This document shows positions 1 through 40,628 of a stretch of DNA of 40,628 nt, in pieces. Each line of letters begins with the position of its first letter. The first letter of the stretch is position 1. The stretch is from positions 1 to 40,628 of the forward strand of contig CANQIK010000010.1 in assembly GCA_947624085.1 (NCBI GenBank), written 5' to 3'. The translations under genes were made by a program, and so were the position numbers. The stretch comes from an uncultured Bacilli bacterium (lineage in GTDB: Bacteria; Bacillota_I; Bacilli_A; RF39; UBA660). Under the pieces are notes generated by a model. It was not told the DNA's origin, ran no database searches, and saw nothing but the letters and a program-made list of their open reading frames with translations.

Positions 1-60
1 AATTCCCAAATTTTTGGGAACTTATTCTATAAATTATATTTCTTTCTTATTTTGGGAATT
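1..60. repeat. Inverted repeats at the left edge
   Basis: Bases 3-20 form a perfect 18-base palindrome (TTCCCAAA-TT-TTTGGGAA). A further copy of the right arm at 51-60 can pair perfectly with bases 1-10, so two mutually exclusive hairpins are possible. It lies downstream of the last pilin-like gene on the minus strand. A terminator or a longer structured RNA is possible; no clear U-run follows on either strand. The function is unknown. Confidence 0.45.
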
Positions 61-151
61 TCTAATTTAATTCAATAGAAAGTAAACAGGATTAAAGCTA
101 ATAATCTTTAACGCAATTTTCATAGCATTAATCATTATACATTTATATAGA

Positions 152-167
152 TACGTCTCACGACGTA
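152..167 (-). other. Short GC-containing hairpin downstream of the pilin-like genes
   Basis: TACGTC and GACGTA form a perfect 6-bp stem around a 4-base loop, 32 bases past the stop codon of the pilin-like gene at 199-1650. A second weaker stem (174-179 with 190-195) follows the stop more closely. Short stem, 4-base-loop hairpins downstream of the variable region are known in DGR targets (established for the Bordetella phage BPP-1 system). Here the distance from the variable patch is about 110 bases, so a link is inference; it may only be a transcript-end structure. Confidence 0.4.
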
Positions 168-198
168 AGATACTAAGACAAGCCAAGCAGTCTTATTT

Positions 199-1650
199 CT
201 AGCTTACTTTAAACGGTTTAGAATCACTACCATCAATCTCATCGCCAGCCTTTATAGTTACACTAGATTTAAGATAAAAGACTGGCCGCACACCATACGG
301 GTCACGTACTGTGCCTGAGAAGTGTGCGTCCACATCCCCAAAGCAGTCGACATTGAAAGCACGACGCGATGAATTAGTTAAAATCGTCCATTCATCTACA
401 GCATTAAATAACCAGTTATTTTCGCGATTTTTATCAGTACTATACCTATTCCATAAATTCGATGTCCAATTTTCTTTACTACTTGCATAGCCATAGTCTG
501 AAGGGTACATTAATCCTATTTTAGCTGAAACTTGTGTCTCAGCGCCAGTTTCTTTATATCTTTCTTCATCATACATCTCTTGTGGTGTTTTTTTAGAATC
601 ATAACACCACCCTGCATTCCACTTTACTGTTTCTATTTTATTTGCCCAGTTTTCTAAGTTGTTTAAAAAGCTATTACTATTTGTATTTAATGCTTGATAT
701 AATGTACTTTTTTCCCACTCATTTTTTTTGTAATCGTCCCAAGAGAACCCATCTATTTTTTCATCGGCTTTTACCCTTTTTAAGATTTTATATTTAGAAT
801 AAAATGTTAATGTATCATCAGCATATTCCATTCCTAAATCATCACGAGTGACATATTCTGATTTGATTACCTTTATTCTATTTTCTTTTGTTCCATTAGG
901 TGGTAATTGTACAGGCACATACCCTATTATGCGGTATAAATTTTTATCAGGACATGTCGTTGATGTGCCATTATTATAGTTTTCACTGCCTGGACCAAAA
1001 CATATAAAATTATTTGGGTTATTTCCTGAATAACGACATCCACCATCTCCTGCATCTTCATATTCTCCATCACCATTGACATCTATTGTTTTATCATGTT
1101 TTATAACCCCTGGGCTTGAACATACATCCAATAGCTCTTCTTCTGGCTCCGGTTCTGGCTCTGGTTCAGGGTCTGGTAGAGTTGGATCTTTTTCATAGTC
1201 TTCCTGTCCTCCACAGTTTTCTGATGCTGTCTTGCCATCTTTCCCTAGCTCAGCTTCATATACCTCTTCGCCTACATTATTAAAGACATATGTTCCATTT
1301 GATAGCCAAAACTTATAGCTATAGCTTTCTGTTTCTTCATCATACTCGATTAATACGGATCCTGTGTATCCTTCTTTTTCGCCTTTATCAAAATAATTAT
1401 TATTATTCAAATAACTTAATGAGTAGCATTTTGAACTTGAGCCTTTTACTTTACCACTATCTTCTATTTCTTCCGTTTGATAGGCAAATTTAGCTGCCTC
1501 TATCATATGAAGCCCTTCTTCACCTAAGGCTCCTTTTCTTGCTCTTGTTATAAGTGGTCCTATAGAAGTAGTGGCAATTAATACTATTACCCCTAATATT
1601 ACGATAACTGCTATTAACTCTATTAAGGTAAATCCTTTCCGATTCTTCAT
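199..1650 (-). CDS. Type IV prepilin-like protein with hypervariable C-terminal domain
   Basis: The protein has 483 residues. It opens with a class III prepilin signal: a basic leader ending KG, then FTLIE (Glu at mature position 5) and a hydrophobic helix to about residue 33. A prepilin peptidase would cut after Gly6. Residues 34-155 are a pilin-like globular part, 160-172 a Pro-Glu repeat linker, and about 205-483 a C-terminal domain shared with the next two genes. This domain ends in the core GVRPVFYLKSSV, which recalls C-type-lectin/FGE-like target domains (inference). Residues ~423-457 are the variable patch, where the coding DNA turns GC-rich. It is the last of three tandem paralogues. 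No pilus ATPase, platform or peptidase gene is present, so assembly must use genes elsewhere. The pilin call is firm; ligand binding is a guess. Confidence 0.85.
   Translation of the reverse strand: MKNRKGFTLIELIAVIVILGVIVLIATTSIGPLITRARKGALGEEGLHMIEAAKFAYQTEEIEDSGKVKGSSSKCYSLSYLNNNNYFDKGEKEGYTGSVLIEYDEETESYSYKFWLSNGTYVFNNVGEEVYEAELGKDGKTASENCGGQEDYEKDPTLPDPEPEPEPEPEEELLDVCSSPGVIKHDKTIDVNGDGEYEDAGDGGCRYSGNNPNNFICFGPGSENYNNGTSTTCPDKNLYRIIGYVPVQLPPNGTKENRIKVIKSEYVTRDDLGMEYADDTLTFYSKYKILKRVKADEKIDGFSWDDYKKNEWEKSTLYQALNTNSNSFLNNLENWANKIETVKWNAGWCYDSKKTPQEMYDEERYKETGAETQVSAKIGLMYPSDYGYASSKENWTSNLWNRYSTDKNRENNWLFNAVDEWTILTNSSRRAFNVDCFGDVDAHFSGTVRDPYGVRPVFYLKSSVTIKAGDEIDGSDSKPFKVS
279..382 (-). other. 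Putative DGR-type variable region in the first pilin-like gene
   Basis: Between the constant EWTI and GVRPVFYL segments the codons differ from the two paralogues at almost every position except scattered constant residues (AF, V, G). By hand count 51 of 90 bases at 281-370 are G or C (57%), against roughly a third in the rest of the gene. Most variable codons end in C or T, as expected if they came from AAC/AAT template codons by adenine mutagenesis. No template repeat is visible in the window. Confidence 0.55.
1128..1176 (-). repeat. Pro-Glu codon repeat linker
   Basis: A hexanucleotide-like repeat encodes alternating Pro and Glu in the first pilin-like gene; the second gene has a longer version near 2730-2775. 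It probably forms a stiff spacer holding the C-terminal domain away from the pilin shaft. The different repeat number in the two genes suggests slippage. Confidence 0.75.
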
Positions 1651-1846
1651 ATGCCACCTCTATTATGATGATAGCATAATTACTTACATTTTTCTATTTT
1701 TTCAATATAAGCATTACAATATTATTGTCACATAATTAATAATCATTTTACTCTATATGGATGAGCATCGCTTCCGTCTATACTTTCATCACCACTTAGT
1801 GTTACACTAGATTTAAGGTAAAAGACCGGGCGCACACCAAACGCGT
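1619..1846. repeat. Copy 1 of a 228-bp perfect direct repeat
   Basis: Identical to 3214-3441 with an offset of 1595 bases. It covers the first ~32 bases of the pilin-like gene at 199-1650, the whole intergenic gap, and the last ~100 bases of the upstream pilin-like gene, stopping exactly where that gene's variable patch starts. Perfect identity across a non-coding gap indicates recent tandem duplication or gene conversion. Confidence 0.9.
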
Positions 1847-3245
1847 CGTCAACGCCGCCGTTGCCCACATACCCACTGCTGTAGACAAGGAACGCATAGT
1901 CGCGTTTGCTAAAATTGCGCGAAATGGTCCATTCATCTACAGCATTATATAACCAGTTATAATGAGGGTTTGGAGATTTATTACATAGATTAATTGGGGC
2001 ATTACTACAATAAGATAAACCATAATGATCTAATATGTTTGTCCATATATGTTTACTAATTGCAAAGCCATAATCAGAGAGATACATTAATCCAATTTTA
2101 GCTGAAACCTTTTTCCTAGCTCCATATGATTCATCTCTTTCTATTTCATATATTTCTTTAGGTTTTTCTAGAGGTCTATTATGATGACCTCCAACATTCC
2201 ATTGTACTTCTTCTATTTTATCTGCCCAGTTACTTAATTTATGTAAATAACCATTTGAAGGATTATTTAACGTCATATATAATGTGCTACTTTCCCAAGT
2301 ATTTCGTAGATAAATTTTATTATTATCACTCCAATGAAACTCCTCAATATTTGCCGAATTTTTTACTCTTATTAAGCCTTTGTAATTTTTATTAAAATTT
2401 CCAATTCCATCTGCGTCTTCTTTTTCTAGCTCCTGATGGGTTATATACTCTGATTTTATAACTTTCACTCTTAATTCAGTTTGACCATTTGATAATTCCA
2501 CTGGGACATACCCTATTATGCGATACAAGTTTTTATCAGGACATGTCGTTGATGTGCCATTGTTATAGTTTTCACTACCCGGGCCAAAACATATAAAATT
2601 ATTAGGGTTATTACCTAAATACCGACATCCGCCATCGCCTGCATCGTCATATTCTCCGTCACCATCTACATATATTTTTCCATTATGCTTTATGACATCC
2701 GGACTTGAACATACATCTAATGGCTTTTCTTCAGGTTCAGGTTCAGGTTCAGGCTCAGGCTCTGGCTCGGGATATGTATAACTTGGTAACTTCTTACTTA
2801 AGCCTTCACAATCTTCAATCGCTTCTTTTCCTTCCGTTGCTAACTCTGAATCATAATCCTTTTCATTAACATTATTAAAGACATATGTTCCATTTGATAG
2901 CCAAAACTTATAGCTATAGTTTTTAGTCTCTTCATCATATTCTATTAATACGGATCCGGTATATCCTTCATCTTTCCCTTTATCATAATAATCATTTTCA
3001 TTTAGCCATTTTAATGAGTAACATATTGATTTTGATCCTTTTATATTATTTGCTTCATCTATTTCATCTAACTTATGAGCATATTTAGCTGCTTCTATCA
3101 TATGAAGTCCTTCTTCACCTAGGGCTCCTTTTCTTGCTCTTGTTATAAGTGGTCCTATAGAAGTAGTGGCAATTAGTACTATTACCTCTAATATTACGAT
3201 AACTGCTATTAATTCTATTAAGGTAAATCCTTTCCGATTCTTCAT
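1743..3245 (-). CDS. Type IV prepilin-like protein with hypervariable C-terminal domain (paralogue 2)
   Basis: The protein has 500 residues and the same plan as the gene at 199-1650: leader cleaved after Gly6, FTLIE start of the mature helix, pilin-like region, a longer Pro-Glu linker (about 158-175), then the shared domain with FICFGPGSENYNNG, IIGYVPV and KIGLMYLSDYGFA landmarks. The N-terminal ~50 residues are almost identical to the neighbour (one Gly to Glu change in the helix). The central part diverges. Residues ~441-474 are the GC-rich variable patch. The gap to the next gene is 92 bases and is duplicated upstream of this gene as well. It is probably co-transcribed from the promoter at 4697-4725. 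The family assignment of the C-terminal domain is by pattern only. Confidence 0.85.
   Translation of the reverse strand: MKNRKGFTLIELIAVIVILEVIVLIATTSIGPLITRARKGALGEEGLHMIEAAKYAHKLDEIDEANNIKGSKSICYSLKWLNENDYYDKGKDEGYTGSVLIEYDEETKNYSYKFWLSNGTYVFNNVNEKDYDSELATEGKEAIEDCEGLSKKLPSYTYPEPEPEPEPEPEPEEKPLDVCSSPDVIKHNGKIYVDGDGEYDDAGDGGCRYLGNNPNNFICFGPGSENYNNGTSTTCPDKNLYRIIGYVPVELSNGQTELRVKVIKSEYITHQELEKEDADGIGNFNKNYKGLIRVKNSANIEEFHWSDNNKIYLRNTWESSTLYMTLNNPSNGYLHKLSNWADKIEEVQWNVGGHHNRPLEKPKEIYEIERDESYGARKKVSAKIGLMYLSDYGFAISKHIWTNILDHYGLSYCSNAPINLCNKSPNPHYNWLYNAVDEWTISRNFSKRDYAFLVYSSGYVGNGGVDDAFGVRPVFYLKSSVTLSGDESIDGSDAHPYRVK
1823..1923 (-). other. Putative DGR-type variable region in the second pilin-like gene
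   Basis: By hand count 57 of 98 bases at 1823-1920 are G or C (58%) in a gene otherwise near one third GC. Across the patch from the constant Phe to the GVRP core, the changing codons are nearly all NNC or NNT, while Phe, Val and Gly codons between them stay constant. This is the expected result of adenine-specific mutagenesis of AAY codons in a template. The flanking DNA on the GVRPVFYL side is identical to the third gene. Confidence 0.6.
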
Positions 3246-3441
3246 ATGCCACCTCTATTATGATGATAGCATAATTACTTACATTTTTCTATTTTTTCAA
3301 TATAAGCATTACAATATTATTGTCACATAATTAATAATCATTTTACTCTATATGGATGAGCATCGCTTCCGTCTATACTTTCATCACCACTTAGTGTTAC
3401 ACTAGATTTAAGGTAAAAGACCGGGCGCACACCAAACGCGT
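3214..3441. repeat. Copy 2 of a 228-bp perfect direct repeat
   Basis: Identical to 1619-1846. It contains the start of the second pilin-like gene, the intergenic gap and the constant 3' end of the third gene, ending at the edge of that gene's variable patch. Confidence 0.9.
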
Positions 3442-4627
3442 GGCCATAAATTTCGTTGTCCCAATGCATGTATCCTGTGTTGTTGACATAGAAAGCATAT
3501 CCTTGGTAATCTGTATAACGTAGAATTGTCCATTCCAAAACGCCATTAAACAACCAGTTATTTTCGCGGTTTTGATTTTTGCCATCATAATCACCATCAT
3601 CATAATAAATAAGTTCATCTACCCAACTTTTTGGCTCGCTTGCAAAGCCATAGTCAGAAGGATACATTAATCCTATTTTAGCTGACACCTTTGTTTTGGC
3701 ACCATATAAACTATTTTTTTCTTTGTCATACATTTCTCCTGCAGTTATATTAACCATATTATAGCCCTCAACATTCCACTTCACATTTTCTATTTTGCTT
3801 TCCCAGTTGCCCAAATTATATATAAAACTGTTTTCATTATTATTTAATGCTTGATATAAAGAACTATTTTTCCATATATTGCCAGATTGTTCATTCCAGT
3901 CAAAGCCATCTATATTTTCCGCTTTTTTTATTCTTAGTAAGCTTTCATAATCTTTTTTAAAATGTAGAGTTCCATCAGCCTTGTTTTTGCCTAAATCACT
4001 TGCTGTGGCATATTCTGATTTTATTACTTTTATTAATTTTGTTGACGCACCATTAGAAAGAGTCACTGGTACATACCCTATTATCCGATATAAGTTTTTA
4101 TCTGCACAAGTCTTAGATGTGCCATTATTATAGTCTTCACTGCCTGGACCAAAACATATAAAATTATTTGGGTCATCTCCTGAATATCTATAACCATGAT
4201 CATTTGCTCCATTTTCTAATTGTGAATTATGATAAAGTAATTCTCCTTCTCCACTTTTTCCTAATAATTTTTCAAAAAATTTTTCTTGCTCTAACATTTT
4301 ATCAAAATATAGTGTACAACTAATATTTGCATTAGTTTTTAATATTACCTCATTGTTACTTGGATCCCAGTCTATAAAATATTCAGGATCGCTATCTTCA
4401 TCACAACTACTTTCGCCAATATCTAAGACGTATTCTCCTGTAGACCACTCGGTTGAATTTTCTAGAACATAATCTCCGTTTTCATCTTCATAGTAATATG
4501 ATATACCACTTCCATTTATAGTAAAATTTGATGGTTTATTTTCCTTTTTATTTGTTAATAATATTGCCAAAATTACTACTAAAACTATTATCAATAATGC
4601 ACTTATTATTCCTATTTTCTTCTTCAT
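3338..4627 (-). CDS. Membrane-anchored paralogue of the pilin-like proteins, variable C-terminus
   Basis: The protein has 429 residues. It lacks a prepilin leader and instead has a basic start and one hydrophobic segment (about residues 5-25), so it should be anchored in the membrane with the rest outside. Residues ~35-115 form an unrecognised, acidic region; from ~140 the domain shared with the two pilin-like proteins begins (FICFGPGSEDYNNG, IIGYVPV, KIGLMYPSDYGFA, GVRPVFYLKSSV). Residues ~368-403 are the variable patch. It is the first gene of the minus-strand trio, 70 bases past its -10 element. Swapping the pilin N-terminus for a simple anchor suggests the C-terminal domain is the functional part and the N-terminus only decides how it is displayed (inference). 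Confidence 0.75.
   Translation of the reverse strand: MKKKIGIISALLIIVLVVILAILLTNKKENKPSNFTINGSGISYYYEDENGDYVLENSTEWSTGEYVLDIGESSCDEDSDPEYFIDWDPSNNEVILKTNANISCTLYFDKMLEQEKFFEKLLGKSGEGELLYHNSQLENGANDHGYRYSGDDPNNFICFGPGSEDYNNGTSKTCADKNLYRIIGYVPVTLSNGASTKLIKVIKSEYATASDLGKNKADGTLHFKKDYESLLRIKKAENIDGFDWNEQSGNIWKNSSLYQALNNNENSFIYNLGNWESKIENVKWNVEGYNMVNITAGEMYDKEKNSLYGAKTKVSAKIGLMYPSDYGFASEPKSWVDELIYYDDGDYDGKNQNRENNWLFNGVLEWTILRYTDYQGYAFYVNNTGYMHWDNEIYGHAFGVRPVFYLKSSVTLSGDESIDGSDAHPYRVK
3418..3524 (-). other. Putative DGR-type variable region in the third paralogue
   Basis: This is the same position as in the other two genes, between constant EWTI and GVRPVFYL. By hand count 49 of 110 bases at 3421-3530 are G or C (45%), lower than the other two copies but above the surrounding gene. 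Eleven of fourteen compared variable codons end in C or T. It has two more codons than the second gene's patch, so the copies differ in length as well as in sequence. Confidence 0.5.
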
Positions 4628-4674
4628 CTTACCTACCTATTTTTATTTAACTAAATTGTATTCCCTATATTCCA

Positions 4675-4742
4675 TAGTTATATTTTACCTATGATTATTA
4701 TAGGCAAAATATACCTTTTAGTCAATAGGTAAATTATAACTA
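4675..4742. promoter_or_regulatory. Divergent control region: operator-like repeats between XRE gene and pilin-like operon
   Basis: Two 18-base arms, 4675-4692 (TAGTTATATTTTACCTAT) and 4725-4742 (ATAGGTAAATTATAACTA), are near-perfect inverted copies. A third half-site (ATAGGCAAAA) lies at 4700-4709. Together they give three copies of an ATAGGYAAA core across the minus-strand promoter. This fits binding by the neighbouring XRE-family protein (inference). Confidence 0.65.
4697..4725 (-). promoter_or_regulatory. Promoter of the pilin-like operon
   Basis: On the minus strand TTGACT (4725-4720), a 17-base spacer and TATAAT (4702-4697) make a near-consensus housekeeping promoter. The predicted start point is near 4690. 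Operator-like half-sites overlap the -35 edge, the -10 and the start point, which predicts repression. Confidence 0.75.
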
Positions 4743-4766
4743 GGATATTATATTTGTGGTGGTAAT

Positions 4767-4997
4767 ATGAATAGATTAAAAGAATTAAGAGAAGACAATG
4801 ATTTATATCAAAAAGATGTTGCCGAATTTTTAAAAACAGACCAATCTAATTATAGTAAATATGAATTAGAAAAAATAAATATTCCCATTGAAACATTAAA
4901 AAAGCTTGCTGATTTTTATCATACAAGCACTGATTATATATTATATCGAACTGATGAACGTAAGCCTTATAAAGAATCAATAGTTACTAAAAAATAA
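4767..4997 (+). CDS. XRE-family helix-turn-helix regulator
   Basis: This small protein of 76 residues is essentially one HTH_3 domain: RLKELREDNDLYQKDVAEFL (helices 1-2), then TDQSNYSKYELEKINIP (recognition helix and turn) and a C-terminal helical tail ending in TDYILY, as in Cro/CI-type repressors. A GGTGGT ribosome site lies 4 bases before the ATG. It is divergent from the pilin-like operon, with operator-like repeats covering the shared 139-base gap. The likely role is repression of that operon and of itself (inference). Similar proteins also occur as solo regulators and antitoxins; no toxin gene is adjacent. Confidence 0.85.
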   Translation: MNRLKELREDNDLYQKDVAEFLKTDQSNYSKYELEKINIPIETLKKLADFYHTSTDYILYRTDERKPYKESIVTKK

Positions 4998-5039
4998 GGT
5001 TATTTTATAATTTTAAATCTTATGGCAATAACACCATAT

Positions 5040-5166
5040 TTATAATCTTGCTAAAATGTTTAAAAAGTCTTCTTTAGTAATCTTTTCATCATTTAATATT
5101 GCTTTAATATGTTTTAGTTTCTTTTAAAACAAGATTGAATATCTTGGGCTCTAAATGAATTTGCAT
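5040..5166 (-). pseudogene. Possible decayed small ORF, ASCH-like start
   Basis: A good ribosome site (AAGGTG) precedes an ATG at 5166 and a 20-codon reading (MQIHLEPKIFNLVLKETKTY) that stops at 5104. The next frame continues with KAILNDEKITKEDFLNIL and stops at 5040. The joined peptide recalls the start of ASCH-domain proteins (K-T-x-E-x-R-L-N-D-E-K pattern). A one-base frameshift plus truncation would explain it. The identity is tentative. Confidence 0.3.
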
Positions 5167-5191
5167 ACCAAACACCTTTCCACATTATCAC

Positions 5192-5216
5192 AAAAAAATG
5201 TAGAAATTAATCTACA
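5192..5216 (-). terminator. Terminator of the MMPL gene
   Basis: The minus-strand stem TGTAGA/TCTACA (5216-5211 with 5204-5199) is followed by seven U residues (5198-5192). The stem overlaps the stop codon region of the MMPL gene. Confidence 0.8.
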
Positions 5217-8200
5217 CTTTTCTTTTTCTTAACGATAAGTTTATCAAATGCCGCGAGTAAACTTGGTAATATCAATATGATTAAAAGAGCTGAACATAGT
5301 GTACCTTTAGAAATTGTGATACATATTTTAGACGCAATAGCAGAAGCAAAATTACCAACAATTAATGTTACTATAATAAGAATTGAAGCTGATGTTAAAA
5401 TAGTATGAATCGATTTATTATAAGAATTAATAAGAGCTTCTTTTATATTCATTGTTTTACGATGTTCAAGATAATAAGATGTATATAAAATCGCATAGTC
5501 AATTGTTGCTCCCATTAAGATACTTTGAACTATTAAAATGGCAATAAAGTATACTTTAGATCCTTCAAAAGTTAGTATATCCATAGTTATAAATACCGCA
5601 CATTCAATTAATAATACGAGAATAAGTGGTATCAAGAAAGATTTAAATGAGATAGCTACTACAATGAAAATAAATAACATAGTAAGGGCCGTTATCAAAT
5701 TAAGTTCTCCATCAAATGATTCGCTCATTTCGTATGCCATCGGAGCATCACCTGCTAAATAAGCATCATGGCCTTTAAGATCTTTATTAGTATCTTTTAC
5801 AAAAGCCATTATTTCATCACTTTCATTTTCCAAGTTAGTAGTTAATACTATGCGGGAATAATTTTTAGCAACTAATAAATCTTTAGACGTATTAACCGTA
5901 CCAAAGGAGTCTTTTATTGTATTTTGCATATCTTCACTAATAAATGATGTAAACTTACTATCAGGTAAAATATCATTATTTAAATAAGTAATCAATTCTT
6001 CAATCGATAAGGCATAATTTTCATCATAATTATGTCTTGCTCCATACAATAAATATACCAAATCAAGCTTTGTCGAATCAATATTACCTGCTATAGGGGC
6101 TAAATTAGTAGCCATATCTTGGGCAGTGTAAGTCTTGTTATTAATACTTGAATTCATAACACTATTAATAGTCTTTAACTGACTGATACTACTTGCATTA
6201 AACATACTACTATAGCTTTGATTATTAACAACATTATTAAGTAAGAAATTAACAAATTCATATAAACTATAAGTTACCGCGTTAGAATTATAAGTCATAT
6301 CATATAAAGAATACATAAGTTTTATATTATTTTCTGCTACTCCCGTTAAAGCACTTAATTCTTTAGCACTAAACTTTTTAGCAATTTCAACAGCTTCCAT
6401 AAGAGTATTTACTAAATTTAACTCAGTTAAACTAGCTTCGTCTAAAGTACTATTTATTTCTTTCGTATTAACTATAAAACTAATAAATTCTCTTGGCGAT
6501 ATGCTACTTTCATAATTATTATTTAAATGATACAAAGTGTAAATATTTTTAGTATCGATACCCAATAAATCAGTCATCGCCTTATAATCATAAGTAATAC
6601 CCTCTTTAGACGAATTAATTATCATGCCCGCCATATTTAAAGTTTGCAAAGTATTTTCATCTAAATAGTTTTTGACAAAATCATTATCTTTGTACGCTAA
6701 CAAGAAATTAACAAAAGTTTCAATACTCATAGTTGTCTCAGTAGTATTATTAACTTTATTATAAAGACCGATAACCAAATTTACTACTGAACTATTAATA
6801 TTTAAACTTGAAGCTAATGTAGATGGATTCATTTTTTGAGATGTTATTGATAAGTCACTTAAACTTTTTATCATATTTAAACTATTAATAGTATCTTTAG
6901 TAAAACTATTTTTATATTCAGGATTTGGATAAACATAGTTCAAAACAAAATCAGCAAAGGTAGATAGTTTTAGCGTTTCCGTTGGTTCTTTTAAAGCATT
7001 ATAATATTTATATATATTTTCAGTAAGACTCGGCTCCATGCCAAATAAACTTGCCATACTTTGCGCATCAATTTTGGTATTATTAGCCTCTTTGCTTAAG
7101 TAAGGAGCCATCATTTTAAGGGAAGCTATATTAGCATCTGTAAGCATACTAGCATAACTTGGATTAGTTATAATATTATTCACTATAAAGTTATAACTTT
7201 CTCCAAGCGCCAAACTACTTTGTGTTGTTGTACTGTTATAAAGTGTAAATAAACTTTGCACACTAGCGGACGGAATACCTAAAATATTTGCTATACTACT
7301 ATAATTTCTTTTAGCATAAATTTGTCCAGGAGTTGTAAAATATGCAAGTTTATTAATATTGTTTTTTAAATTATTATCAAGGAAACTACCATACGTAGGA
7401 TCATTTACTATTTCATTTATAATAAAGTTAGTAAATTCAGAGTAACTAAGCTTTGCCTTATTATCCTTATTATAATAGTTATAGTAAAGGACCTTTATTA
7501 AATCTTCATCTAAATTAACATCTTGATTTAGAGAAGCAAATTTATTATTAAGTTCATTATATTTTAATTTTTCACTAATTGTATTGGCATAACATAAGAC
7601 ATTAGAAAATCTTTCATCTTCACTTAGCTTTTGACAATAGTTAGCAAAATACTCTTCTTCATCATTATTATATATTAATGCTATTTGATTATCTTCGGTA
7701 AAGACTTGCTTAACTTTATCATTCTCCTCGCCGGTAAATTCATATTTAAGATTACTCTTTAATAAAAAGCTACCCGCGAAAATAAGGATAAATATAATTA
7801 TAGCCCCATGGCGAATAAAGTAACTGAATTTACCTAAAGTTGTAAGAGACACCTTAAGTTTTTTCTTAGTAGTTTTCGTTATCCATTTATCAAATAATAA
7901 TATAAGAGATGGCAAAACAAAGAAGATACTAACTAAACTAAAGATTACGCCTTTAGCAAGAACAATACCTAAATCAATACCAATTGTAAAACTCATGAAT
8001 ACTAAAGCTAAAAGACCTACGATAGTTGTAACTGAACTACTTGATATTGACAAGAATGAGTGATATAAAGCTTCTTTCATCGCTTTCTTATTATCTTTTT
8101 CATGTTCTTTTTCTTGACGATATCTATTCATAAGCATTATTGAATAGTCCATTGAAAGGGCCATTTGTAAAATTGCACAGATAGAATTAGTTATATTTGA

Positions 8201-8815
8201 AACACTTGGGAAGAAAATATTTGTTCCTTTGTTTAAGAAAACGGCAAGGCCGATAACAAATAAGAACAAAAATGGTTCCACATAAGAATCACACATAATA
8301 ATAAGTATAACCATTGCACTAAAAATAGCTAATGCAACAACCCAAATTTTAAGAACAGGCGCATTATAAGTTGAAACATCTCCAGAAGTGGCAAACTCAT
8401 AATCTTCATATTTATCATGAATCGTTTTATAAACCTTGCTGGCAGTATCAGAATCAGCCGATCCACTTACGGTTATTTTATATAAGGTATACTCATCTTT
8501 ATTATAATCTTCACTTTCATCATATAAAACTTCTGTTACATTATCAATGGTGCTTAAATACTCTTTAACATCAGCTTTTTCTTCATCTTTAAGATTTGTA
8601 AACATAACTGCTAAAGTACTACTTTCGTTAGTGCTAAATTCCTCATTCATGATATCAACACCTATTTTAGTAGAAGAATCCTCCGGTAAATAACGGGTTA
8701 AATCATAATTGATTTTTACTTTACTGCTTAGAAATAAACAGCCAATAGATAATACTATAAATATTACTAAGATATAATATCTTTTTTCAACAATGAAGTC
8801 AGTAATTTTCCGCAT
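5207..8815 (-). CDS. MMPL/RND-family membrane protein with seven internal repeats
   Basis: The protein has 1202 residues. TM1 is at ~12-30, then an outside loop with DLTRYLPEDS, five TM segments at ~155-310, TM7 at ~337-352, a very large outside region (~355-1030), and five TM segments to ~1190. The two half-repeats each carry the RND-type membrane motif (MALSMDYSIMLMNRY; MGATIDYAILYTSYY, with the Asp that usually relays protons). The family exports lipids or hydrophobic compounds using the proton gradient. Residues ~437-965 are seven imperfect ~80-residue units, each with an L-Y-x-L-Y start and an EFxNFIxN helix; most family members have a much shorter loop. GAGGG precedes the ATG. It is divergent from a TetR gene, with a palindrome between, so it is probably repressed by it. 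The substrate cannot be read from sequence. Confidence 0.9.
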   Translation of the reverse strand: MRKITDFIVEKRYYILVIFIVLSIGCLFLSSKVKINYDLTRYLPEDSSTKIGVDIMNEEFSTNESSTLAVMFTNLKDEEKADVKEYLSTIDNVTEVLYDESEDYNKDEYTLYKITVSGSADSDTASKVYKTIHDKYEDYEFATSGDVSTYNAPVLKIWVVALAIFSAMVILIIMCDSYVEPFLFLFVIGLAVFLNKGTNIFFPSVSNITNSICAILQMALSMDYSIMLMNRYRQEKEHEKDNKKAMKEALYHSFLSISSSSVTTIVGLLALVFMSFTIGIDLGIVLAKGVIFSLVSIFFVLPSLILLFDKWITKTTKKKLKVSLTTLGKFSYFIRHGAIIIFILIFAGSFLLKSNLKYEFTGEENDKVKQVFTEDNQIALIYNNDEEEYFANYCQKLSEDERFSNVLCYANTISEKLKYNELNNKFASLNQDVNLDEDLIKVLYYNYYNKDNKAKLSYSEFTNFIINEIVNDPTYGSFLDNNLKNNINKLAYFTTPGQIYAKRNYSSIANILGIPSASVQSLFTLYNSTTTQSSLALGESYNFIVNNIITNPSYASMLTDANIASLKMMAPYLSKEANNTKIDAQSMASLFGMEPSLTENIYKYYNALKEPTETLKLSTFADFVLNYVYPNPEYKNSFTKDTINSLNMIKSLSDLSITSQKMNPSTLASSLNINSSVVNLVIGLYNKVNNTTETTMSIETFVNFLLAYKDNDFVKNYLDENTLQTLNMAGMIINSSKEGITYDYKAMTDLLGIDTKNIYTLYHLNNNYESSISPREFISFIVNTKEINSTLDEASLTELNLVNTLMEAVEIAKKFSAKELSALTGVAENNIKLMYSLYDMTYNSNAVTYSLYEFVNFLLNNVVNNQSYSSMFNASSISQLKTINSVMNSSINNKTYTAQDMATNLAPIAGNIDSTKLDLVYLLYGARHNYDENYALSIEELITYLNNDILPDSKFTSFISEDMQNTIKDSFGTVNTSKDLLVAKNYSRIVLTTNLENESDEIMAFVKDTNKDLKGHDAYLAGDAPMAYEMSESFDGELNLITALTMLFIFIVVAISFKSFLIPLILVLLIECAVFITMDILTFEGSKVYFIAILIVQSILMGATIDYAILYTSYYLEHRKTMNIKEALINSYNKSIHTILTSASILIIVTLIVGNFASAIASKICITISKGTLCSALLIILILPSLLAAFDKLIVKKKKSVD

Positions 8816-8896
8816 TTTAATATTCCCTCTTTCTTAAAACCATTCAGTATTATATATGCAAAATAAAAAATATTTAAAGAACAATTATATTGATAT

Positions 8897-8912
8897 TGTC
8901 AAAATTTTGACA
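8897..8912. promoter_or_regulatory. Palindromic operator between MMPL and TetR genes
   Basis: TGTCAAAATTTTGACA is a perfect 16-base palindrome. It contains a TTGACA on each strand, so its right half is the -35 of the tetR promoter and its left half a possible -35 for the MMPL gene. This is a natural target for the adjacent TetR-family protein. Confidence 0.75.
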
Positions 8913-8935
8913 TATGTTTAAATTTAGTCTAAAAT
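8907..8935 (+). promoter_or_regulatory. Promoter of the TetR-family gene
   Basis: Consensus TTGACA (8907-8912), a 17-base spacer and TAAAAT (8930-8935). The -35 lies inside the palindrome, predicting autorepression. Confidence 0.8.
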
Positions 8936-8965
8936 ATATAATGTTTTAGAAAGAAGACGAAGAAT

Positions 8966-9514
8966 ATGAAAGTTAAAAATATCAATGTATCATCTATCAA
9001 TACCCAAAGAAATATCAAGGAAGCTTTTGCTAAATTGATGGCTGAAAAGCAAGAATTATCGTCTATAACTGTTACGGAACTTGCCCAAAGAGCAGGTATT
9101 ACTAGATCTTCTTTTTATACTCATTATGATAATATTTATGATGTCGCTAAAGAAATTCAAGATGATACCTTAAATCTCGTTAATTTTAATGAAGATGATA
9201 TTGATAATCCGGAAAATATAAAAAAATATATTGATAAAGTTATTAGTTATCTTAAAAATAATGAAGAAATATATCATTTAATTGCTTCGAGTAAAGAACC
9301 TTTGATGTTTATTGAAAAACTTAATAAAATAATCTATGAAAAAATAAATCGAATTGATATTATTAAAGGTAGTGATAAAGAATTAAAAATCTCGTTTTTT
9401 ACTGATGGTTGTGTTAGTCTATTCTTAAAATATTTTCGAGGTAAGTCAAATAAATCATTAGATGAAATTGGCAAATATATTAATGATGTTATTGAAGATT
9501 ATCTTTTAAAATAA
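8966..9514 (+). CDS. TetR/AcrR-family transcriptional regulator
   Basis: The protein has 182 residues. The N-terminal DNA-binding domain (about 12-60) shows the TetR pattern: NIKEAFAKLMAEK, then ITVTELAQRAGITRSSFYTHY, where SFYTHY is the recognition helix end. The rest is an all-helical ligand-binding and dimerisation part with no family-level match I can name. It reads away from the MMPL exporter gene and shares a palindromic operator with it, a common arrangement in which an exported compound releases the repressor. It is convergent with the fatty-acid operon, sharing the terminator at 9514-9546. Confidence 0.88.
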   Translation: MKVKNINVSSINTQRNIKEAFAKLMAEKQELSSITVTELAQRAGITRSSFYTHYDNIYDVAKEIQDDTLNLVNFNEDDIDNPENIKKYIDKVISYLKNNEEIYHLIASSKEPLMFIEKLNKIIYEKINRIDIIKGSDKELKISFFTDGCVSLFLKYFRGKSNKSLDEIGKYINDVIEDYLLK

Positions 9515-9546
9515 AAAATCTGCTATTTACTATTTAACAGATTTTT
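9514..9546. terminator. Bidirectional terminator between tetR and plsC
   Basis: AAAAATCTG (9514-9522) pairs with CAGATTTTT (9538-9546), giving a U-run on both strands. It overlaps the end of the TetR gene and the stop of plsC, so it can end both convergent transcripts. Confidence 0.8.
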
Positions 9547-10120
9547 CTATTGCTTTTAACATCATATTATGTAAAGTTTCATTTACTTTATCAAGATCAT
9601 CTTCTTTATTAATTTTAAGAGGTTCTAAAAAAGTGCATTTTAATTTTCCTTTTAAAAATTTATATTTTCCGGTTATGACAAAAGGAACGATTGTAGCGCC
9701 GGTTTTTTGAGCAAGCGATACAACCCCTTTTTTAAAGGGTAATAATACCTCATTAGTTTTATTTCGCGTTCCCTCAGGGAAAATACCTAACGCATATCCC
9801 TTTTTTAAAACTCTTATAGCTTGCGAAGCTGATTTAACATCTTTAATACTTCGGTTAACACTTATACAACCCGTAGCTTTAAAAAACCAAGCAAACTTAC
9901 CATCAAAGTATTCTTTTTTAGCCATATAATGAATTATCCGTTTTGTAGCAATCATTGGTAAGAATTGATCATACAAATGACGATGATTACCACAAAAGAT
10001 AATGGGTCCTTCCTTAGGAATAACTTCTTTATTTTCCCATTTAGGTAAATAATATAAACAAAAAGGAAACTTAAATATTATCTTAAAAAAGTTATACATA
10101 AAATTGTGATCTTTTTTCAT
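9530..10120 (-). CDS. plsC: 1-acyl-sn-glycerol-3-phosphate acyltransferase
   Basis: The protein has 196 residues and transfers an acyl group to lysophosphatidate to make phosphatidate at the membrane face. The catalytic NHX4D box is NHRHLYD (about residue 46), and the substrate-binding EGTR box is in FPEGTRNK near residue 116, followed by FKKGVVSLA. The length is normal for short bacterial PlsC proteins. I chose the ATG at 10120: a GTG six bases upstream is open but lies within the GAGGTG ribosome site. It is the last gene of the fatty-acid operon, 21 bases after acpP, which places product use next to product synthesis. Confidence 0.9.
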   Translation of the reverse strand: MKKDHNFMYNFFKIIFKFPFCLYYLPKWENKEVIPKEGPIIFCGNHRHLYDQFLPMIATKRIIHYMAKKEYFDGKFAWFFKATGCISVNRSIKDVKSASQAIRVLKKGYALGIFPEGTRNKTNEVLLPFKKGVVSLAQKTGATIVPFVITGKYKFLKGKLKCTFLEPLKINKEDDLDKVNETLHNMMLKAIEKSVK

Positions 10121-10141
10121 AAGCACCTCACTAATATGATA

Positions 10142-10384
10142 TTATTTATTATTCTTAACATTATTAACATATTCTACGGCATCTTTAACTCTGACAATTT
10201 TAAGAGCATCTTCATCACTTATTGAGATACCAAATTTATCTTCTAAAGCAATGATTAATTCCGCGATATCTAAAGAATCGGCTCCTAAATCATCTATGAA
10301 AGCAGAATCCATTGTAATTAATTTTTCATCAATACCAAGATTTTCTGCTACAGCCTCTTTAACACCGGCAAAAATTTCTTCCAT
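10142..10384 (-). CDS. acpP: Acyl carrier protein
   Basis: The protein has 80 residues. The phosphopantetheine attachment serine is in [11 protein letters not shown] (about residue 36), with the acidic helix II expected of ACP and the usual four-helix length. A strong AAGGAGG site sits upstream. It carries the growing acyl chain for the FabD/F/G/Z/I enzymes encoded just upstream in the same transcript. No phosphopantetheinyl transferase gene is in the window. Confidence 0.97.
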
Positions 10385-10425
10385 CTTTTATCCTCCTTTC
10401 TTCTATATAAAAGGTTATTAACCTA

Positions 10426-11196
10426 TTATATGCCCATAATACTATAGCCATGATCAACATATATTGTTTGACCTGTAATGCCTGATGACATTGTACTTAG
10501 CATAAATACTACAGCACTTCCCACTTCTTGTTGCGTAACATTTTTTTGCATTGGGTTTTTCTTTTGAGCTATATCAAGCATACTATTAAAATCTTTTATT
10601 CCTTTAGCAGACAAAGTTTTAATAGGTCCGGCACTAATAGCATTTACTCTTATTCCTTGTCTACCAAGATTCTCGGCTAAGTATCTAACTTCAGACTCTA
10701 AAGCCGCCTTGGCAACGCCCATAACATTGTAACCTGGCAAAACCTTAGTTGAGCCATAATAAGATAACGTAACTAAACTGGCACTATCATTTAAAAAATC
10801 ATATTCTAAAGCAAGTCTTGCTAACATTACAAAGGAATAACTACTTACATCTAAAGCATGAATAAAACCCTCTTTAGAAGTATTAATAAAGTCATTATGT
10901 AAATCATCAGTATAAGCATGAGCTACTGCATGAACTATACCATCAACTTTACCATTATCTTTTTTGATTTTTTCTATGACTCTTTTCATTTCATCTTCGT
11001 TTGCTATATCACAGATGTCATAATATTTGCTATTAGCAAAAGGTTTAGTTAACTCTTTAATCTTATCTTCATTATCTTTTCCTTTATAAACAAATATGAG
11101 TTTAGCTCCTTGTTTATAAGCTTCTTCAGCAATGCCAAAAGCAATACTCCATTTATTCCTAATTCCTATGATTAATATTTGCTTATTGTTTAACAT
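10426..11196 (-). CDS. fabI: Enoyl-[ACP] reductase (NADH)
   Basis: The protein has 256 residues and does the last, committing step of each elongation cycle. It is an SDR-fold FabI: the nucleotide-binding start IGIRNKWSIAFGIA, the HAVAHA strand, and the catalytic pair in YNVMGVAK (Tyr-x6-Lys), with GPIKTLSAKGI and TGQTIYVDHGY near the end. The start is uncertain: an in-frame GTG at 11211 adds five residues but has no ribosome site. The ATG at 11196 has a distant GGTG. Both overlap the end of accA, so translation is probably coupled. A second possible enoyl reductase gene lies at 18489-19541 in the same operon. Confidence 0.93.
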   Translation of the reverse strand: MLNNKQILIIGIRNKWSIAFGIAEEAYKQGAKLIFVYKGKDNEDKIKELTKPFANSKYYDICDIANEDEMKRVIEKIKKDNGKVDGIVHAVAHAYTDDLHNDFINTSKEGFIHALDVSSYSFVMLARLALEYDFLNDSASLVTLSYYGSTKVLPGYNVMGVAKAALESEVRYLAENLGRQGIRVNAISAGPIKTLSAKGIKDFNSMLDIAQKKNPMQKNVTQQEVGSAVVFMLSTMSSGITGQTIYVDHGYSIMGI

Positions 11197-11989
11197 CTTT
11201 AATATATTCACCCATATTTCTATACTTTTGATATCTTTCTTCTTTGATATCTTTATAATCTTTACTTTTATAGTCTAAAGTATTATGTAATATTAATTTT
11301 TTAATTTCATCAGCAACTTTAATATATGAATTACCGTCATATTCTTTAATAATTTTATCAACTATCTTTAATTCGTATAAATCTTTAGAGGTTAGGCGCA
11401 TTTTTTCAGAAGCCTCCTCCGCTTTTTTACCATCTTTCCAAACAATACTAGCAAATCCCTCGGGAGAAATAACCGAATAGATAGCATTTTCCAGCATATA
11501 TACTTTGTTAGCAACTCCTAAAGCTAAGGCACCTCCTGATGAGCCTTCGCCAATGACAAATGCAATTACCGGGACTTTTAATGTAGCTAAAGTCATCATT
11601 GACTTAGCTATAGCTTCTCCTTGACCTCGTTGTTCGGCTTCAATACCGGGATAAGCTCCTTTGGTATCAATAAAGGTAATCACTGGTCTTTTAAACTTTT
11701 CAGCTTGTTTCATAAATCTTATGGCTTTACGGTAGCTTTCAGGATTAGGCATACCAAAGTTTCTCTCAATATTTTCTTTGGTAGTTCGCCCCTTTTGCTC
11801 AGCAATAACGGTGTAGTAATTATGATTTATTTTAGCAAGCCCACAGACAATAGCTTTATCATCTTTAAAAGAGCGATCACCGTGTAATTCAATAAATTCA
11901 TCAAAGACAATATTAATATAATCAAGCGCGGTTTTCCGCATAGGATCCCGAGCTATATTTACTATCTCCCAAGCCCTTTTAGCTTTCAT
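11183..11989 (-). CDS. accA: Acetyl-CoA carboxylase carboxyltransferase alpha subunit
   Basis: The protein has 268 residues, of the short type seen in streptococci (E. coli AccA is 319); the N-terminal coiled part is mostly missing. Landmarks are ELHGDRSFKDDKAIVCGLA, KGRTTKENIERNFGMPNPE, the oxyanion-type glycines in FIDTKGAYPGIEAEQRGQ, and GEGSSGGALALG. With AccD it transfers the carboxyl group from biotin on AccB to acetyl-CoA. It starts 11 bases inside the end of accD, which favours equal production of the two partner subunits. Confidence 0.97.
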   Translation of the reverse strand: MKAKRAWEIVNIARDPMRKTALDYINIVFDEFIELHGDRSFKDDKAIVCGLAKINHNYYTVIAEQKGRTTKENIERNFGMPNPESYRKAIRFMKQAEKFKRPVITFIDTKGAYPGIEAEQRGQGEAIAKSMMTLATLKVPVIAFVIGEGSSGGALALGVANKVYMLENAIYSVISPEGFASIVWKDGKKAEEASEKMRLTSKDLYELKIVDKIIKEYDGNSYIKVADEIKKLILHNTLDYKSKDYKDIKEERYQKYRNMGEYIKDVKQ

Positions 11990-12836
11990 AAGTAACCCCC
12001 TTGTGATATTTAATTAGTTTGGCAAGTATTTCTTTTAAATGATCTCGTTCTACTATCATATCTATAAAACCATGTTCTAATAAAAATTCAGAAGTTTGAA
12101 AGCCCTCGGGTAATTCTTTATTAATAGTTTCTTTAATTACCTTTTGGCCAGCAAAGCCTATCATAGCTTTAGGCTCGGCAATAATAATATCGCCAAGACT
12201 AGCAAATGATGCGGTTACCCCACCATAAGTAGGATCAGTTAAAACGGATATGTATAAAAGTCCTGCTTCATCATGTTTACTTAAAGCTTCAGTTGTCTTA
12301 GCCATTTGCATTAAAGAAAGAATACCTTCTTGCATTCTTGCTCCTCCTGAAGCGCAAAATATAATAAGAGACAGTTTATTTTTCGTAGCGTATTCAATTG
12401 CATGAGTAATTTTTTCGCCAACTACAGTACCCATACTACCCATTAAAAAATAGCTATCCATCACACAAATGACAACATCCTCTTTATCTATTTTAGCTAT
12501 GCCACATAAAACAGCTTCATCTAAATTTGTATCCGTAGAAAGAGTATCAAGCTTCTTTAAATAATCCTTTAAATGCAAAGGATTACTGGTTTTAATATTA
12601 AGTTTAAATTCTTTAAAAGTATTTTCATCAGTTACCAGTTCTATTCTTTTTTTACTATTCATCCGAAAATAATAATTACAATATGGACATATTTCATTAT
12701 TTTGAACTAACTCGGTTTTATAAATAATTTCTTTACAATTTGGACATTTTTCCCATTTATCTTTAGGAATATCAATTACTATTTTTTTATTTTGAACTGG
12801 ATATTTACGTTTTTTTATTTTATCAACATCCATCAT
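11979..12836 (-). CDS. accD: Acetyl-CoA carboxylase carboxyltransferase beta subunit
   Basis: The protein has 285 residues. A four-cysteine zinc finger sits near the N-terminus (CPNCKEIIYKTEL then CPYC), followed by the crotonase-like carboxyltransferase core with CASGGARMQEG and DPTYGGVTASFA. This is the usual AccD architecture. I chose the ATG at 12836, five bases after GAGG; a second ATG follows directly and an upstream GTG lies in the ribosome site. The gap to accC is nine bases and the 3' end overlaps accA. Confidence 0.97.
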   Translation of the reverse strand: MMDVDKIKKRKYPVQNKKIVIDIPKDKWEKCPNCKEIIYKTELVQNNEICPYCNYYFRMNSKKRIELVTDENTFKEFKLNIKTSNPLHLKDYLKKLDTLSTDTNLDEAVLCGIAKIDKEDVVICVMDSYFLMGSMGTVVGEKITHAIEYATKNKLSLIIFCASGGARMQEGILSLMQMAKTTEALSKHDEAGLLYISVLTDPTYGGVTASFASLGDIIIAEPKAMIGFAGQKVIKETINKELPEGFQTSEFLLEHGFIDMIVERDHLKEILAKLIKYHKGVTYES

Positions 12837-12845
12837 TACCACCTC

Positions 12846-14186
12846 TTATAACTTAAAGTTATTCTTTATGAAAGAAGTATCTACTTCGCCTCTTATAAAG
12901 TTTGGATTACGAATTATTTCTAATAGAAAATCTTGATTGGTATCAATTCCCTCGATAACAAGTTCCTCTAAAGCTCTCCGCATTTTAGCAATAGCTTCAT
13001 TACGATTAGTACCATAAGCGATAATTTTCATAAGCATGGAATCATAACAAGGGGGAACAACATAACCATCATAGATAGCGGTATCAACTCTTATGCCATT
13101 ACCTCCCGGAATATAAAGCCCTGTTATCTTGCCTGGACTTGGTCTAAATTTTTGTTTAGGATTTTCGGCATTAATACGGCACTCAATCGCATGGCCTTTA
13201 AAAGTTATGTCTTTTTGCGTAATGTCTAATTTTTCCCCGGCGGCGATTTTAATTTGTTTTTTTACTAAATCAATTCCCGTTCGCATTTCGGTTATGGGAT
13301 GTTCAACTTGAATGCGGGTATTTATCTCCATAAAGTAGTATTTATTGCTACTATCTAATAAAAATTCCACAGTTCCACAGCTTGAATAATTAACTGCTTT
13401 AGCTATCTTAACCGTAGCCTTTCCCATTTCATCTCTTAATTTATCACTTAAAACGATACAAGGAGTTTCTTCAATAATTTTTTGATTATTTCTTTGAATA
13501 GAACAGTCTCTTTCGCCTAAATGAACCACGTTACCGTATTCATCTGCTAAAAACTGAATTTCAATATGGCGAGGATTTTCAATATACTTTTCAATATATA
13601 CTGACTCATCATTAAAAGATATTTTAGCTTCCGTTTTAACTAAATTAAAATCATTAATAAAGTTTTGCGGATCATAAACAATTCTTATACCTTTACCCCC
13701 GCCACCACTGACAGCTTTAATTATGACGGGATAGCCAATCTTATCGGCAAGCTTTTTGGCTTCATTTTCTTTCGTAACACACTTATCAGATCCGGGTATA
13801 ACCGGAATTCCCAATTTCTTAACAATATTTTTAGCATTAGACTTTTGACCTAACTTTTCAATAACATCTGATCTAGGACCTATAAATTTAATATTACTTT
13901 CTTCACAAATTTTAGCAAACAAACTGTTTTCTGATAAAAAGCCAAAGCCAGGATGAATACTATCCGCTTTAGTAATATTGGCAGCTTCAATTATATTCTT
14001 CATGTTTAAATAACTTTTTGCCGATTCACTAGGACCTATACATACAGCTTCATCGGCCAGTTTAGTATGAATAGCATCTTTATCTGCTTCAGAATAAACA
14101 GCAACTGTCTTAATATTCATTTCTTTACAAGCTCTAATTATTCTGACAGCTATTTCCGAGCGATTAGCAATTAAAATCTTATTCAT
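12846..14186 (-). CDS. accC: Acetyl-CoA carboxylase biotin carboxylase subunit
   Basis: The protein has 446 residues, the standard length. It has the N-terminal ILIANRSEIAVRIIRACKE fold, the ATP-grasp glycine loop AVSGGGGKGIRIV, the catalytic GERDCSIQRNNQK stretch, and EINTRIQVEHPITE. It carboxylates the biotin on AccB with ATP and bicarbonate. It overlaps the end of fabZ by 8 bases and is followed by accD. Confidence 0.97.
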   Translation of the reverse strand: MNKILIANRSEIAVRIIRACKEMNIKTVAVYSEADKDAIHTKLADEAVCIGPSESAKSYLNMKNIIEAANITKADSIHPGFGFLSENSLFAKICEESNIKFIGPRSDVIEKLGQKSNAKNIVKKLGIPVIPGSDKCVTKENEAKKLADKIGYPVIIKAVSGGGGKGIRIVYDPQNFINDFNLVKTEAKISFNDESVYIEKYIENPRHIEIQFLADEYGNVVHLGERDCSIQRNNQKIIEETPCIVLSDKLRDEMGKATVKIAKAVNYSSCGTVEFLLDSSNKYYFMEINTRIQVEHPITEMRTGIDLVKKQIKIAAGEKLDITQKDITFKGHAIECRINAENPKQKFRPSPGKITGLYIPGGNGIRVDTAIYDGYVVPPCYDSMLMKIIAYGTNRNEAIAKMRRALEELVIEGIDTNQDFLLEIIRNPNFIRGEVDTSFIKNNFKL

Positions 14187-14613
14187 TATTATCTACAATA
14201 GCAAATGTAAGTTCACCCTTACAGGCTATTTCTCCTTCTACAGTAGCTTTAGCTTCGCCAATGCCAATAGGTCCTTTACGATTTATTATTTTTACTTCGA
14301 GCTTTAATTTATCACCCGGTCTAACAACTTTTTTAAATTTAAGTTTATTAATACCACCGAATAAAGCATTTTTACCTTTATTTTCTTCCATAGATAAAAT
14401 TGCTATAGCTCCCGTTTGCGCTAAACTTTCTACAATAAGAACGCCTGGCATAACAGGATTATCAGGAAAATGCCCTTTAAAATATGGTTCCTTACTATCA
14501 ACATATTTATAAGCCGTAGCACTTTCACCCGGAGTAAAGCTTTCAACTTCATCTATCATTAAAAATGGTTCCCGCTGGGGAATTATTTTTTTAATACCTT
14601 CTTTATCTAACAT
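14179..14613 (-). CDS. fabZ: 3-hydroxyacyl-[ACP] dehydratase
   Basis: The protein has 144 residues with a single hot-dog fold. The active-site histidine is in FKGHFPDNPVMPGV and the glutamate in VESLAQTGAIA on the central helix. It makes trans-2-enoyl-ACP for the reductase. AGGTGA precedes the ATG; it sits 9 bases after accB and overlaps accC. No fabA or fabM is nearby, so a route to unsaturated fatty acids is not visible here. Confidence 0.96.
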   Translation of the reverse strand: MLDKEGIKKIIPQREPFLMIDEVESFTPGESATAYKYVDSKEPYFKGHFPDNPVMPGVLIVESLAQTGAIAILSMEENKGKNALFGGINKLKFKKVVRPGDKLKLEVKIINRKGPIGIGEAKATVEGEIACKGELTFAIVDNNE

Positions 14614-14622
14614 TTAAATCAC

Positions 14623-15033
14623 CTATTCTATTCTAAATAATTTGGTACCATACTCTACGGGCGTACCATCATTTACTAAAATTTCTTTTATAGTTCCATC
14701 ATAGTCAGATTCTATTTCATTCATAAGTTTCATAGCTTCAACAATGCATACAGTATCACCTTTTTTAATAGAACTTCCTACTGTTACAAAAGGATTTGAA
14801 GTTGGGGATGGTTTAAGATAAAATGTTCCTACCATGGGAGATACAATGTATTTCTCATCTTCTTTGATTGCTATTATTTCTTCCGTTATTTCTTCTTGAG
14901 GTCTTACAGCAACTTTTTCATTATTATTTTTTTGCATACTTATTTTAGTACCATCGCCAAGTTCAATATTTATTGAAGATAGTTTTGAATTACTCATATC
15001 TTGCATTAATTCTTTTATTTTTTCATATTCCAT
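14623..15033 (-). CDS. accB: Biotin carboxyl carrier protein of acetyl-CoA carboxylase
   Basis: The protein has 136 residues. An N-terminal helical region is followed by a linker (residues ~42-60) and a biotinyl domain from ~62 with the lysine in VEAMKLMNEIESD and the protruding-thumb segment MVGTFYLKPSP. It is biotinylated by the ligase encoded upstream at 17960-18499 and shuttles carboxyl groups between AccC and AccA/AccD. Confidence 0.96.
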   Translation of the reverse strand: MEYEKIKELMQDMSNSKLSSINIELGDGTKISMQKNNNEKVAVRPQEEITEEIIAIKEDEKYIVSPMVGTFYLKPSPTSNPFVTVGSSIKKGDTVCIVEAMKLMNEIESDYDGTIKEILVNDGTPVEYGTKLFRIE

Positions 15034-15043
15034 ATTATTTCAC

Positions 15044-16279
15044 CTACTCATATTTTTTAATTATAATTGTGGCATTATGACCACCAAAGCCTAAGGAGTT
15101 AGACATTGCAACTTTAATATCTTTATTTACCGGTTTATTAGGCACAATATTTAAATCACATTCTTCATCCTTAACCTTATAGTTTATTGTCGGAGGCACG
15201 AGAGAATTATTAATTGCTAAAGTACAAATTATAGCTTCGACTGCTCCCGTGGCACCTAGTAAATGGCCCGTATTTCCTTTAGTTGAACTTACAAGTAAAT
15301 CTCTAGTGTAATCCCCAAATAATTCTTTAATGGCTTTAGTTTCCGTTTTATCATTTAAAGGAGTTGATGTGCCATGAGCATTAATATAGTCTACTTCTTC
15401 TGGTTTTAAATTAGCATCATTTAATGCTCTTTCCATACACCTTTTAGCCCCATCACCGCTTGGATCTGGCGAGGTAATATGATAACTATCAGTCGTACAG
15501 CCAAAACCTATAACTTCCGCATAAATCTTAGCCTTTCTTTTAAGGGCGTGTTCTAATTCTTCTAAAATGAGAACTCCAGCCCCTTCGCCCATTACAAAGC
15601 CGTTTCTTTCTTTATCAAATGGAATGCTTGCTCTGGTTTTATCTTCACTTGGCGATAAAGCATGCATATTTTCAAAGCCCGCGATACCAACTTCACAAAT
15701 AGCACTCTCACTTCCTCCTGCTAAAATGACATCAGCATAACCATGTTTAATACTCCGGTATGCTTCACCTATACAGTGAGTTGAAGATGCACAAGCTGTT
15801 ACAATGCTCATGGATTCACCTTTTAGGCCTAAATCAATAGCGACATTACCTGTTGGAATATTAGCAATAGAGGCAGGAATTAAAAAGGGTGATACCATTT
15901 TGTTACCTTTTGCAAAATTAACTTCACATTGTTTTTGAATAGTAGAAAAGCCCCCGATTCCTGAACCAATATAAACGCCTATGTTATTAAAATCAGTATT
16001 TTCTTGCGTAATACCTGAATCAGCAAAAGCTTCTCTTGCCGCGATCATGGCGTATTGTGATACTTTATCAAGTCTTTTCACTTCTTTAGCATCAAAGTAT
16101 TTAAGAGGATCATAATCCTTTACTTCAGCATCCATCTTAGTTCGATAATTATCCGTATTAAAATAAGTTATTTTATCAATGCCACATTTACTATTTTTAA
16201 TGCTTTCTAGCGTTTCCTTTATATTATTGCCAATAGGGTTAATTGTACCTAACCCAGTTATTACAACTCTTTTTTCCAT
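15044..16279 (-). CDS. fabF: 3-oxoacyl-[ACP] synthase II
   Basis: The protein has 411 residues and the thiolase fold. The nucleophile is Cys163 in VTACASSTH, with the two histidines in NAHGTSTPLND and NTGHLLGATGA. It condenses malonyl-ACP with the growing acyl chain. No other condensing enzyme (fabB or fabH) is in the window, so FabF is the only elongation synthase seen and chain initiation must be encoded elsewhere or done differently. Gaps are 8 bases after fabG and 10 before accB. Confidence 0.97.
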   Translation of the reverse strand: MEKRVVITGLGTINPIGNNIKETLESIKNSKCGIDKITYFNTDNYRTKMDAEVKDYDPLKYFDAKEVKRLDKVSQYAMIAAREAFADSGITQENTDFNNIGVYIGSGIGGFSTIQKQCEVNFAKGNKMVSPFLIPASIANIPTGNVAIDLGLKGESMSIVTACASSTHCIGEAYRSIKHGYADVILAGGSESAICEVGIAGFENMHALSPSEDKTRASIPFDKERNGFVMGEGAGVLILEELEHALKRKAKIYAEVIGFGCTTDSYHITSPDPSGDGAKRCMERALNDANLKPEEVDYINAHGTSTPLNDKTETKAIKELFGDYTRDLLVSSTKGNTGHLLGATGAVEAIICTLAINNSLVPPTINYKVKDEECDLNIVPNKPVNKDIKVAMSNSLGFGGHNATIIIKKYE

Positions 16280-16287
16280 ACCATCAC

Positions 16288-17022
16288 CTACATTAATAGT
16301 CCCCCATCAACATGAATAACTTGGCCTGTTATATAAGAACTATCTTCACTTGCTAAAAATTTAACTAAGTTAGCGATATCTTTTGGCTTTCCTAATCTTT
16401 TAAGGGGAATATTTTTAGCAATGTCCTCTTTTATTTGTTCTTTTAAACCATCGGTCATACTAGTTTGAATATATCCCGGAGCAATAGCATTTACTAAAAT
16501 ATTTTTACTACCAAGTTCTTTAGCTAAGCTTTTAGTAAAACCTATAATTCCCGCTTTAGATGCTGAATAATTACATTGCCCACTGTTTCCTGATATTCCT
16601 ACCACCGAAGATATGTTGATAATTTTGCCATCTTTTTGTTTTAACATTTGACTTACAACCATTTTAGTAACATTAAAAGTTCCCATTAAATTAGTAGCTA
16701 TTACATCATTAAAATTTTCTTTAGACATTCTTATTAATAAGCCATCTTTTGTAATACCCGCATTATTAACTAGTACATCAATTCTTTCCCATTTAGTTAT
16801 TATTTCATTTATCATGTTTTCCGTTTCTTCATAGGAAGATACATCACCTTTTACAAGCAAACAATCTACACCTTTTGATTCAATATCACTTTTTAAAGCC
16901 GTAACGCTATCACTCATCGTGCGATAATTTACAGCAATATCATAATTTTCACTAGCCAAAGTAAGGGCTATTTCTTTACCAATACCTCTTGTAGCTCCAG
17001 TTATAAAAGCAACTTTTCTCAT
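16288..17022 (-). CDS. fabG: 3-oxoacyl-[ACP] reductase
   Basis: The protein has 244 residues, a classical short-chain dehydrogenase: cofactor loop TGATRGIGKEIA, NNAG at about residue 90, and the catalytic Ser (INISSVVG), Tyr and Lys in YSASKAG, with the PG turn in AIAPGYIQTSMT and ending in GGLLM. It reduces 3-oxoacyl-ACP with NADPH. The start overlaps the fabD stop by four bases (ATGA), so translation is coupled. Confidence 0.96.
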   Translation of the reverse strand: MRKVAFITGATRGIGKEIALTLASENYDIAVNYRTMSDSVTALKSDIESKGVDCLLVKGDVSSYEETENMINEIITKWERIDVLVNNAGITKDGLLIRMSKENFNDVIATNLMGTFNVTKMVVSQMLKQKDGKIINISSVVGISGNSGQCNYSASKAGIIGFTKSLAKELGSKNILVNAIAPGYIQTSMTDGLKEQIKEDIAKNIPLKRLGKPKDIANLVKFLASEDSSYITGQVIHVDGGLLM

Positions 17023-17963
17023 AATGATTCTCCTTTATAAAAAGATATAAAATTTTCTAAAGTTTCTTTATCACATATATTAAATATCTTTACTTCTTTT
17101 TCTTTTGCTTTAGCGGTTCTTTTAATAAAACCACTTAAAGTTTTACCGGGTCCAATTTCTACGAATACATTAATATTTTCATCAAGCATGGTATTTAAGC
17201 TTTTCGTAAATTGAACTGGATTTATCATGTGTTTTTCTAAAATATCTTTGATATTATCCTCATCTGTATAGATAGTACCATCAAGGTTTTTAACAACCTT
17301 ATTTTTAGGGATACTTATTTTAATATTTTCTAATTCACTAGCAAAAGCTTTAGCACTTTCCTTTAATAGGCTTGTGTGAAAAGGACCCGCGGTTGGTAAA
17401 ATACTTACTCTTACACCTTTTTCTTTGGCAAGCTCTGCGGCTTTATTTACACTATCTTCATAGCCAGATATAACAACTTGGCCTGGGCAATTAAAGTTAA
17501 CAGGTACTACAAAGCCATTTACGCTTTCACATATCTCTTTAGCATCCTCATCTGTTATACCTAATAATGCTGCCATTAAGTAACTTCCTTTAGGAACAAG
17601 TTTTTCCATAACTTCTCCTCTTTTTTTTACAAGTTTAATACCATCTTCTAAAGATATGGCTTGTGAGTTTATTAAAGCCGTATATTCTCCTAAACTAAGG
17701 CCGGCACTCATATCACAAGTTAAATTTTCTTTTTCTAATATTTTTAGGATTGCTAAACTATGCGTTAAAACGGCTAATTGGCAAATACTTGTTTTTTTCA
17801 AAATGTCTTCCGGTCCATTAAAAGAATATTCTTTTATATTTAGAGAAGTTATATCATCGACTAGATCATATATCTTTTTGGCTTCTTCATAGTTATCATA
17901 TAAGTCTTTACCCATCGAAACATATTGTGATCCTTGACCGGGAAATAAAAATCCTATTTTCAT
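17019..17963 (-). CDS. fabD: Malonyl-CoA:ACP transacylase
   Basis: The protein has 314 residues. It starts with FLFPGQGSQYVSMG, has the active-site serine in GLSLGEYTAL (about residue 94) and the histidine in AGPFHTSLL, and ends with the usual VEIGPGKTLSGF motif. It loads malonyl groups onto ACP. Four-base overlaps with the genes on both sides indicate a tightly coupled operon. Confidence 0.96.
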   Translation of the reverse strand: MKIGFLFPGQGSQYVSMGKDLYDNYEEAKKIYDLVDDITSLNIKEYSFNGPEDILKKTSICQLAVLTHSLAILKILEKENLTCDMSAGLSLGEYTALINSQAISLEDGIKLVKKRGEVMEKLVPKGSYLMAALLGITDEDAKEICESVNGFVVPVNFNCPGQVVISGYEDSVNKAAELAKEKGVRVSILPTAGPFHTSLLKESAKAFASELENIKISIPKNKVVKNLDGTIYTDEDNIKDILEKHMINPVQFTKSLNTMLDENINVFVEIGPGKTLSGFIKRTAKAKEKEVKIFNICDKETLENFISFYKGESL

Positions 17964-18499
17964 TTTATTAAATTCCTTTCTTGTAATTCATTTTTAATAT
18001 TCGTACATATTTTATTAATAAGTTCATTTCTATCTATCTTTTTATTTGTTGCTTCATATATTGATATAGCCTTTATTTTACTATCTTCTGGATAAGTTAA
18101 AATATTTAAGCCTATGCCTATCACTAATGCTTTTACTTTATCTTTTTGCAATTTACTTTCTACTAAGATGCCTCCGACTTTGCGCTTATTTATCATAAGA
18201 TCATTAGGTATTTTAATATCTAAATCTATTTTGTAGTCATTATGAAATATTTCTAATATTATTTGGGCTAGTTTATAAGTTAAATTATCAAGAGAAGTAA
18301 TACTAGCCTCTAAAGCAAAGAGCATTGATAAAGCAATATTACCTTTACCGGTTATCCAACTTCTTCCATGAGTACCGATTCCATTTGTTTGAGTATCAGC
18401 AGTTATCAAAGCTTCACTATAAGACTTTTTGTATAACTCCCACGCCTTTTTTTGCGTCGAATCTATCTTTTCATAATGAAAAATATTTTTAAAGTTCAC
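17960..18499 (-). CDS. birA: Monofunctional biotin-[acetyl-CoA-carboxylase] ligase
   Basis: The protein has 179 residues, far shorter than E. coli BirA (321). It is only the catalytic part: YEKIDSTQKKAWE, the biotinyl-AMP loop as TQTNGIGTHGRSWITGKG (usual form GRGRxGRxW), and the PNDLMINKRKVGGILVES segment. It lacks both the N-terminal DNA-binding domain and most of the C-terminal SH3-like domain, so it cannot be a biotin repressor. The start is GTG with AAAGAG seven bases upstream, overlapping the previous gene by 11 bases. Its natural substrate, AccB, is encoded four genes downstream. The loop differs from consensus, but the remaining motifs make the call good. Confidence 0.88.
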   Translation of the reverse strand: MNFKNIFHYEKIDSTQKKAWELYKKSYSEALITADTQTNGIGTHGRSWITGKGNIALSMLFALEASITSLDNLTYKLAQIILEIFHNDYKIDLDIKIPNDLMINKRKVGGILVESKLQKDKVKALVIGIGLNILTYPEDSKIKAISIYEATNKKIDRNELINKICTNIKNELQERNLIK

Positions 18500-19541
18500 T
18501 TGTAAGCTCTTTCATTAATTCTTTTACCGAAATAATCTTATCTATTTTATGGACATTAGATCCACAGAAAACTAAAGCATTATCCATATTACCTAAAGTT
18601 GCATTTATTAAAGCTTTAGTAATACAATAGGGAGTTTTTGTCATATCACAGGTTTTAATACAGCCATAACATTTTGTTATTTTTTCCGGATTTTCATATA
18701 CTCTTTTAATAAAAGAATTATTTAATGCTCTTCCCGGCATCCCTACAGGACTTTTTATTATTCTAATATCTTCTTTCTTAGCTTTTACATAAGCTTCTTT
18801 AAACTTAATATCTGCATCACACTCTTTGGTTGCTACAAACCTAGTGGCCAGTTGAACACCGGTAGCTCCTAAAGATAAATACTTTTTAATATCTTTACTA
18901 TCATATATTCCCCCTGCACTAATAACCGGGATATCTTTACCCGTTTCTTTTTCAACATCTTTAATATATGAAACTATATCGGTAGTAATATTTTCTAAAG
19001 AAGGGCTTTCTTTTAACTCTTCTTCTTTAAATCCTAAGTGGCCTCCTGCTTCTGGACCCTCAATTACAATCATATCGGGTACATAGTTATATTTATCTAT
19101 CCAATGTTTAACAATTAATTTACAACATCTAAGTGATGATACAATTGGAGCTATTTTAGTGCTAGTTCCTTTGACATATTCAGGAAGCTCTTTGGGAATA
19201 CCTGCACCCGAAATAATCAAGTCAATTTTATTTTTGACACATTCTTTGACTATTTCAGCATAATTTCTTAAAGCAGTCATAACATTTACACCTAATATTT
19301 TATCTTTACCAGCGATTTTACGAGCCGCTTTTATTTCTTTGCCAATAGCCCTTAGATTTGCTTTAAGACTATTTTGTTTAAAATCTTTTTCTTTAAAGCC
19401 AATATCCGCGGTTGATATTACGCCAATCCCACCTTCTTTACTAACGGTTCCGGCAAGTTTATGTAAAGAAATGCCTACTCCCATTCCTCCTTGAATAATA
19501 GGATACTTTGCCTTTTTATTACCTAATTTTATACCTTTCAT
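18489..19541 (-). CDS. Nitronate monooxygenase / FabK-like flavoprotein
   Basis: The protein has 350 residues with a flavin TIM barrel: YPIIQGGMGVGISLHKLAG at the start, ISGAGIPKELPE, the signature VIEGPEAGGHLGF, SAGGIYDSKDI and VQLATRFV. A C-terminal cysteine cluster (CYGCIKTCD, PYCI) and CGSN follow, as in clostridial nitronate monooxygenase-type proteins rather than textbook FabK. Its place in the fatty-acid operon suggests an enoyl-ACP reductase role like FabK, but FabI is also encoded here, so the true substrate is open. I chose the ATG at 19541, which has AAAGGAG five bases upstream; an in-frame ATG at 19562 lies before the ribosome site. Confidence 0.8.
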   Translation of the reverse strand: MKGIKLGNKKAKYPIIQGGMGVGISLHKLAGTVSKEGGIGVISTADIGFKEKDFKQNSLKANLRAIGKEIKAARKIAGKDKILGVNVMTALRNYAEIVKECVKNKIDLIISGAGIPKELPEYVKGTSTKIAPIVSSLRCCKLIVKHWIDKYNYVPDMIVIEGPEAGGHLGFKEEELKESPSLENITTDIVSYIKDVEKETGKDIPVISAGGIYDSKDIKKYLSLGATGVQLATRFVATKECDADIKFKEAYVKAKKEDIRIIKSPVGMPGRALNNSFIKRVYENPEKITKCYGCIKTCDMTKTPYCITKALINATLGNMDNALVFCGSNVHKIDKIISVKELMKELTSEL

Positions 19542-19551
19542 ATAATCTCCT

Positions 19552-21216
19552 TTATACAGCATTAATAGCCAGAATATTTTCTTGCCTTTTTAGTTTATTG
19601 GTTGATGTTCTTATAAGTGGTTCTTCTGTTAAAACTATTCCTTTTATAGCTTTATATTCTGGTATCGTTTTATTTATCTTTTTTATTTCATCAAATAAAA
19701 TATTATAAATTTCTTGATCACTTTGAACATGATAATTTTCCGCCATAATCTTACGATCAAAAACTATTTTGGCATTTATTCTGACATCCGATTTATCTTC
19801 GGTTAAACTATATATTAAAGATTCTTTAACTCCTGAAACTCTGTTAATCAGATATTCTATTTCTTCAGGATAAATATTTTTACCATTTTTTAAAACTATT
19901 GTATCTTTTTTTCTACCACATATATAGATATAGCCGTCTTTATCTATTTTAGCTAAATCCCCGGTGTAAAAATAATTATTTTTAAAAGATGAACGATCAA
20001 TTTTACCGTCTTGGTAGTAACCAAGCATTACACTTTTACCTTTAACAATAAGTTCGCCTACACCATCAGCATTTGGTGAATCTATTTTAACTTCTACCCC
20101 ATCAAGAGGTTTTCCTACTGAGCCTAAATGATAATTTAAATTAGAACACATACTTATAACGGGCGATGTTTCCGTAAGACCATACCCTTGCATAAGATTA
20201 ATGCCAAACTCACGAAATTCTTTTTCAATATTTTCATTTAAGTAAGCAGCCCCACTTATTAGGTATTTAATATTATTGCCCAGCATATTATGAATCTCTT
20301 TAAACATTTCTTTTCGTTTATCCATAGATGTAGTATGAGCCATTTCTATTTTTGACAAATAATCATCTAATAAGTTTTCTTTAGCTAAATTGCGCTTAAT
20401 GTTCTTTAAAATATTTTCATATACTGCGGGAACGCACGCCATAATACTAGCATGGTATTCTTTAAGATTATCAATTATATGTCTTACTCCATCAGCAAAA
20501 GTAATGCACGCGCCACAGTACATAGGCAGTAAAAAACCAAAAGTACATTCAAAGGCATGATGAACGGGTAAAAAAGATAAAAAGATATCACTTTTTTCAA
20601 TCTGCATTCTGAAAGACAAGTCTCTTAAGTTAGTACAAATATTTTCATGTGTTAAGGCTACAACTTTCGATTTAGAGGTAGTTCCTGAGGTAAAAAGCAA
20701 ACTAGCAATTTGTTTAGGATTAATTAAGACGTTATATTTATTACTATCTTTTTTATATGATTTACTACCTTCTTTACATAAACTATCTATTTCATCTAAA
20801 GAAAAAACATATTCTAAATTATTAGCTTTTAGATTACGAATATTTTTAAAATCAGCATATCTTTTTGGAAAAGAAAAAACCGCTATAGCATTAGATATCC
20901 GGATAATTCTTTCAATTTCATTTAATGGCAAAGTTTTATCTATTGGCACAACAATTGCTCCACTATAACAGATAGCTAAATAAGCAATTTCCCAATTCAT
21001 TGAATTGTCGCCCATAACAGCTATTTTTTGACCTTTAAAACCCACATCAATGATTTTAGCACTTAAGTATTGAACTTTATCTCTTACTTCTTTATGAGTA
21101 ACTGTCTTATATTCATTATTTTCTTTTATTTTATATGCCACATCATCTTGAAATCTATCTCTTGTTTTATCTAACATTTCCTTTAAATTTTTTATATCTA
21201 TTATTTCTTCCAACAA
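19552..21216 (-). CDS. AMP-binding acyl-CoA/acyl-ACP synthetase
   Basis: The protein has 554 residues and belongs to the ANL (adenylate-forming) superfamily: P-loop LLFTSGTTSKSKVV (about 170-185), GYGLTETSP, YTGDLAKIDKDGYIYICGRKK, and the C-terminal lysine domain (NKLKRQ near the end). It is similar to long-chain fatty acid ligases, so it probably activates free fatty acids, either imported or released by lipid turnover. As first gene of the fatty-acid operon it suggests an acyl-ACP synthetase feeding acyl chains to PlsC (inference). The start is probably TTG at 21216, placed after GAGGTG; an in-frame GTG at 21222 is part of that ribosome site. Confidence 0.87.
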   Translation of the reverse strand: MLEEIIDIKNLKEMLDKTRDRFQDDVAYKIKENNEYKTVTHKEVRDKVQYLSAKIIDVGFKGQKIAVMGDNSMNWEIAYLAICYSGAIVVPIDKTLPLNEIERIIRISNAIAVFSFPKRYADFKNIRNLKANNLEYVFSLDEIDSLCKEGSKSYKKDSNKYNVLINPKQIASLLFTSGTTSKSKVVALTHENICTNLRDLSFRMQIEKSDIFLSFLPVHHAFECTFGFLLPMYCGACITFADGVRHIIDNLKEYHASIMACVPAVYENILKNIKRNLAKENLLDDYLSKIEMAHTTSMDKRKEMFKEIHNMLGNNIKYLISGAAYLNENIEKEFREFGINLMQGYGLTETSPVISMCSNLNYHLGSVGKPLDGVEVKIDSPNADGVGELIVKGKSVMLGYYQDGKIDRSSFKNNYFYTGDLAKIDKDGYIYICGRKKDTIVLKNGKNIYPEEIEYLINRVSGVKESLIYSLTEDKSDVRINAKIVFDRKIMAENYHVQSDQEIYNILFDEIKKINKTIPEYKAIKGIVLTEEPLIRTSTNKLKRQENILAINAV

Positions 21217-21222
21217 ACTCAC

Positions 21223-21551
21223 CTCATTTGGCCAAAATATTCAATATAAATAATTTCTATTAATAATTTAGTATTTTTATACCACTAGTTCAATCATCAA
21301 TTATTAGATATGTGTAACTTATTAAACAAATTAATTTAAAACTGTTATTTTTTAAACACTTTATTTAAGTCTGTTGTATAAAAAAACAAATAAATTTATT
21401 TGCGAGTGTAGATGTATTTGTTAAAATCTTTTCATTAAATTTAACACTAAAATATTACTTAAAATAGCAAAATTTAGAAATTAGATATTGAACTTTAGAA
21501 TTTTATATAGTATAATTTTAATTGTCTTGAAGAAGACAACCACTCAAATGT
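21223..21551. other. Intergenic control region between fatty-acid operon and tRNA genes
   Basis: No gene is seen. The right part holds the tRNA promoter (21488-21516). The left part must hold the promoter of the divergent fatty-acid operon, but I find no convincing -35/-10 pair there and no clear FabT- or FapR-type palindrome. It is very AT-rich. Confidence 0.6.
21488..21516 (+). promoter_or_regulatory. Promoter of the tRNA-Val/tRNA-Thr unit
   Basis: TTGAAC (21488-21493), a 17-base spacer and consensus TATAAT (21511-21516). It lies 35 bases before the first tRNA. Confidence 0.85.
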
Positions 21552-21628
21552 GGGCGATTAGCTCAGTTGGTTAGAGCACCTGCCTTACAAGCAGGGGGTC
21601 ATAGGTTCGAGTCCTATATCGCCCACCA
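21552..21628 (+). tRNA. tRNA-Val (anticodon TAC)
   Basis: A 77-base cloverleaf with acceptor GGGCGAT/ATCGCCC, D arm GCTCAGTTGGTTAGAGC, anticodon arm CCTGC-CTTACAA-GCAGG (TAC, valine), T loop GTTCGAGTC and encoded CCA. It is transcribed with the tRNA-Thr 11 bases downstream. Confidence 0.97.
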
Positions 21629-21639
21629 TTTTATTTTTT

Positions 21640-21715
21640 GCCGACATAGCGTAATTGGTAGCGCAACTGACTTGTAATCAGTAGGTTGGGGGTTCGATTC
21701 CCTCTGTCGGCACCA
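21640..21715 (+). tRNA. tRNA-Thr (anticodon TGT)
   Basis: A 76-base cloverleaf with acceptor GCCGACA/TGTCGGC, anticodon arm CTGA-CTTGTAA-TCAG (TGT, threonine), T loop GGTTCGATTCC and encoded CCA. Its 3' end is next to the accessory genes that follow, a usual integration spot. Confidence 0.97.
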
Positions 21716-21724
21716 GTATGATAA

Positions 21725-21764
21725 AAAACTCGGACTTTTTAAATTATTGATAAGTTCGAGTTTT
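21725..21764 (+). terminator. Terminator of the tRNA unit
   Basis: AAAACTCGGACTT (21725-21737) pairs, with one G-U, with AAGTTCGAGTTTT (21752-21764), a 13-bp stem ending in U residues. Confidence 0.85.
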
Positions 21765-21813
21765 ATTATTCAACAAGTTATGATAAAATGATTTTAGTAA
21801 TTAAGGGGGCACT

Positions 21814-22554
21814 ATGAATAAAGAAATAATAAAATCAGAAATTAATGTGAATAATAATAGAATTAATGTTATACGAATAGGAAATAAAGAATATATCTCT
21901 CTTACAGATTTGGCTAGATATGCTGATGAAGATGATCCAAGATACCCTATTCAAACTTGGATGAGAAATAGAGATGTTATTGCTTATTTAGGATTGTGGG
22001 AAAAATTAAATAATGAAAACTTCAAAGGTGTCGAATTCGACACGTTTAAAAATGAAGCTGGTAGTAATAAATTTAAAATATCACCACAAAAATGGATTAA
22101 CGAAACCAATGCAATCGGAATAATATCTAAATCCGGCAATAATGGTGGAACGTATGCTTGTAGTGATATAGCTTTAGAATTTGCAAGTTGGTTATCCCCA
22201 GAATTTAAATTGTATGTTATCCAAGAATTTGAAAGATTAAAAAAGAATGAAGCATATCAATATAAAGTTGATTGGACAGCTAGTAGAATGCTTGCTAAAT
22301 CTAATTACCATATTCATACCAATTCAATAAAAGAAAATATTATTCCTAAATTAACTGAAAAACCAAAACAATATGTGTACGCTGAAGAAGCTGATGTTTT
22401 AAATGTTGCTTTATTTGGGATGACTGCAAAAGAATGGCGAGATAAAAATCCTGATATAGATGGAAATATCCGAGATTATACCGATTTAAAACATTTACTT
22501 ATTTTATGTAATTTAGAAAACATATTTGTAAATGGGCAGAAAGCCATTAGCTAA
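21814..22554 (+). CDS. KilA-N domain protein
   Basis: The protein has 246 residues. The first ~150 residues match the KilA-N pattern: EYISLTDLARYADEDDP, IQTWMRNRDVIAYLGLWEKL, WINETNAIGIISKSGNNGGTYA, and DIALEFASWLSPEFKLYVIQEFERLK. The C-terminal part (KPKQYVYAEEADVLNVALFGMTAKEWR, then DYTDLKHLLILCNLENIFVNGQ) is seen with KilA-N in phage and chromosomal proteins. KilA-N proteins are DNA-binding and linked to phages and mobile elements; a molecular role here is unknown. A strong GGGGG ribosome site lies before the ATG. It directly follows the tRNA-Thr terminator and is 15 bases from the next gene, so they form a two-gene unit, probably acquired. Confidence 0.88.
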   Translation: MNKEIIKSEINVNNNRINVIRIGNKEYISLTDLARYADEDDPRYPIQTWMRNRDVIAYLGLWEKLNNENFKGVEFDTFKNEAGSNKFKISPQKWINETNAIGIISKSGNNGGTYACSDIALEFASWLSPEFKLYVIQEFERLKKNEAYQYKVDWTASRMLAKSNYHIHTNSIKENIIPKLTEKPKQYVYAEEADVLNVALFGMTAKEWRDKNPDIDGNIRDYTDLKHLLILCNLENIFVNGQKAIS

Positions 22555-22569
22555 TTATAAAGGTGACAT

Positions 22570-23334
22570 ATGAGTAAAAAACAGAAAAAATTAGACAAGC
22601 AACTAAAACACGATAGACAAATTTCTAGAGACAAAAGAAATTCCTTAAGAAAAGAAATAAAAGAAAATGTTTCTTTACATAGAAATAATGAAGTTTTTCA
22701 TATTATATTTATTTCTAAAGAAACAAAAAATATGGAAAAAATATTATTTGATATTTCTCCCTTAAGTAATGGATATTTAATTAATATACCAATTATTACT
22801 ACACAGATGATAAATGAATGTGAAGATAAAACTCCAAAAGGGATAATTTTACATTATTTTGGAATAGAATCTGACAGCATTCAATTAATAGATGGAACAA
22901 ACTTAATTATTGTCAAAAACTTTAGGATTATTAATAACGTTAAAAATCTATTAGAATTAATAGTACGCCCCTATAATGAATACACTTGGTATGATAATAA
23001 CTGTATAATGACGTTACATGGAGAAAGAATCTTTAAAGGAGAAAAATTAAACGATTTCTTTGCTACTAGAAATGATTTAGAAAGTTTTTTTGTATTTCAG
23101 GACACTATAACAGAGATATTATTTTATAGAATAATAGAAAGCAAAATAAATGGTAAAGAATTTTTAAATAGTTATTTTGGATTTTTCTACAAAAGCATTG
23201 GCATTAAAACAGGCAATAGAAAAAAGCAAAATAATTCTAGTAGTTGGTCAACACTTTATAAATTGATTGCTGAAGATGACGAAGGATTAAGTGAAATATT
23301 AGCTAATGAAAAAATGAAATACAAGAATTATTAG
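22570..23334 (+). CDS. Unrecognised protein paired with the KilA-N gene
   Basis: The protein has 254 residues. I do not recognise the family. The first 35 residues are strongly basic and helical (KKQKKLDKQLKHDRQISRDK), suggesting nucleic-acid or ribosome contact. The middle is a mixed alpha/beta domain (HIIFISKETKNMEKILFDIS, GIILHYFGIESDSIQLIDGT, NLIIVKNFRI). The end has FFVFQDTITEILFYRIIESK and a polar SSSWSTLYKL segment. There are no membrane segments and no clear catalytic motif. AAGGTGA precedes the ATG. It is co-transcribed with the KilA-N gene and is AT-rich like its neighbours. Confidence 0.75.
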   Translation: MSKKQKKLDKQLKHDRQISRDKRNSLRKEIKENVSLHRNNEVFHIIFISKETKNMEKILFDISPLSNGYLINIPIITTQMINECEDKTPKGIILHYFGIESDSIQLIDGTNLIIVKNFRIINNVKNLLELIVRPYNEYTWYDNNCIMTLHGERIFKGEKLNDFFATRNDLESFFVFQDTITEILFYRIIESKINGKEFLNSYFGFFYKSIGIKTGNRKKQNNSSSWSTLYKLIAEDDEGLSEILANEKMKYKNY

Positions 23335-23639
23335 GTGATGAGGACAGCCCTAAAAAGTTGATTTTGCAACAAAAAAATAACAAATAAAAATTATTGATAT
23401 CTTTTTCTTTGTCGCACCATTTATAATTTGAAACTCGAGCTTTTATAATTTGAATTTTAATTTAATCCTCTACTGGTTATTTATTTTAAAACGAAAGATA
23501 ATGCCCGTGAACAATTATACATTATTATTTATTTTCTTATTAGACATCCATTTTTTAATGCGAGAACTTTAAAACTAAAACTTTTTTAATATTTATTGTG
23601 ATACAATGGTTATAGAATATTTGAATGGAGTGAAATTAG
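23335..23639. other. Gene-free accessory spacer
   Basis: No gene is seen in about 305 bases. A short stretch at 23410-23423 (TTGTCGCACCATTTAT region) resembles the 3' ends of the two upstream tRNAs plus flank, with one or two bases missing, but it is too short to call an attachment site. A possible -10 (TACAAT, 23602-23607) precedes the next gene without a good -35. Confidence 0.5.
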
Positions 23640-24464
23640 ATGAAAAAAATAGATGTAAACAATAAAATTTTTTATTCAAAAGAGTTTCAAAAAGATAAAT
23701 ATAAGTTTTTTCTTATATCTCAAAATTTAAAATGCGAAACAGTTGTTTTATATAGTGATGAGGAAAATTACATTATATGTCGTGGAGCAATTGGATGGCC
23801 TACTTGGATTTGGACTAAAGATAATTTTGATATTGAAAAACTTGAAGAGATTAAACAAGCAATAGAATTATATTTAACTGATAGTGAGAAAGATAAATTT
23901 ACCTGTAAAAAAGAATTATATGATTTATTAATTAGTGATGGCTTTGATAAATTAAATCCTGAAGATTATTTTGAAATGGGCACTTTATATTGCAGGAAAA
24001 CTATAAAACCAAAAGAATGCGATGGTAAAATGGCTACTCCTACTATGAAAGACAAATCAATTTTAGTTAAATATTGGTTTGATGATAGTCAAGAGATGAA
24101 CGGTGTTGATCCTATTAGCATGGAGCAAGCTGAAACTGATGTTGAACAAATGCTTGAATCAGATAAATTCTATGTATGGCGAAATAGCAACGGAAAAATA
24201 GTTTGTATGGCTAACTATAAGGAAATAGATGGCCAAGCAAAATTATCTCACGTTTATACTCCCACTGATGAGCGGAGAAAGGGATATGCGGCGAATTTAA
24301 TTTATTGTATGACGAATGACCTAATAGCAAGAGGTTTGATTCCATTGTTATATACAGATTATCATTATATACCATCTAATAGAGCATATAAAAATGCTGG
24401 TTATGAGGATACAGGAATATTAATTAATTTTTCTTGTTCAAGAGAAAAAAAGAAAAGAAGATAA
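23640..24464 (+). CDS. GNAT-family N-acetyltransferase, two-part
   Basis: The protein has 274 residues. The C-terminal half (~130-265) is a GNAT domain: FYVWRNSNGKIVCMANYKE, the acetyl-CoA motif A as VYTPTDERRKGYAANLI, and SNRAYKNAGYEDTG as motif B. The N-terminal half (~1-125, with ICRGAIGWPTWIWTKDNFD) looks like the degenerate second domain seen in other long GNAT proteins. The acceptor substrate is unknown. GGAGTG lies upstream. The gene ends in a run of Lys/Arg codons, and in the shifted frame coding potential continues for another ~50 codons (see 24475-24618), so the present C-terminus may not be original. Confidence 0.82.
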   Translation: MKKIDVNNKIFYSKEFQKDKYKFFLISQNLKCETVVLYSDEENYIICRGAIGWPTWIWTKDNFDIEKLEEIKQAIELYLTDSEKDKFTCKKELYDLLISDGFDKLNPEDYFEMGTLYCRKTIKPKECDGKMATPTMKDKSILVKYWFDDSQEMNGVDPISMEQAETDVEQMLESDKFYVWRNSNGKIVCMANYKEIDGQAKLSHVYTPTDERRKGYAANLIYCMTNDLIARGLIPLLYTDYHYIPSNRAYKNAGYEDTGILINFSCSREKKKRR

Positions 24465-24474
24465 AAGTAATAAT

Positions 24475-24618
24475 TCTAAAAGATTTCCAAAATTTTCATA
24501 CATGTTTAGATATAAGCTATTTACTAAATTTTATGCCACTTATAATGCTACTATTGATAATTGTTTATATGCCTTATTTAATGCAAATAGTTTTGAAAAA
24601 GTATTAAAAGTAATATGA
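24475..24618 (+). pseudogene. Coding remnant after the GNAT gene
   Basis: The frame is open from within the GNAT 3' end through to TGA at 24616 and reads as protein-like sequence (FPKFSYMFRYKLFTKFYAT, then DNCLYALFNANSFEKVLKVI). It has no ribosome site of its own. It may be the tail of a deleted or frameshifted gene. I cannot name the family. Confidence 0.3.
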
Positions 24619-24619
24619 T

Positions 24620-24647
24620 TTGCAATTAAATTAGTTTATACTATAAT
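24620..24647 (+). promoter_or_regulatory. Promoter of the second GNAT gene
   Basis: TTGCAA (24620-24625), a 16-base spacer and TATAAT (24642-24647), followed by a GAGGT ribosome site before the ATG at 24672. Confidence 0.65.
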
Positions 24648-24671
24648 TAAAGAAAAGAGGTAGATTTTCTA

Positions 24672-25139
24672 ATGAGAGACAATATAAACTATAAATTAGA
24701 ACCTGCAGCTAAAGATGATTTAAAGTTATTAAAATCATATAAGTTAAAGACTATTTTAGATTATGCTAAAGATTTACCTAAAGAAGAAATTGATGAAATA
24801 ACTAATTATGTCGATACTACTGTTCCGACTCAAATTAACGATTATAAAATTATAATAATTAATAAGCAAAAAGTTGGATGCCTATTATTAGAAAAATATG
24901 AAGATGGAATTTTGATAAGTGAATTATATCTAAACGCAAATTATAGAAGAAAAGGAATTGGCACAAATATATTAACTAATATCTTAAATACTAGTCCCAA
25001 AGCCTATTTATGGGTCTACAAAGAAAATACTCCTGCTTTAAATTTATACCAAAAATTAGACTTTAAAATCAAACAAACTACTAAAACGAGATATTTCATG
25101 GAATATGATAATCCTTCTTACTTTACTTCAAAAGTATGA
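24672..25139 (+). CDS. GNAT-family N-acetyltransferase
   Basis: The protein has 155 residues, single domain. Motif A is LYLNANYRRKGIGTNILTNIL (Arg-Arg-Lys-Gly-Ile-Gly pyrophosphate loop, about residues 90-110), then AYLWVYKENTPALNLYQKLDF as motif B. The general form resembles small-molecule or RimI-like acetyltransferases; the substrate is unknown. It has its own promoter. The stop is TGA. It lies in an accessory stretch with remnants on both sides. Confidence 0.85.
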   Translation: MRDNINYKLEPAAKDDLKLLKSYKLKTILDYAKDLPKEEIDEITNYVDTTVPTQINDYKIIIINKQKVGCLLLEKYEDGILISELYLNANYRRKGIGTNILTNILNTSPKAYLWVYKENTPALNLYQKLDFKIKQTTKTRYFMEYDNPSYFTSKV

Positions 25140-25194
25140 TAAGAAAACTTTACTAGAATTATTTTTAACAAAGTAAATGTCCATGATATAACAA

Positions 25195-25290
25195 GAGTAT
25201 AACCTATCGTATTGCAAAACCACAACAACTAAAATCAATGATAAGGAAGCCAGAAAATTAGTTAAATCCATAGAGAAAGCTTTAAATTAG
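25195..25290 (+). pseudogene. Short coding remnant upstream of the Ppx-like gene
   Basis: About 32 open codons, without a start codon or ribosome site, end in NDKEARKLVKSIEKALN and TAG at 25288. The charge and helix pattern look like the C-terminus of a real protein. Together with the remnant at 24475-24618 it suggests gene loss in this stretch. The identity is unknown. Confidence 0.25.
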
Positions 25291-25324
25291 GTTATATAAA
25301 CATCTATAAATTATAGGAGGAAAG

Positions 25325-26221
25325 ATGAAAAAATTTGCTATTATTGAAATTGGAAGTAGCAATACTAAAACCCATATTTACGAAGATGAGAAAATGATAT
25401 ATGAGAACAATACAACTATCGAATTCAAAAAAAATTATAATATAAATCATAAAATTGCTGAAGCTGATATAAATAAATTATATACTTTAATAGACAAGGC
25501 TTTAGAATATACTGATGACATTCATATTTATGGTTGCAGTATATTTCGCAAACTTACTTTTGAAGAATTAAGTGATATTAATTTAAAAATCAAAAATAAA
25601 TATCATTTAGAAATAGAAGTAGTATCTCAAGAAGATGAAGCTAAATATACCGCTTTGGGTTGCTATAGTAATATACAATATAAAGGTAATATCTGCATAT
25701 TTATTGGTGGTGGTGGTTCTATTGAACTAATATTTGTAAATAACAAAAAGATTCTAGCTAATAAATATTATGATTTTGGGGTTGTTGATATCTCACAAAA
25801 ATTTAGCGGTTTAAAAGCTGATATTCCTGATTGTACCTTTGCCGAAGTATATGACTATGCTAGCGATTTAGTTAAAGACATAAATATTAATGCTGATGTA
25901 TTAATTTTGGCAGGCGGAGATCATTTATACTGGTATAATATTGCTGGATATAAACTATTAGAAAATAAATTATATCAAGCTGAAAATCAAAAATATATGT
26001 TAACAAAAGAAATGAGTGACGATTATGATCATGATGCCCTTACGACCTCTTTAGATAAAATACGTCAAAAAAGCGACAATCCTTTATGGTTTGATGGAGC
26101 AAGAGCCATGAAAATAATCACTAATTTAATATCTAATAAAATTAATGCCAAATATATAATACCTACCAAAATAAATATGGAGGATGGTTTAAAAGAAAAG
26201 CTCTTAAAACAAGATAATTAA
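25325..26221 (+). CDS. Ppx/GppA phosphatase-like protein
   Basis: The protein has 298 residues with the ASKHA (actin/hexokinase) fold of exopolyphosphatase and pppGpp phosphatase: phosphate-1 loop AIIEIGSSNTKTHIY at the start, VSQEDEAKYTALGCY (where the family has SGxEEA), phosphate-2 loop CIFIGGGGSIELIFV (about 130-145), and ILAGGD. The family degrades polyphosphate or converts pppGpp. It is a diverged member: the usual EIGGGSxE is FIGGGGSIE. A strong AGGAGG site is upstream. Its stop overlaps the stop of the convergent ABC gene by four bases, with no clear terminator between. Confidence 0.8.
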   Translation: MKKFAIIEIGSSNTKTHIYEDEKMIYENNTTIEFKKNYNINHKIAEADINKLYTLIDKALEYTDDIHIYGCSIFRKLTFEELSDINLKIKNKYHLEIEVVSQEDEAKYTALGCYSNIQYKGNICIFIGGGGSIELIFVNNKKILANKYYDFGVVDISQKFSGLKADIPDCTFAEVYDYASDLVKDININADVLILAGGDHLYWYNIAGYKLLENKLYQAENQKYMLTKEMSDDYDHDALTTSLDKIRQKSDNPLWFDGARAMKIITNLISNKINAKYIIPTKINMEDGLKEKLLKQDN

Positions 26222-27930
26222 TTTTTGTTGTGCAATTTTATATAAACTTCATTATTTTTAATTAATTCTTTATGAGTGCCAATACCATCAACTTTACCAT
26301 TACACAAAACAACTATTTTATCAGAGGCTTTCATCATTTCCAGATTATGCGTAATAACAATGATGGTATGATCCGTTTTTAAATCTTCAAGCAAGCTAAT
26401 TATTTTATTTAATGAATTGGGATCTAAAGAAGATGTTACTTCATCTAATAGTATTATTTCCGATGTTGTTAATAATGCTCGAGCCAATGACAAAAGTTGT
26501 TTTTGCCCACCACTTATATTCTTGGCATCTTGCTTTAATATCGTATTATACCCCGCGGGTAAAGACATTATAAAATCATGGATTCCTACCCTTTTACAAG
26601 CATCTATTTGATGTTCTTTATTAGCATCCACCAAAGCTAAGTTAGCTCTAATACTCATATCAAAAATAAAAGTTTTTTGATTTACGATACTAATATTTGA
26701 ATTATAAACATCTTTTGAATAATCATAAATATTTAAATTATCAATTAAAATTTGTCCTTTATCAATTTTATAGAGTTTTAAAAGCAAATTAAAAATAGTT
26801 GTCTTACCTACGCCTGTTTTACCTACTATTGTAGTTACTTCATGGGGATTAGCTGTAAAAGAAATATTTTTTAAAACCGGAAGGTTAGAATAATTAAAGT
26901 AAACATTTCTAAATTCTACAAGGCCAATAATATTATCATTTTGATTTGAACCATCTAATTTAAGCATATTATTGCCATAATCAATTAATTCTTTTACCCT
27001 ATCTAAAGATACTGATTCATCCCTAATTGAAGCATCAAAACCCATTATAATATCTATTGATTCTTTAGTTTTAGTATAATAAGATATAAGCAATAAAAAT
27101 ACTGCTATGGACATATTACCCTTGATAAGGGCAAACATTAGCATTAAATAAAGACCAATATTACCAAAATGAATAAGTAAACTTACAATTGTTTTTCTTG
27201 TAAAGTAATATTTTCTTTTCAAAAAATAATTTTCTTGCCATCTTTTACGATATCCATCTAATTTATTATTAAGTTTATTGTTAAAATTAAAGCTTTTTAT
27301 ATCTTTTAAGCCATTTAAAATTTGAGATAACATTCCTGATAGTTTATCAGCATATAAAGCCTGTTTTTTTAAATAATAATTACTTTTTTCATTACACTTT
27401 GTAGCTAAAATATAATAAATAATATCTATAATAATTACATATAAAGCAAGTAAAAAATTTTGTCTAGCAAATATAAAATAGATAACTAATAATTTTACAA
27501 CCTCTATAACTAGTTCAAATAAGAAAGATGGAATTTCACCAATATTGATTATATCCATATTAGACGAGTTAATTATTTTCCCAATAGGTATTTTGCGAAA
27601 ATATTCCTCATCATAATTATACAAACTATCTACAAGTTGAGAGTGAACATCTACATAAGTGCCTTTTAAAAAATTAGCATAGCACCAATTAGTACAATAT
27701 GATCCCAAGTTATTAGCTAAAAATATAAAGCCTAAAATTAATATGCATATAAAAGACTGATGATATAAATTGTTTGTCAAGTTTTCTACAATTAAAGATG
27801 CTAAAAAAGGAATGAATAAACTAAGTAAAGCATTCAATAAATCAACGATTATAAAGGTAATTAAATACTTATTTTTAAATTTCACTAAAGAAAAATAATT
27901 TCTTGTTACATCAATAATTCTTTTAAACAT
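26218..27930 (-). CDS. ABC exporter, fused permease and ATPase (probably homodimeric)
   Basis: The protein has 570 residues. Six TM segments fill ~18-300 (exporter type I fold), and the ATPase is ~330-565. Walker A is GKTGVGKTT, signature ISGGQKQ, Walker B IILLDE with the catalytic Glu, and the switch His in VITHN, so both ATP half-sites are intact. The paralogues at 28951 and 30686 are close in the permease part. It lies 71 bases after the AraC-type regulator on the same strand and is probably co-transcribed with it. The substrate is unknown (drug, lipid or peptide). Confidence 0.9.
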   Translation of the reverse strand: MFKRIIDVTRNYFSLVKFKNKYLITFIIVDLLNALLSLFIPFLASLIVENLTNNLYHQSFICILILGFIFLANNLGSYCTNWCYANFLKGTYVDVHSQLVDSLYNYDEEYFRKIPIGKIINSSNMDIINIGEIPSFLFELVIEVVKLLVIYFIFARQNFLLALYVIIIDIIYYILATKCNEKSNYYLKKQALYADKLSGMLSQILNGLKDIKSFNFNNKLNNKLDGYRKRWQENYFLKRKYYFTRKTIVSLLIHFGNIGLYLMLMFALIKGNMSIAVFLLLISYYTKTKESIDIIMGFDASIRDESVSLDRVKELIDYGNNMLKLDGSNQNDNIIGLVEFRNVYFNYSNLPVLKNISFTANPHEVTTIVGKTGVGKTTIFNLLLKLYKIDKGQILIDNLNIYDYSKDVYNSNISIVNQKTFIFDMSIRANLALVDANKEHQIDACKRVGIHDFIMSLPAGYNTILKQDAKNISGGQKQLLSLARALLTTSEIILLDEVTSSLDPNSLNKIISLLEDLKTDHTIIVITHNLEMMKASDKIVVLCNGKVDGIGTHKELIKNNEVYIKLHNKN

Positions 27931-28001
27931 ACTTCCACCATATAAATTGTAAAATAATTTATCGTATGTTTCTTTACATTTTAAATATCAAAATTGTTAA
28001 G

Positions 28002-28793
28002 TTATTCAGCAAATAAATATATATAGCAATACTCCCCTTGATATTTTTCAATTTTAATTTTTTTATTAACCTTGTAATTAGTAGCTGGTACCCATTGCCT
28101 ACTGATTTTACATTCTAAATTAACTATATCTTGTTGTCTCCTAGAGGGTAATTTAAAGATAATATAATTCCCTTTTTGTAACGCAAATGTTTCTAAGTCA
28201 GGATAATATTTAGTCGATCCTAAATAATAATGGAACATATTGTTTTCTTTAACATGGATACCATACATTCCTACTTTATTAAATTCTAAGTAAATATCAC
28301 TTTGCTTTAGTATTTCATAGAGTTTTTTAATTTCATATAGTAGTTCATCTTCATCATCAGAAAAAATATGGTAACAATATAACACGCAAGAATCCATTTT
28401 CATAATTTGATAATCTAAGTTGTAATTATCTTCATTTGGTTCAAAATATGCCATTGGAAATAGTTGATATTTTCCTTTTCTCTTCCGACATTCAGTTGGC
28501 GCTATAGAAAACATTTTTTTAAAGGCTCGATTAAAAGATGTTTGCGAATTATATTGATATTTAAAAGCTATATCGATAATCTTTAAATCAGTATTACGAA
28601 TATCTTCAAAGGCTTTGCTTAATCTTCTTTTTTTGATATATTCATTAATCGTAATACCCATTAAAAAATTAAATATTCTTTGCAAAATAAATATATTAGT
28701 ATTAGTTATTTGGCTAATCTTTTTAAAGTCAATATTATTATCAAGATTATCCTCTATATAGGCAATCATTTCATTTAAGCTCGCAAAATTCAT
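28002..28793 (-). CDS. AraC-family regulator with GyrI-like ligand domain
   Basis: The protein has 263 residues. The two-helix-turn-helix AraC domain comes first (about 1-105: NIDFKKISQITNTNIFILQR and IIDIAFKYQYNSQTSFNRAF), then a GyrI/effector-binding domain (~110-263), the same order as in Rob-like regulators with C-terminal ligand domain. I chose the ATG at 28793, because family members begin at exactly this point (LNEMIAYIEDNL). The frame is open to a TTG at 28877 without a ribosome site. It is divergent from the ABC pair at 28951 and upstream of the ABC gene at 26218, so it probably controls both in response to an exported small molecule (inference). Confidence 0.82.
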   Translation of the reverse strand: MNFASLNEMIAYIEDNLDNNIDFKKISQITNTNIFILQRIFNFLMGITINEYIKKRRLSKAFEDIRNTDLKIIDIAFKYQYNSQTSFNRAFKKMFSIAPTECRKRKGKYQLFPMAYFEPNEDNYNLDYQIMKMDSCVLYCYHIFSDDEDELLYEIKKLYEILKQSDIYLEFNKVGMYGIHVKENNMFHYYLGSTKYYPDLETFALQKGNYIIFKLPSRRQQDIVNLECKISRQWVPATNYKVNKKIKIEKYQGEYCYIYLFAE

Positions 28794-28915
28794 AAGGTTT
28801 TCTTGTCTTTTATTATAACACGTCATCTTAATAAAGTAATCACTTCTTAAACGTAAATTTTTGTTCTTTGCAAACAAGTTTAATAAAAGCCCATGTAAAA
28901 AACAATGAAATTTGT

Positions 28916-28921
28916 TATAAT
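28916..28921 (+). promoter_or_regulatory. -10 element for the ABC pair
   Basis: Consensus TATAAT lies 30 bases before the GTG start of the next gene. No good -35 is seen at the right spacing, which fits an activator-dependent promoter controlled by the adjacent AraC-type protein. Confidence 0.5.
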
Positions 28922-28950
28922 TAACATAAATAATAGAAGGAGTAAAAGTC

Positions 28951-30693
28951 GTGATAAAAGAGTATTATAACTTTATAAAAGATTATTTACGATTAGCAGA
29001 ATTAAAAATAAAATATGTCGTAATAATGATTTTATCAGCCTTTTTTTATAAAGGTTTTTCCCTTTTATTACCACTTATTGCCTCCTTAATTATAAAATAT
29101 TTAACTTTAAATAACACTGTAATGACTTATAGTTTTTTAGGAATATTTTTCCTTACCTATATTTTATATATTACTGCTTTATATATTAACTGGTGTATAT
29201 ATGGTTTTAATGTAAGCTATGTATATGATAAACTAACCAATAAAATATTAAATAAATTAATTAGTGTAGACAACAACTTTACAAGACTAATAAGTAAAGG
29301 GCGATTAATGAATTCTATTAATTCCGATATTATTGAAATAGGCGATATGAATGATAATATTTCCGAGTTATTAATGGGGCTTGTGCAAATAATTGCTGTC
29401 CTTATAATTGTTGCTATTTATAATATATATCTATGTATAATATTGATTATTTTTGCTTTTTTGTATATTATTGTTCGAAATAATTCTGATAGAAAAATAA
29501 ACTTTTATCATAATAAAGTTGTAGTCCAAGATGATAAATACAGCACCTTACTTACGCAAATAGTATCAGGATTACAAGAAATAAAAACATTTAATATGTT
29601 GCCAAAACTTTTTAACAAGTTAAAAGCCATTCAAAATAAATTTACGAAAAATTATAAAACTAAAAGACATTATTTTACCATCCGAGATAATGATGTAAAA
29701 TTTATTATTTATATCTTTAGATTTTTTCTTTATACAATTTTAATTTTATTAATGTATAATGGCAAAATAGAAGTTAGTGTATTAGTATTAATTGTTTCTT
29801 ATCATGAGTATTTAGTTAATTATATCAATGACCTTATCACCGCAACCTCGACTATTAGAGAAGTAAATACTGCTGTAAACAGAGTTAATGATATATTAAA
29901 TTATAATTCACAAAGTATCAATTTTGGTACTATTAATAATAATGATATATATGGAAATATTGAGTTTAAAAACGTTAGTCTTAAAATTAAAAATAAAATT
30001 GTATTAAGTAATATTAACCTTAAAGTACATCATAATGAAGTTTTAGCTATTGTTGGAGAAACAGGCAGTGGTAAAACGATGATGTTTAATTTGCTTTTAA
30101 GATTATTCGAACCAACTAAAGGCAAAATAACTTTAGATAATATTGATATATTTGCTTTTTCTCAAAAAGCTTATTCAAATAATGTCTCTATAGTTAATCA
30201 AAAACCTTTTATATTTAATATGAGTATAAGAAAAAACTTAGATTTTGTGGATGATAATATTGAACATCAAATAGAGGCTTGTAAAAAAGTTGGTATTCAT
30301 GATTTTATTGAAACACTGCCAAATGGTTATAATACGATTTTAAGAGAAAATGGTAGTAATATTTCTGGAGGCCAAAAGCAAATGATTTCCATCGCGAGAA
30401 CAATTCTTTCGGATGCAGAAATAGTTTTATTAGATGATATAACTGTTTCCTTAGATCCCGACACAGCAAAATTAGTTCCTAAATTAATTGCTAACTTAAA
30501 GAAAGAACACACTATCATAATGATTACGAAAAAACCTGATTTAATGCGTACTGCTGATCGAATTGTTGTACTTGATAAAGGGAAAATTGTTGATATTGGT
30601 TCACACAAAGAATTAATTGAAAGAAATGAAATATATCAAATGTTACAGTCAAGAAAATCGCCTAGTAAAATGGAGTTGTTTAATAATGATTAA
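28951..30693 (+). CDS. ABC exporter half with degenerate ATP site
   Basis: The protein has 580 residues: six TM segments (~20-300) and an ATPase domain (~335-565). Walker A GETGSGKT and signature ISGGQKQ are intact. The Walker B is IVLLDD, with Asp in place of the catalytic Glu, and the switch His is replaced (MITKKP). This is the pattern of the non-hydrolysing site of heterodimeric exporters. The start is GTG with AAGGAG upstream. It overlaps the next ABC gene by 8 bases, supporting a fixed 1:1 pair. Confidence 0.9.
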   Translation: MIKEYYNFIKDYLRLAELKIKYVVIMILSAFFYKGFSLLLPLIASLIIKYLTLNNTVMTYSFLGIFFLTYILYITALYINWCIYGFNVSYVYDKLTNKILNKLISVDNNFTRLISKGRLMNSINSDIIEIGDMNDNISELLMGLVQIIAVLIIVAIYNIYLCIILIIFAFLYIIVRNNSDRKINFYHNKVVVQDDKYSTLLTQIVSGLQEIKTFNMLPKLFNKLKAIQNKFTKNYKTKRHYFTIRDNDVKFIIYIFRFFLYTILILLMYNGKIEVSVLVLIVSYHEYLVNYINDLITATSTIREVNTAVNRVNDILNYNSQSINFGTINNNDIYGNIEFKNVSLKIKNKIVLSNINLKVHHNEVLAIVGETGSGKTMMFNLLLRLFEPTKGKITLDNIDIFAFSQKAYSNNVSIVNQKPFIFNMSIRKNLDFVDDNIEHQIEACKKVGIHDFIETLPNGYNTILRENGSNISGGQKQMISIARTILSDAEIVLLDDITVSLDPDTAKLVPKLIANLKKEHTIIMITKKPDLMRTADRIVVLDKGKIVDIGSHKELIERNEIYQMLQSRKSPSKMELFNND

Positions 30694-32392
30694 AAGATAT
30701 TATTTAATAGTTAAGAAATTTTTTGGTTTAGGAGCTAATAATAAAAAGCTATTATTTCATTTATTCTTTTCAGCTTTTTTAAAAAGTATTTCTTTTTTAG
30801 CTATTCCCTATGCAACCTCAAGGATTGTTGATTATGCCACTAAAGGAGATTTTTTGACAACTTTTCTTTGGGCAATAATGTTTTTAGTTTCTAGTTTGCT
30901 CTATGTACTATTTAGTCATTATAATTTTGTATCTTATGCGAATAACTCCGTATTTACCCATAATAAGTTACAAGAATTAATTTTAAATAAAGTAACAGCC
31001 TATGATGAAAATTTTTCCAAAAATATTTCGACTGCTAATATCGTTAATACTGCTTTTAATGATGTTGGCAAAGCAATGCAAGTTCCTAATCAAGCATTTG
31101 AAGCCATAACAGAGATTATAAGTGTTATTATTGCCTTAATAATACTTACAACAGTTAGCGTTTATATTGGTATAATTGCTCTAGGGTTAAATATACTTTC
31201 CTTATTTGCGGTTAGTCGAAATATGAAAAAAAGAGATTATTATTTAGCACTGCAAACTAAGAATCAAGATGATATATCTGGCTTAATGGGCCAAGTTTTA
31301 GATGGCAATAAGGAAATCAAGTCATTTAATATGCAAGATGACTTAAATACTTATCTTGAAAAATATAAAAAATTATGGAAAGAAAATTATTTCTTAAAAA
31401 GAAAGTATTATAACAATGTTTGGGTTTTAATTCCTTCGATATTAGGTTTTGGCAAAATAATAATCTATCTTATTTTAATTTATTTAATATTAAATGGAAA
31501 ATACGAGGTTGCAACACTAGTACTAGTTATTGGCTATTACGAAAATATTCAAACCGAACTAGAAAAATTATATAATAGTTTAGATGAAATATCATGTAAT
31601 TCTACAAGAGTTGATAGAATTTATAAAATATTAAATTATAAGACTAAGAATATGCTTGAGTTTGGTTCTATAAATAACGATGACATAAAGGGTAAAATAG
31701 AATTTAAAAATGTATCTTTTACCTACGACAGACAGCAAATAATGAAAGATGTTAGTTTTAAAATCGCTCCACAATCATTTACAGCAATTGTTGGAAAAAG
31801 TGGCAGTGGCAAATCGACCATATTTAGATTACTACTACGCTTATACAAGGCTAATAAAGGCCAAATTCTATTAGATGATGAAGATATATATGATTATACC
31901 CAAGAGGTCTATTCTAGTAATGTTTCAATAGTTACTCAAAAGCCATTTATTTTTGACATGAGTATAAGAGAAAACTTAAATTTAGTAGATTCTAATCATG
32001 ATCATCAAATAACTGCTTGCAAAAGAGCAGGAATTCATAATTATATCATGAGTTTAAAAGATGGCTATAATACAAAATTAGTTAGTGATGCTGAAAATTT
32101 ATCCAGTGGGCAAAAGCAATTACTAGCCCTTGCTAGAACTTTACTTTCAAAATCCGAAGTATTATTATTTGATGAAGTTACCTCTTCTTTAGATATCAAT
32201 ACTTCTAAACAAATTATTGATATATTAAAAGATTTAAAGAAAGATCACACTATTTTAATGATTACTCATAAACCTGCGCTTATGAAAATGGCTGATGAAA
32301 TCATTGTTATTGATAATGGCCGATTGGTCGGTAAAGGAACTCATAAAAAATTAATAGCCAATAATAAATATTATCAAAAATTACAAAAGTAA
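30686..32392 (+). CDS. ABC exporter half, partner of the preceding gene
   Basis: The protein has 568 residues with six TM segments and an ATPase domain. Walker A is GKSGSGKST, Walker B VLLFDE with the catalytic Glu, and switch His is in MITHKP. The signature is LSSGQKQ instead of LSGGQ. In a heterodimer this altered signature faces the degenerate Walker site of the preceding protein, leaving one good composite site. I chose the ATG at 30686, with GGAG upstream, overlapping the previous stop; the frame is open further upstream but inside the earlier gene. Confidence 0.9.
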   Translation: MIKRYYLIVKKFFGLGANNKKLLFHLFFSAFLKSISFLAIPYATSRIVDYATKGDFLTTFLWAIMFLVSSLLYVLFSHYNFVSYANNSVFTHNKLQELILNKVTAYDENFSKNISTANIVNTAFNDVGKAMQVPNQAFEAITEIISVIIALIILTTVSVYIGIIALGLNILSLFAVSRNMKKRDYYLALQTKNQDDISGLMGQVLDGNKEIKSFNMQDDLNTYLEKYKKLWKENYFLKRKYYNNVWVLIPSILGFGKIIIYLILIYLILNGKYEVATLVLVIGYYENIQTELEKLYNSLDEISCNSTRVDRIYKILNYKTKNMLEFGSINNDDIKGKIEFKNVSFTYDRQQIMKDVSFKIAPQSFTAIVGKSGSGKSTIFRLLLRLYKANKGQILLDDEDIYDYTQEVYSSNVSIVTQKPFIFDMSIRENLNLVDSNHDHQITACKRAGIHNYIMSLKDGYNTKLVSDAENLSSGQKQLLALARTLLSKSEVLLFDEVTSSLDINTSKQIIDILKDLKKDHTILMITHKPALMKMADEIIVIDNGRLVGKGTHKKLIANNKYYQKLQK

Positions 32393-32393
32393 G

Positions 32394-32423
32394 CTAAAAA
32401 AAATACTCCTTTTTTCAGGAGTA

Positions 32424-32425
<2 letters not shown>
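32394..32425 (-). terminator. Terminator of purA
   Basis: The 9-bp stem AATACTCCT/AGGAGTATT (32402-32410 with 32417-32425) is followed on the minus strand by a run of U (32401-32394). It overlaps the purA stop and sits just after the convergent ABC gene. Confidence 0.85.
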
Positions 32426-33704
<1,279 letters not shown>

Positions 33705-33730
33705 TTATATAATAACACAAAAAAAGACCT

Positions 33731-34156
33731 TTAATATAATAAACCTTCATTAATTGCAAAAGGAATAAAATGATCTCTTATTGCCGATGATAGTTTATAA
33801 TTAGTATCGCCTAGTTTATACCAATGATAATGCAATATTTCAACATCACGAGAAAAATAGGTATTTATTTTTTTATGGCACAAAAACATTGTCATCATAA
33901 TTTCTACTTCCGGATCTGATGAGGCACTTTCTTTAAAACACATTAAAGGTTTTAAATCTTCTTCTTTAATACTAAAGTTATTGTGAATTTCTTCACTTAC
34001 TTCCCGTATTGCAGCCTCTACTTCTGTTTCGCCTTCTTCAACGCCACCCCCGACTAAAGTCCAAACATTATTTTTGCTACTCCTAACAGATTGCACAATC
34101 AATAATTTGCCATCTTCAATAAAAGCAACGCCTACTACTTTCTTTGTTTTATTCAT
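33731..34156 (-). CDS. Nudix hydrolase
   Basis: The protein has 141 residues. The Nudix box is complete: GGGVEEGETEVEAAIREVSE followed by EI, which supplies the metal-binding glutamates. A single-domain protein of this size usually cleaves damaged or excess nucleoside diphosphate derivatives; the substrate is open. I chose the ATG at 34156, with GGGTG six bases upstream; the frame is open to a TTG at 34198 without a ribosome site. It is divergent from the helicase gene. Confidence 0.88.
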   Translation of the reverse strand: MNKTKKVVGVAFIEDGKLLIVQSVRSSKNNVWTLVGGGVEEGETEVEAAIREVSEEIHNNFSIKEEDLKPLMCFKESASSDPEVEIMMTMFLCHKKINTYFSRDVEILHYHWYKLGDTNYKLSSAIRDHFIPFAINEGLLY

Positions 34157-34207
34157 TACAAACACCCTATATTTATTATAATCCCTAATCAATTGCAAGA
34201 AAATAAA

Positions 34208-34236
34208 TTGTCAGCTCCTTTACAATTTGCTATACT
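34208..34236 (+). promoter_or_regulatory. Promoter of the UvrD-like helicase gene
   Basis: TTGTCA (34208-34213), a 17-base spacer and TATACT (34231-34236). The predicted start point near 34243 lies inside the open frame and so rules out the upstream TTG at 34193 as the translation start. Confidence 0.7.
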
Positions 34237-34270
34237 AAAAAAGAATGATATGAATTTAGAAAGTAGGCTT

Positions 34271-35671
34271 ATGAATCTAGATGAATATCAAAAATCGATT
34301 GTTACTTCGCAAAGTGATTTATTAGTAATCGCAGGACCCGGCAGTGGCAAAACGACGACCATAATGCATAAAGTAAATTATATTTACGAGCATAATCCCC
34401 AAAGTAGAATATTACTTATATCATTTACTAATAAAAGTGTTGATGATTTAAAAAAGAAAATTACAGTGCCAAGTCAAATAACTACTTTTCATAAATTAGC
34501 GATGGACATTTTAGAATATAATCATATAACTTATAGTTTAGCTTCTCCCAATTTATTAGATTATTTAATCAAGGAATATCTTAAAACCTTGGACAAAAAA
34601 GCCCAAGAAAAATTATGTTTATATTTACATATCCCTACTATTAAAGATGATAATCCACAATTTGTATCATTATGTAATCTCATAAAAACATTTATTAATC
34701 TATTTAAAACAAATAATCATGATTATACCACTATTGAAAAGATTGCTAATGATTATAAAGACAAATATCTTTTAACTATTATTTTTAAAATCTTATTTTT
34801 ATATGAAGAAGAAAAGAAAAGTCAAAATACTTTGGACTTTGATGATTTGATAATTAAAGCCAATGAAGTAATTAATAAAACCCATAAGTATAAAGGTTTT
34901 GATTATATTATTGTTGATGAATTTCAAGATACTTCCCAAATCAGGCTTAATTTAATTATGAGTATTTATAAGTTGAATAATGCTACAATTACAGCTGTTG
35001 GCGATGATGCTCAGTCTATTTTCCACTTTTCAGGTTGTGATTTAAATATTTTTTTAAACTTTCAAAAATATTTTCCGAAAGCTCAAGTTTTATTTTTAAA
35101 AAATACTTATCGAAATAGTATGAGTTTAGTTAAAATATCCGAAGACTTCATTAATAAAAACCCTACGCAAATTGTTAAGAATATGCAAAGCATGATTCAG
35201 CAAAAAGAACCAATAAAACTCAAGTATTTCTATAATCCTAAAAAAGCTTTAGTTAAAGTTCTGGAAAAAATAATTCCTAAAAGTACGGATATAATGATTT
35301 TGGCACGCAATAAAAAAGATATTTATAAATATCTATCCGCTCAAATAACCTTTAATAACAATATAGTCTATTATAAAGAATATAGTTTTCCTTTTTTAAC
35401 TATCCATTCTTCCAAAGGTTTAGAGGCTGAATATGTTATTGTTTTAAATGTTGAAGATAGTATAATGGGGATACCTAATAAAATTGAAGACCATCCAATA
35501 TTGAACTATTTGAATATGGAAATAGATAAATATCCCTATGCAGAAGAAAGAAGAGTCTTTTTTGTAGGAATTACAAGATGTAAAAAAGAAACCTATTTAC
35601 TGATTCCTCATAGCAATCCCTCTATGTTTGTTAAGGAAATAAAAAAGAGCTATAAAGCTCTTAAAAATTAA
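34271..35671 (+). CDS. UvrD/Rep-family DNA helicase (short form)
   Basis: The protein has 466 residues, against more than 700 for PcrA/UvrD. All main superfamily 1 motifs are visible: Q motif LDEYQKSIV, Walker A AGPGSGKTTT, Ia LISFTNKSV, II YIIVDEFQDTSQ, III VGDDAQSIFHFSG, IV NTYRNS, V TIHSSKGLEAEYVIVLN, and VI EERRVFFVGITRCKK. The 1B and 2B subdomains are strongly reduced. It may act in repair or at stalled forks; the pathway is not clear. I chose the ATG at 34271 because the promoter lies upstream of it within the open frame (ATG at 34250 would be almost leaderless). It is convergent with dut, overlapping by 4 bases. Confidence 0.88.
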   Translation: MNLDEYQKSIVTSQSDLLVIAGPGSGKTTTIMHKVNYIYEHNPQSRILLISFTNKSVDDLKKKITVPSQITTFHKLAMDILEYNHITYSLASPNLLDYLIKEYLKTLDKKAQEKLCLYLHIPTIKDDNPQFVSLCNLIKTFINLFKTNNHDYTTIEKIANDYKDKYLLTIIFKILFLYEEEKKSQNTLDFDDLIIKANEVINKTHKYKGFDYIIVDEFQDTSQIRLNLIMSIYKLNNATITAVGDDAQSIFHFSGCDLNIFLNFQKYFPKAQVLFLKNTYRNSMSLVKISEDFINKNPTQIVKNMQSMIQQKEPIKLKYFYNPKKALVKVLEKIIPKSTDIMILARNKKDIYKYLSAQITFNNNIVYYKEYSFPFLTIHSSKGLEAEYVIVLNVEDSIMGIPNKIEDHPILNYLNMEIDKYPYAEERRVFFVGITRCKKETYLLIPHSNPSMFVKEIKKSYKALKN

Positions 35672-36123
35672 CTATCAGAAGATCCAAACCCACCAATTCT
35701 TTTTCCTTGGGCGTTATCATCATCGGTAATTAAGTATTTCATAAATATTGCTTGGCCAATACAATCACCTTTTTTGATGATAATATCTTCATTGCTAAAA
35801 TTCCAATATTGAAAGTAGAAATGGCCATCATTTGTTTCGTTTTCATAATAATCACTATCAATTATGCCAATGCTATTTGGCATTACTAATCCTTTTTTAG
35901 GCCCACTGCTACGATTAGCAAGCATATACCATTCATCAGGCATACAATACGCCTTAAGTCCAGTAGGGATTAATGTCGGTTTCATGTCTTGAACATATTT
36001 AGGAATTACAACATCCTCGGCAGCTTTGATATCATATCCTGCTGAATGTTTAGTTGCCCGTTTAGGAAGTTCAATCCCCTTATCTTCCCAACCTTTAGCT
36101 ATTTTAAAACCACGACATGCCAT
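35668..36123 (-). CDS. dut: dUTP diphosphatase
   Basis: The protein has 151 residues, trimeric dUTPase type. Motif 1 is SAGYDIKA, motif 2 RSSGPKKGL, motif 3 GIIDSDYYEN (nucleophile-holding Asp and uracil-binding hairpin), and motif 5 RIGGFGSS at the C-terminus, the mobile phenylalanine arm. It keeps uracil out of DNA and supplies dUMP. I chose the ATG at 36123 (GAGG six to seven bases upstream); an ATG at 36135 overlaps the ribosome site. It overlaps the 3' end of nrdG by 20 bases and so is the last gene of a deoxynucleotide operon. Confidence 0.92.
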   Translation of the reverse strand: MACRGFKIAKGWEDKGIELPKRATKHSAGYDIKAAEDVVIPKYVQDMKPTLIPTGLKAYCMPDEWYMLANRSSGPKKGLVMPNSIGIIDSDYYENETNDGHFYFQYWNFSNEDIIIKKGDCIGQAIFMKYLITDDDNAQGKRIGGFGSSDS

Positions 36124-36619
36124 TTTTATCCTCATATAAGACTAGCTTCTTGGCTTCATTTGATTTTTTAACATCAATGACCCGTTGATTTCTAGAGCCA
36201 CAATATTTTAATTTTAAATCTTTTTCTTTTTCTACAAAACGACCATCTACAATAACATCAGCATATTTTAAAATCTCTTTATCTGTTAAATCTTTATCAT
36301 ATAAATAACCGGTCCAAATCCAAACAGTTTTTTCGGGATAATGAGCTTTAAATATTTTTGCTAATTTTGTTGTTCCTTCAATATTTTTAGGATGAAGAGG
36401 TTCTCCTCCTAAAATGGATAACCCCGCAATTCTAGATGATGAAGCTAAATCAATAATTTCCTCGATAGTATCATCAGTAAATTCTTGGCCTTTACTAAAA
36501 TCATGCGTTTCAGGATTAAAACAATTTTTACAATTGAATTCACAACCTTGCATGAAAATTGAAACTCTAAGTCCCGGACCATTAGAGATATCTAGGCGTC
36601 TAATTTTGTTATATCTCAT
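36104..36619 (-). CDS. nrdG: Anaerobic ribonucleotide reductase activating enzyme
   Basis: The protein has 171 residues, a radical SAM enzyme. The cluster motif is MQGCEFNCKNCF (C-x3-C-x2-C), with SNGPGLR before it and LGGEPLHP after. It makes the glycyl radical on NrdD under anoxic conditions. It starts two bases after the nrdD stop, so the pair is translated together. Confidence 0.96.
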   Translation of the reverse strand: MRYNKIRRLDISNGPGLRVSIFMQGCEFNCKNCFNPETHDFSKGQEFTDDTIEEIIDLASSSRIAGLSILGGEPLHPKNIEGTTKLAKIFKAHYPEKTVWIWTGYLYDKDLTDKEILKYADVIVDGRFVEKEKDLKLKYCGSRNQRVIDVKKSNEAKKLVLYEDKNGMSWF

Positions 36620-36621
36620 AA

Positions 36622-38781
36622 CTACTCTCCTAGGTCTTTATTATCTATATGAACATAACGTTCTTTTATCTCTTGAGTTCTTCCTTTATTCCAGAATCTA
36701 GTACCTATATATCCACAAGTTCTTCTGGCAACATTTAAAGTATTATGATCTCTATTACCACAGTTAGGACAATACCATTCCATATTATCATCAATTAATA
36801 TTTCGCCATCAAAGCCACATTTTTGACAATAATCACTCTTAGTATTTAGTTCCGCATACATAATGTTATCATATATAAACTTAACAACCTCTAAAACAGC
36901 AGGAATATTACTTGTTAAATTAGCGGTTTCAATATAAGAAATTGCTCCTCCTGGTGAAAGCTTTTGGAATTCACTTTCTAATTTTAATTTTTCAAATGGA
37001 TCAATTGCTTCAAAAACAGGAACATGATAAGAATTAGTTATATAATCACGATCTGTTATACCTTTAACAACGCCAAATCTTTCTCTTAAGCATTTAGCAA
37101 ATTTATAAGTTGTTGATTCAATTGGGGTTCCATATACACTGTAATCTATTTTTTCAGCTTCTTTCCATTCTTTACATTTATCATTTAATCTTTGCATTAC
37201 TTGAAGAGCAAATTCTTTACCCTCAGGATCAGTATGAGATTTGCCTGTCATAGCTTTAACACATTCATAAAGTCCAGCATATCCTAGTGATAAAGTTGAA
37301 TAACCATTATGAAGTAGATCATGAATGCTTTCGCCCTTTGGAAGTCTTGCTAATGCTCCATGTTGCCATAAGATTGGTGCAACATCAGAAGTAGCTTTGC
37401 TTAATCTTTTATGTCTAATTTGTAAAGCACGATGACAAAGTTCAAGTCTTTCATCAAGTATTTTCCAAAAAGCATCAAAATCTTTATCAGCTGTTAACCC
37501 AACATCAGGTAAATTAATAGTTACAACTCCTTGATTAAATCTACCATAATATTTAGGCTCATTAGTATCAGGATCAACATAAGGTGTTAAGAATGAACGA
37601 CATCCCATACATGGATAGCAATGTCCTTCACCATTTTTATCAATTTTAGATTGTTTCATTATTTTTTCAGAAATATAATCTGGCACTAATCTTTTAGCCG
37701 TACACTTAGCAGCAAGTTCAGTTAAATACCAATATTTACTATCTTCATGGATGTTATCTTCTTCAAGAACATATAGAAGTTTAGGGAAAGCAGGAGTTAT
37801 AAATACTCCTTTTTCATTTTTCATACCTTCAATTCTTTGCTTTAGGAATTCTTCAATTATCATAGCAAGCTCTTCTTTATATTCTTCTGTTTCACCTAAA
37901 TACATACATACACTTAAGAAAGGAGCTTGACCATTAGTCGTTGTCATTGAATTAACTTGATATTGGAATGTTTGAACACCATCAGTTATTTCTTTGGCTA
38001 AATCTTCTTTGGCAAATTGTTCAACTTGAGCCTTAGTTAATTTTCTTTCTTTATATTTTTCAACATATTTATTATAACTATCTCTAACAAAAGGCGCTAA
38101 ATGCGTAAGGGAAATAGTAACCCCTCCATATTGACTTGAAGATACAGCCGTAATAATTTGGGTAGCAATGGTAACTGCCGTTAAGAAACGATGTGGTTTT
38201 TCAATCATTACTCCATTTATGTTGGTACCATTTTGGAGCATATCCTCAAGATTTACTAAACAACAATTATGTAAAGCATTTTGCGCAAAGTAATCAGCAT
38301 CATGGAAATGGATAATTCCTTCATCATGAGCTTTTACGATATCATCAGTAAGTAGAAATCTACGGGTAATATCTGTTGAGGTAATACCTGCTAAATAATC
38401 TCTTTGGGTTGTAACAATTTTAGCATTCTTATTAGAATTTTCATTATTCCAATATTCACTTTCACCATCAATTAATTCTTTAATTGCTAAGTCCGTAGTA
38501 TTACTTTTTCTTACCAATTCTCTTGTATAACGATATGTTATATATTTTTTAGCTAATGTGAATTTACCAATAGCCATTAATTTCATTTCAATAATGTCTT
38601 GGATATCCTCCACTAGCATTCTTTTTTTACCCAAACCTTCAATATACTTTATAATATTTTTGATTTGAGTTGCAGACGCTTTGTCTTCTTCTTCAACTTC
38701 ATTATTAGCCTTCATAATAGCTTGTTCAATCTTTTCAGGACAATAGTCTACCATGTGGCCATCTCGTTTAATTATTTTCAT
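36622..38781 (-). CDS. nrdD: Anaerobic ribonucleoside-triphosphate reductase
   Basis: The protein has 719 residues. The N-terminal ATP-cone (~1-90, RDGHMVDYCPEKIEQAIMKA) is the allosteric overall activity site. The central ten-stranded barrel carries NGQAPFLSV. The C-terminal zinc site (CQKCGF, CPNCGN) is followed by the glycyl radical loop RTCGYIGTRF. It reduces NTPs to dNTPs without oxygen. A 16-bp palindrome sits at -41.5 from the predicted start point, so activation by the divergent Crp/Fnr-type regulator is likely. No aerobic reductase is in the window. Confidence 0.97.
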   Translation of the reverse strand: MKIIKRDGHMVDYCPEKIEQAIMKANNEVEEEDKASATQIKNIIKYIEGLGKKRMLVEDIQDIIEMKLMAIGKFTLAKKYITYRYTRELVRKSNTTDLAIKELIDGESEYWNNENSNKNAKIVTTQRDYLAGITSTDITRRFLLTDDIVKAHDEGIIHFHDADYFAQNALHNCCLVNLEDMLQNGTNINGVMIEKPHRFLTAVTIATQIITAVSSSQYGGVTISLTHLAPFVRDSYNKYVEKYKERKLTKAQVEQFAKEDLAKEITDGVQTFQYQVNSMTTTNGQAPFLSVCMYLGETEEYKEELAMIIEEFLKQRIEGMKNEKGVFITPAFPKLLYVLEEDNIHEDSKYWYLTELAAKCTAKRLVPDYISEKIMKQSKIDKNGEGHCYPCMGCRSFLTPYVDPDTNEPKYYGRFNQGVVTINLPDVGLTADKDFDAFWKILDERLELCHRALQIRHKRLSKATSDVAPILWQHGALARLPKGESIHDLLHNGYSTLSLGYAGLYECVKAMTGKSHTDPEGKEFALQVMQRLNDKCKEWKEAEKIDYSVYGTPIESTTYKFAKCLRERFGVVKGITDRDYITNSYHVPVFEAIDPFEKLKLESEFQKLSPGGAISYIETANLTSNIPAVLEVVKFIYDNIMYAELNTKSDYCQKCGFDGEILIDDNMEWYCPNCGNRDHNTLNVARRTCGYIGTRFWNKGRTQEIKERYVHIDNKDLGE

Positions 38782-38818
38782 ACTTCTACCTCTCCTCTAT
38801 TCTCGAAATACTAAACCC

Positions 38819-38829
38819 ATTATAGCATT
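38819..38829 (-). promoter_or_regulatory. Extended -10 promoter of nrdD
   Basis: Minus-strand TGC-TATAAT ends at 38819, giving a predicted start near 38812. No good -35 is present, but the palindrome at 38846-38861 takes its place at -41.5, the class II activator position known for CRP and FNR. Confidence 0.7.
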
Positions 38830-38845
38830 TGCCAAAATAATTTAT

Positions 38846-38861
38846 TGTTGCATTTGCAACA
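38846..38861. promoter_or_regulatory. Palindromic site for the Crp/Fnr-type regulator
   Basis: TGTTGCA-TT-TGCAACA is a perfect inverted repeat of the size used by Crp/Fnr dimers, but it differs from the FNR (TTGAT-N4-ATCAA) and CRP (TGTGA-N6-TCACA) consensus. It overlaps the -35 of the regulator's own promoter and is placed for activation of nrdD. Confidence 0.7.
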
Positions 38862-38882
38862 TTTTGCATTTTTTGATAAAAT
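38854..38882 (+). promoter_or_regulatory. Promoter of the Crp/Fnr-type gene
   Basis: TTGCAA (38854-38859, inside the palindrome), a 17-base spacer and TAAAAT (38877-38882). Binding at the palindrome would block the -35, so autorepression is expected. Confidence 0.7.
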
Positions 38883-38900
38883 ATTTTTGAGAGGTGTAAA

Positions 38901-39539
38901 ATGATAAATATTTTTGATGATATTCCAGCCAAGAATATTCCTAGACTTTTAACTTTTTTAGAGGCTCATATCTTTACATTTAAAAAAGGTAGTAAAATTT
39001 TGTCAAATATTGTCGAAGGCAATGCAGTCTGTATTGTTAAGTCTGGTAAAATTCAAATAAACAAAATTGATTACCAAGGAAATGCTATCATGAGTGAAGA
39101 ATTAAGCGAAAATTCTTTATTTGGTTCTTTTATGGAAGACTTTTCAAGTGGAGAACATGAATTTAATGTTAAGGAAGATCTTGAGCTTATTATCATTGAC
39201 TTAAATAATATTTTAAATGCCGATGAAACCCTCTCTGCAACCTACCATCAATTTATCAAAAATATTATTAGTATTATGACTTTAAAACTTAAAGAACAAA
39301 ATGAAAGATTAGAAATTCTTGCTAATAAAACAATCCGTAATAAAATATTGTCTTATTTAAAAATGATGCGAGAAAAAAGTAATTCGATGATTATTTATTT
39401 GCCTTTATCTTATACGGAACTTGCCAATTATTTAGCTGTCGATAGAGCAGCAATGTCAAGAGAATTTCGTAATTTAAAAGATGAAGGTTTAATAGAAACT
39501 AAAGGAAGAATGATTAAAATATTATATTCAATAGTCTAA
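38901..39539 (+). CDS. Crp/Fnr-family transcriptional regulator
   Basis: The protein has 212 residues: a cyclic-nucleotide-binding-like beta roll (~18-115), a dimer helix (~115-145, with KLKEQNERLEILANKTIRNK), and a C-terminal winged HTH (SYTELANYLAVDRAAMSREFRNLKDEGLIE). It has one cysteine only, so it cannot hold an FNR-type iron-sulphur cluster. The roll also lacks the clear RxS/T cAMP pocket of CRP. The sensed signal is unknown; heme or nitric oxide, as in some anaerobe relatives, is possible. It is divergent from nrdD with a shared palindrome. GAGAGGTG precedes the ATG. Confidence 0.9.
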   Translation: MINIFDDIPAKNIPRLLTFLEAHIFTFKKGSKILSNIVEGNAVCIVKSGKIQINKIDYQGNAIMSEELSENSLFGSFMEDFSSGEHEFNVKEDLELIIIDLNNILNADETLSATYHQFIKNIISIMTLKLKEQNERLEILANKTIRNKILSYLKMMREKSNSMIIYLPLSYTELANYLAVDRAAMSREFRNLKDEGLIETKGRMIKILYSIV

Positions 39540-39573
39540 CGTGCTATAATAACTTTATAAGAGGTGATTTATC

Positions 39574-39975
39574 ATGGCTTTAATAAAATGTCCTGAATGC
39601 AGTAATAAAATAAGTGATAAAGCCAAAAAGTGTCCGCATTGTGGCTACATAATGGAAAGAAAATACTGTCCAAAGTGTGGCGAAGCTTTAGCTATAGATG
39701 CGAGGGCTTGTTCAAAATGTGCTTATAACTTTATGGAAGATGTTATGGCCCCGAGACCTAGCTATAAGTCCGAAAATTATGGTTTAGCAATTGCAGCACT
39801 TATCAGTTCACTTATTGCTCCAGTTATAAGTCTTGTACTCAGCATTGTTGTTTTGGTTATTAACAAAGAACAAGAAAAATCTATTAAAAGTCTATGCTTT
39901 GCAGCCATCACTTTAAGCGCTATTGAGATTTTCTTCCAAATAATTGGCATTATTTTTGCTTTGATTTTAAATTAA
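39574..39975 (+). CDS. Zinc-ribbon membrane protein
   Basis: The protein has 133 residues. Two zinc ribbons occupy ~1-50 (CPECSNKISDKAKKCPHCGY; YCPKCGEALAIDARACSKCAY), a short linker follows, and two hydrophobic segments at ~70-95 and ~105-132 cross the membrane. Such small proteins are common in Firmicutes and their role is unknown. GAGGTGA lies before the ATG, 34 bases after the Crp/Fnr-type gene, so they may share a transcript. Confidence 0.8.
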   Translation: MALIKCPECSNKISDKAKKCPHCGYIMERKYCPKCGEALAIDARACSKCAYNFMEDVMAPRPSYKSENYGLAIAALISSLIAPVISLVLSIVVLVINKEQEKSIKSLCFAAITLSAIEIFFQIIGIIFALILN

Positions 39976-40006
39976 AAAATGCCTTGAAACCCCTTATAAT
40001 TTCAAG
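39974..40006 (-). terminator. Terminator after tRNA-Arg
   Basis: The stem CTTGAAA/TTTCAAG (39984-39990 region with 40000-40006) is followed on the minus strand by a U-run (39979-39974). It lies 16 bases past the tRNA 3' end and just after the convergent zinc-ribbon gene. Confidence 0.65.
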
Positions 40007-40021
40007 ACATATAATTTCATC

Positions 40022-40098
40022 TGGCGTCCTTGGGCAGATTCGAACTGCCGGCTTATCCTTTAGGAGAGGATTACTCTATCCAACTGAGTTACAAGGAC
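40022..40098 (-). tRNA. tRNA-Arg (anticodon CCT)
   Basis: A 77-base cloverleaf on the minus strand: acceptor GTCCTTG/CAAGGAC, D arm ACTCAGTTGGATAGAGT, anticodon arm ATCCT-CTCCTAA-AGGAT (CCT, reads AGG), T stem GGCAG/CTGCC with loop TTCGAAT, discriminator G and encoded CCA. Confidence 0.96.
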
Positions 40099-40121
40099 AA
40101 AAAAAGGTATTTAATACCTTT
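40098..40121 (-). terminator. Terminator of the small basic protein gene, abutting tRNA-Arg
   Basis: The minus-strand stem AAGGTAT/ATACCTT (around 40121-40104) is followed directly by a U-run that ends at the first base of tRNA-Arg. The stem overlaps the stop codon of the upstream gene. Confidence 0.75.
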
Positions 40122-40464
40122 ATACTTCTACAAAATTCCAACAAACAAAACCAATAATTATTACTATTAAAATAGCTATTACCACAAGCATTGAATTAAA
40201 TCTAAGTCTAAATAGTTCAGCATCTTTTACTGCTTTAGCCTCTTTAGCTTTCATTTTTGTAAGTTCTGCTTGAACTTCTGCTATTTGTTTTTCAAAAGTT
40301 GCTTTTTTAGGAGCTTCACTAGTAACTTTTACTGTTTTAGGAGTGCTTTTTTTAGCAGTACTAGTTTTAGCTTTAGTAGTGGTTTTTGTGCTTTTAGTAT
40401 TTGTAGACTTTTTCTTAGGTGCTACACTTTTTTTAGCTTTAGTATCCGTATTTTCTCTTGCCAT
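40120..40464 (-). CDS. Small basic protein with C-terminal membrane segment
   Basis: The protein has 114 residues. Residues 1-55 are low-complexity, rich in Lys, Thr, Ser and Ala (KKKSTNTKSTKTTTKAK), ~57-82 is a short coiled coil (EKQIAEVQAELTKMKAKEAK), and ~90-110 is one hydrophobic segment. The charge pattern suggests a tail-anchored protein with its basic part in the cytoplasm, perhaps touching nucleic acid or the cell surface polymers; I do not recognise a family. AAAGGA precedes the ATG, and an extended -10 (TGATATAAT on the minus strand, 40494-40486) lies upstream. Confidence 0.7.
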   Translation of the reverse strand: MARENTDTKAKKSVAPKKKSTNTKSTKTTTKAKTSTAKKSTPKTVKVTSEAPKKATFEKQIAEVQAELTKMKAKEAKAVKDAELFRLRFNSMLVVIAILIVIIIGFVCWNFVEV

Positions 40465-40485
40465 GCTTTCTATCCTTTCAAATCC

Positions 40486-40494
40486 ATTATATCA
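40486..40494 (-). promoter_or_regulatory. Extended -10 of the small basic protein gene
   Basis: Minus-strand TGATATAAT, 22 bases before the start codon, with no clear -35. The TG dinucleotide can replace the -35. Confidence 0.6.
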
Positions 40495-40576
40495 CAAGTT
40501 GAAAATATTTCCTAACGAAAACGATAATTTATTGCTACATAGCATATATTTATCCCGAGTTTGACAGTTTATGAAA

Positions 40577-40609
40577 TAAAAAAAACTTAATTTTTGTTGA
40601 AATTAGGCT
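40577..40609 (-). terminator. Terminator of a gene beyond the right edge
   Basis: CTTAATTT and AAATTAGG form a stem (40586-40593 with 40600-40607). On the minus strand it is followed by a U-run (40584-40577). It probably ends a minus-strand gene to the right of the window; T-rich flank on the plus strand may make it bidirectional. Confidence 0.6.
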
Positions 40610-40628
40610 TTTCTTTTGACTTAATATA

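Follow-up and report, generated by a model that had tools for sequence, protein, structure and literature searches.

A conserved palindrome between nrdD and a divergent Crp/Fnr-family gene of uncultured gut Bacilli: the probable operator of a dedicated class II activator of anaerobic ribonucleotide reductase

How is deoxyribonucleotide synthesis controlled in bacteria that lack NrdR, a repressor of ribonucleotide reductase genes that is described as universal among bacteria (PMC12051234)? The question is raised by a 40,628-nucleotide stretch of DNA from an uncultured Bacilli bacterium (contig CANQIK010000010.1, referred to below as the window), in which nrdDG encodes the sole reductase detected in the genome. 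In the family to which this bacterium belongs, NrdR (TIGR00244) scores over its cut-off in just two of 291 genomes, and with so many genomes it is unlikely that incomplete metagenome assemblies are masking it. A class I or II reductase is found in one of 145 family genomes. The nrdD gene of the window is separated by a 119 bp intergenic region (38782-38900) from a divergently oriented gene for a Crp/Fnr-family regulator, P0001. The palindrome found in this gap is very likely the operator of that protein, which would act as a class II activator of nrdD, repress its own gene and be dedicated to DNA-precursor functions in a lineage without NrdR.

The palindrome, TGTTGCATTTGCAACA, has a probability of around 2.5e-7 of occurring exactly in the gap by chance. 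The 1.22-Mb genome contains a single exact copy, where composition predicts approximately 0.003, and the next six best matches in that genome, with one or two mismatches, are all within genes. The first-pass annotation had placed it exactly 41.5 bases upstream of the predicted nrdD start, described the extended -10 of nrdD as lacking a -35, and noted that the same site covers the -35 of the regulator gene; each of these observations is borne out by the positions in Table 1. The final base of the nrdD extended -10 lies 34.5 bases from the operator centre, which puts the site at -41.5 of the predicted start, and no -35 can be found at a spacing of 16-18 bp. On the other side, a 17 bp spacer separates TTGCAA, within the palindrome, from the regulator's extended -10. 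Both transcript starts are predictions derived from the -10 elements. By sequence geometry the nrdD promoter is of class II, with a dimer site near -41.5, a -10 and no functional -35 to be seen.

Table 1. Genes, promoter elements and operator in and around the nrdD-regulator intergenic region of the window
Feature	Position	Strand	Details
dUTPase-family gene (dut)	35668..36135	-	PF00692
nrdG, NrdD activase	36104..36619	-	TIGR02491 over cut-off
nrdD, class III (anaerobic) ribonucleoside-triphosphate reductase with ATP cone	36622..38781	-	PRK09263 and TIGR02487 over cut-off
nrdD extended -10, TGcTATAAT	38819..38827	-	predicted +1 = 38812
Operator palindrome TGTTGCATTTGCAACA, 16 bp	38846..38861	.	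centre 38853.5; 14-bp core GTTGC-N4-GCAAC
Regulator -35, TTGCAA	38854..38859	+	right half of palindrome
Regulator extended -10, TGaTAAAAT	38874..38882	+	predicted +1 = 38889
Crp/Fnr-family regulator P0001, 212 aa	38901..39539	+	recognition helix DRAAMSREF
Zinc-ribbon membrane protein	39574..39975	+	begins 34 bp past regulator

The dUTPase-family gene, which overlaps the end of nrdG, is probably the final gene of the nrdD operon, and a dut homologue is present at 52 of 80 related named loci. The gene for a zinc-ribbon membrane protein, possibly co-transcribed with the regulator, is retained in close relatives only (present at L006, absent at L008). Elsewhere in the window, three neighbouring genes (199-4627) have prepilin-type or single-membrane N termini and near-identical C-terminal domains (GVRPVFYLKSSVT...), and appear to be a tandem family of surface proteins. 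A further gene (21552-22554), which from its fold we take to be KilA-N/Bro-like, comes directly after two tRNA genes identified by a tRNA scan, and could mark an old integration site.

The regulator is detected in 117 of the 291 family genomes. A match of at least 12 of 14 bases to the operator is present at 111 of 112 orthologous regulator loci, a count that, in common with the other locus counts given here, is uncorrected for shared ancestry and drawn from mostly incomplete metagenome assemblies. At least 109 of the 112 loci read have nrdD divergent from the regulator. The regulator orthologues are between 24% and 91% identical to the window protein (median 36%), and the intergenic bases just beyond the operator have an information content near zero; this combination of diverged regulators and almost information-free flanks implies strong selection on the operator, the core of which is identical at all 14 bases in most loci. 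At L143 and L146 the operator is GTTGCATTTGCAAC. The spacing is similarly constrained, with the nrdD extended -10 scoring best at 34.5 or 35.5 bases from the operator centre in approximately 90 of 106 loci; a strict TGnTAnnnT occurs at these positions in 70 of the 106, against around 0.5 expected. The regulator's TTGCAA is inside the operator, with the 17 bp spacer, in 95 of the 106 loci, and its extended -10 ends 28.5 bases from the centre in 61. A further 80 loci, taken from named records by a contig search with an 11-sequence alignment and shared in part with the first set, represent uncultured Bacilli that include Candidatus Onthousia and Candidatus Aphodocola. In this set the operator matches at 13 or more of 14 bases in 79 loci (the exception being L306), the nrdD extended -10 is at 34.5 or 35.5 in 77, and the regulator's is at 28.5 in 72.

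This degree of constraint bears on whether the palindrome binds a protein at all. The plus strand scores as a terminator-like stem followed by T, and some copies elsewhere in these genomes are within longer hairpins (those at L197, L202 and L214 could be terminators), as would be expected of a transcription terminator or another hairpin with no bound protein. Such an explanation can practically be dismissed for the site as a whole, because the palindrome is upstream of both predicted divergent starts, and hence in neither transcript, and because it is fixed in sequence beyond what pairing requires, fixed in its distance to two -10 elements, and absent from the nrdD loci of genomes that have no regulator. 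The operator reading is preferred, and direct binding by the divergent protein is what we infer from it.

The unit of regulator, operator and nrdD also occurs beyond this family, in two more families belonging to the class (L315, L319, L322, L326, L327, L332), and the separate placement of family f19 at two points in the tree suggests transfer. Where nrdD is located apart from the regulator, in G284 (L185) and G223 (L213), the operator still precedes nrdD. At L138, L131, L133 and L139-L146, regulator and operator adjoin NrdD proteins mostly 25-30% identical to that of the window, which indicates a change in the type of reductase with retention of the regulator. The regulator and one type of NrdD do not appear to form a fixed cassette, as some regulators adjoin an NrdD 25-45% identical to that of the window.

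The direction of control can be approached through relatives without the regulator. In 38 of these the only NrdD homologues are approximately 30% identical, and the operator is found at none of 30 nrdD loci. A -35 with five or six of six matches precedes nrdD in 15 of 21 such loci, although these NrdDs are distant homologues and the comparison is therefore one across lineages rather than of a single promoter. The lack of a -35 where the operator is present, set against the mostly good -35 where the regulator is missing, argues for activation of nrdD, as does the confinement of the -10 to one of two adjacent positions, which is typical of class II activators. An NrdR-like role, in which the protein represses nrdD by binding beside the -10, seems very unlikely. 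Polymerase could be obstructed by a dimer centred at -41.5, and NrdR, which has seemingly been replaced here, is itself a repressor (PMC12051234); however, the distribution of -35 elements speaks against repression, and a -10 spacing fixed to one base, at unlinked targets as well, fits contact with polymerase better than occlusion. The class II geometry proposed in the first-pass annotation to link a cluster-less Crp/Fnr protein to nrdD is consequently supported both by the fixed spacing, at the 106 loci and at sites in trans, and by good nrdD -35 elements being restricted to relatives without the regulator.

In the favoured activation scheme, a regulator dimer bound at -41.5 would substitute for the missing -35 and recruit RNA polymerase to the nrdD extended -10, thereby driving nrdD-nrdG-dut, the sole de novo deoxyribonucleotide route detected. 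The same dimer would cover the regulator's own -35 and so cap the level of the protein. Autorepression is suggested by the location of that -35 inside the operator, and by an asymmetry in the operator itself: the central T that completes the regulator's TTGCAA is present in 97 of 106 loci on that side, compared with 54 of 106 on the other. Among the loci of regulator-less relatives (L148-L168), several nrdD promoters of the distant type carry a CGAAC-N4-GTTnG-like sequence over or just upstream of the -35, for example CGAACTTTTGTTTG in L153 and L157. These sequences resemble the Gram-positive LexA box, and a repressor of SOS type may take charge of nrdD in such relatives.

The genome search for palindrome-like sites proposed in the first-pass annotation was also run, and yields one strong site in the window's genome and further targets in relatives. 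The strict pattern GTTGCANNTGCAAC was counted in 111 regulator-bearing genomes; among the matches listed, it is present in at least 106, usually once or twice per genome, while a reversed-pattern control gives zero matches in all 111. Forty-five strict sites away from the regulator were read among the matches listed, 14 within ORFs and 31 outside. All but two of the latter precede nrdD (11), the pyruvate formate-lyase gene pfl (8), nrdG2 (3), ligA (3), thyA (2) or a gene for an OFA-type transporter (2). The nrdD cases include second or additional copies of the gene, the two thymidylate synthase targets are of two different types, and the OFA-type protein is an MFS transporter of monocarboxylate type that matches lactate and oxalate/formate models, both below cut-off. 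A strict extended -10 at 34.5 or 35.5 accompanies 24 of the 29 sites, against approximately 0.14 expected, and this recurrence of the same distance at unlinked targets again argues for activation. In genus g51 (L184, L186, L187), the gene for NAD-dependent DNA ligase is preceded by an nrdD-type operator at class II spacing, which ties a replication gene to the regulator in these three genomes.

In the window's own genome, the site between nrdD and the regulator is the sole strong one in the genome-wide pattern search, and no operator was found on inspection of pfl in this genome and its genus. The wider regulon therefore applies to relatives. In related genera, the regulator and operator would also drive nrdG2, extra nrdD copies, thymidylate synthase, DNA ligase, pfl and the monocarboxylate-type transporter. 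The theme these targets seem to share is the supply of DNA precursors: besides the reductase and its activase they cover dTMP synthesis, ligase, formate and, within the operon, dUTPase. E. coli-type NrdD uses formate as its reductant, and formate is also a source of one-carbon units; a plausible double role of this kind could explain the control of pfl and the transporter.

The regulator itself belongs to the Crp type. P0001 matches HTH_Crp_2 in Pfam, with cNMP_binding weak and below the Pfam cut-off; AlphaFold models a Crp fold with confidence (mean pLDDT 91). All NCBIfam models fall far short of their cut-offs (the CRP model reaches 26 of 266 bits). Invariant recognition-helix residues across 112 orthologues are D181, R182, S/A183, R187 and E188, with R182 (R180 in CRP numbering) present in 111. 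The best PDB sequence matches are Lmo0753 (7t8o), foremost, and TM1171 (1o5l). Lmo0753, from Listeria monocytogenes, has a similar recognition helix, DITRPSLSRE, though the similarity is remote and need not imply a shared target.

Class II promoter architecture is common to many FNR sites. With its Crp/Fnr fold, the regulator might be thought a global one that places nrdD under O2 or cAMP control, in the manner of FNR or CRP, and a Crp/Fnr-family activator at an nrdD promoter has precedent in E. coli Fnr and P. aeruginosa Dnr (PMC5645315). This is extremely unlikely. The first-pass annotation was correct that the FNR cysteines are missing: P0001 has a single Cys (C44), and no Cys column exceeds 32% in the 112 orthologues. 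It was equally correct that the motif departs from standard CRP and FNR sites, as the conserved site is GTTGC-N4-GCAAC, and neither the FNR operator TTGAT-N4-ATCAA nor the CRP site TGTGA-N6-TCACA is found. No cAMP-pocket arginine is conserved after the FG(E/S) motif in the orthologues. FNR, ANR and DNR are global regulators with TTGAT-type sites, whereas here a dedicated neighbouring gene encodes a protein with no Fe-S cluster, typically with one or two sites per genome and with DNA-precursor genes as its target set.

A closer comparison is with HcpR. Rodionov et al. connected bases of the operator with R180 and the residue at 181 (CRP numbering); HcpR2, which has R/P, reads GTAAC-N4-GTTAC (PMC1274295). 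In the regulator described here the pair is R with S/A and the site GTTGC-N4-GCAAC; both R180 and the HcpR2 geometry (Gxxxx-N4-xxxxC) are retained. The resemblance extends to the Crp fold, a small residue at 181, a 14-bp palindrome with an N4 centre, a small regulon, frequent divergence from the target and the lack of Fe-S cysteines (PMC1274295). This shared motif geometry implies that the regulator is a possible sister of HcpR rather than an orphan. That it is instead an HcpR orthologue, a heme/NO sensor activating nrdD in defence against nitrosative stress, appears unlikely, notwithstanding that its closest fold match is P. gingivalis HcpR, that TM1171 is among its best sequence matches, and that hcp- or ferredoxin-linked relatives with GTTGT-type palindromes exist in related Bacilli. 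The gene hcp (Prismane, PF03063) is found in none of 145 family genomes, and the regulator adjoins nrdD rather than hcp, has a GTTGC rather than a GTAAC half-site, and targets DNA-precursor genes. In an unrooted tree, 41 nrdD-linked proteins separate from 11 linked to hcp, ferredoxin or other genes with support of 100/99. Furthermore, the sensor domain of the orthologues has no conserved Met, His or Cys as a candidate heme ligand, although such ligands can vary. The regulator is thus best described as a putative HcpR relative re-aimed at nrdD, and not as an HcpR by function. The hcp- and ferredoxin-linked Crp/Fnr proteins at L321, L323 and relatives in other families have DRSALS helices and GTTGT-N4-ACAAC-like palindromes, and may be a form of HcpR with a motif unlike the GTAAC-N4-GTTAC on record.

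The regulator resembles NrdR in being small and having reductase genes as dedicated targets. NrdR (PMC12051234) differs in fold, in being a repressor and in its paired NrdR boxes and nucleotide-sensing ATP cone, and is essentially absent from the window's family; the NrdR combination of zinc ribbon and ATP cone is not found in the regulator. The first-pass annotation held that a signal other than that of FNR must control dNTP synthesis; such a signal may exist, though the protein may also be a constitutive activator. The Crp fold may bind a ligand related to nucleotides or growth, or the protein may be active without ligand, its activity set by autorepression; either seems likelier than sensing of O2 or NO. 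A search of the literature, mostly outside subscription journals, found no paper on the nrdD-linked regulator-operator system.

A bolder proposal, that a Crp-fold master activator sensing a nucleotide or a one-carbon/formate metabolite has replaced NrdR family-wide in gut Bacilli, is at present doubtful; if true, one activator would couple the reduction of ribonucleotides to dTMP synthesis, to the supply of formate and to DNA ligation. For this very large group of gut bacteria, in which NrdR is essentially absent, a single reductase with a dedicated activator would be in place, and one protein together with a single 16-bp site now makes it possible to test directly how DNA precursors are controlled in its absence. 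The system would also offer a clean natural case of an HcpR-like regulator re-aimed at new targets, in which a recognition-helix residue and an operator base have changed together.
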